DNA from: Obelidium mucronatum
Lineage: Eukaryota; Chytridiomycota; Chytridiomycetes; Chytridiales; Chytriomycetaceae
Reading direction: 5' to 3'
NCBI GenBank assembly: GCA_025765595.1
Contig: JAIVFH010000097.1
Coordinates: 62,001-126,000 of the forward strand
Length of the DNA stretch: 64,000 nucleotides
Under the pieces are notes generated by a model that was not told where the DNA came from, did no database searches, and saw nothing but the letters and a program-made list of their open reading frames with translations. Both the position numbers and the translations under genes were made by a program. This document shows, piece by piece, positions 1 to 64,000 of the stretch. How positions within the stretch are numbered: the stretch's first letter is position 1; each line of letters starts with the position of its first letter.

Positions 1-262
1 AGGGCTGCGATTCCAATTGGTATTGCATGAGGAATATGGATCCAAGTGTTGGGAGCACCTTGTTGAATGGTAACAAATGTGAGAGATCAGTTTGAGACTG
101 TTAGTATTTTGAATTCGCTGGCGGTTATCAATGGGGCCAAGGCTACTATTACTAGTAAGCCGGTGGCGACTACTACTTCGGGAGCGGTTTCTGGTGGTGC
201 TTTGTCGGTTGTTGGTTTGTTATTCTTGCGGCTCTTTTGCTTTAAAAAAACGTTTTTAAGAT
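1..262 (+). pseudogene. 3' end of a GH76 alpha-1,6-mannanase gene, frame-broken and cut by the window edge
   Basis: The first bases encode CDSNWYC and then DQFETVSILNSLAVING, which match the C-terminus of the complete GH76 gene at 6172-7958 (CDSNWYC, DQFETVAILNTLAIING). A Ser/Thr-rich stretch and a hydrophobic end follow, as expected for a GPI-anchor signal. Two single-base frame offsets are visible. One extra base lies near 69-77, between the NGT and DQFET parts. One missing base lies near 225-230, after which the natural stop at about 257-262 falls out of frame and the frame runs on into the next gene. The copy is either a decayed paralog or the sequence has indels here. The catalytic domain lies outside the window. 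Confidence 0.7.
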
Positions 263-405
263 CCATGACAATAAATTTAACTTTTCTAAGGATATTATTA
301 TGCTGTATTCTTTATGTAAGCCCGTTAGAGAGGTTTTATTGTTTTCCACAAGGGAGGAAAACAAACATCGCAAACAATGAAGCAACGCCAAAACAACAAG
401 TTCAC

Positions 406-2079
406 ATGACATTGCGGCATCATCATCCTTTGGCACTCAACAAGTTAATTTCCACCATACTTTCCAGTGGCGTCGAATCGTCAGTGTCTTCTCCTTGGGT
501 TAAGTTTGCCCACGAGACGGCACACACTTTCACCTCTCTAGGTGCATCTGCGACACAAACGCAAACGATTTCTGTACAGCAGTTTCCTATCGAAATCACG
601 AGTAGTACTAGTTTTAATGTTTCTGCTGCAGTACCGACAGAAGGTCCTTGTTTTGAACGCGTCGGGCCAACGTTTGAACCTGGGACTCTTGATTACGAGT
701 CTCTCATGGCTTGTTGGATCACAACAATCGTATTTACAGTTATTTCTGTTGGAATGACTCTATTCTTGATTGTAAGATTAAACTTGTGCGCTGCCTTTGC
801 TTCTGCTGAAAAAAAAAAAACAGACTCGCCACTTTCAATATTACTATAAACCAGACCACCAAAGATGGATTGTTCGAATTCTATTCATGATTCCGATTTA
901 CGCCATCTGCTCTTGTTTATCGTTTCGATTTTTCTGGTATAGCATATATTTTGCTATTATTCGCGATTGTTATGAGGCGTTTGTCATCTTTTCTTTTTTT
1001 GGTTCGTGATAACTTCATTTTGGATCCTTGGTGTCGGCCTGAGTTGAATTCTTTCACATGAACAGCTCTTCTTCAACAATATCTTGGCGGAACGTTGGAA
1101 GAGCAGCATCGATTCATGCAAACGATTCACGCACCCGCAAGAATGACGTATCCGTTTCCTTTGAATTGCTTCACTTTTAATCCACGTGGTCACGCGTTTC
1201 TTGTCAATTCCAAGATTTGCATCTTGCAATATGTGGTTATCCGACCTGTCATGACGATTGTTGCTTATTATCTAGAATGGTATGGATTGCTTTGTCCGAA
1301 TAGTATGGATCCAAAGTATGGAGAGTTCTGGATCAGCTGGATTAATCTGATTAGCGTATGCGTCGCGATGGTAACTTTCTGTTTACTTTCATCGCATCGC
1401 AAGACTGCTCTAAAAAACAGTATCATCCATTCAGTATGCGTTGGTGCTATTTTACCTCGTTATTCATCACGAAATCGCAGAGTATGATCCATTATGGAAG
1501 TTCATTGCTGTGAAGTTTGTAGTCTTTTTCTCATTCTGGCAGTCGATTGTAATCGGTATCCTAGATCAAAATGGAATTATACAGTTTAGAGTGCTCCCCC
1601 CTTTTTTTGGAGTTGTATTTAATGTACTTTCTTTGTTCAGGGGAACTGTCGCATGGTCATCAGACAACACTGCCGATCTCATTGAGTCGTTCTTGATCAG
1701 CTTCGAAATGGTGATTGCCGCATTCATTCATCTCAGGTCTTTCTCGCATCAAGAGTTTGTTCCAATCCACAATAAAGGAGAAGGAGGGACTGCGGGTACG
1801 TTGGCAAGCATCCCAAAGACAAGGATCCTTGCAGGCATGTGGGATTCTCTGTTGATGACGGATATATTACTTGACATTGTCGAGGCGCCAAAGGAGGTAC
1901 GGGAAATTAAGAGAATGAGGAAAGAGCGTCGAGAGAGACGCGCAATCTCCAACTGTAGCTCGTTTGATGTTTTGAATGTGGTGGAGAGCGGTGAAGGAGT
2001 GGTTGCGACGGTTGAGAATCCTGGTCGCGAAGCTTCTGGATTTGTGATTGCCGACGATGAAAACTTGCTGAAGCCGTGA
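406..2079 (+). CDS. TMEM184 / organic solute transporter alpha (Ost-alpha, DUF300) family membrane protein
   Basis: Five exons (406-771, 824-1001, 1066-1370, 1435-1583, 1641-2079) join in frame through GT-AG introns. The family signature is clear: YKPDHQRWIVRILFMIPIYA, then IRDCYEAFVIFSFF and LGGTLEEQ, then KFIAVKFVVFFSFWQ and FLISFEMVIAA. About seven membrane helices are expected, followed by a basic, Ser-rich cytoplasmic tail of roughly 110 residues. The fourth intron is 57 bases, a multiple of three, so its retention would keep the frame open. Relatives act in endomembrane or vacuolar trafficking and solute transport; the substrate here is unknown. The start at 406 is the first in-frame ATG after the preceding GH76 end and is uncertain. 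Confidence 0.85.
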
Positions 2080-2127
2080 TTTTTTTTTGATTTTTTTCCT
2101 TTGTGGTGTATGTATCGGCTTTTTGGC

Positions 2128-2606
2128 ATGTCCGAAAGACTCAATAAAATGCTCATTTCAATCCCAACAACAACGCAGTACCCAACAAGCAACGGACTTC
2201 TAGTGGAAGATAGTGAAACCCAATGCACTGGGCAAGAGTGGGCTCTAGTTGAAGTGCAAGGCGCCGTAGAAAGTGCAGCTGAGGAGTGTTTAGACGGCGT
2301 TCAGATGGGAAATGTCGAGTTTGAAGTCATTGACAAAGAGTTAGTACTTTCTAGTTAGTTTTGGTTGTTTGTTGACGCTGAAATCAGCGAGTACCCTTTT
2401 TGGTGATTGGTCGACACAGGCTCAAAGGGAAACGCGTCAATCTTAAGCAGCCGCTAGCAGTTTTAAGGCAAGAAATATCAGCAGAGTCGCGTGAATGCCA
2501 AGTTGTGTGTGTATTGAGGCACAAGTATTTGTTCAACGAAAGACCAGTGCCAATTCTATCAGAGGCAAATATTGGATTGATTGGACTCGCAAAGAATAAA
2601 AGATAG
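2128..2606 (+). CDS. CTF8: Ctf8-like subunit of the Ctf18 alternative clamp loader
   Basis: Two exons (2128-2343, 2388-2606) joined by a 44-base intron give a protein of about 145 residues, near the usual Ctf8 length. Family features are EWALVEVQG near the N-terminus, VIGRHRLKGKRVNLKQPLAVL in the middle and KYLFNERPVPIL at the C-terminus. Ctf8 works with Dcc1 and Ctf18-RFC to load or unload PCNA and support sister-chromatid cohesion in the nucleus. In-frame ATGs at 2110, 2128 and 2149 are all possible; the conserved part begins just after 2149. It starts about 50 bases after the TMEM184 stop. Confidence 0.7.
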
Positions 2607-2732
2607 AAATATCTAAACAGTAAGCGCTGTAGAACTTTAATTGGTTGATGGCTGTTTCTTCAGATTGGACAATGGACCATTTTTTGGTGTGTTCTATGGC
2701 TTCCAAAAATACTTCGAACTCTTGATCCATCC

Positions 2733-5700
2733 ATGTTCCGCAACAAATCAGCGATTGCAGTGATTGAATCAGACAGCTCGGCCGACTCGAATATTGCGCA
2801 ACATGGATCTCTGCCACACCCATCCGTTACATCGCCACTATCAGAATCCACGCCAAACATTCCCAAGCCATCACCTGATATGTCAAAATCTCGCTCTGCC
2901 AGTCAAACAAAGCCCTCAAACTTGATACTCAAAGAGGAGGCGCTGTCACCTCCTGCTAGTCCTTCAGAGAATTTCGGGGCAACAACGCCAAAGTCAAAAG
3001 CCGCACTGACTTTCGGACCTTCACCAACAACACCCAAATCAAAAGCGTCGCTCTCATTCAAACCAAAAAGCTCAAAAATCGATGAATATTCAGAAGCGGA
3101 TGGGCTGGCGATAATCCAAGAATCAAATCAAAACCTTGCCAACTCAAAAGGTTTTTTGGAAGCCCCTAGCGCAAGTCCCAATGTTAAAATTAGGAGAAAG
3201 AATTCAACGAAATCAATGAGAAATATGAGGTTGAGCTCCTCGAACCTGGAAGAAACCGCAGTTCCTCGATTTTCCGTTACGAGTTTATTCACCCGAAAAA
3301 GAGAGTCTGCATCAGAAGATGAGGCTGCCGGCTCGGGAGCCAGTAATATCTCTCTTAGCCGTCGCGGTAGATCTCAGGAAAGAGAGGGACCCGGGAATTC
3401 ACGCATTTCACTGTTTGGAAGGCCATCGGCTTCCCGAGCGGTATCACTCCCAGCCGCGCCGCGCCGTTTAAGCGTGTTCCGCCCGTCAGCAGTTAGTACG
3501 CGCGCAATCAATCCGCAAGTGGCGGTGGGAATGAAGTTCGTCGAAGAGCCAGAATCGGAGGAGGACAGTGCTATGGAGGAATATCGCCATAATTCTGTGA
3601 CAGATCAAGTTCTGCGATTATTTAGAAGTCTTGAATTGCCATCGAGCTACCTGCCCGAGTACATCAAACGAAAGCTACCACGGTTTCCGCCGCGCCATTG
3701 TTCCATATATACATCAAATTGAAGAGAAAATAGAAGAGTGGCCTTGGATCGTGGATTTCTGTGAGCATTGGGGGATCTCTCCTATGATGATGGTTTTGGG
3801 GTTGCTTGGTTTGATTTTATTCCGGCGATTGTATCAAAGAAGCGCGAGGCTTATTTCCACGTATATCGGCTTTGTTTATCCGCTCTATAAGACCATCATG
3901 ATGCTTTTATCGCCGACGGATGCGGCAGTTACGCCGAATCGATTAACATACAACCAAACTTCATACACAAATGCCGCGTATGAAATCGGAAAATGGAAAT
4001 CGTACTGTAAGTACCATGGCCTTCAGCTTCAAATAATAGGAAATGCTGAGAACATGTATATATAGGGCCGATATATGGCGGACTTCTACTTCTCGATGAA
4101 TTATCTTCAACTATTCTCACTGTTTATCCCTTCTATTTCACAACCCGCTCTGTTTTCTGCTACTGGCTTTACAATAATAACGGCGCGGACTACATTTTCT
4201 ACAAATATTTGGAGCCGTTGTGGCAAACCGGCGTGGATACAATAACAAACGTGGATCAGGTTGGTTAGCAGTTTTTATTGAAGAGTCTCACTTACAACTC
4301 CATCTACTGTCTAGACTGTAGCTTACGTCACCAACGGGCGAACAGCTTTTGGTGAGTATTTCAGAACAAAAAAAGACAAGCCAATTAAAACAATACAGAT
4401 TATATGAAGGAAAACCAAGAGATAACGCCAGAGGTTGCTCGACATAGACTTATTGCAATATGGTACAAAATCCGAAGCGAAACGCGATTCAACGAATCAT
4501 GCCAAAACATTTTAAAGTCCCTAGTTTTAAACCGTGATAACATTATTGCTTCCAAAGACGAACGGAATCTGCGGGAGGACATTGAGAAATCGCAGGACAA
4601 ACTTGCCCTTTTGGTAGAAGCAGAAAAGCGGTATAAAAAGCTCATCAACTGGTTCGTGGATGAGAATGGATTGCCTGAGGAGCCGCGTAAGAGTTTTTTA
4701 ACACCTTTTTTCGTGCCAACTAATTTCGGTCCAAAATTCCAGCGAATAATGCCAAAATCAATGCACAGCTCAGAATCAAGATTGAGAGAATATCACTTAA
4801 ATCGCATTCCGACATTGTTTCGCCCACAAAACAAAAGTTCGACATTTTTGCTGTGATTACAATCAACGACTTTCCAAAAGCAACGACTTCAAAACTCTCG
4901 TCACAAATAAGAGACGAAACCTTTGAGCTCCCAATTGAAAGACTCAGCAATCGAGTTGAAATTCAAGTCTATCAAACGTCCCTGATTGGCAACCATCAGA
5001 TTATTGGCTTGTGCTGGTTCACAATCGCCGATTTGAAGGAAGAGCTTTTAGACAAGTATTTTTCACTGTTTCCAGTTGACGTTCCGGAGATTTGTTTGAC
5101 CTTGGAGCCGTTTGGATACCTTGTGTTGAAGGCAAATTTAGGTTTGAACTGTACTTCGAAGTGAGCGCCGCCTAACAAAAATGCCGCTCTAGTTGAACTG
5201 ACTAGACAGAAGCAAAATGCTGTCTGCGATGACATTTCATCTGACCTCAAAGATGAGGATATCTATCTAGCCGACGATATCAGAAAAGTGTATGCCAAAA
5301 ACGGGCACCAGTTCCAAATCTTTAAAGCAGTGAGCTCCATCGCTTCTGATATGATTGGAGCAAGATGCTCGGTCTGCGAAGAATCAATGATTGGAGGGAT
5401 GAGGTGCTTTTGCCAAAGTAAGCGACCTTTACTCACTTCCTTTTTTGCTCAACTCAGAGAATTTAGGATGTGCTTTTGTTTGTCACACACGGTGCTTTAA
5501 GGGGGTTCTAACCAAATGTATAAACCATGACGATATCGAAACTGTAATCATTTGATAATTGCAGACCTTGATATTGCCTGTTAACCAGCAACCTTTGAAT
5601 TAGGCCCCGATAGGAACAGATCTAAACACTGGACAATTACTTGACTACAACAAGCCTCACATCTTCGAAACGCGGTCCTTGAATTTGCTCCGATCCTGGT

Positions 5701-5858
5701 GCACACATTGTGGTCTAAAGGTGATGGTTGGTGAGCGACTTGTTCAATGTGCAGAATGCGGGAAATGCTCCCATGAGAAATGCAAGCCATTGGTACCCAA
5801 CTTTTGCGGGCTTTCATTGGCTGACTGCCGCAGCTATTGCTATCAAGGAAGATTTTAA
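2733..5858 (+). CDS. HVA22/REEP-like membrane hairpin joined to HR1-C2-C1-C1 (PKC-type regulatory region, no kinase)
   Basis: The first 300 residues are Ser/Pro-rich and disordered. A TB2/DP1/HVA22 domain follows: GFVYPLYKTIMMLLSP, W-SYW, LLLLDELSSTILTVYPFYF and NNNGADYIFYKYLEPLWQ. From 4315 the reading frame continues into an HR1-like coiled coil (4399-4686), a C2-like domain (FDIFAVITINDF, VEIQVY; 4743-5160) and two C1 zinc domains (CSVC to VCHTRC, 5206-5543; HIFETRSL, WCTHCG, CAECGKCSHEKC, 5604-5858). Exons after 4006 begin at 4066, 4315, 4399, 4743, 5206, 5458 and 5604, and all phases match. A stop at 5856-5858 plus a poly(A)-like AATAAA show that no kinase follows. One frame offset lies in a TTT run near 3684. 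Alternatively the HVA22 gene ends at 4268 and a second gene starts at 4404. Confidence 0.65.
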
Positions 5859-6171
5859 CGATAAGAAACGGCTGGGTGCTGTTCTGGGGTTTGCCAAAAA
5901 TGCGCATTAAGCTATTGAAGCATAAATAAAATACTTGTAGTTGTTGTAAGATATTATGTATTTATGCTTTGCATTCAGGCAGTTCGAAATTCAGAAACTT
6001 TGATAGCTTTTTAAATTTCATAATTCGGCGATATCTGAAAGAAGATTCTAGGCAACGTACTCATAGACTCCTTCTGTGTTATTTATCATTGATCAATTTG
6101 CCTTCAAATCTGTTTCAAAGTTCAAGTCACTCAAAAAAGTTCTAAATATAACTCTTTAAAAAATACACAGA
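5859..6171. other. Intergenic: 3' end of the C1-domain gene and GH76 promoter
   Basis: AT-rich. An AATAAA near 5924 would serve the upstream gene, and a TATAA-like stretch near 6147 precedes the GH76 start at 6172. I see no gene here. Confidence 0.5.
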
Positions 6172-7958
6172 ATGAAGCTATCTTTTCTTTTGACTCTTGT
6201 TGTGGCAGCAGCTGCCCAGCAGACTATTGATGTTACATCAAAAAGTTTGTCTTGAACTTGTTTTTCGAATTGGTGCAATCTTCTAATGTAAAAAATGTAG
6301 CGGCCGCTATTTCGGCAGCAAAAGCGGCCATGGGCCCCTTGCAGCAGTTCTATGCTGGTAACACTCGCGGGAATGGTGCTTGGATTGAGCAATATGACGA
6401 TGGCCATTGGTTGGTTCAAAAATATTCAATAACTTGTAGTTACCTTATAAACTGCCGAACTTAGGCTGATTCAGTGGCATGAAACTGGACTCTACTTTGA
6501 TTTGTTCTATAAGTATATGCAGGTGTGAATTGTTGTCGTACCCTTTGAACCTTGGACGCCTAAAGAATGTTTTTTTTTTCAAAAATAGTACAGCAGCGAT
6601 TATAGCAGACTTCCATTTGTCGACAAAGAGATGCAAATCACTGTCGGTTCAAATGGAGACTTTTTGGTTTGTCGAATTTTCCAATACCATCCAGCTTAAC
6701 TTTGTTGGTTTTCAGGACGGAATGAATCCGACTGTGGAAATTGCGGGAAGATGGAACGATGATATTGGATGGTGGGCATTGGCAAGTAAGTGTTTTAGAT
6801 ACTGTCAATAGAGTTATCATTATTGAAATTCGAAAATAGCGATGACTGCTGCTGAAACCTTCGGCAAGGACGGAATAATTGCCAGGAACAACCTTCTCAC
6901 AGGATACAATCCAACGTATCTTAGTGTTACCAATACGACGTTTCACCAGATTTGGATGGACTGGGACACCAAAACTTGTGGAGGGGGTATTTACTGGTGC
7001 GTTTCAAGGACTGCATACAATCTATGCAACATGTAGAGTTGACTGATTGGCGATATTATAGGAGTCGAATTCGTACGGGATCAAACGCAGATCTTAAATC
7101 CACTATTACAAACGTCCAAGAGTTGGAATTAGGTGCCAGACTTTTTGCTCTGACAGGAAACGCCGATTACAAAGCGAAATTTGATATAATTTATGCCTGG
7201 CTAAAGTCTACTGGAATAATCGATTCAAACTACCTCGTTCATGATGGAGTTAGAGATGGTGGATGCACAGTCTCGAAAGAAATCGTAAGTGAATCTATCT
7301 TATAATAAGTTATCATTCACCATACTGGAACAGTATTCTTACCATACTGGAGAGCTTATGGCTGCGTTGGCAGTCATGTACCAAGCAACAAAGACCCAAA
7401 CATACTTGGATGAGGCACACAAAGTATTTGCTGCCGTTCGGACATACTTTGTTACGGCTTCTACAAACGTGCTGGACATTGAACCATCTTGCGCAGCTGG
7501 AGTCAATTGCAAATCGCCAACTGGATACTATTGGGCGATTTACAAGGGTTTTGCCAACTTGTATGTCGCTACCACTGACAATGCCATCAAGAGCTCTATT
7601 GCAAAGATTGTTCAGTCCAGTGCCCTTGTCAATTTTAAAGGATGCGATTCTAATTGGTATTGCATCAGAAATCTCCCAGTTGGTAAGAGGTGTGGCTAAG
7701 ACTCATACTTGAATTACTCATTTAAATGGAATAGGAACTGGATTCACAATGCAGAATGGAACCAATCCTCGTGATCAATTCGAAACAGTCGCAATTTTGA
7801 ACACCTTGGCCATTATTAACGGCGCCCCCCCAACTTTGGCTGTCCCCGGAGGAGGTTCCGCGCAATCCACGCCAACTTCAAGCAAATCTGCTGCATTTAG
7901 CATTGTATCAGCGCTCGGCAGTTTAGCTGCCACAGCAGCTGGCTGGTTTTTCATCTAA
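6172..7958 (+). CDS. GPI-anchored GH76 endo-alpha-1,6-mannanase (Dcw1/Dfg5-like)
   Basis: Nine exons (6172-6244, 6301-6409, 6465-6522, 6589-6666, 6716-6785, 6840-6996, 7062-7284, 7334-7682, 7734-7958) join without a frame break. The protein begins with a signal peptide (MKLSFLLTLVVAAAA). GH76 features follow in order: AAKAAMGPLQQFY, the catalytic-type Asp pair in WNDDIGWWALA, CGGGIYW, YSYHTGELMAALAVMY and CDSNWYC. It ends in a Ser/Thr stretch and a hydrophobic tail (SLAATAAGWFFI) typical of GPI attachment. Fungal family members cross-link mannoprotein anchors into the cell wall. It is a paralog of the fragment at the window start. Expected location: plasma membrane/cell wall. Confidence 0.88.
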
Positions 7959-8664
7959 GTCCTTTGTGTCTCACCTGTCCTCTATTTTTATGCAGCCTTC
8001 TCACAATCCAAACTCAACATAAATTTCAATAATATTAATCATGATTTGAATATTCAATTATTACTATATTTTTTGTTCAGTCTAAACTGTCATTCACGGG
8101 AAATACAAATCTGATATCATTTGGTTCTGTAGAGACTAGATTTTTGCACGACATCTGCTTGTAATGGACTCCAAAATGGAGACCAAAAAGACAAAGGCTC
8201 AAGTACTGGCTTGCTGAAGTCCGATCCCCCACCTTTCTTTCAGATATGTTCAGTGCAAACAACAAGTCATTGTACATCTATTGATGGGAGTAATAGCATA
8301 CCAAAACTAAACGAATTGAATTATTGAGTGCGCCATTGCTTGGCTTTGGCTGCGCCTTTCCAAGAACACATTTTATACTATCATAAAAGTCCAATTAGGA
8401 TGACTAATACACCCCTGGGACTGACAATGGCGCTATATTGATTATCTTTATTATCGTTGTGATATTTACCTACCTGCGTCTTGTGACGTGGTAGGGCGGT
8501 AAAAAAAAAAGAGACATCTTTCACTCAACAGCTTATAGGATTTTAACAGGCGGGCAGGATTCATAAACTTTATGGAATGACCAAAGCACCTAACTTAAAA
8601 TACTCTTAAAATGTCAAATCAAATCCTGCCAAAGACCTTTGATCTTCCTTCATCCTTGAGATTG
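7959..8664. other. Intergenic, no gene recognised
   Basis: About 700 AT-rich bases between two convergent genes. Only short open frames without codon bias or recognisable motifs occur, including a 66-codon minus-strand frame at 8077-8277. Poly(A)-type A/T tracts are present near 8030-8070 and 8500. Confidence 0.4.
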
Positions 8665-9134
8665 CTAATATAAGCCGTGAAAATCGATTCCAGCAATAAT
8701 ATAAATCTTTGTAACAGAAATTGCGTCAGAAATCAAATCTTTATGTTCATTATCTAGGAAGGAAAAAACTTACAAAAACATAATGCTGACGCGATGAAGC
8801 TCAATACTGGGGATTCAAATGGATTGTACTCGTCATTCATGAAAATCAGCACAAACAGACTCAGCGCGAGGGTCGTCATGGCAGCATATCCAGCCAACAA
8901 AAACACGTTAAACAGTTTTTCCCAGCCGGCACTGAGCGCACCAGGGTACGCTTGGACAGTTTGTCCAGATGTTTGTTTGGTCCACTGAGGATACATTATG
9001 AATACTGCCATGTGATAGAAACGCGCAGACGCGAGGATCGCTGTTACTCCAGTGATGTAGAGTGATATGACATCTTCGAACGATAAGGTAGGAGAAGCTG
9101 TCAATTGGTGTTGAGAGGACTTAGAAATTGTCAT
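8665..9134 (-). CDS. Small multi-pass membrane protein, unknown
   Basis: Two exons (9134-8774 and 8738-8665) with a GTAAGT donor give about 144 residues. I do not recognise the family. The sequence shows about four hydrophobic segments: near residues 20-45 (VISLYITGVTAILASARFY), 75-105 (LFNVFLLAGYAAMTTLALSLFVLIF), 108-125 and the C-terminal IYIIAGI. A polar 25-residue loop with WTKQTSGQTVQAYPGALSAG lies between the first two. No cleavable signal peptide is obvious. It is divergently transcribed from the GT17 gene, with about 145 bases between starts. Confidence 0.55.
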
Positions 9135-9278
9135 TGTTTTTCTTGGGTACGATTATTATTACAATTATTGTCTGCAGGAAATTAGATTATTATTATTAGG
9201 AAAATGCGATTATTATCAGAAGGATCCCACGAGCCGCGACGGGATGAAGTACTCTTTTGTTGAATCTAAAAATAGCAC

Positions 9279-10497
9279 ATGATTTTTCGACGCAAAGCCG
9301 TCTTAGCCTTCAGCGCCCTTGCCATAATCGTGGTTCTAATTCTGATCAGCTCAAAAGCAACTCGAATTGCACATGTTATTACTTATGCTACCCGGCCATT
9401 GTGGGATACCGGCGAAGGAACGCTGTTCACAACGATTATACCTTTCTACCCACCACCATCCATTGCCAATGCATCCTCTCTCTGTAAAGCGCATGGATGG
9501 AGTCCAAAGAATCAGCAGACTGTGAAATCCAAGGTTTTCGATGTGACGCTCTTCAGTGTTGAGTTGGACATGCTCGAGCTACGCATCAAAGAACTTGATC
9601 CCGTCACAGACTTCTTTGTCATTGTCGAAAGCAAACATTCATTCACTGGAAATCCAAAGAACTTGACATTTGCCGCTCACAAAAGCCGCTTTGATTTTGC
9701 AAAGGATAAGATTCGATACAAGGCGATCGAGGTATTAGGCGCTCCCATATGATGATGATAAAGTCGAATACTTGTTGATCTGTGCAGCATTTAGGGTCGG
9801 CCACTGAAATTCAAGGGAGAGGACCCATTCAATATTGAGGGGGAAATGAGGGGAGAAGTTACCATGTTTCTTCAGTCTCTTGGCGTGGCCACTGGAGACA
9901 CTGTAATTATGGCCGATGTCGATGAAATACCCTCTCGAGAAGCAATATCATTAATTAGTGCATGCATGGGCGTTCCCCCGAAACTACATCTCAGGTTTAC
10001 TTTCTCGAAATTCGAATGTATCTTATTCACGCACCAATATTCGTAGGATGCGAAATTTCCTTTATTCGTACGATTTTCAGCAAGACGCTGAGCACTGGAG
10101 AGCCAAAGCAGTCACTGTCGATGACCCATTAACGCTACGATATACACACGGGAAGGAATCTGACTCTATTCTCTCTGACTCTGGCTGGCATTGCAGCTTC
10201 TGTTTTCCTAAGCTATCTGACTTTGCTTTCAAGATGAAAGCGTATTCCCATGCAGATAGAGTCACCAACGCAAATTTACTGACGCCTGAGCGTATTCAGA
10301 AAGTCATTTGTGATGGAACTGACATTTTTGATATGCTCCCGGAAGCATACACGTTTCGCGATCTTGCATACAAATGGGGTCCACTAAAGAGGTTAGAGTC
10401 GGCAGTTGGATTGCCAAAGTATCTCACTGAAGCTGTTGCTGTTGGAGACACACGTTTCAAGTATTTACTTCCAGGAGGATGCATCCGCGAGCAATAA
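9279..10497 (+). CDS. GT17 family N-acetylglucosaminyltransferase-like type II Golgi protein
   Basis: Three exons (9279-9731, 9795-9994, 10047-10497) join in frame. An N-terminal signal-anchor (VLAFSALAIIVVLILISS) is followed by a lumenal domain with the GT17 core: FDVTLFSVELDMLELRIKEL, FFVIVESKHSFTG, then the DxD-type VIMADVDEIPSR, then DSGWHCSFCFPKLSDFAFKM and a C-terminal LPGGCI. In animals GT17 (MGAT3) adds bisecting GlcNAc to N-glycans. The fungal acceptor is unknown, so the substrate is an inference. The gene ends 28 bases from the convergent Seh1 gene. Confidence 0.82.
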
Positions 10498-10525
10498 ATG
10501 TACATTGCAGGCATATATATTTATT

Positions 10526-11808
10526 TTAAAGTGCACCAACAGTTTCTGTTCCGACCCATTCTCCACTCCCAAATCCAGCTTTCCAGACTCTTACTTTTCC
10601 ATCATCTCCGCAACTGCTCAACACTGTTCCCAGCAAATTCCAATCCACTCTCCAAACAACAGCCCTGTGATCGTTGAAGCTACCCAGCAACTCTATCTTC
10701 CAAGCACCCTTCGCTGTACTACTCGCATTTCCGCGTTCTGATTGAATCGGATCAATTTCCCATGACAGTTTAAAGATTCTAACATGTGTATCTTTGGAAG
10801 CGGTTGCAATCAGCTGATAGCTTCGTCCCATGTTGGGAGCCCAAGAAACATCAGTTATAGTATCATGATGAGGTCCCAAGTATTCAAACGCAGTCCATTG
10901 GTTATTTGCAGTGAGGCGATATATCTTGTGCAAAATGTTGTCAGAAGTTTTGCAAACAAACGTAAATACATACGCGTGCAATGTTTTTTTCTCCACAGCC
11001 AACTACAATTTGCTGTGGCTGAAACCGCGATGGGCACCAAGAAAGACATAGGCGATCGGTTTCTTTGCATCCGGCTACAGCTTCAAATTCGCCAGTGAGA
11101 GACCAGCTTGACAGATTCATAATGTCCTCGGCTTCATATATTCTAACCCACCCATCTGCAGAGCAAGTGGCCTTTCATATGTAGAAAATAAGGGCTGGCT
11201 TTTGGCGATAATATTCAAATGGATTCACCAGCTTTAACCCCAAGTGATTGGGCGCAAATTCCACTGAATGAACGGATCCTCTACTTTCTGACAATGTGGC
11301 TCGTAGTTTCCATCTTCTTCCAGACCCCAAAGCCTCTATATACAAGGTATCTCTAATTTAATGTCTTCGTTGAAGATCCCAGCATATGAAAAAGTTCACC
11401 ATGCTCCTGCTCTTCCCATATTTTCACCGTCCGATCGAACGAACAAGAAGCAATCAAGTTTCCAAATTCAGGATGCGCCCAAGAAACACTCACAATTGAG
11501 CAGTCATGAGCCTTCGACCCCAAAAACTATTGTTAAAACATGCATTCCCCTGTTCGCGCATTCCACTCTCACCTTCCATGAATCATCTAAAGACCATCCG
11601 TCATTTTCACCATTCACTTGCCATACTTTGACCTTCTGATCGCTTGAGCATGTCTGCCATCGCATGTTAAAATCCAACACCAAAAAACAACAGGTGGAAA
11701 ACAACACAACCCAACTGCTATTCTTTTGCCGTAAAAATCATAAACGATGTCATGGACTAAATCAGCGTGGTCTGGATTAAAAGGTGAAACCCGTGCCGCT
11801 TGCACCAT
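10526..11808 (-). CDS. SEH1: Seh1 WD40 nucleoporin / SEACAT subunit
   Basis: A multi-exon gene; the first exon is 11808-11716, then 11653 downward, with GT-AG introns. The protein starts with [20 protein letters not shown] and [11 protein letters not shown]. It continues with [27 protein letters not shown] and ends with [29 protein letters not shown] and [20 protein letters not shown]. These are beta-propeller blades characteristic of Seh1, a relative of Sec13. It belongs to the Y complex of the nuclear pore and to the SEA/GATOR2 complex at the vacuole. Its start is only 33 bases from the divergent glyoxalase II start, so the two share a very short promoter. Confidence 0.85.
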
Positions 11809-11841
11809 TGGATTTTTTAGTGTTGGCGTTTTCTTTTGGGA

Positions 11842-12750
11842 ATGATTTCAAAAAGAGTCTTTAAACGAATGGTTTCAGTCGTTCCAGTTCCGGTTAACGC
11901 GGACAACTACGCTTATCTCTTGCTGACCGATAAGGCGAAGGGGCTCTGTGCTGCCGTTGATCCAGGCCGAGCCCGACAAGGTTATCCAGGCTGCAAAGGA
12001 GAGGGGATGGACGGTCGACACGATTCTAACTGTATGAAGGATACACTTCAAAGGATTAATATCTGATGCTTTTCATTGAGTACAGACACACCACCATCAC
12101 GATCATTCAGGTGGCAATGTCGATCTCGTCAACATTCTTGCACCAAAGACCATTCCAGTGTATGGAGGAGACGATCGAATTCCAGCTTTAAGTTTCAAAG
12201 TGTCGGATAAGAAGGCATTTACTTTAGGAGATTTAACAATCACACCCTATTTCACAGTGTGCCACACGAGGTATCATCATTTGATGCCATTTGACCGTCA
12301 GCAAACTCATGGTGAAATAACAGAGGCTCCGTTTCATACTTTGTAACCACACCTGACTCTCCGGAAAAGGCTGTTTTTACTGGCGATACGTTGTTCATTG
12401 CTGGATGTGGTCGCTTTTTTGAAGGAACACCAGAAGAAATGCACACATCGCTCAATACGATTCTTGCTGCGCTTCCTGAAGAAACCCAAGTCTTTTGCGG
12501 TCATGAATATACTGCGTCTAATTTGCGCTTTGCGGTTACAGTTGATCCAGATAATTTAGAAGTAAAGGAGAAGCTCGAGTGGAGCAAGGATGGCAAAGTA
12601 ACGGTTCCATCCACGATCGGAGAAGAAAAAAGGATCAATCCATTCATGAGGGTCGGTGTTGCTTCCGTTCAGGATGCGATTGGGGGTGAGAGGGATCCTG
12701 TGGCTGTTATGGCGAAACTACGTGAGTTAAAGAATAACTTTCGTGGATAA
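11842..12750 (+). CDS. GLO2: Glyoxalase II (hydroxyacylglutathione hydrolase)
   Basis: Exons 11842-12031, 12086-12270 and 12324-12750. Metallo-beta-lactamase fold motifs are all present: THHHHDHSGGN for the two metals, FTGDTLFIAGCGRFFEG and FCGHEYTASNLRFA, with a C-terminal INPFMR helical part. The enzyme hydrolyses S-D-lactoylglutathione to D-lactate and glutathione. The first exon has one extra base near 11964-11966, between AAVDP and the EPDKVIQAAKERGW helix, so the literal frame breaks. Two in-frame ATGs (11842, 11869) exist; the longer form adds a basic N-terminus that could target mitochondria. Confidence 0.85.
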
Positions 12751-12763
12751 TAATGCAATGTTC

Positions 12764-13304
12764 TCAGTAAATGTAACTGCATTTCTTTATTTGTAATAAT
12801 AATACTACATTTCTCGTCGTTGAGGCAGCGGTGAGGCTTCTTTGGTCTCGTCCAAGTAATCGATATTCGATAATGATCTTTGTTTGCTTCTGGTTATCCA
12901 CCGTGGTGTGTTCGCGAAGCGCTGTTTCCATTGCAGTCATTCGATTTCCAAGCGTGACTGTCATCCTGGCCAACTCATCGACGACATTGTCCATATCGCT
13001 GCTGGCAATCGCGCCATTGGCCAACGGCGCTTCGAACGCAACAGTGTCGCCGCCTTTCAAAGACGTCTTCCACTCGTACGCAGTTGGGTTCGCAAAGATG
13101 TCTTTCAGTTCGGCGACGCTAACGTTGGCGCGGTATCCGTCCTTGCCTTGGAAGCAGAACTTCACATTCTGGTTCTTGCCGTAATACACACCGAATTTGA
13201 AGCCAGCTCTCGAAAAAGATAATATACGACGCAGGGACGTCTTTGGTAAAGTCCAGCCCGGCTCCAGTGGCGATCTTTGTTACTTCAGACTTGTTGAATG
13301 GCAT
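12764..13304 (-). CDS. Small unknown protein with a C-terminal coiled coil
   Basis: The frame from 13304 (MPFNKSEVTKIATGAGLDFT) passes into GFKFGVYYGKNQNVKFCFQG and ANVSVAELKDIFANPTAYEW, provided one extra base is skipped in an A5 run (T5 on the coding strand) at about 13213-13217. The total is about 180 residues. Near the C-terminus a heptad-like stretch (MDNVVDELARMTVTLGNRM) suggests a coiled coil. There is no signal peptide and no membrane segment. I do not recognise the family. It is convergent with glyoxalase II, with only 13 bases between the stops. Confidence 0.5.
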
Positions 13305-13361
13305 GCTTTAACTCAATCTATTTACTTTATTCTAACAGCCCATAATACGTCGGAATAGAAA

Positions 13362-15594
13362 TTACTTTGAAGACACAACTTCAACTTCTGCTTCTGATAG
13401 TGACCCCAAGATTTCCAAATTGGCGGCCTCGATTGCATCATCGATAGTGTCTCGGAAATACACCAAAGCCTTGACGCGCTCCTGGTGGAACAATACGTCT
13501 GCTTCTGGGTCCTTCTTGAACCTGCCGATGAATCCTTCTTGTGCCGGTTTCGTGTTTCCAGGAGTAACATCTACACCGGCACTAATTGGCACGCGAAGCA
13601 ATGTATTGAGTTGTCCGCGGTGCGCGTTAACGAAGTAGTACGGTACAGTGCGTCCTGCAAATCGCGACAAGTCATTCTTGGAATCCAGCAAGGCTTGAAG
13701 ACCTGTGTAGTCCACGTGGTTCACTGCGGCAAAGTCCAAAACCACAGCCCGAAGCGGCTGAAGGGTCTCCAATCCCAGTTTTTCGCGGGCTAGAGCGCGT
13801 TCTTCAGTGTCATCACTCCACATTTTGTCAGACGCTTGTTTGTGTGTTCCGGTGTATCTAAATGTCTGGAGCACCGGTTTCCTTGAGACGTTCGGCAAAG
13901 AATCCAGAGTTTGGATATGTAAGCGACTCCTCGATTCGAAAAACGAGAATTCCCTGCGGTCCTGGAGCCAATGGTTCCGGGTTCTTTTTTGTGCTCTCCA
14001 ACTGAGCATCAACCCAGCTTCCGGATGCAGTGCGTGCAAGTGGCTTGATCTTAGGGCGGGCGAATGCGTGCGAGGAGAACAATCACAGACCATCCGACAG
14101 ACGCGTACAAGGAATTTTCAATTGTGGAAACCAAACAGACAACCAAGGCGATCACAAATCCAAGACCGTCCAAAACTAAAAATTAGAAAGAAAAAAAGTC
14201 AGTGGTTAAAAAACCACGGGATGATGATTGAAAATCATGATTGTTCACTCACTTTCAATCTGGAAAACGTTTTTGAGAATCTTGAAGTTCACAAACAACT
14301 CAAAGATGGCCGCAATAACAATGGCTGACAACACCGCACTTGGAATATAGTACAAGACATCAGTGATAGTAAAGAGTCCAATAATAACAAGAACACCAGT
14401 GTAGAAAGTTCCAAACGGAGTTCTAACACCTGATGAAGACTTGATGGCAGAACGAGAGAAAGAACCAGTCGATGGGACTGCCCCAATAAACGAACCAATG
14501 ACGTTTGTCAAACCAAGCGCAATTGTTTCTTGATTTGGGTTAATGGTGTATCCGTTTTGACGACCATACATCTTGACAACGGCAATGTGTTCCAAAAGAG
14601 AAATAATGAAGATGGTTGGAACTGCAGGCAAAATCTTGGCAGAGTAAGAGGCAGACAGCTCTGGTCCTCGAATACCAGATAATCCTTTGGGGATTGTTTT
14701 AACAATAGCAAATGGCATATCTGCTCTGTCGCGGAACGCATAGGAAACTCCAATGTAGACAATCAACACAATGGCGTTTCGCATGAACCCAATAAATCTG
14801 AGAACAGGAGTTTTCTTGGCCAAGTGGGCAAACAGGTACTTGATGGAGAACAGGAAGAACAAGGCGGTAACACCAAAGATGGCGTCGTACTTTGATGTTC
14901 CACTTCCTACAGCACTCAAAAAGTCGTACAGGATTTGGTAGGGTGGATTTTCGTTGGTGTTGATGTTTTTTACACCAAAGAGACCCTGGAAGTTGTTGAA
15001 TTTGGATCTGGATACAGGCACCAGAGGTGAATCCGGCAATGACAGGAATTGGGACAAAGTCAACAATTACTCCAAGACGGAAGAACCCAATGAACAGTTG
15101 AATGAGTCCAGTCCAAAAACTGAGAGTGATAGCAAAGGTGACTTTTTCGCCTGATGTAGCCTTAGAGCCTAAGTTCGTGTTGATAGATTGACCAATTACA
15201 AGCGCCAACACTGCAGTGAGCCCGATTGTTACGTCTTTCGATGTGGCAAATACAGAATAAAGCAAGCACCCGACAAATCCAGTATACAGTCCGTATTCTG
15301 CTGGGAGTCCGGCAAGCTTAGTAGCGTAGGAAATGGCCTGTGAATTTGATGTTAGTATTTGACAGAAGCAGATGGCAAATATTCACATACTTGAGGGAAT
15401 AAAATGAGAGCAATGGTGAAACCAGCAATAAAATCTCCGATAAACCACTGCAAGTTATATCTTGGCATCCATGTCAGAATGGGGAACAGAGTCTTGACAT
15501 ATGCCTTGGCGGATTGAGGCAGATTCTTGGCTGTTTCTTTCACAGAGCGCTTGATTTCTTCAAACTGAGTTTCGGGCTCTTCGTCGAATGTCAT
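13362..15594 (-). CDS. SLC26/SulP anion (sulfate) transporter with C-terminal STAS domain
   Basis: Three exons (15594-15391, 15337-14253, 14175-13362). The SulP membrane domain contains FIAGFTIALILFPQ, the substrate-site region QLPG-LFGV, SLLEHIAVVKMYGRQNGY, GLTNVIGSFIGAVPSTGSFSR and an SGVRTPFGTF loop. The STAS domain includes GILVFRIEESLTYPNSGFF and AVVLDFAAVNHVDYTGLQAL, with a long acidic insert between its strands. Homologs import sulfate or exchange other anions at the plasma membrane or vacuole. Three single-base excesses break the literal frame, near 14984-14986 (CCC), 14054-14060 (GGG runs) and 13860-13862 (AAA). The gene is otherwise complete. The first intron has a perfect TACTAAC branch site. 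Confidence 0.85.
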
Positions 15595-15866
15595 CGGTAA
15601 TTGGTTAAAACAGAATTATGCTCAATCACCTTTCCTTTTATATTAGCATTTTTCGTTATTCCATATACAAGCAATTTCCATTAAAAAATTTTAATGTTTC
15701 ACCGCACGTGCGATCGCATCATTGCTCGTCATTAGCTTCGCTAACAGCATGGATCAGAGCAAACCGCACTTTATTTGAGAAATTCTTTGTTAGTGCAAGT
15801 CAACAGAAGTAGCTAAAAGGATTATGCGTGAACACTCTTACCGTACATATTTAGCTGAGGTGCCCC

Positions 15867-17223
15867 TTAATTTGGGGGAACTAAATGGACGAAATTTATT
15901 GCGAAGGGAAAAAATACTTTGCGTAGAATATTCGCCAGATTCTCGAAGTCCTCCTCGTTCAAATACACTTGGGCTGATAAGCGCAGCCAATATCTTCCAC
16001 CGTGCTTATATGGAGCTGTTCCACAATTCCACTCCTTCAGCAAATAAACTTGCAGTCCATTCATGAATTGTTCCGTTACAACGGGAGTTTCAGGAACAGC
16101 AACGTTAACCATTGATGCCGTTAAACCGTTGCCAAATGTGGATTCGCCCTGCCCAATTCCACGCATAATAAATGTGCCCAATTTTTTTGCGACAATTTCT
16201 CCTCCTTTGATTGCGAGATTGTGGTTATACGCCATAATGGCATCTTCGCCTCCGATCCATTCACGAAAGCCGATGGCAGCGGGCGCAGTCAAGTATGCAC
16301 TCACATCCGTAGTTCCAACCCAGTGGAAACCCCTTCTCCAGTCTCCAGGCCTTACTTCGGAAATAACAGGATGGCGAATCACTCCATGGAATCGTCTGGA
16401 GCAGTAGAAAACGCAGCAACCTCGTGGGACAAACAGCCATTTATGCAAGTTCGTCACCAAAAAGTCTGGTTTTAGAGTTTTCAAGTTGAGTGGCACTTGT
16501 CCAATGGCATGGGCTCCGTCGATACATGTCAAGATATTGTGTCGTTGAAACAGTCGCGTCAACTCCACATAAGGACAAACAATTCCAGGAATGGACGAGA
16601 CAATGTCATAAACAGCCAAAACGATGTCGTTTCCATCTGTTCGTTCGCGTTCAATCAAGGCCTCTACCTTCTTGATTAAGTCGGAGTCACTGATGGGTGA
16701 TTCAATGTCCAGCTGAAGCGGAACAAACTGATCATTTATCGCGGTAGTAATTAATCGCGTTAAGTACGTTTCCATAAACAGTGGACAGAAAAAGGATCTT
16801 TTGGGCTTTGATCGAAGGCGGCTTTGGATATCGACCAGTCGCAGTCAAAATTTGTTTAAGTGATCTGTTATAGCCTAGCGTATTAGTATCAAATAGAATG
16901 CAAAGAAATTCGATGCCGTACCGAAGCACAGCATTCACTCCTGTTGTTGCGTTGACAGTGAATACAATCTCGCTCACATCGTCCAACCCACAAATCTTTG
17001 CCACAGGTTCGAGCGCCTTGTCCAGCACTCCGTCGTAGTCAATTTTGCAGAATGTGTCGGGATTGTGCTCAATGTAAAGCATTTGCTTGATACGCTCTTC
17101 AATGACAAGTTTTGGCGCAGCGCCAAACGAGCCGTGGTTAGTCGCGATGTACTTTGGATCAAGGCTAAATTGAGCGCGCATTTCTTTGCTGCCAAAGGCC
17201 GGCGGAGGGCCGTCGAAGGTCAT
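15867..17223 (-). CDS. Class V PLP aminotransferase, Egt2 / isopenicillin-N-epimerase-like (copy 1)
   Basis: Two exons (17223-16922, 16864-15867). Family features are NHGSFGAAPKLVIEER near residue 30, FTVNATTGVNAVLRSLKQ, CIDGAHAIGQVPL with the PLP Asp and His, NLHKWLFVPRGC with the Schiff-base Lys, and WVGTTDVSAYLTAPAA. The sequence is closest in type to hercynylcysteine sulfoxide lyases (ergothioneine step 2) and epimerase-like proteins. The reaction is inferred, not shown. One extra base in a TTT run at 16735-16737 breaks the frame after NYYRD. It is a paralog of the gene at 17817-19184 on the same strand. Confidence 0.78.
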
Positions 17224-17280
17224 GTTTACTGTTATGCACAATTTTAACTTTATCCGTTCCGTTCCGCAAATCATCAAGAC

Positions 17281-17782
17281 TCAATTCAGTTTCGCAATAT
17301 CCCGTGTCATTTCTTCATACACATCCACATTCACGTGTACTCTGTACTCAATAATCTCCAAAAACTCTCTTTCCAGCTCGTTCAGTTGGAATAAATCGAT
17401 TCCACTAACTTCCGACCAAACTAAATTCGTGTAACGATCATCATCATGAATCTAATTAAATTAATTCAAGTTTTAGGGATTACAGTTGTTTTGATACTTT
17501 GGTTACCTTACAACTGATGACCAGTGCTACCACTAGCAACTCATACTGCGTATCGTTGTCTACATCTATTTCAACATCACATTCATGCCAAAAACGCGTA
17601 AGATAGAACATGGCTATGAACACTATCGCGTTGCAGAGATTCGTGTCAGTCATTAATCTGTTGATTCTCTCATAGAAATCAGGATTTGCGACCGCCCGTT
17701 TCGAGCTGAACAAAGTGTTCAAATGGAACAAGACAACTGTAATGACGGAGTGCATTGAGATTGAATGTTGCGTTTGGCGCAT
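17281..17782 (-). CDS. Pho80-like (PHO80/PCL) cyclin
   Basis: Two exons (17782-17507, 17451-17281) meet in phase. The cyclin-box features are FYERINRLMTDTNLCNAIVF, YELLVVALVISCK, then the hallmark DDRYTNLVWSEVSGI and LFQLNELEREFLEIIEYRV. Pho80/Pcl cyclins activate Pho85-type CDKs in phosphate signalling, glycogen metabolism or the cell cycle. The length of about 149 residues is short but covers the box. The start codon is uncertain; 17782 is the first in-frame ATG. The gene sits between the two aminotransferase paralogs, all on the minus strand with gaps of about 35-60 bases. Confidence 0.8.
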
Positions 17783-17816
17783 GAGTGTCAGGTGGAGCAA
17801 AACAAATCCTCTTTAT

Positions 17817-19184
17817 TTATTCAACTCCCAAAATAATCCTCAAGGTTTCTCCGACATTTTCAAAATCTGCCTGATTCAGATAAACTTGAGCTGAGAGACG
17901 GACCCACCATTTTGTCCCATGTTGAAAGGCAACGATTGCGATTTTGTGTTCCCTCATCAGAGTCTCCTTGAGCCCCCCTAGGAAAGAATCGCCACCTCGA
18001 TCGGAGATATGTTTTGTCCATGGAAGCTGCACGTTCACCATTGCAGAATAGTAGTCATCCCCAATTCGTCGCGACCCTAAGTCTCCAGTGCCTAGCAACA
18101 CGGTCGTACCAAGTTTTTCGGCAACAATTCTACCGCCATTGATTGCTAAATTATGGCAATAGTTCATGATCGCAGCTTCTCCTCCTATCGATTCCCTGAA
18201 TGCGACAGAGGCCGAAGCACTCAAAAAGTTGCTCACATCGGTAGTTCCAGGCCTGTATTTTAATACTGAGAAATCAAAAAATCAAAGATAAATAGTGAAT
18301 GTACCAAGTAAACGCGCTTCTCCAGTTTCCCTGGACTGGGGTATTCGCCAGTGGGTGAACCATAAATTCTTGCAATTCCTTTTTCACGTACAACATGGCA
18401 CACCCACGAGGAACATACAGCCACTTATGAGGATTTGAGATAAAGAAGTCGGCGTCTAGTTTTGTCAGGTCCAATGGGATTTGTCCAATGGCTTGGGCAC
18501 CGTCAACGCAAGCTAGAATACCCTTTTTTCGAAAATAAGACGACAACTGCTCGAAAGGTAAGATAACTGATGGAAGTGAGACTATAGCGTCGTATACAGC
18601 CAATACAATTTCTCTTCCGGATTCCTCTTCTGCATTGACGGCCTCTTCCACGTTCTTAAGAAGGTCTTTTTCACTTATTGGATAATGCACCTTCATTTCC
18701 AAGATTTCGAAGCCGTCATTCAACGCAGTGTGTTTGACGGCTCCGTAAACGTGAGTGTAAGTGCTGGACATGATGAATATCTTTTGTTTTTTGGTTGAAG
18801 GGAACTTTCCCTGACCTCTCAAAATCTGACGAAGTAATAAGAAACAAAAAGATGAATACACACAAGTCCAAATTAGACTCACTTGCTTCAAACTCTTGAG
18901 AACTGAATTTCTGTCAAAGTGTTTCCAACAAACACAATGTCGTCCACATTCTTCAAGCCAAGGATTCTTGCCACTGGCTCCAACGCTCGGTCAAGCTCTT
19001 GATAATATTCATAATTGTAAAATAAGTCCGGGTTTCGTTCGATTTTTGCGAGCCAGTTGGTTCTAGCGTCTTGAACACTTTTGGGGATGGCTCCAAATGA
19101 TCCGTTGTTCATAGGAGTGTAGCCCTCTTCCATACAGAAGAGAGCCTTCATTTCAGGCGATCCGAATGCAGAAAGGTCAGCCAT
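17817..19184 (-). CDS. Class V PLP aminotransferase, Egt2 / isopenicillin-N-epimerase-like (copy 2)
   Basis: Three exons (19184-18883, 18825-18305, 18252-17817). It carries the same landmarks as copy 1: NNGSFGAIPKSVQDAR, ACVDGAQAIGQIPL, NPHKWLYVPRGCAMLY with the PLP Lys, GTTDVSNFLSASASVAF and KWWVRLSAQVYLN. One base appears to be missing near 18906-18910, between GNTLTEI and VLKSLKQ, so the literal frame stops early. The two copies differ at many positions, so the duplication is not recent. The likely reaction is a C-S lyase or epimerase type; the substrate is unknown. Confidence 0.78.
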
Positions 19185-19370
19185 CGATGGAACCTTCTTT
19201 CAAATGAGTTGAGTCTGTTGAAATACATTTTGAATCCCACGAATCTGCCACAAATCACACGATATTGGATTCGAAATCACATCCGCCACAATTTGGGGTT
19301 TGGGGAACATCACACTAATAGCCAATCGTTTAATTAATGGATAAATGTTCTCAGTGTTTTATAATTAAAA

Positions 19371-21600
19371 TGACAGTTTCCTTCTTTGACCGCCTCAGAC
19401 TCCGCGCACCAAGCAGATCAAACCAACTCAGTGATTTAAAGAGCAGATTTTTCAATCGCCGAAGAGACTTCTCTGATTCTAATGAAGTATGCGTGGAGGG
19501 TCAAACAAAACGTTGGCAGTTTGGCTAAAAACCTTTTGACAGCCGCAGCAGGCAATCCAGTCTTTAAGCGTCGCCGATTTGGACTCAGTGGTAGGATCTC
19601 CTGGCTTTAGCCAAACCAACTATCAACACTTGAAAACAACAGACACCAAACCAAAGTTACCATACCGAAGCCAACCAACCACAAGAAAAGCGACAGATTT
19701 CGATCTCCGAAGAACCTGCGTTGCCAGCTTTGGGTATTCGGCTTTCGCATCTCGAAACCTGGATCACTAATGCTGGTGGACGTGGGTCATTTAGCGGCTT
19801 GTCGACCTTACAAGCATATATCGGCTTTATGAAAACAGCAGAAAGAGGAGCCTCTTATTGCGATGTCCTCAGAAAAGATTCATCAACTGCCGATATTGTT
19901 CATGATGCCAGCTGGTACATTTCGCATTCATGGTCAAGCGACTTCTTGGAAACCATCGATTCTATCCAGCGGTTTTTTGATTCACGTGGATACAACCGCT
20001 ACAAGACAATTATTTGGTTGGATTTTTTTTCCTCATGTCCGCTTCAGGAAAGTCGAAGTGATTGTTTTAAAGCCGCTGCCAATCGAATCAAGACAACGGG
20101 AAACATGGTTTTGGTTCTAAATTCATCTGTCGGTAAGACAGGAGCTTTTTTCCCTTCCATTTTCGATTTAACTGATGTATCTGTACTTCAGAGCCTGCGG
20201 TTCTCAAACGGGCGTGGTGCGTTTTTGAGTTGTGGGCTTGCCATATTGCGAATGCCAAGTTTCACATCGCAATGACTGCCGAAACTCACGAAGAATTGCT
20301 AGTATCGATTCGGGATGATCCGCGCATTTTTAGAAACAGTGTTTCAAGGCTACATTGCGAGCAAAGCGAAGCTACAAGTATCAGTGACAGAGCCAAAATC
20401 CTGGAGATAATCAAGACAACGACCGGGTTTGCAGCAATGGATAAGTTGATTTTGTCCTTGTTTACTTCGTGGATTGTGAAGGAATCTACACACGAAATTG
20501 CTGTTGCAGAGAGCCTACTGCCTCGCGCCTCCTTACAGCAATCTCTCTCTTTGTTGCATATGGATACTGGCGATTATGCATCAGCTCTTTTACTTCAGCA
20601 GCAGGCTCTGAGAGCCTTTCAGCAGCGGCTTGGGCCCAGCCTCACCACCTTCAAAGCCATGAACCAACTCGCCGTGATTCATATGAAGCTCAACAACATA
20701 AAGGAAGCGGGGGAGTTATTTACTGACTCCTCAAATGGAGTTATCAAGTTGGGTGGACCTGATAGTGAGGTGTTTGCTTTTGAAATTTTGCTGAACATGG
20801 CTGCGTACTTTGAGAGTCTTGCAGAATGGCCCCGAGTTGAAAAAATATTGGAATTTATTTACACGCGGCACTGTAATTTGTTTGGAATCAAGGATGAACG
20901 AACCTTGGGATCAATGGCGAGATTGGGGTTGTTTCATCGGGATCACGGTGATATCGGACGGGCTGAATCGCTTCTACTGGAAAATGTGGAATTAAATCAG
21001 AAATTATTCGGAACGGATAGTTTACAGGCAATAGAAGCCATGAATAGCTTGGCACACCTTTTCGTGTCCCGAGATCGATTGAGAGCTGTTCAACTGTTTA
21101 CAGCTTGCATCAAACATCAAAAACAAACGTTTGGTGAAACACATAAAACGACATTGAACTCAATCAGCAGTCTTGGAAGCTTGTATCTCGACTTGGGAAT
21201 GTTCAAGGATGCTGGGGAAATATATGTTAATACGTTCAAACTTTTGGTGGCCGAGTTTGGAGTCGATGATTTGAAAACAATCTATTGGTTTCATCAACTA
21301 GCCTGGTGCCAATATCGTTCAGGAAATACGTCAGAGGCTGAACGAATGCTTATGGAGTCGATTGATCGGGGAAATAGGCTGGGACATGCACAAGAAACTC
21401 TTAAAGCATACATTTTCCTCTCTGAGATCAAAGTTTTCAAAAACGATCACCAGAGTGCGGCGCGATTGTTGGAGGAGTGTGTCAGCAAATCCAACGATGT
21501 ACTCGGGCCAACCCATACGTTCACAAAGAAAGCAAAAGTTAAAATGGAGTTGTTGCATGAGGAGACAAAACAATCACACCACTTGCCAATTCGTAAATAA
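19371..21600 (+). CDS. TIR-like domain fused to kinesin-light-chain-type TPR repeats
   Basis: The clear part is 19720-20132 joined to 20192-21600 by a GTAAGA-AG intron. The first domain reads SWYISHSWSSDFLETIDSIQ, TIIWLDFFSS, MVLVLNSS and LKRAWCVFELW. This SH-W / WLD-F / LKRAWC-FEL pattern resembles TIR-like domains of algal and fungal NLR-like proteins. It is followed by at least six TPR units of about 42 residues (examples: LLNMAAYFESLAEWPRVEKI, LGSLYLDLGMFKDAGEIY) of the kinesin-light-chain type. No NB-ARC or NACHT P-loop lies between them. The 5' exons are uncertain: a first ATG exon at 19371-19490 (MTVSFFDRLRLR) and an interrupted basic, Ser/Thr-rich region follow. Role unknown; a signalling or non-self-response protein is only an analogy. 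Confidence 0.65.
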
Positions 21601-21665
21601 ACCAGCGGTTTAATATGCATCTCGCCCATGAAATAAAATGTGGGTATGCTAATAAATAACTTCAT

Positions 21666-23281
21666 TTATAGCAACAAGACTGCAATCAAAAGAAGAGCGC
21701 TCAAATTCAAAATAACACCATTCATGACCCCACCACCTGTCGCAAAAACGAGAAATGATGTCATATTCTGCCGAAAATCTTCCCTCAATGCAGCCGCTGC
21801 TTCATTTGCGGCGCTGGTGAAACTGTCTGACAACGGGGCTGGACCAAAATTGCTGAAATCGCGCCAAGTGTCCTCTTCATGCTTGACAAACTCAAATGTG
21901 CAGACAGCCTTAAACTTTGGATACTTTGCCAAGAACGCAGGATTCAGGAAAGATTCGAACCAGGCATTTTTTACTTGAGCGCGTGTGAGAGTTTGGTTAG
22001 GTGTGGGGCCGTACTTTGGAAGGGAAGCCCATGTCTTGTTGACCCATGCAAAGTGATATGTTGCTCCCGTTTCTGCTACAATGAATGGTTTTCCACCGGC
22101 AGAATGTCCAGGAATTCCTTGAGGCGAAGAAAAGTACGTGTAGAATGGTTTCTTTCCCCAGCTATCTTGATAGATATCTTTTGATTCGATTCCTTGAAGC
22201 ATTCCTTCGAACTTGTCATGCTGTGGAATATCGTTGGTCCACCAGGGATACGCATATCCGTAAGTGTACATACTCAATCCAACCCAATCCACATATTCAT
22301 CACCAGGATAGAACTAAGAAAATGTAGGTGAGTTCAATTTATGGTTGCTATACGAACAAGAATACTAACAGGAAGATAAGGATCATCATCCCTGTCAAAG
22401 ATTCCATTTCCATTCGTGTCCAATTCAGAAATTCTCTGTCGACCATCAATAGTACTATTATCAGGGCTGTAGTTTTCTCCCGGATTATTAGGATCCTTGG
22501 CCCAAGGGTAACCTGCCATGCAATAATCAGTTTGTGCAATTAATAATCGTGATGCAGTGGAAGTTACCGTTTCCACTGTTGGGCGCCCAAATAAAAGCAA
22601 CTTTCGCAGAATCAGCACCAAGAGCTGTCTTCCAATACGTAATACAACGTCTCCAAGCTGCAACAAAGTCCACAGGCCGTTGCCCATAAATAAACCAGGA
22701 TCCATTCATTTCTGGCGCAAACCGAAAAAACACCTTCCGTCCAGCAATTATAAGAGACTTGATGCGGGCCGCCATGTCGGCGAGTTGGGCATCTATGATG
22801 TTTTTTGTTTTCAGCCTTAAGTTCAAACAAGGGAGGGGTTGTACCTGTAATCTTGTCAAGTCCTTGAAACGGATAGACAGTCAAGTAAGCGTTTGCATCT
22901 GAATTCGTTTCATTGAGTTGTTTCTGGAACTGGTCGGTGATGTTAGGTGCTGTCCAGGGCTTTACTGTTCCACTCAAGTCAATGTCGGTCTGAAAGAAGG
23001 CCAATGGTTTGTATCCAAGTCTTTGGTTGACTGAACGTAATAAAAATATCAGAATTCATCGTTTTCTTGGGTCGTAAGATTGGGAAGTAAGTTGTACCTG
23101 CACGAGGAGTATCAGAATTGTTGCGATCATACCAAGCTCCACTATTTATAGAACGGCACTTAAGTACTTGCAATCATAACAAGAGACTTTACATGAGAAC
23201 TTTGCCATCAGCAGGTTCTAAGGGCGCGAGGGCAGCGGCGTGAAGGGCCAGGCAAAGCAGCGCTGGAATGGCAACAAGCAT
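21666..23281 (-). CDS. GPI-anchored GH26 endo-beta-1,4-mannanase-like protein
   Basis: Five exons (23281-23193, 23141-23098, 23030-22568, 22512-22370, 22313-21666). A signal peptide (MLVAIPALLCLALHAAALA) is followed by GH26 motifs: FFRFAPEMNGSWF with the acid/base Glu, FIWAPNSGNG, YPGDEYVDWVGLSMY and FIVAETGA with the nucleophile Glu. The C-terminus is hydrophobic (LNLSALLLIAVLLL) after a small-residue region, a GPI signal. A short insert, DTNGNGIFDRDDD, looks like a Ca2+-binding loop. A T6 run at 22801-22806 holds one extra base that breaks the frame before the ADMAARI helix. It is expected to cut mannans outside the cell or remodel its own wall. Confidence 0.82.
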
Positions 23282-23441
23282 GCGGATTTCGTCAAATAAA
23301 ATATAAATAGTTGAACAACATTTCGTGGCGGACCGTTTTAACTTAAGTTCGCTAATGAATTCGTTTATCTTTAAGAAAATGTACCTGAAGACCTAAAAAT
23401 CCGAGAAATACTGCATCAATCGTATGCCTGATGCCATATAT

Positions 23442-26400
23442 TCACTTCATTGCTATACCAACAAGTTCATCAACCCCTACAGCCCCCCAGCTGCCTTCGG
23501 AGTCACCCACAGCACCACCATTATAAACAAACACAACCCCCTCATCCACATAAAATAGAACACCCTTCCCTTTCCGAACCCCAACATCTCCTTTCTCCAA
23601 CTTGTAAACTGGTTTCCCACTTCCATGACTCCGCCCAGTAGGTAGTAGAACCAAGCCAACCTGCACCGCCGTCCTTTCCACCAACTCCAAAAACCCAACC
23701 GCAACTTCTTTCCTCCGAACCAAATCCGGTTTACCCGTAACTTCCTTCTCCCCACCATGTCTTTTTCCATGATGTTGCTGCTGCTGCTGCTGGTGATGAT
23801 AAACATCGCCCCGCTCGGCCATGGGAACAAGTTTCGGAACTGTCCCCAACCCTTCCCCTTCCCCTCCAGCCAAAGCCCGATTCATCAAATCAAGACCCAC
23901 TTTCCAACCCTCTTGTACTCCACTCCATTCCTGCACGTCTTCCGGGAACACTCCCTTCCACGCCAAATACCATCGACTCACTTCATCAAAACTCACATTT
24001 GGACTCCCCAACCATAACCAACACACTTGGATCCATTTCGGGAAGAATTCAGTCTCGATCAAGTGTTGGAATACTGGCTGTGGAAACAGGTGGCGCCATT
24101 CCAGAACGGATTCAAGGGGTTTCATATCCTGGGCTGCCGGGTTTACTGTGAATTCAATCCGTAGTGTAGATACGAGTTTTGGAAGGATTGATTTGTTGAG
24201 CAAGGTGTCCATTGTTTTCGAGGATAGGACTTGTTTCCAAGGTTGGAGGAGGGGAAGGACGGTGGAGTTGTTGAGGAGGGGATGGAATTCAGAAAGATGT
24301 AGAGAGAGTTTGTTTTTGATGGGTTCGGCGAGCTTTTGGAGGAATTGAGATTGGAGGATGGGAAGCCATGGGAAGAGCCATTGATGGGGACGGAGGTCGT
24401 TGTTGTGGGAGGCTCTTGGATCCCATTCTGAGATGGAAGATAGAAGTTTAGGGAGAATGAGCTGGTTTATAATGTTGTTGTGCATCCATGGTGGGAGAAG
24501 ATGGGGTGCGGATGGATTTGCAAGTTCAGGTAGACCGCCATTGACAATAATCTCTGGCGTTGGCGACGATGGATACCATGCTTCGATAAGTGTTATGCAG
24601 GGGTCGGGATTGAGCGGATCCCAGTTGTTGCTGTTTGAAAGTTGAACAGTGAGTAAAAAAATAAACCTAAAAATATAAGCCTCACTTCAGATCTTGGCGG
24701 ACTTTTGGGAGCCAAATATTATACATCATACTTTCAAAGGGAGTCATTGACCGTAAATGATCAGATGACTCCATTCTTCGATTACCATCGGCTGACTTTA
24801 CAGAAAAACGAAACAGCTTCCTCCATTTACGGAAGCTATCCAACCCAAAGAAAGGGTCTTGCAACGGCGACCAATCAAGAAGCATTCGCTTAATCAAAGG
24901 CGCCATCGCCCCAACGACAAGAGAATCCAGTCGATGCTCCACATACTCATCAAAGTAATCTGTCTGTATCCGTTGGAACAAGGACGAAAACGCTGAATCA
25001 ATTTCATCCGAAGAAATGACACCCCCACTTCCACGCAGCATTACACTTTTTTCCAGCCGTTTCCCTTCCTCCACGACTTTTTGTGCCAACTCAATCACTT
25101 GCGCCAGCCTCACTCGCTTAGCTCCCAACATCTCGACGCGCTTCTTCATAGAATCGATTTCTTGATCCGCTCGGGCCAGGTTCTTGTTTTCCAGAGCCAG
25201 CGCTTTAGATAGCCGCATTAAATCAATTTCCGATTCAGAAGCCATTGTCCGAACGTTATACCGCAGTTCTACTAAATGAGAAGCAGCTTCCCTCAAGGCA
25301 GCAATTTGTGCACCACTCGCCAATTCCGCCATATTATTGAGTTCCCTGGCCTGAGCTCCAGTCATATCAATGATTTTGGTTTTCTGAGAAGCAATCCCAA
25401 CACCACCAACCGCAGCACCACTAGCATCCTGAATCAGTTCCTCCGCAGTTTTATACGAAACTTTTCCCTTCCGCTTCCCAGGACCCCGCTTCCACTGATC
25501 CACATCTACTTTCACGTCCTTTTTAGATTTAGATTTCTTATCCTCAACAACGGCATCATCATCCTCATCCGAATCCGGTTCTCCCCCCCTCTCAGCACGC
25601 TTCATCTGCTGCTCCAACTTGACAGTCTGTGTCCGTTCATCGAATCCACGATGCCCCAACCCCATTTTCTGAGGCCGCAGTTTCACGTCAATCGGATTCA
25701 CGATTCCTTGTCCTTCTTTCCCCAATCCGCTTCCCTTCTTGTATCCCATCTTGAGAAGGAATCCGAGTCCTTTCCCTTCCTTGTCGAATTTCATAAAGTC
25801 CTTGTCTGGGGTGGGGTTGAGTCTGAGGGAGTTGGAGGTGGGTTGTTTTTGACGGGCGTCTAGGATTATGGGGGCGGGTTTTTTTGGTGGGGGTTGGGAT
25901 GTATTGTTGGGGTTTGGTTTGGTGCTTGGTGATGCGGTTGCTGGTGTTTGTTTTGAGGATGATGCGCCGAGTCCTGCACGCGATGACGAGGAAGATGATG
26001 ATGACGACGGTCCGAATCCAAGACCACCACCACCAGTGTTATTTGAGTTGTTGCTGCTAAAGTTGTTGAATCCGAGACCCATTCCCATTTGAGGCCTCTC
26101 GTTTGCCTCTTGCTCGTCATTTTCTTCTTCTTGTCTGTTTCTTGGCTCTCTTTTAAATTCGTCGGCACTGTCGTTGCTTTGTTGATCCACGTCCATCTTG
26201 TCTTCCGCGTTGTCACCGTCACTACCATCACCACCGCCTCCGCCATCATCGTCTGATGATGATTCAGAATCCACAGTTTCAGTCTTGACGAACGCAATCC
26301 CGCCGGAAACAGAGGAACGACTACGGAACCCGCCTTTTCCCCCACCAAAGTCATCGCCATCGGCTTCATTAAAGATCCCAAGAGCAGCGTCTTCTTTAGT

Positions 26401-26610
26401 AAATCTCTTCCTCGGTCGTTTATCTTTTTTTTTTTTTTAAGAGGGGTGTATACTTGAAAGACAAAAAACCAACTTAAAAAACTCACTTTGAAACAGTCGC
26501 GCTTCTTCTCGTTCATCTGCATCTAATCCATCTAATCCGTCTTCATTGTCAGAGTCTGCATCGGATGAATCGTAATCATCTTCAAAGTGTTTTGCTTTTC
26601 GCCGTCCCAT
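23442..26610 (-). CDS. TFIP11: TFIP11/Ntr1-like G-patch spliceosome-disassembly factor
   Basis: Three exons (26610-26487, 26423-24686, 24630-23442) join without a break to give about 1,010 residues. The acidic N-terminus (FEDDYDSSDADSDNEDG) precedes a Gly/Ser/Asn-rich region. The G-patch is GLGFLLKMGYKKGSGLGKEG followed by KLRPQKMGLGHRG. The long C-terminal GCFC-type helical region includes YNIWLPKVRQDLNNWDPLNP, WLFPWLPILQ and WQVLSS-like heptads. TFIP11/Ntr1 recruits the helicase DHX15/Prp43 to release the lariat-intron spliceosome in the nucleus. It shares a divergent promoter of about 180 bases with deoxyhypusine hydroxylase. Confidence 0.9.
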
Positions 26611-26792
26611 GTTTTTATTATTTTATGAAAAATTAAAGAGTAAAAAGGAGGTAGAAGAAGGAGTAAATACCTAATTCTTTTTTTTTTTTTAACTTTTTCA
26701 ATCAGAAGTGCAGAAAAAAAAACTCGATTCTCTCATTACTCGAATCGCTTGAAACGTAATAAAAAAAAAGTTAAAAAAAAAAAACAACCAAC

Positions 26793-27991
26793 ATGACGAT
26801 CCAAGAACAACCTGCAATCTCAATCCCCGACCAAGAATACACCCGCCTCCAAGACCTCCTCCTCTCCCAAACCGTCCCCCTCAAATCCCGGTTCCGAGCC
26901 CTCTTTACCCTCAAAAGCGTCAAATCAGATCGTGCCGTTGACATTATCGCCAAAGCCTTCACAGACCCTTCTGCGCTGCTGCGTCATGAATTGGCCTATG
27001 TGTTGGGACAAATGAAGAACCCGCATGCGATTGGCGTGCTTGCGGAGGTGTTGGCGAGGAAGAGTGAGGATTGTATGGTTCGACATGAGGTAAAACAAAA
27101 GGGAGTTGTTGTTTCAAATTTCCCACCGTTGGCCCGAAATATCTCAACACGCCTTTCGTTTATCTCCTTTTTTTTACTTGAAAAAGGCTGCTGAAGCAAT
27201 CGGCGCAATCGGTCAAGAATCCTCCCTCTCGATCCTCGAACAATACAAAACAATCGACCAAGAACCATCCCGAGTCGTTCGAGAAACCGTTGAACTCGCA
27301 ATCGAACGCATCCACTACGAATCAAACAAAAAGAAAGCAGCCCTCGAACCATCATCATCATCATCCAAAGAGGAACAAAACCCAGGATATTCATCCATAG
27401 ACCCAGCCCCCGCCTTGGAAACAACAATCACAAAACCCAGCGAATCAGAAGGCTCCAAGATCAAGAAAATGAGCACCAAGGAAGTCGGCGCGATTCTCTT
27501 GAACCCAGAGTTGCCTCTGTTTATGCGGTATAAGGCAATGTTTGCGTTACGGAACCGTGGGGATACGGAATCGGTTTTGGAGTTGGCGAAGGGTTTCGGG
27601 GATGATTCTGCCTTGTTTAGACATGAGATTGGTTTGTTTTTGTTGGTCTTTGTTTTTTCCGGTCATCAATCTGCTCAACTTTTTTTTCTTAGCCTATGTA
27701 TTTGGACAAATGCAACACATTGCCAGTGTCCCATCTCTAATCGAAACGCTCTCGAAACCCCATGAAGAAGCCATGGTACGCCATGAAGCGGCGGAAGCGC
27801 TTGGATCCATTGCCACACCCGAATGCTTCCAAGTATTGGAAAAATTCAAAACGGATTCTGCGCAGGTTGTCAAAGATTCGTGTGTGATTGGGTTGGACAT
27901 GGCCGAGTTTGAAGCGAGTGGGGAGTTTCAGTATGCTGAGAAGGTGGAAACTGTTGCGGATATGAAGGGGGAAACTCGCATGGAGGCTTGA
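26793..27991 (+). CDS. LIA1: Deoxyhypusine hydroxylase (HEAT-repeat di-iron enzyme)
   Basis: Three exons (26793-27089, 27187-27631, 27693-27991). Two groups of HEAT repeats carry the metal-binding His-Glu pairs: LLRHELAYVLGQM, MVRHEAAEAIGAIG, LFRHEIAYVFGQM and MVRHEAAEALGSI. The enzyme completes hypusine formation on eIF5A in the cytosol. A linker rich in Ser (SSSSSKEEQNPG) separates the halves and is longer than in yeast. No frame problem is seen. The length of about 346 residues fits the family. Confidence 0.92.
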
Positions 27992-28101
27992 AAAAAAAGA
28001 CTTCCTTTTTTTATACGTCTATTATTTTCTTTTATTTCTTTCAGGGCTATTAAAAACATGAGGTCCACTTTTATATTCGCTGAAGCGAGACAAAAAAACA
28101 C

Positions 28102-28869
28102 TCAAAGATCCCGCCTATTCCTAGCCAAAAGCAAAAACATAACCTTCCGCATCCTCTCCTTCTTCTTCAAATCCCCTACTTCCTTCTTCAACTCCAAATT
28201 CTCCTTCTCCAGCTTCTCAATCGCACCTTCAGCCGTCTCACTCACTGTCAAAATCACTGCATCCATGACTCTCACGACGCGCCACGCCCTCGTGACAATC
28301 AAGAGCGAAAACACCGTCTCTGCCCATCCTTCCAATGTGAATTCAAAGATGAGGGAGACGAGGACGATCATGGCGTCGAGCAAGTGTAATTTGTGGTGGA
28401 GAAAGTATTGGACACCTGAAGCGTAGAAACGGAGCGCGATTTCGATTGCAAAGATGAAGAGGATTGTTGTGGATGTGGAGCCGAGGAGTTCAAGTAACGA
28501 TGATGATGAGGTGGTTGTACTGGTGGTAGTACTAGAGATGCCTTCGACGGTTCCAGGGGGAGAGATAGCGGGGCATTGATCGTTGAGTGTGAAAACAATC
28601 TCGGCAAAGACAATCAACATGTCAATGAGTGTGAGTGCAAGGATCGTCCAGTGCATTGTGTGGGAGTCGAGGAACTGTGCAATCTGGTGCTTCAATTCGG
28701 TGGTTGATGTTGATGATGGAGACTGAGAGGCATGATTATCGGTGTGATTATTCTCTTTGTGGGGGGAAGGAATGGGATCGTCTTTTGTTGTTGTTGTTGG
28801 ACTGGTGTTTTCAAGGAGTGGTTGGGATTCGAATGAGCGATCGGATTCAGGAGAGGTTTCGAAAGACAT
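28102..28869 (-). CDS. HVCN1-like: Hv1-type voltage-gated proton channel
   Basis: A single exon of about 255 residues. A disordered, acidic/Ser-Thr N-terminus of about 60 residues is followed by a lone voltage-sensor domain. S1 has LTLIDMLIVFAEIVF with the Asp expected at the selectivity position. S2 is FIFAIEIALRFYASG with Glu and Arg, and S3 is LLDAMIVLVSLIFEF. S4 is TRAWRVVRVMD with three Arg spaced by three residues. The C-terminus (EGAIEKLEKENLELKKEVGD) is a coiled coil, as in dimeric Hv1. There is no pore domain. Such channels extrude protons from the cytosol; fungal members have been reported. Confidence 0.85.
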   Translation of the reverse strand: MSFETSPESDRSFESQPLLENTSPTTTTKDDPIPSPHKENNHTDNHASQSPSSTSTTELKHQIAQFLDSHTMHWTILALTLIDMLIVFAEIVFTLNDQCPAISPPGTVEGISSTTTSTTTSSSSLLELLGSTSTTILFIFAIEIALRFYASGVQYFLHHKLHLLDAMIVLVSLIFEFTLEGWAETVFSLLIVTRAWRVVRVMDAVILTVSETAEGAIEKLEKENLELKKEVGDLKKKERMRKVMFLLLARNRRDL

Positions 28870-29677
28870 TGTTAGAATAGACGAGTTGTTTCGAGGTGCG
28901 TTAAAAACAAATGAGGCCAAAAGAACTGTGAAGGCGAATGAAAGGTCTGGCAAGCTGGGCATAAAAAAAAGAACCACCCAATTTAGAGACAAAGGCAAAA
29001 AGGGTTCTACAACGTCAAAACAATCAAAACACGTGTTTCGTTTTTTTGTAAACTTCTTATTCCGTGTTTATCCATTGTTTGTCGATTGCTCCTTTTTTTG
29101 TGGGGAAGGGACCATGTGTGCATAATGTGTTATGATGATGGACCATTGTTACTTTTTTCGATCTACTCGATTGATCTAGTCACTGTCACATTAGGAATCG
29201 TGATGATATCTGTTTGCTAGTTGATTGTAAAATCACGATGACGAATTTGACCAATATATATAAGAGGTCTCAAGTTGACAAATACATCTATTTTTGGAAA
29301 TTGGTCTTTTCTCACCACCTCCTTTGCATTCCTGGGTGCTCTTGAGAAAAGCTTCCACCTGGATCAAGGCTGAGCATGTCTTCTTACTCGTGCCGCCCGA
29401 CGGCGCCCCTGTTGGCGCTGGTACCTACACCGTCAAAAGAGAAAGCGTGGAGCTGATTTGTAAAAAAATTTGTTGGAAGCTGAAACAATCCCATTTCTTT
29501 CTCTCTTCAAATCGACACTGCTGTAGTCCTCCTCCGCCGCCGCCAGTAGTCCCGCATTTGAATCGATTAGCGCAGAGAAAGAGAGCGACGTAGAGAGAGT
29601 GTGTTGATCGAACAGCATCAAACAGCATCAAACAACTTCAGACATCAGACAACATCAAACCACTTCAGACTTCAGAC
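28870..29677. promoter_or_regulatory. Divergent promoter region with a TATA-like box
   Basis: About 800 bases between Hv1 and the GT2 gene. A TATATATAAG stretch at about 29255-29264 is the best TATA-like element and lies about 410 bases before the GT2 start, implying a long 5' leader or a leader intron. Repeated CATCAAAC/ACTTCAGAC phrases occur just before 29678. I see no gene. Confidence 0.45.
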
Positions 29678-32600
29678 ATGAACAGCCGGCTCGCACTCAA
29701 CCCGCTCGCGCAGCTCGCGGTGTCGCTGCCTTTGCGGCCGATGCTGCAGCGGCTGCCCGGGGTGTGGCTCGTGTTTGTGGTGCTGCTCGGGCTCGTCGGG
29801 CCGGCGCACTTCCCGTTCGCCTTCGCGGCGTACGCGCTGCTGCTGCACGTGCTGTCGCTCAACGCGGCGGCGCGCGTGGCGTTCGGCGCCTTCTGCGCGC
29901 TGCGCGGCGCGACAAGGCACTCGTTCGAAGACTGGCCCGCGCGCTTCCAGGCCGCGACGGGCTTCGCGCGCGGCGACCTGCGCGCGGACCTGCCCTTCGA
30001 CGACGTGGCCCACGTCATCATCATCCCGGGCTACAAGGAGAACATGGACACGTGGTGCGAGACCCTCGACATTCTGGCGTCGCACAGTCTGGCCCTGAGC
30101 CAGTACAAGGTGCTGTTCTGTTCTTTCTTTCTTTCTTTCTTTCTCTTCTTTTCTTTCTCTTCTTCTTCTTCTCTCTCTTTCTTTTTTATCTCATCAAATC
30201 TACCCAAAAGATCTGTCTCGCAATGGAGGCCGCCGAAAAAGACTGCGAAACAAAAGCAATGGCTTTGGTTTCTAGATACATTGACTCGTTTCTTCAAATC
30301 GTTTATACAATCCATCCCAGAGGTATCGATGGTGAAACGGCTGGAAAACATTCAAATGTCTCTTGGGCCGCTAGGCAAATGACTAGGAAATCAAAATCTG
30401 TTAAAACGGATTTGATTACTGTCATGGATTGTGATACCGCTTTTGCTGAGGATTATTTTACCGCTATTACTTATCATTTTGCTGTCGCTGATAAGGATTC
30501 AAGGATTCTTCAGTTGTTTGCTCCTGGGACTGTTTTTGATCGGTAAATGATTTTATTCTATATCGCCGAAGGCGATGAATCCTACCGCCGTAGGCGGTCT
30601 GTTCCGCCGAAGGCGGTTTGTTCCGCCGAAGGCGGTGATTTCTTTTTTTTTCTTTTCATTTCGCCGAAGGCGAAGTATACCGCCGTAGGCGGTCCGTACC
30701 GCCGAAGGCGGTGTTGTCTTTCTTTTTTCTTTTCATTTCGCCGAAGGCAAAGTATACAGCCGTAGGCGGTCCGTACCGCCGAAGGCGGTGATTTCTTTTC
30801 TTTTTTATCCTACCGCCGAAGGCGGTGATTTCTTTTTTTTTCTTTTCGCCGAAGGCGAAGTATACCGCCGAAGGCGGTGATTTTTTTTTATCCTACCGCT
30901 GAAGGCGGTGATTTTTTTTATCCTACCGCCGAAGGCGGTGATTTCTTCTTTTTTTTTCTGCTCATTTCGCCTTCGGCAAAGTATACCGCCGAAGGCGGTG
31001 ATATTTTTTTTCATTCTTTTCTCTTTATTTCGCCTTCAACGATACATCTAGTCTTCCAAAAACTCACACAACAAACAACCCAATAGAAATGCAGACGAAG
31101 TACCAGTGTTTGTACGACTCTCAGACATGCTATGGAGTGCAGGTGTCATGGGAAACTATGTCCCCTTCTCTCCAATCACAATCCCATGCTCCGCCTACTC
31201 CCTATCCATGGAACTCGCTCAAGCCGTAAACTTTTGGGACGTTGGACCTGAAGGAATGGGCGAAGACATGCACATGTTCCTCAAATGTTTCTTTGCTACC
31301 GAAGGCCGCATCAAAGTCACTCCAATCTATTCTCCGGCCTCATGTCTCAATATCGTTGGTGCTCCTGGAAGTGGAATGTATGGATACATGATGGCTCGAT
31401 ATGGTCAAGCCAAACGACACATGTGGGGAGGAATCGATGATGGATATGCACTGCGGAAAGCGTTACTCGGAATTGTTGCCCCTGGATACGACAATGTAAT
31501 CATTGGACGGAAACAACGAACATCAGACGCCAAAAACAAAAACACTCCCGCCGCAGTCGACGAAGACATGCAATTTGATCTCTACAAACTCATGATTCTA
31601 TTCCACCGACTAGCAGAAGCCCATATTGTCGGTGGACACATGTTTATCTTGATCATCATGACGGGATTATTGGTCCCCCTCGGCCCAAACCCATCCGATT
31701 TATCAATCTCATACTGGCAAGCAATCACGGACGAAGCCGTCCACCCCATCGTCATCCTCGCCTGCAACATTTGCGGATACATTCGAATCACATCCCTCCT
31801 CACAGTCATTGCGTGCGCCTACTACTACGAACAATACCAAAGATGGGTCGGCAACACGCGATGGAAGCTCTCAAAAATGGGCGACTCGCAACCCTTAACA
31901 ACCGAACAATCCCAATACGTGAATGGAATCCACATTGGCGTCGGGAAACGAGTACAACACTTGGGTCGCCGCGCAGAACTCGAAACAGTGCGGACCCGGT
32001 GGAATTACCTGGACTGGTTCGCGATCCCCATCACGGGTCTCTTTTACCAAGCGTTACCGCAGATCCAAACCCAAATCATGCAGTTATGGACGGACCGGTT
32101 AGACTATGTTGTTGCGGCGCGGCCGACGCTCAAGAACCATCCTGCTTCGCATCCTGTTCCGGAGGAGCCGGGGATTGTTCATGTGTTTGGTGGGCATGAG
32201 AGGATGCCGGGGGAGCCGTTGTCGGTTGCGATTCCGCCGCTGGATATGGATGATGTAGAGACGTTGGTTAGTACGCGGGTTGAGCATGGACCAGATGAAA
32301 TCCTTGTTTTGCAAGGATTGAAGGCGCATCGGTTGGATAAATCAAACAGCAACATGCACTTGTCATCTACCACTACAACTTCTGCTACTGCCGCATCAAC
32401 AACTACAACAATAACGTCAACAACAACACCACCACAACAACTCCAAGTACCACTCCACCTGAACGGAAACGGAAACAACAACAACAAATACACATCCCAC
32501 CATTCACATACAAACTCGTTTTCATCAAGCACGGACTTTGTGAGTGATGCGTCAACGTTATCGTTCCCAACGTCTCCAAGGATGGGTTTCGTGCAACAGC

Positions 32601-32812
32601 CGCCCGCGCCGTTTGTGTCTCAAGGGAGTCCCATGTTGAAATCGTATGGACAGCATCATCTGGCGCACCATCAACAACAACAGTCACAGCACCAACACCA
32701 GCCAGACCGGAATTTCAGTCAAAACACGTATTTTGATTCAACGGCCTCAAAAGACGATGAATTTACCGCGTGGGATGATCATGAAGAGGATTCAGATGTT
32801 GTGATTTCATGA
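29678..32812 (+). CDS. Membrane GT2-type glycosyltransferase with low-complexity C-terminus
   Basis: Three exons (29678-30109, 30211-30542, 31087-32812) join in phase. Two N-terminal hydrophobic helices (VWLVFVVLLGLVG, FPFAFAAYALLLHVLSL) precede a GT2-fold domain: HVIIIPGYKENMDTWCETL, then the DxD-type LITVMDCDTAF, then FWDVGPEGMGEDMHMFLKC with the acidic acceptor motif, and RYGQAKRHMWGGIDDGYA. More membrane helices follow, then a 200-residue Thr/His/Gln/Asn-rich tail. Exon 1 is extremely GC-rich compared with the rest. Intron 2 is 544 bases and full of hairpin repeats. A polysaccharide or lipid glycosyltransferase is likely; the substrate is unknown. Confidence 0.8.
30116..30180 (+). repeat. 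TTTC microsatellite in intron 1 of the GT2 gene
   Basis: A pyrimidine-only run built from TTCT/TTTC units with interruptions fills most of the 101-base intron 30110-30210. Confidence 0.8.
30562..31040. repeat. Array of about 17 short GC-rich hairpins in intron 2 of the GT2 gene
   Basis: The unit is a near-perfect 15-base palindrome, ACCGCCGAAGGCGGT, able to fold into a 6-bp stem with a 3-base loop (GAA or GTA). A second class has the stem TTCGCC/GGCGAA. I count about 17 recognisable units plus a degenerate one at the 3' end. They are separated by T-rich spacers such as GATTTCTTTT. Stem variants include compensated classes and a few single mismatches (ACAGCC, ACCGCT). One unit has the loop in the opposite orientation (CGCCTTCGGC). 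Confidence 0.9.
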
Positions 32813-33410
32813 AAGAGAGGGGGGAGGAGTTAAACGCTGTCGACTCTTTTACTTCTTTTTTTTTCTTCTTTCTTTGTTTGGGGGGTGTGTGAATAATTTT
32901 CTGTCTCACTCTTTTTTTTCTTTCTTTTTCTCCTTGTCGTTTATTTTTTTTTTTTTTTTTTTTGGTTGGTTGGTTCCTTTGCATGAAAAAGAAACGTGAA
33001 ATAACAGAATTAATTTAAAAAAGTATATTATACTGTATGGAAGTACCTGCTTTGAGGTGTCCCCTTTTTTCTCCTTCTTTTTTCTTGGCGCAGGAATGTC
33101 ACCCATTTTATTGTAGGACAGCTCATTCAAGATACCAGACTGTCTGGATAATTAAAGTTGAAGCCTGAAGAACTTTTTAAGAAAATAGGAATCAAAATGT
33201 AATTGTTTTCACACTTAAGGAAACCTCAGCTGTTTCCGGCAATTCGGTTATTATGGCTTTAGATTGTTGGGAAGAATTAACTTTTATTCTTTTCCACCCA
33301 CACACCAATAATGGTTAACGTATGGTACATGGTAGTAGTAGGTGGCGTGAATAAGAACCTTGGTAAGAGTTGTCCATCTGACCAGAGTTGAAAGACTTTG
33401 GGGACTTTGA
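32813..33410. other. Intergenic, no gene recognised
   Basis: Downstream of the GT2 stop are long T-rich runs (32850-32965) and then AT-rich sequence. Only low-complexity frames are open. Confidence 0.4.
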
Positions 33411-33577
33411 AAGAAGGTGAGGTGGTACTGGCGACATATGGCGGACGGATCAATGTCAAGGCAAGGTACAGGGCAAAAAAAGCTGATGCATCCAAGAATC
33501 TGAAGTACAATAATCCCTACAGCGCCGTGTTTTTGCAGCAGAGACAAGAGGGCTTTTTTTTTGCGGAGCGTCCATTA
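33411..33577 (-). pseudogene. Decayed 5' fragment of the FAM210-like gene
   Basis: Bases 33411-33577 match the first ~55 codons of the gene at 45098-45469, beginning near its start codon and in the same orientation. Shared phrases include GAAGGTGAGGTGGTACTGG, GTACAGGGCAAAAAA and TTTGCAGCAGAGAC. The copy has an 11-base deletion, expanded T runs and substitutions that destroy the frame. Recognisable remnants are GIIVLQILG and CRQYHLTFF. Confidence 0.8.
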
Positions 33578-34388
33578 CTCTGTGTCAAACACCACCCACT
33601 TTGGGGACAAAGTTTGTATTCAACAGCGGACCCTTTTGTTTTATTTCGCATGATTTTGAGCTGTCGAACGGAGGCATTTCCTTTTCAACTTTGGCTATTA
33701 CAGCCAATCCAAGGACCAGGTATGCTGATTTGGCAAATCAAGGGGGCACATGGAATCTCATCTCTTGTTTGAACAGAGCCTTTTTTTTTGCCAGCACTGT
33801 CCAAGGGGATTGTACCGGTTGCTTGGATCGTCTTCGCGGCAGAATGCAACATTCTATTCAGCGGCAGACAACCTTTTTTGTCTTATCTCTTCATTGCCAA
33901 CCCCAACACTTTCATATTCTCCAACTGCTCTCTGTCAATAAGATATATTTAGATGCAATTGCTATAAAATCCAGTGGAAAGTTTAACTCACCAATTTAAT
34001 GCACTAATCCCAAACAGCAATTTCAAATATTTCAAGTTGACCATAACAGCTCTTGGTCGCTGGGATTTTTCCATATTCGCAAACTCCTATTGCGGCAAGT
34101 TTTTTGACGGTAGTTTGGTAGTAAATTCTTTGTTTGAATGCCCTATAATTTTTTTAACAAGTGTAGGAACTTTTTTGATTTTGGGGATGTATGAGTTTCG
34201 GAACTTTGTAAATTTTGGGATGGATAGGAGGGGAAAGAAAGGGGATTTGGAGTTGAATGATGAATTTTTTTTTGGAATATTAAGTTGGTTGGGTTGGTTG
34301 GGTCTGAAGATAAACTAGTTCATTTTCAGGGGTTCCTCAAAAATCACTTGTTTTCCTCACACCATTTTCCTCCACCTCTTCTTTGGCA
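33578..34388. other. Gene-poor stretch, no supported gene
   Basis: Open frames of 110-130 codons on the plus strand (33601-33999, 33974-34318) lack recognisable motifs and have no splice partners. I treat them as chance frames in decayed DNA. Confidence 0.35.
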
Positions 34389-34566
34389 AATTGTTACATA
34401 ACTGTCAATAGTGGATCCTGACACTCAAACATCAAGTTTTGATGCACCATAACATATTTAGTATTTCCTGGTACATCCCGGAAACCTGTATTGGTGATGC
34501 CTTGCTCCGCTTCCTTGTTGCTGCTGTTGTTGTTGTCTCTATAATCCAGCATCCTGGCTCAAAAGG
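34389..34566 (-). pseudogene. Decayed fragment of the 3' end of the transposon-hosting gene
   Basis: The stretch resembles 36552-36770, the last coding part of the gene at 36510-45024. Matching phrases include GTTAC(A/G)TAACT, AGTGGATCCTGA versus GGTAGATCCTGA, AGCACC and TATAATCCAGCATC-TGGCTCAA. Order and orientation are kept, but the frame and many positions are lost. It is a second local gene relic within 1.2 kb of the FAM210-like relic. Confidence 0.65.
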
Positions 34567-34582
34567 TGAATACAGAATTAAA

Positions 34583-34770
34583 GTTGGCACCTGAGTGACT
34601 GGTTTGAGTATTGGCACCTAAGTGACGTCACAGCTTGCTCCAGCCACGAAACTGGCAGACAAACAGGCAGTTTACATATCTCAATTTAGTAAAACAGCCC
34701 TTTGAAACCCATTCAGGATAGTGGCTATGCGAGTAGAGCATAGTTGGCACCTGAGTGACTGGTTTGAGTA
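34583..34770. repeat. Direct repeat pair of 28 bases
   Basis: The 28-base phrase starting GTTGGCACCTGAGTGACTGG occurs at 34583-34610 and again at 34743-34770. After both copies an ACAGCTTGCTC phrase follows, directly in the second copy and after an extra TTGGCACCTAAGTGACGTC in the first. Confidence 0.75.
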
Positions 34771-35662
34771 ACAGCTTGCTCTAGACAATGAACTGGGTCC
34801 TACTTCAAAAGGCACTGTTTGACATTGGCAAAGTGGGTGGCAATGGCTGGACAAGAACTGGAACAGTTGCTATGGTGGCTGTGTTAGTACGTACTTGAAA
34901 CACAAATTCAATACAAAGCTCATATTTGTGCTGTCTGCTCCGAACTCAGCCCCAACCTGACCTGAGCTATGACATCTAATTCCAATGTGGAACGGCAATT
35001 AAGCTCTTGCCTTCTTCGTACTTGTTCCACGCACGATAACCAGTAAGGTTGCTCTTGTTGGTTCAAAAGGTAATAGATTGCTCGATTTTCTTTTGTTTCT
35101 ATCTTCTACCCCACATTAAAATGAATTGTAAAAGTATCCAATGCACTATCATTGGGTATTATTGGAATACTTGGCAGAAGAGTCTGATTGGAACCTGTTC
35201 ACACATCACTCAGAAATAAGCCTGAAACAGTTACATATCCTGACAGCAAGTAGAAAAAAAGCTTCTATATCCAATTGAGAACTCACACAGGAACTTGGGA
35301 ATAAATATTTCTTTTTCCTAAAGAATCCTGTACAGTTCCCAAAGGATTCTGCGAAAATGTAAAGGAGGCACATTCTCAAAAGAATCAGTCTGTGTCATTA
35401 AATGCAGTGACATACTGGGCGCAGATATATTATTCAGATTGAATTAGAGACACTGTATTACATATAGCCATTTAGCAGCATAGCAGCCAAATCATTGAAC
35501 AAAAGTGCAGTTATAGGTGTCAAAACAAATTGCATTCACCAAACCCCTGGAAATGAGGTGACTTATTACTGACATGATGTTGGCCAACAGGCAAGTAACT
35601 TTCAAAGCATGTCAGCCCCACTTCTTTTAAGAACAAATCCAAACTCACCTTAGTAACTGACC
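34771..35662. other. Intergenic, no gene recognised
   Basis: About 900 AT-rich bases without a convincing open frame, tRNA-like box or repeat. Confidence 0.4.
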
Positions 35663-36437
35663 ATGCTAACAAACAATTATTGGCTACAACTGCAGGCCAA
35701 ATTTTCTGCTCAACAGCTTGCAACCGCTGAGTCACAAAGCCTAGCAAACACCAAATTTGAGAAGGCTGCTGTGGCACTTGAAAATGCTGAAGTGGCCTTC
35801 AAGAATGCTGTCCAGGCCCATACAGCTGCTGCAAAAGAAGTTTTGACTTTTGAAAGACCTTGCAACCCAACTTGAAGAGACTTATATTGCTGAAACCACA
35901 TTTTTAGTGAGTGGGACTTTCTTCTGTTCTTCAAATTTCAAACTTGTGGCATTGACTCTTGCAAAGTCCACACGCGCCACCCAAGCAGAAGCAGAAGTGA
36001 CACGCTTGGTGAGGTTTTGATATACTGGTAGTTGTTTTAAGAACTATTTTTAAAATTTTAGAGAATTGTTGTTGAAGAGTACGAGGCGTTAGTTGCGAAA
36101 GGTCAGAAGGTTTGGCTTGAAGGTGACGGCTCTGCTGCGTCAGGTGCAGAGAAGTCCATCAACACGTCATCTCAAGGGATCGTGGCGTCTTTCGGAGCTG
36201 GCTGAATTGGAGAAAGGTGTGCGACTCTTTGGCGCCGAACAGACTACCCTCATTGCCAATCACATCCAAACGCGAACTCTGGAGCAAGTTGAACGCAGGC
36301 TCAAGACAACACCTGGATTGGCTATAATAGCCAAAGTTGAAAAGGAAATGTCTGCACTGGAAGCGTTCTATGATCCAGGGAGCTTTGGCAACAGCTCAAA
36401 CCCTTTGGATAAAGGCAAAGGTCGCCTGACCCAGTGA
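35663..36437 (+). CDS. Small Myb/SANT-like domain protein with N-terminal coiled coil
   Basis: An N-terminal helix rich in Ala/Glu/Lys (ANTKFEKAAVALENAEVAF) is followed, through at least one short intron ending near 36060, by IVVEEYEALVAKGQKVWLEG. Then comes a Myb/SANT-like domain: GSWRLSELAELEKGVRLFG, TTLIANHIQTRTLEQVERRL. Trp spacing is incomplete compared with canonical Myb. One extra base near 36154 separates the middle part from the Myb-like part. It could be a SWIRM/Ada2-type or telomere-type helical protein; function unknown. The exon count before 36006 is uncertain. Confidence 0.5.
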
Positions 36438-36509
36438 CGTTGCAATTATAATAAACATCAATTAACGCTTAAATAATATGTGATTATTTCCGATATCATT
36501 ATTCATTTA

Positions 36510-39500
36510 TCATTCTCCAACAGTTGGCAAGCCGCCTGTCTCCACATTTTCATCAGCCACTGTTACGTAACTACCTATGGTAGATCCTGAGGACCTCGTA
36601 CCAAGTTTAGAAGCACCGTAGGCAATGGAACTAACACCAGAAGCATTACTCAAGCCATCATGTGCACGCACTGTATCACGGTAACTATCGCCGGGAACAT
36701 ATTGGTCGTGTATCGCTTGCTGATTTTGCCCATATAATCCAGCATCATGGCTCAACTTCCTCAACCTCCGAAAACTGACCCCGAACTCCTCACTCTGTTG
36801 CTGGACATTAACCAACGGCAGATTCACAGGCCCGCCACTGTTTCCGTTTCCTCCTTCTACAGTAATTGCACCTCCCGCAGCAGGGAAATGGTAAAAGTGA
36901 TGATGGTGATGGTAATGATGATGCTTTGAGCGATGCGATTTACTACTGCTGCCATTCAAGCTACTACTTGTATCCAAATGAAAACTGCTCGTCGCGCTTG
37001 AAATAGATCCTGTGGGTCGCTGGGTCATCGGGATTTCCAGACCCGAGAAGAAGGGACTGTAGAGTGTACTCTCTCCTGTGGTGCCACTGCTACCGCCGCC
37101 AAATCCACCGCCTGGTACAGTTGCGCTAGATGGAGACACTTCCCGTGTCAACGTGCTTTCGTTCAGAGAAACAACGCTGCTACTGCGTTTGAGATTGGAT
37201 CCAGGTGCGCTCGCGATGGAGCGTGTTTTGCCGCTGTTTGGACGGTGGATTGGTTCCACGTTTTTGGGGTTTCGACGAGATTGGAAGTCATTCCATGATA
37301 GGTTGTCATCGGATTCGTAAAGTCTGTTCGGTGTTATTGGGCTGTTGAAATCGTTTTGTTGTTGTTGATGAGACTGTTGCTGGGGTTGCTGAAACGACTG
37401 GTACTGTTGTGGTCGCTGCTCAAATTGATTATTGTATCGGTTGCTTGGATCGCGCTGGAGAGGAATATTGTCAAAGTCAGAAATCAAGAATTGAGGGGTG
37501 CTGATTCGTAGCGAAGGAAAGAAAGATGAACTGTTGTTTGTAGTAGCGTATTCTTGAGAGTAACCATCATCAATAAGTTCCTCGACGGGTGCTGGTGGAG
37601 TCGTCGCCATTCGCAGAAACTCGGACTTCATTGTTTCGTTTGATGCTCGCTTCCGTAATCCAAATAGCTTAGAAGGCGTTCCTCCCGTAGAAGGCGACAT
37701 TGACCGCGAGTCCGCACCATTGTTGAACGACTTGAGGAAGTTGCCACTCTTAGACTTTGTTTGCCACTTAAATCGAGATAAGACGTTTCTGTCCCAAGAC
37801 GTGCTCTAAAAAACACATTTAGCTCAAGTGGAGGATTTCAAGCAAGTGCAAACCTGGTCACTAGAACGACTGTGATGATCGTCAACATCCAACCAATTCT
37901 GGGAATCGTCCTCAACATTGACTGAAACAACAGGGACCTTAACACCACTACTTGCACTCTGGCCGACGTTTGATTCATCAGTTTTTGCGACCGCTTTTGC
38001 ATAGGAAATCGATGGAGTTTTCGGCTTACTCCAGAATAACTTAGAGCCACTTGTGTTTGATGAAGCAATCGACCCAGTTCCGCCATCCACATGATTGGAA
38101 TCCACACTGGCGCGCCGTGTATCTGAAGCTTTGATTTGAGGCTGCTTTGTTGCTGCCGCTTTGCCTTTTTTTGACTGTGTTGGGCTCTTCGGAGCCTGGT
38201 TGGCATTGGCTGTTGATGGCCAGAATCTCGACGGCTCCTTTACTTTCTCAGTCTTTTCAATAGCTGTTGCAGTAGTAGTGCTAGCTCCGGCATTCGCTGC
38301 CGCGGAAGCCTTCTTTTTATCAGATTTCTTTGAAACTTTTGGTAGTCCCAAAGTAGGAACAGAGGCCAACAAATCAGTAACTCGATTTGACGTATCGGAA
38401 TCCTCCCTTTTCACCAATGGATCAGTGTCAGCGCCACGGTTCGCAGCGCTACTTGCCGAGGACTTCATGGGCCAAAATCCTTTCATAACGGTGCTCACGG
38501 GACTTGGCATTGCAATAGGCGAGTTTGGAGCAGCATTGCTTGAGTTACTTGAAGAATTTGTATTTCCTGAAGTTGAAATCGCCCCCATTGCAACAGCACC
38601 GACCAAATCTGAATTCGATCTTCGTTTGAACAAACTGAGTTTGGGCAAAAGACTGGATCCAGCTGCAGTAATTGAAGAGGTGGATGCCGATGTTCCTATT
38701 GCTGCGTGATCCTGCAACTCGTGAATACTCGCAGGGCGTGAAAATGAACGTCTCCAAAAAGGAACACCTGAAGCTGATGTCCCATGTAAATTTGATCCTT
38801 TCGTTTCGCTGGACTCGCTTTCATCTTCATCTCTCAACTTAACCACTTGTTCAAATTCTCGTTGTGTTGTTGAGATGCTCGTTTTTGATATTCCACTTTT
38901 GAAACTTTTTTGGTCGGCGGAGTCATCGGGAGTTGTATTTGATACCGTTGGTTTCGGAGACTGGGAGTCAAGATGGATATTTGGTGGAGGTGGAGAAATT
39001 GTTATTGGTGGGGAATACGTTGTTGACGGTTGTGTTGCTGAAGAGTTTCTGGATGGAAAAGTGAACGTTGGGTTGCTTGTGGAAACAGGAATTCCATCTT
39101 CCGACTGGACTACAGGATTAGAGACTGTAAATTCCCTATTTTGTCTGTTTCGTGGACTATTATTTGACGGCATGGGCATCAAATCAGGATTAATTGCATC
39201 CGACAAATAGTCAGAATTTCCATTAACTGTGTTAAATGTTTAGATGCACGTGTGAAATAGAAAAATTCATGCACGCAAAGCGTTGACGTACCATCGAAGT
39301 CTGATTGGTCGTCGGAAAGATGTGACTGCAGATAGTGTGGTTGGGGTGAATAATGCCCCCGTCTACCGCCAACTGATCGTGAGCCCTTGGATGTATTATA
39401 ATACTTGAAATGGCGAACTGGAGGCGTCCGTGGCAGGGGCGGGGCAGAATCCGAAGCTGTAGACGCCGTCGAAACTCGTCTATGTTGTGGAGGGCTTGGA

Positions 39501-42500
39501 GGAATAGTCAAGTGTGATTGCCGAGATTGGGATTGAGGTTGCTGATGACGGGGGGTATTCCTGTGTCGTAGCGTTGAAGGGGATGGCGGTTGTTGCTGTT
39601 GTTGGCGAAGCTGTCTCTCCAATTGATCGTCAGAATGCAAGTCTGCTGAGATTGAGTTGTTTCGGATGATTCTTGCTTTCAGCGGCGAGGGAATATGTTG
39701 GGTCCGAGACGCCTAGAGGGTTGGTTGATGAGCTGTGTGGCGATGTGGTTGAAACTTGTACGTACCTAGGCTCAGTGTCAGCCTTGCTCTCGGAACTCTC
39801 AAAAAGAAAAAATAAAAAAAATTTCCATTTTCGAGCCCCAGCGAGAAGGCTGATCGACAATCTTCAAAACCCGCCAACTCCATTTTTTGTAGCGGAAGAA
39901 CCAGCGGATGGATCTTCCTCAAATTCGGCACAGGTGTAGTTCAACTTATTTTATTAGTTTTGGCGGCCTTTTGGCCACGTGTTTCTGACAGTTTCCGTTT
40001 GAATAGTGGGGCCGCGTTTCAGACGTCTCCAGTGGACTCAAAACACGCTATATGCTCCTATGTCTTGTTTTTTTTTCAGTATATCCAATATATCAACATA
40101 TTCTATTACCGTTCGACACGTTGATTTGACCTGGAAATCATTTTTTGTTCTGTCCGGAAACACATCAATGTCACTAGAACATGATCCCATCTTGGAAGTC
40201 TGCATCCTGCTAACCGCCAAGTACTACGAGAGTGCTCCTCGTGACTATCAAATTGCTTGCGTCAAGGCTGTGTTGAATGGGAAAGACTGCGTATTGATTC
40301 AAAGGACCGGCGGAGGCAAGACGTACACTTTTTACCTGTCTCTGCTGGCTCACATGCAAAGAATGGTGGATTCTGGTGATCGAAAATCGGTTTTGTTCAT
40401 TATATCTCCACTCTTGGCAATCATGATTGACCAAATGGCAAATTTGGAGAAATCAGACATACCCCTTCGACCGGCAGCCTTTGGATCATTGGATATGAAC
40501 AAGATTGGGAATTCTTCAACACTGGAATTGCTTGAGAGTGGAAATGTTGATGTTGTGTGGATGACTCCGGAATTTTTAACAAGTATTCTTGGAGGAAAGG
40601 ACATGAAGATACTCAAAGTCATTCAAAAATTTGCGTTCGCGATTGCAGTAGACGAATGGCACGAAATGACCAACGCTGGAGATGTTTGGAGACAAGACTA
40701 TTTGAATCTGGAGAACATTCGTGTTCATTTCAAGGATATTCCTTTCATTGCAGCTTCAGCAACGGTTCCAAAGTCAATGTACAACAAGATGTGCAATCGA
40801 CTGAGATTGAGACCAGGATTTGTCGAAATTATTGGGTGTGTGGATCGGCCAAACTTGTTTTACGATGTCCAGGAGCGGAAGGAGATGCAAAAGGATCTTG
40901 GATTCATCAAAATAGCTCTCGAAACAAAAACTTTTGATCCGAGTGTATTTGTTCTGGTCCTCTTCTGCGATTCAAAGACCACACTGAACAAGATTTACAC
41001 GTACCTTTCAGCTGGCATCTCCAATTACCCCCCCGTGCTCACTCACTTAACTGCCTTGTCTTCGGAATCCCACAAAAACGCAGTACTAGGCCTGATTCGA
41101 GAAAACCCTAATCAATTGAAGGTTATTTGCACCACTCAAATGCTGGGCCAGGGCTTGGACCATCCTTCAATTAGAACTGTTGTTCATTACAAGACTCCAG
41201 TATCATTTTGCAATGCTGCCCAGGAATTTGGGAGGGCTGGAAGGGATGGATTGCCCAGTCGTTGTCTCTTCTTCCACTCCCTCCAGGATTTATCAGACAA
41301 GAAAAGCGATTCTGTGGCGTTGAAGGAGAGTAAGGCCACCAACAGAGAGGTGTACTCTCTCTTTGCATCAACACCTTCAACTTCAAATCCAGTTTGCCGA
41401 AGGAAGGTTCTTTTGGGGTACTTTAAGGGGCTTGATCCGGTACCAAATGACCGGTGCTGTGATGCTTGTGAGTCTCGTAAACCAACTATAGCACAGTCTG
41501 GCTTGATTCCATATGTTTCCAACACTCCATTGCTCAAACAAAAAAGGCACATTCGCTCGCAATGTGGATTGACAGTTGAAGAATCTATCAAACTGTTTTC
41601 GGAGCTGTCAGAATGGCGGGAAAGCTGTTTGATTGGAGTACCATGGGAGTTGGGACTTTGCAGATTCCCACAGGAAGTCATCGATGATATTTGCAGAGAT
41701 CTGAAGGGTGTGGTTCTCGACTCATTTGTTGATTGGATTGATAGTTTCGAAGACAAATGGAAAATTGAAGCAAAAACACTTGTTGTTGCATATTTGAAGG
41801 AGTTAAAGAAAATGCCGAATTGACCAAATAAAAAGTAACGCAATTATTATTTCGTTAAATCAAAAATTTCAACACCATCCTCGTCAAACACCCGTTCATC
41901 TAACTCCTCAATATCATCCTCATCCCCAGATCCACAAAAAAAGTTCTTCAGTTGCCGAGCAATATATCCATCCTTGACTAACTCCTTGTAACCCACTTCC
42001 AGCACAGGTTTAAAGGCATATTCACCCACTTTGAAGTAGCCTTGTACTCGATTCATCTGAGATTTGACATCAAACATCATGGTCTCCTTGTCTTTTTTTG
42101 TATCCACGTCGTGATGATATGCTCGTCTTCTTGGAATGTCCAAGTGGTCAAAAAGAGAGCTAGTCAAGCTACAGACATGAGATGCAGTCATAGAAATTGT
42201 TTGGGTATGATTCCAGTTGCGGTTACTTCCTGCTTTGGATTGAACTGACTTCATGGCAAGGACTTCATGCTCCATTCCCAAGTCATTGGGAAAAAAGGAG
42301 TTCACAAGTCCTTTTGAGTTTAAAAACGCGTTTTGTACGCATATTCCTCGTTCCCGAGGAGTCATCATTGATAAATCCCACAACTGACGCACAGTTCCCT
42401 GTGCGTATTTTTTGGAGTGTCTCTTGAGCAATGGCAAGAACAGCTTATGCATAATATTCACGCCTTCTCCGTCACCATAGCGAATGCAATCGTAGAAGAC

Positions 42501-45024
42501 CAATGATTGAAGTCGCAAGCGTATAAATTGCAGCATGTAGTTGCGGAAAGGGTGGGTTTCCAAAGGAGAATACTCCGTAGCACGCTTTCCTTTGTTTACA
42601 ATCGGCTTCAATTGATAGACTGCTCTGTTAACATGAAGCAGGAGAGTATTCACAATGTAGTCCAGCTTTTCTTGACTACCTGACTGCAGTTCCGACAGGT
42701 CATTGGCGTAATCCACTGTAATAGAGTCCGCAAGTGCAACAACATAGGCGCTAAGGGAGCCGTTTAGCACATCTTGCATCTCGTAGAATGTCGCTTTCTT
42801 GGCATTGATATTCTTGTTTTGAATTCGAGCAAACCAAGCAATAGTTCCTGGAAAGGATGGCTCCCAGCCCATGGCGGAGACTTGGGCTTTATCAACGGCC
42901 ATTCCAAGATGAAAATCTCCATAGATGGGCATCAGGTGTTGCAGCTTCTCAACATCAGAGCTACCCCACTCATGTTTGCGCTCATTGATTGCAGAGCGAA
43001 CAGATGTGACTGTCCCCAAATCTCCAAATAAAGGGACTTTTATACATTTGTTGTGCGGAATATTGAAGTCTTTAGTGTATTGCTCCCCAATCCGAATGGA
43101 TCCATTGGTAGTCATTTCTTGTTCGTCCATAATGGGCAAAGGCAGGATACCAGTTGGTCTATGGGGGCGGTTAGGATGGTTGTGCCTTGAAGATAGGTCT
43201 TTGAACTCCGCGCATTCTTTGATGATGAGATTGTACAATTCATTAAAAGTCTGAGAATGATACCAGGCCAACTCGCAAGCGTCGGCAACAATATTGGATG
43301 GTGATGGCGGCTTAATTGGCACAGCGGGTTGTAGCATTGCTGGATCATGTGTGATAAGAATGAATCCACGCAGCGTTTGGGACACAAGCTGGTTTTGGTT
43401 TCCTTGAGTCTTTTGGTATGTCTTGTTGTATCGCTCCACATTGTCGTGGATCAAGAGAATACTATTTGAACGGAATGTTTTTGGAATCAGATCGAGAGCT
43501 TGCTGTTTCATGTCAACAAGCCGGTCAAGAATTGTATCATTTCCAACTGATACACCCATACTATTCATTAGTTTTACGAGATTCTGCGAAGCGCCATTAG
43601 AGTACAAGATCAAACCAATCTCCGACTGCAGAAGATTGTACTTCTGAGATGCAGAAAAAAGAATGATTCCAAGGATGAGAATAAGCTTTGGTTTTTCATG
43701 TCCAACAAGCATTCCGATGAGAGACGAGATAAAGGGCGCACTGGCCTCCCAAGATTCGAGAAGCACACTGACATTCAAGCGGTTAACAACGGTTGGAGCA
43801 GCAATATCAACCTTCAGGCATTCTTTGATTTCGATTTTCGAGAGAGCAGATGCATTATTCAAAAGAAAATCGCGTTGCTTTGGAAGAGGCAAAGCGTTGA
43901 AGAGATTCTGCAACAGTTGCAGCTGGTCATCAATGGACAACATGGCCACTCGAGCCTCAATTTCCGGAAATTTGAAGCTTGCTTTTTGTGCAGCCGCCGA
44001 TTTTACCGCTGCCATTGCTGCACGGAATTTTGCAGAATGCTCTGATTGTCCAGTTGCACGTAAATGAGTTGTGAAGGATGATCCTAAATTGGCATCCCGA
44101 GAATCGTTCAATCTCTCTTCCAAACTCATGGACGGGATTGGGCAACCCATTTGATGGGTCGAAAATGGATTTGATGTGTTTCTTGTTGGGCGTTGATTGG
44201 AAAGAGGAGTTTCCAGTCCAACTGATGCCTTTTTGCGGCTGTGGCTACGTTCAGGTGAAGTTTCGGACTCAGTACCGACGTCGCTTGGATCTTGAGTCAG
44301 TGGGTCGGCCTTGCCCCGAAACATCCCGCGGCTGTCGCGTATCATAAATGCAACTGTTGATTTCAGTTGAGTTGATGTGTTTCCGGACAGAACAAAAAAT
44401 GATTTCCAGGTCAAATCAACGTGTCGAACGGTAATAGAATATGTTGATATATTGGATATACTGAAAAAAAAACAAGACATAGGAGCATATAGCGTGTTTT
44501 GAGTCCACTGGAGACGTCTGAAACGCGGCCCCACTATTCAAACGGAAACTGTCAGAAACACGTGGCCAAAAGGCCGCCAAAACTAATAAAATAAGTTGAA
44601 CTACACCTGTGCCGAATTTGAGGAAGATCCATCCGCTGGTTCTTCCGCTACAAAAAATGGAGTTGGCGGGTTTTGAAGATTGTCGATCAGCCTTCTCGCT
44701 GGGGCTCGAAAATGGAAATTTTTTTTATTTTTTCTTTTTGAGAGTTCCGAGAGCAAGGCTGACACTGAGCCTAGTACGTACCTTCTTTGCAGCTTTTGCC
44801 ACAGACAACACATATCTTCGAATCAGATACCCCAAATAGAGAGTAGCTGCAATAATCAACACCACGAATCGTTCAGCGCCAGGTTCATCCAAAGGAGCAG
44901 TCTCAATATTAGCCTTCTGGCTGTGGCTGTAATCGTTAGACCGCGAGGACAAAGGAAGAACGGGATCAAAGAAGGATGATGCTGGATCTGCATTCGGGCA
45001 GTAGCATTGGGACGATGACGACAT
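36510..45024 (-). CDS. Membrane-anchored, largely disordered protein; host of the intronic transposon
   Basis: Exons 45024-44782, 39712-39292, 39226-37854 and 37805-36510 join in phase. The first exon encodes a Ser-rich start and one membrane helix (FVVLIIAATLYLGYLI) followed by the basic RRYVLSVAKAAKK. The remaining ~1,000 residues are Ser/Thr/Pro/Gln/Asn-rich, with a His-rich run near 36880-36930. I recognise no domain. Intron 1 (39713-44781, 5,069 bases) contains the complete DNA transposon. Without it and one target duplicate the intron would be 53 bases, the usual size here. The donor AAG|GTACGT and acceptor CTCTAG are both intact, so splicing of the full intron is possible. Confidence 0.75.
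39758..39766. repeat. Target-site duplication, left copy
   Basis: GTACGTACC directly before the left end of the element. On the host gene's strand it reads GGTACGTAC. Confidence 0.85.
39767..40168 (+). repeat. Left terminal inverted repeat
   Basis: 402 bases, apparently identical to the reverse complement of 44372-44773. It contains a promoter-sized AT/GC-mixed region, an ATG at 40006 that opens a frame into the helicase gene, and a TTTTTTTTTCAG acceptor-like stretch at about 40068-40079. The repeat ends within the ATG at 40168. Confidence 0.92.
40006..41823 (+). CDS. RecQ-like DNA helicase of the transposon
   Basis: The core begins at ATG 40168, just after the inverted repeat; the frame is open from 40006, giving 53 extra residues. 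Motifs: VLIQRTGGGKTYTF (Walker A, RecQ-type), FAIAVDEWHEM (motif II, DEWH where RecQ has DEAH), FIAASATVP (motif III), VICTTQMLGQGLDHPSIRTV (motif V) and EFGRAGRDGLPSRC (motif VI). A partial Cys cluster follows (RCCDACESRK). The size of 551-605 residues fits a helicase core plus RecQ zinc region, with no HRDC domain. It probably unwinds DNA during transposition or replication of the element. Transcription converges on the second gene. Confidence 0.88.
   Translation: MGPRFRRLQWTQNTLYAPMSCFFFSISNISTYSITVRHVDLTWKSFFVLSGNTSMSLEHDPILEVCILLTAKYYESAPRDYQIACVKAVLNGKDCVLIQRTGGGKTYTFYLSLLAHMQRMVDSGDRKSVLFIISPLLAIMIDQMANLEKSDIPLRPAAFGSLDMNKIGNSSTLELLESGNVDVVWMTPEFLTSILGGKDMKILKVIQKFAFAIAVDEWHEMTNAGDVWRQDYLNLENIRVHFKDIPFIAASATVPKSMYNKMCNRLRLRPGFVEIIGCVDRPNLFYDVQERKEMQKDLGFIKIALETKTFDPSVFVLVLFCDSKTTLNKIYTYLSAGISNYPPVLTHLTALSSESHKNAVLGLIRENPNQLKVICTTQMLGQGLDHPSIRTVVHYKTPVSFCNAAQEFGRAGRDGLPSRCLFFHSLQDLSDKKSDSVALKESKATNREVYSLFASTPSTSNPVCRRKVLLGYFKGLDPVPNDRCCDACESRKPTIAQSGLIPYVSNTPLLKQKRHIRSQCGLTVEESIKLFSELSEWRESCLIGVPWELGLCRFPQEVIDDICRDLKGVVLDSFVDWIDSFEDKWKIEAKTLVVAYLKELKKMPN
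41847..44534 (-). CDS. DUF6589-like putative transposase of the transposon
   Basis: An intact frame of 895 codons from 44534; an internal ATG at 44345 lies just inside the element beyond the inverted repeat. A Ser/Pro-rich start and a helical region lead to ILLIHDNVERYNKTYQKTQG, then KVPLFGDLGTVTSVRSAINE, PIYGDFHLGMAVDKAQVSAM and late VFYDCIRYGDGEGVNIM and SNRNWNHTQTI. The order of Asp-containing blocks and the GDxxT-RSA-ERK / GDFH pattern resemble the fungal DUF6589 family, often found in mobile or repeated genes. A DDE/RNase-H-like catalytic role is inferred. It ends in an acidic tail. Confidence 0.65.
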   Translation of the reverse strand: MGPRFRRLQWTQNTLYAPMSCFFFSISNISTYSITVRHVDLTWKSFFVLSGNTSTQLKSTVAFMIRDSRGMFRGKADPLTQDPSDVGTESETSPERSHSRKKASVGLETPLSNQRPTRNTSNPFSTHQMGCPIPSMSLEERLNDSRDANLGSSFTTHLRATGQSEHSAKFRAAMAAVKSAAAQKASFKFPEIEARVAMLSIDDQLQLLQNLFNALPLPKQRDFLLNNASALSKIEIKECLKVDIAAPTVVNRLNVSVLLESWEASAPFISSLIGMLVGHEKPKLILILGIILFSASQKYNLLQSEIGLILYSNGASQNLVKLMNSMGVSVGNDTILDRLVDMKQQALDLIPKTFRSNSILLIHDNVERYNKTYQKTQGNQNQLVSQTLRGFILITHDPAMLQPAVPIKPPSPSNIVADACELAWYHSQTFNELYNLIIKECAEFKDLSSRHNHPNRPHRPTGILPLPIMDEQEMTTNGSIRIGEQYTKDFNIPHNKCIKVPLFGDLGTVTSVRSAINERKHEWGSSDVEKLQHLMPIYGDFHLGMAVDKAQVSAMGWEPSFPGTIAWFARIQNKNINAKKATFYEMQDVLNGSLSAYVVALADSITVDYANDLSELQSGSQEKLDYIVNTLLLHVNRAVYQLKPIVNKGKRATEYSPLETHPFRNYMLQFIRLRLQSLVFYDCIRYGDGEGVNIMHKLFLPLLKRHSKKYAQGTVRQLWDLSMMTPRERGICVQNAFLNSKGLVNSFFPNDLGMEHEVLAMKSVQSKAGSNRNWNHTQTISMTASHVCSLTSSLFDHLDIPRRRAYHHDVDTKKDKETMMFDVKSQMNRVQGYFKVGEYAFKPVLEVGYKELVKDGYIARQLKNFFCGSGDEDDIEELDERVFDEDGVEIFDLTK
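44372..44773 (-). repeat. Right terminal inverted repeat
   Basis: Reverse-complement partner of 39767-40168. Its ATG at 44534 (minus strand) opens a frame into the DUF6589-like gene. Confidence 0.92.
44774..44782. repeat. Target-site duplication, right copy (contains the host splice donor)
   Basis: GTACGTACC directly after the right end. On the minus strand it supplies the last exon base and the donor GTACGT of host intron 1. Confidence 0.85.
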
Positions 45025-45097
45025 AATGTAAGTGAAACAGCAGAGTCACTCGCCCAATTTCAACAGAGTTTCAAACGATTAGTTCAATATTGGCAGT

Positions 45098-45469
45098 TTA
45101 TTGATTCTTCTTTTTAGCCCCACTTTCTTCCGTCTGCTTTTTGGATTTAAATAAATCCACGATTGGTTGGACGAGGCGGTTGATTGGTGCTGCAACGGAA
45201 GGCAGCACTGCCTTTGCGATTTGATATCGGATGGGCGCTAGTGCGCGATTTGCTAAATAAGCCAAAAGCGTTATTCCGCCCTTGTCAAAAACATAGGCAA
45301 AGAAGGTGAGGTGGTACTGGCGACATAAGGCGGACGGATCAACGTCGAAGTGACGGAAGGCAAGGTACAGGGCAAAAAAGCTGATCCATCCGAGAATCTG
45401 AAGAACAATAATCCCAGCAGCGCCGTGGTTTTGCAGCAGAGACGAGAGGGCTTTTTGCGGAGCGTCCAT
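45098..45469 (-). CDS. FAM210-like (DUF1279) small mitochondrial-type membrane protein
   Basis: A single exon of 123 residues. LLQNHGAAGIIVLQILGWIS and FFALYLAFRHFDVDPSALCR give one or two hydrophobic helices. The DUF1279-type end LLAYLANRALAPIRYQIAKA VLPSVA matches FAM210A/B relatives, which sit in the mitochondrial inner membrane. A Lys-rich tail (KSKKQTEESGAKKKNQ) follows. It is divergent from verprolin with about 45 bases between starts. A decayed 5' copy lies at 33411-33577. Confidence 0.7.
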   Translation of the reverse strand: MDAPQKALSSLLQNHGAAGIIVLQILGWISFFALYLAFRHFDVDPSALCRQYHLTFFAYVFDKGGITLLAYLANRALAPIRYQIAKAVLPSVAAPINRLVQPIVDLFKSKKQTEESGAKKKNQ

Positions 45470-45514
45470 TATTATGTTTTTATTGTGACTTTATTGGAAC
45501 ATCATTTTTTAACG

Positions 45515-46582
45515 ATGCCGCCAGGTCCTCCACCACCCCCTCCTCCTCCAGCAGGAGGGGCAGTAGCCCCACCTCCACCAGCTCCAAACGCTCTATTAAA
45601 GAGTATCCAAAAAGGAACCAAATTGAAAAAGGCAGTAACTAATGACCGATCGCAACCAATCATTGAAGGTAACTACCGCCACAAAGGAAGACATACTTAT
45701 GGCGATGGACTAACTCTTTGTTTTTTGTTGTCATAGCACCGAAAGGTGGTGGCGGTGGAGGCGGAGGTGGTGGGATGGGAGCAATGCCAATGCCGCCGCG
45801 AGTTCCAGGTGGAGGTGGATCGTCAGCAGCATCAGGACCTCCAGGTGGCGGAATGGGTGGACTATTTGCTGGCGGAATGCCAAAGCTGAAATCAGCAGGC
45901 AGCGGCGGAGGTACTTTGTTTAACCCAAAGCAATTGGTAATAATAGCAACAACCAGGTTCTTCACCAGCTCCAACGCCTAAACCGCCATCAATTCCATCG
46001 AAACCATCAACTCCAAGCAATGCTCCTCCCCCACCATCGCGTGCAAATATTCCGCCACCGCCACAACCGCAACAGTCATTTGCACCACCTCCACCTTCCC
46101 GAGCCAACATCCCACCTCCACCTCCAAGAGATCAAGCAACTCAACCTCCTATGCCGCCTAAACGCCCCTCATTCACCGGAAGCTCAAATGATGCGTCTGC
46201 TGCACCTTCTCCCGCGTTCAACAGAGCAACCCCACAAGTACCTCAACCACCTCCGCGACCAGGTGTATCTAACGCGGCAGCACCTCCGCCTCCACCACGG
46301 CCATCAAATGGCAACACGTCTGCGCCCGTTGCACCACCTCGCCCACCTCCCACTCCAATGAAACCGCAAAATAGTTCGAATTCTGTATTCAACAATGACT
46401 CTGGGATGGAGCAGGATGGAAGATGGAAGTTTCACGCTGAATTGCCACCCATCAGACTGTATCCTAGCGGTGAGATTGCGAGTGCTGCTGGCGCGGGGTA
46501 CGGGCGACATGGATCTGTTTCATCGGTTGGTGGTGCCGGAAGCAAGAGACCACCTCCACCTCCACCTCCAAGAAGGAATTAA
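45515..46582 (+). CDS. VRP1: Verprolin / WASP-interacting protein (WIP)
   Basis: Exons 45515-45668, 45737-45910 and 45957-46582 join in phase. The protein opens with a polyproline stretch, then a WH2 actin-binding motif ([20 protein letters not shown]). A Gly-rich block and many PPPP/PPPSR profilin- and SH3-type sites follow. The C-terminus ([12 protein letters not shown]) matches the WASP-binding segment of WIP family members. Verprolin binds actin monomers and WASP/Las17 at cortical patches during endocytosis. A zoosporic fungus would use it in actin polymerisation. Confidence 0.88.
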
Positions 46583-46728
46583 TGGACAAGCTAGGTGATT
46601 ATCTTGGCTTGCTATTTTTCAAGCACAAGTTGTTTTCATGAAGAAAAATAAAACAAAACCATCATGTTCTTTATTCAATTTGGCATACACGACGACGACT
46701 AAGAATAAAAGAAAAGGGAATTGCAGCG

Positions 46729-48135
46729 TCACGCTAGTCTTTCGTATTCGTAATTTCCACCACGTTCATCTACTCTATCGCGCTGAGGGCTTTTCGAAAT
46801 TCGTTTGGCAATATATACCAAAATGCAACAAAACACGAAGAAGTTCATGCCTTGAAGGATTCCAGGCGTAATCTGAAGTGGCGGGGCTGTACTTCCTGGC
46901 GGCACACCACCTGGAATACCGCCGCCAGGAACACCTCCCGGACTCCCACCAGGTGTTCCTCCAGCTGGCGGCTGTTGTGGATATGGAATGCAATAGGGCG
47001 GATATTGGGGATATTGTGGTACTCCTCCTCCTCCTGCAGGCATTCCCGGGGTTCCACCCGGCACACCATTTGTAGGTGGTCGATACGTGGGAATAAACAT
47101 CATGTATTGAATCAGATATAGGAATATTAATAGCGCGATTCCTTGAGAGTCAGAAGTAAAACAGTTATTCTTAGATTATCAAAAAACAATCGAACCAAAC
47201 CTGAGCCGATAACAACAACCATAAAGTACAAAAGCTCTGCAAACGATGTTGCTTTGACACGTTGGACCCACGCCTCAGTCTCGGCGACTTGCCCGTTTCT
47301 ACGGAACATTTGAGTCACACCATCCAGCCGATCTTTGGAAAAAAAATCAATGACTGAGGCGATATTTAAAATGGTGAAGAAAAGGGTTCATTACCAGTTT
47401 GTGTTCTCATGCTGACAAGGCGGTCCCTTCTTCCCATAATCCGATCAATCACCCCACTCACGGCTTCATTCACACTTTTAATCTGCTCTTCTATAAACGG
47501 AGTTGAACTCGCTTGTCGAGGCTTTGGTCCATCTTGCTGATTCCTTAACCTAGGACATCTTTCAATGTCATCACTGGTTTCTTCTTCTTCTCCTTCGTCG
47601 AGTTCAATCAGCCGAGACGAAGAATTAGTCCTCCTTTTTGGGAAATTGGTCGAGAATATGTTGGCATAGTATTCTTTCGCACTATCGTGATCCTGTCTAG
47701 CAGAACGCGTCAAGATACTGTCGATAGAGCCATAATTTCGATTTGACCGCGTCGGCGTATTATCTCCGTTTAAAGTTTGCTCGCTGGACGTCCTTGCATA
47801 GATGGATAAGTTGGGAGGATCACCAAATCCCTAAACAAGAAACACAAACCTAATCAAGTCCGGTTCTGGTACGGATACTGCTGTGTATCTCGTACTATTT
47901 AATGCCGCAGAGTTCACAAGTGGGGACTACACGTGACAAAAGATCGAATCATCAGTTTGATTGTTTCAGAAGTTGAATCAGAACAATATCCAGAAACACG
48001 TCTGATTTCTTCACATACCCTCTCCGTCATATCTTTATCTGAAGAGATTTTTTTATATTTGGATACTACGGGAGTCATGGGTGCTTGCGAGAAGCTGTTT
48101 CCACGCGTGGTTTGGACAGAGGCATAAGACTTCAT
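46729..48135 (-). CDS. R-SNARE-like protein with proline-rich luminal segment and second membrane helix (copy 1)
   Basis: Exons 48135-48019, 47830-47395, 47332-47201 and 47141-46729 join in phase. After a disordered, acidic N-terminus comes a synaptobrevin-like heptad region: VNEAVSGVIDRIMGRRDRL with Arg at the place of the zero layer, then TDRLDGVTQMFRRNGQ and ETEAWVQRVK. A membrane helix follows (LLYFMVVVIGSGGIALLIFL), then about 70 residues of Pro/Gly/Gln repeats (PGG, PQYP). A second helix (FFVFCCILVYIAKRI) and a basic/polar tail end it. Classical R-SNAREs stop after one helix. The start is uncertain; 48135 is the first ATG of the open exon. Confidence 0.6.
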
Positions 48136-48572
48136 GTTCTCGAGTAATTCAGGATGGTGATGATTGAGATCAAGAAGGGGTCTTGTCACATGGATTTCTC
48201 TCAAAGAGTTGATCCAAGTTTCCAGGTAATAAGGACGAATACCTGCAAAGTTGTAATAAAACGCGAGATTTTTATGATTTCAAATTCTGTTGTAATTATC
48301 CACATACATACTCTACCAGACTCCAGTTCGCTTATCAATATTTCCAGCCCTATTCAAGGCTCGTCAAGAATTGTCCATGACCATCCCTCTTGAGTTGGCT
48401 CACATATCCTGTTTTAGGTGAGTTCGGCAGATTCTGCAACCCACATCATTCGAATCTTTCCTTGAAACTTCTTTTGTTGATCTAAATCACGAAGCTTGGA
48501 TCGCTCTGGCTTCAGTTTTCCCGATCATTCATTGTAATAAAACGCAATTAGCCTTTGCCACTTTATTTTCAT
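48136..48572. other. Intergenic between the two R-SNARE-like paralogs
   Basis: AT-rich; only short frames. An upstream exon of copy 1 cannot be excluded, because the minus-strand frame stays open to about 48240. No other gene is seen. Confidence 0.4.
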
Positions 48573-50128
48573 TTAGTATACATCCTCTTCACTCACATCA
48601 TATCGCGTTCCCTTGAACCGCTTGTCCCACCATTTCGTTGCCCGTTTCGTTACAACAAACACCAATACAAATACAACAAACAACTGCGTTAACTGAAAGA
48701 CCCATAATGGAAGAGGTGCCAAATACCCCGGAGTCGGGGCAGGACAGTAAGGTGGAGGCCATGGGTATCCAGCAGGCCATCCAGGCGGCGGTGGTGACCC
48801 TGGAGCTGGAGGTGTAACTGGGGGTGTACCTGGAGGTAATGGAGTATTCGGTTTTGATAAGTCACCCCAAAAGATCCATTCGAGTGCTTTCAGGACAAGA
48901 AGGAAACCGAGTCCTTTTGTTTTAGAAGAAAAAAGAGACGGTATGGTCAGAAAGTTGTCGAATATAGCTAGAAACGGTTCATGTCACACCTGATGCCATG
49001 ATAATAACTCCATAAAATAGCATTTCGGAAACAGTTGTTGCCTTGTTTTTTTTCAATCATGCAATCAACCGAATGTTGAGAAACTCAAGCGCCTGGCACG
49101 AGCACATACCTGAGCACGTTGAATCCATGCCTCTGTTTCCACAACATTTCCATTTCTTTGAAACATGGACGTCACATTTCCAAGGCGATCTGTATTTAAC
49201 CAACGGTCGCGTCAGAGAGACTTTCCGTAAACTCACGTTTCCAAAACCCAACAAACCTGCACTCGACCTCATATCCCGTAAATCACCACCCCTTTTCATC
49301 ACACGATCCATGGCCCCACTAATCTCTTGACTCGCTCCGTTCACGTCTCGATGAATTGAATCGACGCTTCGTCCTTTCCCTTTCCAACTTCTATCATCAA
49401 ATCCTTCTTCTTCATCACGCACTCTAACTGAAAACGATCGCGATGGTGCAATAGCATCTTGAGATTGAGTCTTGATGTGATCGCGTTTATCACGGAAGTC
49501 AAGTTTTGTCTCGATTCTGTCCAGCACAGACTCCGCTGTTATCGATTGAGTGGGTGTACGACTTCGCGGCGGGAGTGCTGGTGGCGGAGCGAGGGAATTC
49601 CGGGAAGTGCTGCTTGTAGAGCCATAATTTAATACGCTGTAGCCTGGGAGATTGAGAGTTTCCTTTGAATCGTGGATCAGCGTGTCGTTGCTATTGTGTT
49701 GACTAAAATAAAACAAAAGGGGGCTTTTTTTGTTAGTTTTGATTCACAAGAGTTATTCCTTTTTTTCTCGTACTTTGATTGCACATGGGTTGACTTGGAT
49801 TGTATGCTGCGGTATCGTTGGCTGCTCAATGCGGCTGACGCATAGAGTGGAGACTAGTAGTTAAGATCGGACGTTAAAACGCCATTCCGTGATCGATCCA
49901 ATTGGGGTTTCTCACTCTTTCTGTAGCGCAATGGGGAGTATCCGGTTCTGATGATGGCGACCCAGATATTTGAGAATATCTGGGCAGGGTTGTTGAGTTT
50001 TCCTTAAAGGGGTTCAAGCTTCGCAGCGTGCTTGCAAGAACCGTTGTATCTATTCGACTGATATCAGGAACAGCCTTCCGGATCTCCGAGACTGCGCGCG
50101 ATGCTTTGTTGTTGCGCCTGCCGTCCAT
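48573..50128 (-). CDS. R-SNARE-like protein with proline-rich segment (copy 2)
   Basis: A tandem paralog of the gene at 46729-48135. Exons lie at about 50128-49914, 49856-49776, 49706-49247, 49190-49110, 49046-48990 and 48912-48573; the inner borders are approximate. The SNARE-like block reads ISGAMDRVMKRGGDL with the Arg, then ADRLGNVTSMFQRNGNVVET and EAWIQRAQ, then helix MLFYGVIIMASGLGFLLVL. A Pro-rich block (PPGTPPVTPPAPGSPPPPGW) and second helix (LTQLFVVFVLVFVVTK) follow, as in copy 1. The N-terminal part is Ser/Arg-rich and differs from copy 1. Probable role: vesicle fusion or tethering in the endomembrane system. Confidence 0.6.
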
Positions 50129-50380
50129 TCTAATTCCTGGTCAAGTTTCTAAAAATAACAGTGGAACGCGCCCCAATCACAAATTCAAAGTGACCCATGC
50201 CAATATTCTATACACAAAATGCTTAAAGTATATTTGGTAGAAGCGTAATAGTATTAAATTTATACTAAAGATCACCAAAACAATGATCAATGTTGCAAGC
50301 CAAAGTTAAAAAACTCCCAAACCCCACCCCCAAACAAGGAGGAAAGAAAAAAGGAAGCTCCCAACAATATACACGCCAGC

Positions 50381-51463
50381 TTACAAACGACGACCACGAC
50401 GACCACCCTTTCTGCGGGTAGAGTCAGTTGGGATTGGGGTAACATCTTCAATACGTCCAATCTTCAATCCAGCACGGGCAAGAGCACGGAGAGCAGATTG
50501 ACCTCCTGGTCCTGGAGCCTTGGATCCAGTACCTCCGGTAGCACGCATCTTAATGTGGAGAGCGTTGACACCGATTTCCTTGCAACGAGCAGCAACGTCC
50601 TGAGCGGCCAACATGGCAGCGTATGGGGAGGATTCGTCACGATCGGCCTTGACCTTCATACCACCTATTTCAGAGGTGCGTTCCATTGTTTTAGAAAAAC
50701 ATTTGTTTTGGGAGGGGGGCGGTGGGTTTCAATCTCAAATGGCTGGATTGGCAGATACAGCCAAATTGAAGGAATCAAGCCGAATGGAATCGGAATCGAG
50801 ATGTGAGGGGACCTGGACAGGACAAAGGGAAATCACCCCCACTCATTATCCAAATGTCTGGTCTGCCCCTCAATAAGCCATCTCGATCCAAAAGCTTCCA
50901 TCAGCCATTATTTTTGATTCCTCCTTCAGCCATTGAGATATCCCCCACACCGATGCCGCTCCAGGGTCAATCCATGAACAAGAGGGAGTGGGCAAATCGG
51001 GAAAAGATCAAAGGTTCGGAGTATGACAAAAGAGTTGAGTCACCAACGCCGATGAAAATCAGCCTCAGCTTCCGGAACTCCTTATCAATTTGCTCAGACC
51101 CGATCAAATCCCTTTTTGGTAAGCCCCACTATGCATTGAACCGGAGACGGGGAAAACAACTGAATGCAGCACAAGATCAGCAAAAAAGTACTCACCAGTG
51201 ACACGGACAATGGTTTCACGACCAGTCAAATCAGTGATGTGGACGAAAGTGTCGTTGAAGGAGGCGAAGATGTGGGCAACTCCAAAGACGTTTTCACCCT
51301 CACGGGCGTTTGGTCCGAGCTGGATGTTCTCCTTTGGGGCGGCTTCGGCGGTCTTCTTTGGTGGCTGGGAGATGTAAGGAGGTGGTTAGACGATGTTTGG
51401 GTTGCATGCGATGGTTGGATGCGGTGGGGATGCGTTGCTGGTGTGGTGCAGATGTCTTACCAT
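50381..51463 (-). CDS. RPS14: 40S ribosomal protein uS11 (S14)
   Basis: Three coding exons: 51463-51461 (only the ATG), 51364-51196 and 50664-50381. The protein reads [96 protein letters not shown] and ends GGRRGRRL, an unmistakable uS11. It lines the platform of the small subunit near the E site. The start codon is followed immediately by a GTAAGA donor, and the second intron (50665-51195, 531 bases) is long for this genome. Confidence 0.97.
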
Positions 51464-51769
51464 TTTTGAGAGGGAAGAAAAACCGATTAACCAATATTCA
51501 GGTAATAGTAAATACCACCTTCGCATGAAGTAATCAACCTTCCCATGCAATAATACTTCTACTACGCGACGATCTCTTACCATGAATACACAGAATAATC
51601 AGTCAGCCATAAAATCATACTGAGGCGCGTCGCTCGAAAATTAAAACAAATTACTCATACTTTATTTCCAACGAGTCCTGCATACTTCTCACTTCTGAAA
51701 CCTTCTATCTTCACTCTATTTTCTCTACTAAGTCTACTTTTTTTTTTCTCATCACGTCCCCCATTAGCA
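51464..51769. other. Intergenic upstream of RPS14
   Basis: Holds the RPS14 promoter and leader. A second ATGGTAAGA phrase on the minus strand at about 51584-51592 repeats the start/donor context but has no coding continuation. No gene is seen. Confidence 0.4.
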
Positions 51770-52450
51770 TCAAATAGAATCTTGAACTTGGCCATTCCGA
51801 CTTTCCAGAGTCTCATCATACAATATCCGAACAGTTGTGCTAAACTGAACAACCGACTCTCTGCTCTCCTTTTTAAGCGTTCGGAGACGATACACGGGTG
51901 GATTGAAATGATTGAGTTTCGATGATACTTCAAGAGTCTGGGTTTGACGGTTTTTGCGATAACAATATCCCAGAGTCAAGACAGATCCGATAATTAGTGC
52001 TGCTAAAAATGCAACGGTTCCTGCAAGGCTCAGCATGGGCCATGATTCCGTGGATTCCGTTGTGTTGGTTGGAGTGTCTTGGGAATTCTTGAAGACACTG
52101 ATATTGGAGGTGGGAAGTACGACAACATTGGGTCGTTGTTGGTTTGAAGTGGACGTGGCTGATGAAGATTCAGCCAAGATTTGGGCTTGTGGCGGCGAAA
52201 CTGTGAATTGCAAATCCAGATTATCAGAAGAGGCTGTAAGAGATGGAACTTTGTGTTCTTGAGTTGGACTCTCTAGTCTAACTTCCTCTGGAGCAAAGTT
52301 TGGTTGTTGCCTGTCAGTCGTGAGAGTTGCGTCGGCCAAAGTCTGGACGTTATTTTGAACATCTAGAGCGCCTTGAGGAGTTGGTAACGCTAGTGTTTGA
52401 TGCAAAAACGAGAATAACAGGTAAAGTAGAAATGCGTGTGGCGTTAGCAT
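51770..52450 (-). CDS. Type I membrane protein with PPxY cytoplasmic tail
   Basis: A single exon of 226 residues. A signal peptide (MLTPHAFLLYLLFSFLHQTLALP) is followed by about 120 Ser/Thr/Gln-rich extracellular residues with a few N-glycosylation sites. A single helix follows (LSLAGTVAFLAALIIGSVLTL), then YCYRKNRQ. The cytoplasmic tail contains FNPPVYRL, a PPxY motif, and later VVQFSTTVRILYDE. The same two tail motifs occur in the neighbours at 52734-53496 and 55612-56363. Unknown family; receptor-like or adaptor-like. It is the first of five same-strand genes of this build. Confidence 0.7.
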   Translation of the reverse strand: MLTPHAFLLYLLFSFLHQTLALPTPQGALDVQNNVQTLADATLTTDRQQPNFAPEEVRLESPTQEHKVPSLTASSDNLDLQFTVSPPQAQILAESSSATSTSNQQRPNVVVLPTSNISVFKNSQDTPTNTTESTESWPMLSLAGTVAFLAALIIGSVLTLGYCYRKNRQTQTLEVSSKLNHFNPPVYRLRTLKKESRESVVQFSTTVRILYDETLESRNGQVQDSI

Positions 52451-52733
52451 TCGTTGTTTGGCTATTAATTTTTCTTCGTCTTGTCTTTGAACAGCGCAAA
52501 ATGTTTCATGAATTTTCGGATTTTTTTACGTAAAACTGGCGCTAGAAATTTCAGTTTTGAATGTGTCTGTGTCTAAGGTTGTGATGACTACAACATTTTG
52601 AAACAGCTCCAGTTACGGGGAAAAACAAGGCGATATATATTTAAATGCAAAACAACCAGAAAGACTCTCATAGACAGTTCCAAAAAAACACCCTTCCTTA
52701 AAAAAAAACACACCTATCCAGGAAGCCTTTTTG

Positions 52734-53496
52734 TTAAGCAACTTGCTCATAAATCTCTTTGATGGTATCAGCAAACTCAACAACAACGCCATCCTTTTCC
52801 TCCATACCATCCGCGTTCAAATACGTTGGAGGAACAAAAGATGCCCGCTTCTCAAAGTTGAAAATTTGACTGATTGTCCGTTTCCGACGCAATCCTTCCA
52901 GTTTCGGGAGAGGTTGTGGAACGTCTTCTTTGTCTTGTTCTTCAATAAAGTCCTCGTGAACAACTGATGTGGTCACATTAAGGGAGTCGGAACATTGCTG
53001 CCTTCTTTTGTACACGGCAATTCCCGCGATAGCAACGACAGCGAATACAGAAACACTGATGGCACCGATGGTAGAAGCAGGCAGAGAGGGTGTTGATGAA
53101 GGAGGCGAGGCAGTGGCCTTTGCAGAAGAGCCGACTTCGGCAACAGTGACGCCTACGAGCCCTGAATTTGCGATGGCAACAGCAGCAGGTGGTGCGACAA
53201 ATGGGGCAACAACAGGAGCTTGCGGAACAGGTGCAGGCAGTGGTTCGACTGCAGCAGGCGCAGCAACTAGAACAGCTTCGGCACTGTCAGGGACAGGAAC
53301 AACAGTTGGAGTTACAGCAGGAGGGACTGGCTCGATTTGAGGCAGTGGTTGATGATCGTTCTTCTTATCTTTCTCGGCCTGCTTGGCCTTTGTCGGTCGC
53401 CGGTCCTCGTCTCGCTCGAGTCTCAACGGCGACGCCAATGAAAGCTGCAGAAAGCACAAAGAGTGCGAGGACTCTTAGAACGGTCGATGAAAGCAT
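52734..53496 (-). CDS. Type I membrane protein with PPxY tail and Ala/Pro-rich ectodomain
   Basis: The signal peptide starts at ATG 53496 (MLSSTVLRVLAL) and continues as CFLQLSLASP after one extra base in the AAA run at 53458-53460. The ectodomain is Pro/Ala/Val-rich (about 100 residues). The helix STIGAISVSVFAVVAIAGIAV precedes YKRRQQ. The tail includes KRTISQIFNFEKRASF, then FVPPTYLNADG with a PPxY motif, and ends VVVEFADTIKEIYEQVA. It is paralogous in layout to its neighbours. Confidence 0.7.
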
Positions 53497-53859
53497 CGCT
53501 TTGCCAGACTCTTTTTTTTGCAAGTGCCTCCCTTGGTCACGGAAACGTCAAATTTTCACATTTGCTTTTCTCATTTAGCGCCTTTTGATTAAAACGATTA
53601 ATAATTGTTATTGATTAAAAGGATGACCAAGACGCTTAATTATTGCTTCAATGTCAGTCTGGTTCAATCATCAACCAAAGGTTCGATTTACATCTAAATT
53701 TTATTCAAGGCTCCTCTCTATCAACAAAAAAAAGCAGAACAGCGACAAGAGAGAAGCAGTGATACCATAGGAAATGCTCAATACAATCACAATACAAGTC
53801 TACAACAGGGAAAAAAAAAACTACAGAAAGGCGATAACAAAAACGAACGCCTGCCATGC

Positions 53860-54559
53860 TCAATTCGTCTTTTGCAATTGGATTCCTAATTGACTCTCAA
53901 TTTCATTTTGCAGATTCGAGCGACGCATATCTGAATACGGCTCTGGAGAAGAAGTAGAAGGACTTGGTAAGCCAGCCATAACTTGGTCCTCCAACTGCCT
54001 TCTTCTTTTGAAGGTTCGTCTGTACAAAACAACACCAATGACTGCGACGACTGCACAGCCCGCAATGGCAAGTGCGTTTATCGCACCAATAGAGAGGATC
54101 GAGGCTGATGGGGCAGATGATGTGTCTGTGATTGCGGGAGTGGGGCTTGGCAAAGGCAAAGGGGAAGCCAATGGCTGCGCAATGGCGACAGCATGAGCAG
54201 CACTGGTAGTTACCACTTGGCCGGACAGGGTAGTGCCTTGGACTTGTTGTTGTAGTTGCTGCTGCTGCTTGTTGTTCTTGTTGTTGGGACCCGTTACCCT
54301 CCTGCGGCACTGGCGGCACGGGGTCCGCTGGAGCCACGGGCGCGGGCGGCGCCGGCACTGGATCGACGACAACGGGCGGCGCAACCTGCGTCGGCGCCGG
54401 CTTTTGCGTCGATGCGGGCGGCGCCGTAGTTTGCGTGCGTCGGCGCGCCGTCGTCGTCGTCGTTTCTTCGTCGTCGTCGTCGTCGCCCCAGTCGTTCCAG
54501 TTGTTGAGCGGCGCCGCAAGGCCGAGCGGCAACAGCGCCGCAATTCGCAGGAAATTCAT
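53860..54559 (-). CDS. Type I membrane protein, Pro/Gln-rich ectodomain
   Basis: Start ATG 54559 with signal peptide MNFLRIAALLPLGLAAP, then an acidic Asp run and a GC-rich Pro/Ala/Thr region. Within the Gln-rich stretch at about 54257-54285 one extra base shifts the frame into QVQGTTLSGQVVTTSAAHAV. The helix region ILSIGAINALAIAGCAVVAV and IGVVLYRRTFKRR matches the next gene's helix (SLGAINFIAIFGCALIAVVG). The tail holds PEPYSDMRRS and no PPxY. No function is known. Confidence 0.6.
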
Positions 54560-54830
54560 TGCGGATTCGTCGTGGCGTATTTCCCTTTTTTTGCTCCAAA
54601 GACACGCAAACGGGCTTGATCGCGGCTTGTGTCGGGCTTGTGTGTTCTTGGGGAAGTCGGCAGAGAAGTGAGACGCAATCTTTAAAACAGGTTTTCAAAA
54701 AACGAGATTGATGACGGTCAAGTAGACACATTAAACGAAATCGAAAAGGGCCCTTTATATCTATTTCACACCAATTTTGCAGACAACTATTTGGAAAAAA
54801 CCACATTGCTAGCACACATATGGAACTAAA

Positions 54831-55514
54831 CTAAGCTCTGCTTCTAGAACTAACAGCACTAGACGCACCACTTCGGTTCATTGCCATACTCGGTCTCGGA
54901 GGTGCATGGTATGATGGAAGCGCATCCAGAGCCGGCACAGCTGCTTTATCCGAATATACAATATCGTTGATGATTTCATTTTCGCGGTCCTTATTTCTCT
55001 TGACTCGTTGTCTGTAAGCAGCAAGGCCAACAACTGCGATAAGGGCACAACCAAAAATAGCAATGAAGTTGATGGCACCCAACGAGAGCATTGAGATTGG
55101 GGCGGCGTTGGTATCGGCAGTGTTTGATGCGGGAGGGAGGCTGTTGCTGGCCCCAGACGAGGCGATCGGGGATGGAACTCCTCCTTGAAATGCTTGAATT
55201 GGGGCAATGGCTTGCGCAACACTATTTCCCAATACCACCACTGGTGACTCCTGAGGCTGATCCGCTTGGGGTGCCTGTGGCTGTTGTTGCTGTTGCTGCT
55301 GTTGCTGCTCTTGTTGCTGCTGGGGAGGCTGAGGAGCCTGAGGAGGTTGAGGAGGTTGAGGAGGTTGGGGTGGTACTGGTTCTGCCTGACGAAACTCTTC
55401 AAGAGCCGCTGGACTCTCTGCTGGCGCCACAGTTGGACTCACTTCGGCAACAAACTTTGCATCCTGATTCAGCGCATCCGTTGCTTGCCCGATGTCCGTT
55501 GGAAAAGGGTCCAT
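54831..55514 (-). CDS. Type I membrane protein, Gln/Pro-rich ectodomain
   Basis: The open frame includes ATG 55514 (MDPFPTDIGQAT) and extends upstream through the hydrophobic LLFLITNCL, so the signal peptide may lie upstream. PPQPPQ and poly-Gln repeats fill the ectodomain. The helix SLGAINFIAIFGCALIAVVG is almost the same as in the previous gene. The tail has RQRVKRNKDRENEIINDIVY and ALPSYHAPPRPS, where LPSY is a variant PY-type motif. Function unknown. Confidence 0.6.
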   Translation of the reverse strand: MDPFPTDIGQATDALNQDAKFVAEVSPTVAPAESPAALEEFRQAEPVPPQPPQPPQPPQAPQPPQQQQEQQQQQQQQQPQAPQADQPQESPVVVLGNSVAQAIAPIQAFQGGVPSPIASSGASNSLPPASNTADTNAAPISMLSLGAINFIAIFGCALIAVVGLAAYRQRVKRNKDRENEIINDIVYSDKAAVPALDALPSYHAPPRPSMAMNRSGASSAVSSRSRA

Positions 55515-55611
55515 CAAGCAATTCGTGATCAGAAAAAGTAATTTCGGGTCGTGGCGTCTAACAAGATTTTGCCGAGGGCTTGTGGAAAAAAAGAAATAGA
55601 ATAAAGGTTTA

Positions 55612-56363
55612 TTATTCTTGCTCCTCTTTAACGATCTGACTATAGAGCCCACTCACAGTTTCACCAAAGTCAACGACAGTGCTTTCATCGGTAGACGGGG
55701 GGAGAACATAAACGGGTGGAACAAATTCTTTGGCTGGAGTAGCCCTGCCATTTCTCATCACACTTTCCACCCGAAATCGTATTTGCTCTGCCAAAGTAAT
55801 TTCGCCATCGTGTGGTTGTGTTTGATTGCTGGGGAGTTCACGGGGCGAATCCATCCCGAATATGGTAGCTGGTCGACGTCGCAATCGACTTTTCTGATGA
55901 GCTACAATCGCGCCGATGACAACAAATACAGACGCCAATGAAACTATTAGTATTGCAGGAGCTGATGAACTTGAAACCTCTTGATTCCCAGGTGGAAGGA
56001 GTTGTTGTACCTTGCTTGGGCTTGGAAATGCAGGGTACAGTGAGTTCGTATGATGGAGCTAAATCCGAAGCATTTCGGGCCAGTCGAATAGATTTCCTCT
56101 TCTGCGCCATTGTTGTTGATGAAGGATTCTTGGGGCCAATCGTTCGCTCCCGTGTCGTCTTCAATGTCAACATCTGCTGTTGGTTGAGGTTTCTTCACTG
56201 TTTCATGTATCTTCTCTTCCCAGGTTTTGGGAATCTCTTCCCTCAATGTCGTAGAATGGTAACGCTCTTGCATGCCCTTTTCCGGGGCAGGGATGGCATA
56301 AACTGAAGAGATTGACGAAAGGCATAGAATCACACAGATAGAATAGCAAACTTGAAGCTGCAT
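55612..56363 (-). CDS. Type I membrane protein with PPxY tail
   Basis: Signal peptide MQLQVCYSICVILCLSSISS starts at 56363. A Glu/Lys-rich ectodomain is followed by a helix (PAILIVSLASVFVVIGAIVA) and the basic HQKSRLRRRPATIFG. The tail has FVPPVYVLPPSTDES with PPxY, then TVVDFGETVSGLYSQIV. Two frame changes lie between about 55990 and 56110, so an intron or base errors interrupt the ectodomain. The tail motifs link it to the genes at 51770-52450 and 52734-53496. Confidence 0.6.
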
Positions 56364-56546
56364 TTGCAGTTTAAGGGCTGAAATTATGTTCCATTTTTTT
56401 CAGGCTGTGTCTGAGCAGCTGGTTGTGAGACGCTTCAACCAGAAAAAATTGTAGACGCACGTCACGCATTTATTCCTACACGTTACTTCAACAAACGACG
56501 CGGTGACTTCCGTAAGTTCTTTTCCCCCGTCTCTCTAAGAATTCTC

Positions 56547-58071
56547 TTATTTTGTTCGCTCATTAGCGCTTCTGCTTCTTTTCTGAGTCGTTTCCTCCGA
56601 GCCAATCTCGTTTTTGAAACCCTCCTTATCTTCAACGTCGACATTTTCATGTTTTCTTAACGACCTTCTCGTTATTTCAACCTGCGGCGACGCTTCAGGA
56701 GATACAAGTTGTTCGACATGAGTGGACACTGTCTTTTGCATCTTGGCAGGCTTTCGTGGAATAATGATTTCATCTTGATCAGATTCCTGAAATACTGCCG
56801 GACTTGCAGTTGCTGGGGTGTTACTTTTTCGAAGTCTCGCTGAAGACCGTGTGGGTTCGACGCGTGGGCGGCTGATGGCCGGTATCTGATAGATCGCTGT
56901 CTTCTTCGCTATCTCCAAGATCTGGTTCGCTCTCTGAATCAGATTCCTCTTCGCTTGATTCGTTGGCAATGAATTGATCCGTTGGTATTCTTCTTGTGAA
57001 TGCACGCAGGTATGGTGGGACTGGGGATAGGCTTGTTTCCTTTTGCAGCTTTAGCACCAAGGCTCTCACAAGCAGCCGGAGAATCAAGTTTCGTTCCCGG
57101 TTTATCCCCTTTAGCCATCTCCACCAGCAGCAGTTTGCCCATTGACAATCCCTTCATTTCGTTGAACCTGTATCAAATGCGGTTCCAACTGCATATGCGC
57201 CGTCAAAGCCCCACCAGTCGCCAAATACAACCGACAAACATCACAAAAAAACGGCGTCACAACCATATGCCTCTTCATATGATCCTTAAAAGTCGTACTC
57301 TGATTAAACGCCGCCGGACAAATCTCACAACCAAACGGTTTATCCCCCGAATGGATCCGATCATGCCTCTTCAAATCAGAGCTCGTTAAAAAAGATTTGA
57401 AGCACTTGCCGCAGAAATACGGTTTCTCTCCTGTATGGCTACGGAGATGGTTTTTAAGGTTCACTGAGATGCAGAAGGCGGATGGACAGAACCGGCACTT
57501 GAATGGTTTCTCGCCCGTGTGGGTACGCATGTGGGTTGTGAGTGAGCTGTCGGCGTTGAAGGTCATTTGGCAGATTTCGCATTGGAATGGTTTTTCTTGG
57601 CTGTGTTGGAGCATGTGGCGGTGCAGGGATGGGGTTGAGCTTAGGATTTTTTGGCAGATTTCGCAGCGGAAGGGGCTTTCTTTTTCGTGTGTTGATTTGA
57701 TGTGGTCGTGGAGGTGGCCTTTGTAGGTGAATGATTCTTGGCAATGAGGACAAGAGTGTGATGATGGTTGGGGTTTTGTGCGTTTTTGGCGTTTCTATAA
57801 GCAAAGTAGAGGGCATTGAATCAGATTGTATTCTTGTTCATAAGAAGAAGACTGACGGCTTACACTTTTGTTCGTGGTTTCGACGGTCTCTGGTTTGATC
57901 ATCGTCGTTATCACTGCCGCCAATTATGCCATCTTCCAAAGAGACGTCATCTGACTGAAAGTTTAACGAGTTGTCTTCGGATTCGGGGAGAAAGGTTGGC
58001 ACTGGTAGCAGCAGATAATTGTCGTCATGTTTCGGTGACGTTATGGCACTGCTCCTGTCGATAAGATCCAA
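56547..58071 (-). CDS. C2H2 zinc-finger transcription factor with seven fingers
   Basis: Exon 1 (about 58071-57862) is acidic (DLIDRSSAITSPKHDD, EDGIIGGSDNDDDQ). Exon 2 from 57794 encodes seven consecutive fingers, for example CPHCQESFTYKGHLHDH, CEICQMTFNADSSLTTHMRT and CGKCFKSFLTSSDLKRHDRI, with TGEKP-type linkers. The finger frame stops at 57111. Downstream open frames to 56547 are acidic and Lys-rich (SSEEESDSESEPDLGDSEED; EII-IPRKPAKMQK) and may be the continuation after single-base errors. The exon 1-2 junction is also one base off. A sequence-specific nuclear regulator is likely; target unknown. Confidence 0.7.
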
Positions 58072-58288
58072 AAGATCATTTTAACTTTTTGGAACTCATT
58101 ACAACAGCGATATTGTTTTGGTGGGGAGTTGACGAGCTAAAAGATCGACAAGGCATCTCACATTTGGGATAAAAATGAAGAGGGACATGATCATCTCTCT
58201 GTCAACCACTATCAAACAGTCTCTGCAGAATCATAATCAAACTAGAGGCAGAAAATCATTGTAATAATATTTATTGTAGTAAGCAACA

Positions 58289-59257
58289 ATGGAGACTTGG
58301 GAGCTGAACAAAGAAAAAAAAATGGTCTCGTTGGCAGGCAACGACTCGTCAACCATTGCGCTTGGAATATATATTTTCTGCGTCGTTATCGCGCTGATTC
58401 AAGTCGCTTACTTTCTCAATTTCGTGATCCGTCGAGAGTCGGTTATTGACAGCAAAGGACTCACAAGCCCGTTCAATGTGACACTGTTGGGCTCCATACT
58501 AGGAATCATGCTCTACAGTATTTTTAATATTCTGCTCATTGTATTGCCGGCGTCCGCTATAATTACGCATGAGGTCTTACGGTTTCTTGCGACAATCAGT
58601 CTTGTCATCATGGAATCGAGCTACATGTACTACTCCTACATTCGCTCTAAAGATGTTCTACGTTTTCATAAACCTACGTTGAAGATGACTCAGTATTTGT
58701 CGGTTTCCGCTCCCGTCATATTTCTCTTTAAAATCATTGCCTCGGCGTTATTTGAGTTCAATAGTTCACCTACCTCCGAGAATAGAATAGTCATGAAGTA
58801 TTTAGTAATCGCTAGTTTAAATTTGGGCGGCATGCTGACCAGTTTATTTGATACTGGATTGTTGATCAGTTTCATAATGTATCTGAGAAGGACTCTCAAT
58901 TGTGGTGAAATCGAAGAAATGAAACCAGAGTTTCGCGTTATTGCGTGGCATGGACTAGTTACTTGTTCGATATGTTATTTAGCTGTTTTCGATATGTCTG
59001 TAGTGGGGTTAAGCATTGGATTTGGAGGACTTGCTTTGGAAGATTACTCAATCACAGCCCTTACGGCCATATTTGCTTGGATGATGGTCATGATCATGGG
59101 GGTACTGATTCGCATGAAAGTGAAGCTGTGTGAGGCAAAAGAGGATGGAAAGACGCATGTTGTCGAGGAAATTAAAAAACGCGCAAAGGAAGCTGAGGAA
59201 TCCTATGTGCGTCAAGGTAATCTTTCGACACAATGCAAAACGGTTGAGGTGGCCTAA
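58289..59257 (+). CDS. Seven-helix membrane protein, tandem family member 1
   Basis: An intronless frame of 322 residues. Seven hydrophobic segments are visible: IALGIYIFCVVIALIQVAYF, FNVTLLGSILGIMLYSIFN, VLRFLATISLVIMESSYMYY, FLFKIIASALF, LGGMLTSLFDTGLLISFIMY, IAWHGLVTCSICYLAVFDM and ITALTAIFAWMMVMIMGVLI. A polar loop EIEEMKPEFRVIAWHG is shared by all three copies. The C-tail (KKRAKEAEESYVRQ) is helical and charged. I recognise no established GPCR family; sensor or receptor function is a guess. It is about 30% more divergent from copies 2 and 3 than they are from each other. Confidence 0.75.
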   Translation: METWELNKEKKMVSLAGNDSSTIALGIYIFCVVIALIQVAYFLNFVIRRESVIDSKGLTSPFNVTLLGSILGIMLYSIFNILLIVLPASAIITHEVLRFLATISLVIMESSYMYYSYIRSKDVLRFHKPTLKMTQYLSVSAPVIFLFKIIASALFEFNSSPTSENRIVMKYLVIASLNLGGMLTSLFDTGLLISFIMYLRRTLNCGEIEEMKPEFRVIAWHGLVTCSICYLAVFDMSVVGLSIGFGGLALEDYSITALTAIFAWMMVMIMGVLIRMKVKLCEAKEDGKTHVVEEIKKRAKEAEESYVRQGNLSTQCKTVEVA

Positions 59258-59377
59258 AAAAAGTAAAGAATATGATTTGATGGAACCGTTTATTGTTGAA
59301 CCTCGACAAATGCGTTTGCGACAATGTAAACAATGAAGTGTGAATTTGACAATGGAAAATATCTTGAGCTTTAAAAA

Positions 59378-60274
59378 ATGGGATCCTTCATTCGCGAAGA
59401 GTCTTCCCATATCGCCGTTGCAATATACTCTGCGTCTGTGTCGCTTTCTGGAATGCAGGTCGTTTACATTATCTACTTTGCGCGGTATCAAGAATCTGTG
59501 AAAACCATCAAGCAATTCGCGTCTCCTTTCAACATGAGTCTTCTTGGATCTATTTTAGGAGTTGCATCCTATAGCATTATCAGTGCCATGCTTGTAACAA
59601 AACAGTTCAAACAGGCTGTATCTGAGGAAGTATTACGATTCCTGGCCTCAATTAGTCTAATCTTTATGGAAATGGGCTACATGTATTACAGTTGGATCAG
59701 ATCCAAGGACATTCTTCGTTTCCATAGACCCTCTTTTCGCATCAACCAATTTCTTACTGGTGTTGCGCCTCTTGTATTCTCTTGTAAAATAATTGCAGTA
59801 TCTCTTTACGAGTTTAATAGTACGCCTTTATCTGATAATCGATTGACCATGAGGGATCTCGTTATTTTTAGCTTGCTGTTGGGAGGATTGTTGACTTGTG
59901 TGTTTGACACGACTTTGTTGGTCAGTTTCATAGTATATCTGAGAAAATCCGTTGACGGAGGAGACATTGGAGAAATGAAACCAGAGTTCCGAATCATTGC
60001 ATGGCATGGAATAGTTGCTTGTTCTCTCTGTTACTGTGGAATTGCAATCATGACTTATATTGCAACAGATCCTGACATACTTTTGGAACATTATTATTCG
60101 ACTGGGCTGGCTTCTCTGTTTACCTTGGTTCTCGTGATGATTATGGGTGCTTTGATTCGAATGAAAGTGCAGGTGTTTCTGACCAAAGAACGGGAGCTTA
60201 CAACTGATCGCGTCGAGATTGTCAAGAAAGCGATCGGGAAGAGTTTGTCGAATCTGAATTTGGCTACGGCATAA
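59378..60274 (+). CDS. Seven-helix membrane protein, tandem family member 2
   Basis: 298 residues, intronless, starting MGSFIREESSHIAVAIYSAS. It shares with member 3 the phrases SPFN-SLLGSILGVASYS, YYSWIRSKDILRFHRPS, GGLLTCVFDT, EMKPEFRIIAWHGI and CYCGIAIMTYIA. The extracellular and cytoplasmic loops differ more than the helices. The tail is short (IVKKAIGKSLSNLNLATA). It is preceded by a GACAATGGA phrase like that before member 3, suggesting a shared promoter element. Confidence 0.75.
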   Translation: MGSFIREESSHIAVAIYSASVSLSGMQVVYIIYFARYQESVKTIKQFASPFNMSLLGSILGVASYSIISAMLVTKQFKQAVSEEVLRFLASISLIFMEMGYMYYSWIRSKDILRFHRPSFRINQFLTGVAPLVFSCKIIAVSLYEFNSTPLSDNRLTMRDLVIFSLLLGGLLTCVFDTTLLVSFIVYLRKSVDGGDIGEMKPEFRIIAWHGIVACSLCYCGIAIMTYIATDPDILLEHYYSTGLASLFTLVLVMIMGALIRMKVQVFLTKERELTTDRVEIVKKAIGKSLSNLNLATA

Positions 60275-60284
60275 ACATTTAAAA

Positions 60285-60405
60285 TAAACATGAATCGCGA
60301 TGCTGGGAAAGATGCTTTTCGCGCGGAGCTGATAAAGCCACTAAGGGATGCCGAGGAATCCTTTATACGATAATACTTTCAGCAAAATGCAGAACAGCAT
60401 TTTTT
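60285..60405 (+). pseudogene. Relic of a C-terminal tail from another seven-helix copy
   Basis: Between members 2 and 3 the DNA encodes AKDAFRAELIKPLRDAEESFIR and then stops. This matches the tail of member 1 (EEIKKRAKEAEESYVRQ), and the bases GAGGAATCCT plus GCAAAATGCA-AAC continue the match. It is a leftover of a deleted or recombined copy. Confidence 0.6.
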
Positions 60406-60495
60406 GCGGCCCGCTTTAAGCTTGATTTGAATCCGTTGTCCAGCTTGTGACAATGGAGACTGTAGACAATGAAAAAATGTCTTCAGTTTAAAAAT

Positions 60496-61410
60496 ATGGC
60501 CTCGCTCATTCGTGAAGAGTCTTCACACATTGCCGTTAGAATATACTCTGTCTCTGTGGCGATTTCGGTAATAGAAGTAGCCTATGTTATTCACTTTGCC
60601 ATATATCAAGAATCTGTGAAAACCATGAGGCAATTTGCGTCCCCTTTCAATATCAGCCTTCTTGGATCTATTCTGGGAGTCGCGTCTTACAGCCTTGTCA
60701 GTGCCATGATATCAACACGGGAGTTTACACAATTTCGTGGTGAAGAAGTACTGCGATTCTTGGCCTCAATCTCCCTCGTTTGGATAGAAATTTGCTACAT
60801 GTACTACAGCTGGATCAGATCCAAGGATATTCTCCGTTTTCATCGGCCGTCTTTACTCATCAACAAATTTCTCACATTTGTTGCACCATTTGTTTTCGCC
60901 AGCAAAATCATTTCAGTTGCTTTATGCGAGTTCTATAGTACGCCATTATCTGAAAATCGATCAACCATGAAAGATCTCGTTATTTATAGTTTGCTGTTGG
61001 GAGGATTGCTGACTTGCGTGTTTGACACGTCCTTGTTGGTTTGTTTCATAGTATACCTCAGAAAATCGGTTCAGGGAATGGATACAGGAGAAATGAAGCC
61101 CGAATTCCGAATCATTGCGTGGCATGGAATAGCAGCTTCTTCTCTTTGCTACTGCGGAATTGCAATCATGACTTACATTGCAGCAGATCCCGACATACTT
61201 TTGGAACGTTATTATTCGACTGGGTTGGCTTCTTTGTTTACGTTGGTTCTAGTGATGATCATGGGGGCGTTAATTCGAATGAAAGTTCGAGTCTTTCAGA
61301 CGAAAGAGCTGGAGCTGACAAATGACCGGGATGAGATTGTCAAAAAGGCAGTCGAGGCAGAAGAAACATACTTCAAGACTTTGTCAAATCTGACATTGGC
61401 TCCGGCATAA
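60496..61410 (+). CDS. Seven-helix membrane protein, tandem family member 3
   Basis: Starts MASLIREESSHIAVRIYSVS at 60496, matching member 2; an in-frame ATG at 60469 would add nine residues. 304 residues, intronless and intact. The helices and the EMKPEFRIIAWHGIAASSLC loop follow the family. The C-tail VKKAVEAEETYFKTLSNLTL is longer than in member 2 and resembles member 1's EAEESY stretch. Confidence 0.75.
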   Translation: MASLIREESSHIAVRIYSVSVAISVIEVAYVIHFAIYQESVKTMRQFASPFNISLLGSILGVASYSLVSAMISTREFTQFRGEEVLRFLASISLVWIEICYMYYSWIRSKDILRFHRPSLLINKFLTFVAPFVFASKIISVALCEFYSTPLSENRSTMKDLVIYSLLLGGLLTCVFDTSLLVCFIVYLRKSVQGMDTGEMKPEFRIIAWHGIAASSLCYCGIAIMTYIAADPDILLERYYSTGLASLFTLVLVMIMGALIRMKVRVFQTKELELTNDRDEIVKKAVEAEETYFKTLSNLTLAPA

Positions 61411-61526
61411 ATATTGGAGGAGTTAAAATAAACAACAAGATGCTTTTACATGATAACACAGTGATTCGCAATATCGGAAAAAGAAATGTAACATTATTCC
61501 TTTTGCCTTCACCAAACATTGAGAAC

Positions 61527-64000
61527 TCAGTCCAACATATCAATCAAATCTTGGTCATCTTCCTCTTCAACGGCCTCGATAGAAGCAGGCACCGATGATT
61601 CAACAGTGTCGGAAAAGAACTGCATAACATCACAATGTTAGGAGACAAATGTGGTGCAAACCAGACTAAAGTTTACCTCAACAGCATCTTGGCTGGTGTA
61701 TTCACTTCCCGAAACTTCGCTGTACTGAAATTAAGCCCACGGGATTGCTTTCTCTCTTCAGCAATATCCAGAATGGTTTAAATCTCTCTTCTTCTTGTTC
61801 CAAACAGAGGCGTTTGAGTTCAACCAACAAATCATTGAATCTTTTGTGATGCTTCTTATCGACACTTTCCTCTCTGAACGCCACGATACAAGTCAAAGCC
61901 TTGGCAAAATATTGACTTCCAATAGATTCACGGAGGAATGATACAACACGAGATGCCATTTGATTCATAGCAGCACCGGCGATTCCGGCGTCAGCGCGGG
62001 CCATGAGAGTCTTGAAATCGGTTACAGGGTCTGCTGTTCCAACCGACGTGATAGCACTGCCAGATACGGCATCAAATGTTGTCGCTGCCACACCACCGGA
62101 AATATCAGTTTGAGCTGCTGCTGCTGCATTAAGCACCGATCTTTCGATTTCTTTTGCATTGTCGACACCCTTTTTAAACCTCTTGCGATTGTCTTCCTTG
62201 TCCGCCTCAACTAATACCAGACATGAATATCCATGAGATTCGTCCACATCACATACCTTTTGTGAGTTCAAACGCTGATTTGAAGTCATCCAATGATCGT
62301 TTTGCGCGTTCAAGAACTTCAGGCATGGGTAACACGCCAGCAACAAATCGAGGATCTAAAGGAGGTAACTGCTTATCCTCAAGGTGTATCGCCCTGTGGG
62401 CGATACATTGATAGATTCTTTGGTATCCTGGGTTAAATAAATCGCATGGCTTGAAGGCTTCGCTAAGCTCGCTAATCGAAATGACTTAGGATTATCCAGC
62501 AGTGAATATTCTCTTACCCGTCGTCATCCAGAGCATTCATCAAATCCATGTCATCAATAAATTGATCAATCCTTTTGTCAGCTTCTGCCGTGTCCACGAT
62601 ACGATGATTCATTTTCTTTCGCTTCGATTCTCCTGCATTTGAAAGGCCACCTTGACTTAAAGCCGAGGCTGCCAAAGAAGCAGAAGAGGTTTGATCCACC
62701 CATGTTTGAGTCTGAGAGTTGGAACCTGGGTTCAACAGGAGAGGTGCCAGAGTAGTAAACGAATATTCGCGGACATCTTCTTTGAAAGGAATCTGAATCC
62801 ATGCACACCAGATCTTCTTTCCGATGTGGGGAATGAGGACCCCAAGTTTGGGGCCCGCGTCATCGGCGCGAACGTACCGAACGAGTGCATACATGTCCTT
62901 GGCTTGAAGGGAGAGAGCAAGGACTTCAAAGAGTCTTTTCGAGGTAGATGGAGAGCCTGGATCTGGAACGATTTGTATGGGATCGTTTATGAGCAGCTCT
63001 CTGGTGATCTATTTTTTTTTTTTTTAGTTGGAGCAACAGGACGAAGAGAAGCAACACCTACATCTGTACTTTTGATAAAGCCAAGAATCGAAAACCCTTT
63101 TGTGGACTTAAGCTTCATTGCTCCACGATCTTCTTCGCTAAAAGGAATTAAATCCTTTCCGTACTTGTAAGCGCGAATTAAATCATCCTTGCTGAGTTCC
63201 ACACTATCCATTACTTGATCCCCTGTGCCATCATCACCTTCTTCAAGATTCGGATCCTTCACCTTATACGTTCGTTCCATGACAACATCCCCTCGAAACA
63301 ATTCCCCTGCCACGTCAGCAGATTCCCCAACTGTATTAACGGCTTTGGACCATTTTTTGGCACTTGGTAACTTTGCTTCTTTAATCTTCGCGTAGCCCCA
63401 AACCGAAAAGCTCAAACTCGCGTCAATGTTGTCAAATGGATCGCCTAACGTCATCGTTGTACGAATCAGAGTTGTAGAACGAACTGAGCGGGCACGGAGA
63501 CTTCCCAACAATGATAAGGCTTCGACTGCGCTGAAAATATCCCCATTTGTGGCTTCGGAAAATGATCGCATGAAGCGTTCGTTGATGGCGCGTTGGGTTC
63601 TGTCTGTTTCTGGCGGAGGATCATCTTTGAAACCAAACCCTCTGACAAGGTTTTCCTTTAGATATCGGAAGAATCAATGAAGCAACTTACATAAGATTCA
63701 CTTTAACGTCGTAGTCGGATGCTTTCTTCAGTATCGGTCTTTGCATCGTCTTGGTTGATGGGTGACATGAAGTCTGAGAGAATGAATATGCTCTTGAGCC
63801 ACTTCAAATGCTTGCAATGCTTTTCCAGGAGAGCAATCGCGACAACAATTCCATCCACGACTTTGATGAGGTATGTGAGTATCATGGTCAACCAACTTGC
63901 TTTGAACAATACCATCTCCAGAGCCCTGCCCCTTCACGCATCCATCGGTTACAAACTGCAGTGTCTGTAAATTGGCCATTTCGATTTGTGTGTAGGTCGT
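61527..64000 (-). CDS. YKU80: Ku80 subunit of the non-homologous end-joining DNA end binder (5' end beyond the window)
   Basis: Exons run from 64000 down to the stop at 61527-61529. The N-terminal von Willebrand A domain is partly present (VALEHCKHLKWLKSIFILSD-type helix region; DGIVVAIALLE). The Ku core follows: LIRAYKYGKDLIPFSEEDRG, KLKSTKGFSILGFIKSTDVG, then MYALVRYVRADDAGPKLGVL and RIDQFIDDMDLMNALDDDG. A Ku C-terminal helical region follows (CDLFNPGYQRIYQCIAHRAI, ALTCIVAFREESVDKKHHKR). It ends in an acidic DNA-PKcs/Ku-type tail (EEEDDQDLIDMLD). Several short introns occur. It pairs with Ku70 at DNA ends and telomeres. Confidence 0.85.

Follow-up and report, generated by a model that had tools for sequence, protein, structure and literature searches.

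The window (the whole stretch of DNA analysed, 64,000 nucleotides) contains a DNA transposon of 5007 bp at positions 39767-44773, which carries a RecQ-like helicase gene on the forward strand and a gene for a DUF6589 protein on the reverse strand (Table 1). The two genes are convergent, both frames are unbroken and their stop codons lie 23 bp apart; the left repeat ends at 40168, on the A of the helicase start codon. A preliminary description of this DNA had proposed an intact DNA transposon with identical-looking 402-bp inverted repeats, a target duplication and two unbroken convergent genes. The two arms were found to be exact reverse complements, GTACGTACC lies on both flanks as a 9-bp duplication, and frame analysis confirmed both genes. 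The open frames, the further copies and the empty sites described below likewise bear out an intact, autonomous-looking element. The window element is a complete, autonomous-looking representative of a very young DNA transposon family. Its 17-base terminus occurs 50 times in the genome at no more than one mismatch, 47 of these being exact, and the reversed control pattern gave no occurrence.

Table 1. Features of the transposon and its insertion site in the window
Feature	Position	Strand	Basis
Target-site duplication, left copy, GTACGTACC	39758..39766	.	read next to element end
Left terminal inverted repeat, 402 bp, starts TAGGCTCAGTGTCAGCC	39767..40168	+	arm alignment
RecQ-like SF2 helicase gene, 551 aa	40168..41823	+	frame and profile/structure-sequence matches; also open from ATG 40060
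DUF6589 gene, 832 aa, putative DDE-type transposase	41847..44345	-	frame and Pfam; also open from ATG 44480
Candidate catalytic Glu, MEH motif, E692 of 832	42270..42272	-	invariant in six rows; putative role
Candidate second catalytic Asp, GD motif, D442 of 832	43020..43022	-	invariant in six rows; putative role
Candidate first catalytic Asp, DN motif, D301 of 832	43443..43445	-	invariant in six rows; putative role
Right terminal inverted repeat, 402 bp	44372..44773	-	exact complement of left arm
Target-site duplication, right copy, GTACGTACC	44774..44782	.	9 bp

The predicted helicase matched the Pfam domains DEAD (1.2e-19) and Helicase_C (2e-8) over their cut-offs, and its closest solved relatives were the Bloom helicase (1.8e-29) and bacterial RecQ. 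Both domains are present in all six families compared throughout this work, namely the window family and five further families of the same genome. RecQ_Zn_bind reached 17 bits in the window helicase against a cut-off of 25 bits, and was seen in three of the six families as weak matches (E up to 0.1). The RecQ-like helicase of the preliminary description therefore stands as regards its DEAD and Helicase_C domains and its Bloom and RecQ relatives, with the RecQ zinc-binding region below the cut-off. No nuclease family was found among the Pfam matches of the helicase or of the DUF6589 protein.

The likeness of the second gene to DUF6589, also noted earlier, is upheld by a Pfam match covering residues 415-789 of an 877-aa frame (2e-36). 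Seven acidic residues are invariant across the six families, and among them is a plausible D-D-E set, D301, D442 and E692; for the comparison of D301-N302, the C180 and C5:189k rows were taken from separate upstream frames (contigs of the assembly are given as C numbers). The settings of D301-N302, D442 and E692 are ones that we take to resemble those of DDE enzymes. This triad is put forward as a proposal because four other acidic residues (E453, D670, D733 and E828 in 877-residue numbering) are equally invariant. On sequence grounds the DUF6589 protein is consistent with a DDE transposase. A single-sequence structure model had a pLDDT of 35 and was unusable for judging an RNase H fold. A PDB sequence search of solved structures returned nothing below E 0.49 for the DUF6589 protein, and no Pfam family beyond DUF6589 was matched by more than one of the six members. 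Protein searches gave no match at E 0.001 among 7991 scored candidates with the DUF6589 protein, or among 7992 with alignment A1. No hit was confirmed in viral contigs scanned with each of the two proteins, or in prokaryotic genome contigs scanned with the DUF6589 protein.

The genome (48.3 Mb in 694 contigs) was searched for further copies; counts from this search are lower bounds. At least 34 matches to the repeat arm were found, 26 of which pair up as 13 full-length copies; the remaining eight, on C182, C128, C33, C137 and C412, belong to copies that are older or incomplete. Ten of the full-length copies, the window copy among them, are identical across 5007 bp, those on C158 and C56 have one substitution each, and the C15 copy is 5005 bp long with 19 mismatches. 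All 13 retain open frames for the two genes. Duplications of 9 bp, each of different sequence, flank 11 of the 13. No target duplication was present at the other two, C283 and C25, for which recombination between copies or misassembly would account; at these loci (L033 and L039, both identical full-length copies) the 9 bp adjacent to the ends are mismatched between the two as well. A genome search for the ends and both proteins, as suggested in the preliminary description, has thus returned at least 13 full-length copies as well as further DUF6589 and helicase loci. With 13 copies, 11 of them bearing their own distinct 9-bp duplication, the inverted repeats are not due to chance or to a one-off assembly artefact.

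Several rearranged derivatives were observed alongside these copies. At C182:34000-43999 (L044), two truncated element halves (element positions 3044-5007) face one another with a spacer of 1136 bp between them, which itself has inverted, similar ends about 135 bp long; this large palindrome is either real or an assembly product. A nested element with ends CACCCGGTC...GACCGGGTG and an 8-9-bp duplication lies inside the inverted repeat of an older copy (L046, 2442-3584). An insert of about 445 bp with ends GGTGAGAAC...GTTCTCACC is present at L045 4579-5023 and L046 5561-6004, and because it occupies the same element position in both, these two older copies share a dead subfamily ancestor. At C376:13316-13459, facing 17-base termini are only 144 bp apart, likely a miniature non-autonomous derivative.

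For each of the 11 sites with a duplication, an empty-site query was made by joining its two flanks of 80 bases with one duplication omitted. For nine sites the same assembly returned an element-free contig joining the flanks, at 89-99% identity. These were C290 and C235 for the window site, C107 and C254 for C606, C46 for C368, C106 for C277, C117 for C158, C542 for C56, C391 for C22, C127 for C12 and C230 for C15. The same joined-flank search gave no element-free sequence for the C95 and C16 sites. Eight of the 11 element-free sequences contain the exact 9-mer once, including C290 and C235 for the GTACGTACC of the window. C46 and C542 are one base off the 9-mer of their site, and C230 shows two substitutions and a gap of 3 bp, explicable by divergence or as a footprint. 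The empty-site check proposed earlier has therefore been answered from other contigs of the same assembly, and because nine of the 11 sites have such contigs, insertion was precise and recent. The element-free contigs are read as other haplotypes, though diverged duplicates are conceivable. Since the empty-site sequences differ by up to 11% from the flanks and ten element copies by 0%, the burst was very recent. The window and C606 sites have two empty-site contigs each, which points to at least three haplotypes or to a local duplication.

The repeats themselves contain an ATG at 40060 and its mirror at 44480, from which the frames would encode 587 aa (helicase) and 877 aa (DUF6589) and give both proteins one 36-residue N-terminus. 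In the five older partial copies this ATG is ATC in C182 (twice) and C128, deleted in C33, and kept in C137, but the sequence downstream differs in the last. A T-rich run followed by CAG is retained in the four older copies without the deletion. A common N-terminus encoded by the repeats is thought unlikely, the ATG being lost in four of the five copies. The likelier products are proteins of 832 aa (ATG 44345, reverse strand) and 551 aa (ATG 40168, forward strand); the 895 codons given earlier for the former were counted from stop to stop. Because of the state of the ATG in the older copies, it is more likely that the repeats supply each gene with its promoter and its leader, in which there may be an intron.

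Between the C15 copy and the window, the helicase gene has two amino-acid and six silent changes (pN/pS 0.10) and the DUF6589 gene three and four (pN/pS 0.21), values that rest on small numbers, eight and seven changes respectively. In C15, the one intact variant copy, the low pN/pS suggests that both genes matter. The older partial copies on C182, C128 and C33 gave pN/pS values of 0.32-0.47 against the window, and four of their six gene pieces contain frameshifting indels.

In the genome as a whole, 22 DUF6589 matches were found, comprising the 13 full-length copies, the two C182 truncated halves (which match DUF6589 without a helicase part) and seven further loci, of which three are on C5 (two being copies of one family) and one each on C93, C66, C180 and C179 (the last a fragment). 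At all seven, the DUF6589 match is followed, past its 3' end, by a helicase match on the other strand, so that the genes are convergent. Identity to the window proteins over the five further families is 22-33% for DUF6589 and 26-37% for the helicase, and over all family pairs and both proteins it is 18-37%. Pairwise divergence of the two proteins is correlated (Pearson 0.84; 6 of 720 label permutations as high, six families); the distance correlation alone was used because both gene trees are poorly resolved. Precise insertions and consistent pairing with the helicase tie DUF6589 to transposition.

Target duplications of 9 bp also occur in these families. The C5 family has two 5241-bp copies that differ by a single base, each with its own duplication (AACTGAAGT and ATTCTTAAT), and others flank C93 (TAACTCTAT) and C180 (ACAAAAACC); inspection of the flanks found no clear duplication at C66 or C5:189k. 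The terminus TAGGCTCAGTGTCAGCC is common to the window element, one C5 family and C66, and the other termini are TAGGCTCG (C93), TAGGACGCCC (C5:189k) and TTGTCTGAATG (C180). The inverted repeats measure 281 bp at C93 and 457 and 459 bp in the two C5 copies; at the other two loci the stretch examined cuts them short, which gives a minimum of 253 bp for C66 and, for C180, two pieces that add up to about 290 bp. At C5:189k the ends match over a short length, and the search showed no inverted repeat reaching 30 bp. In this most diverged family (C5:187600-193600, L054) the inverted repeat extends outward into the flanks, and a weak match to a PHD finger (E 0.016), seen in one of the six DUF6589 members, is apparently at the C-terminus of this member. 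At C66:110382-110415 (L056), the element bears two tandem copies of TAGGCTCAGTGTCAGCC at its left end, possibly the trace of an unusual joining event.

Profile matches in the host genome (Fungal_trans 30, fungal chitin synthase 19, radial spoke 6) fit a flagellated, chytrid-like fungus. AcademH, described by Kojima (2020, Mob DNA 11:15) as cited in other papers, is reportedly a lineage of the Academ superfamily found in fungi and animals, with a helicase and 9-10-bp duplications. Statements below on described elements are taken from excerpts of the papers cited. AcademH duplications are of 9 or 10 bp and those of AcademX of 3 or 4 bp, a difference that seems tied to the presence of a helicase or a nuclease (PMC10045372). 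DEAD and Helicase_C domains are attributed to the helicases of AcademH and KolobokH, and AcademH is described as low-copy and named from Basidiomycota, Ascomycota and Mucoromycota (PMC10799480). The window element resembles AcademH as excerpted in its helicase, 9-bp duplications and fungal host, and differs in that its family has 13 full copies and its host looks chytrid-like. An AcademH element should also encode a DDD/E transposase, and here D301, D442 and E692 are candidates for such residues. No report of a chytrid AcademH was found in the literature searched, by which its absence is not proven; nor was the term DUF6589 found there. Most probably the element is a new family, unusually young and intact, of a type already described, AcademH, with which it was compared by description; its filing there is provisional, resting on the helicase, the 9-bp duplication and the fungal host. 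The opinion in the preliminary description that no well-described class fits is thus probably wrong, since AcademH has both a helicase and 9- or 10-bp duplications. Its proposal of a new autonomous family holds for an autonomous-looking new family, the kind of which is probably known already. AcademX would belong to the same superfamily if the AcademH reading holds, but the nuclease and short duplications given for it in the excerpts are not matched here, where duplications are 9 bp and no nuclease Pfam match was found. Helitrons, which likewise carry a helicase, were rejected because they are described in the excerpt as having neither inverted repeats nor target duplication (PMC4522978), both of which the window element has. 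The telomere-linked RecQ helicases of fungi are, as far as the source excerpts go, also repeated RecQ-like genes in fungal genomes; they are subtelomeric repeats, and this reading was rejected, as here the gene is part of an element that has both inverted repeats and target duplications.

We consider it probable that the element is an autonomous, recently mobile DNA transposon of AcademH type. A new superfamily, in which a DUF6589 transposase unrelated to Academ has independently joined a RecQ-like helicase, would agree with DUF6589 being the one Pfam family shared by members and with the silence of the searched literature on that word. Academ was compared by description, which leaves room for such a superfamily, but the lack of a sequence comparison is not evidence of difference, and the helicase, fungal host and 9-bp duplication are as given for AcademH in the excerpts (PMC10045372, PMC10799480); we regard this reading as unlikely. 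A fuller version, in which a separate DUF6589 superfamily has twin-promoter repeats, an obligatory helicase and helicase-assisted, possibly replicative movement that explains the burst of identical copies, is similarly doubtful.

That both genes are passengers of a non-autonomous repeat moved by the enzymes of another element is conceivable insofar as both proteins are known here from sequence alone. Both genes are nevertheless open in every full-length copy, their pairing is kept across families down to 18% protein identity, and pN/pS is low for both in C15, which makes passenger status very improbable. Least probable is a KolobokH-type element with a Kolobok transposase and a RecQ helicase. 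KolobokH combines such genes in fungi only, and one rhodophyte Kolobok has RecQ on the complementary strand, as far as the excerpt of PMC9587614 goes; the TTAA-specific 4-bp duplications and 5'-RR termini given there for Kolobok are contradicted by the varied 9-bp duplications and TA-starting ends found here.

Under the AcademH reading, the DUF6589 protein would be a transposase of DDE type. It would bind to the long inverted repeats, cleave the element ends and join these to a target cut with a 9-bp stagger. The role of the RecQ-like helicase may be to unwind branched DNA at the ends or in the joined intermediate, and this unwinding would let gap filling or replication finish the insertion. 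The identical repeats would have two functions, as ends to which the transposase binds and as a pair of promoters that drive one gene from each side, with the genes meeting tail to tail. To our knowledge, no reason is established for a DNA transposon to have a RecQ-like helicase of its own. The element could serve to test the role of a RecQ-like helicase in transposition, with ten identical full-length copies whose genes are open, matching empty-site sequences, another young family, and older, dead copies for comparison.

The window insertion may disrupt a host gene on its haplotype. When the flanks are joined at 39766/44783, a 116-codon frame on the reverse strand crosses the insertion point, and AAG|GTACGT at the junction resembles a 5' splice site. 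A FAM210-like gene at 45101-45469 on the reverse strand adjoins the insertion (E 0.0002, with 22.2 bits falling short of the 26-bit cut-off).
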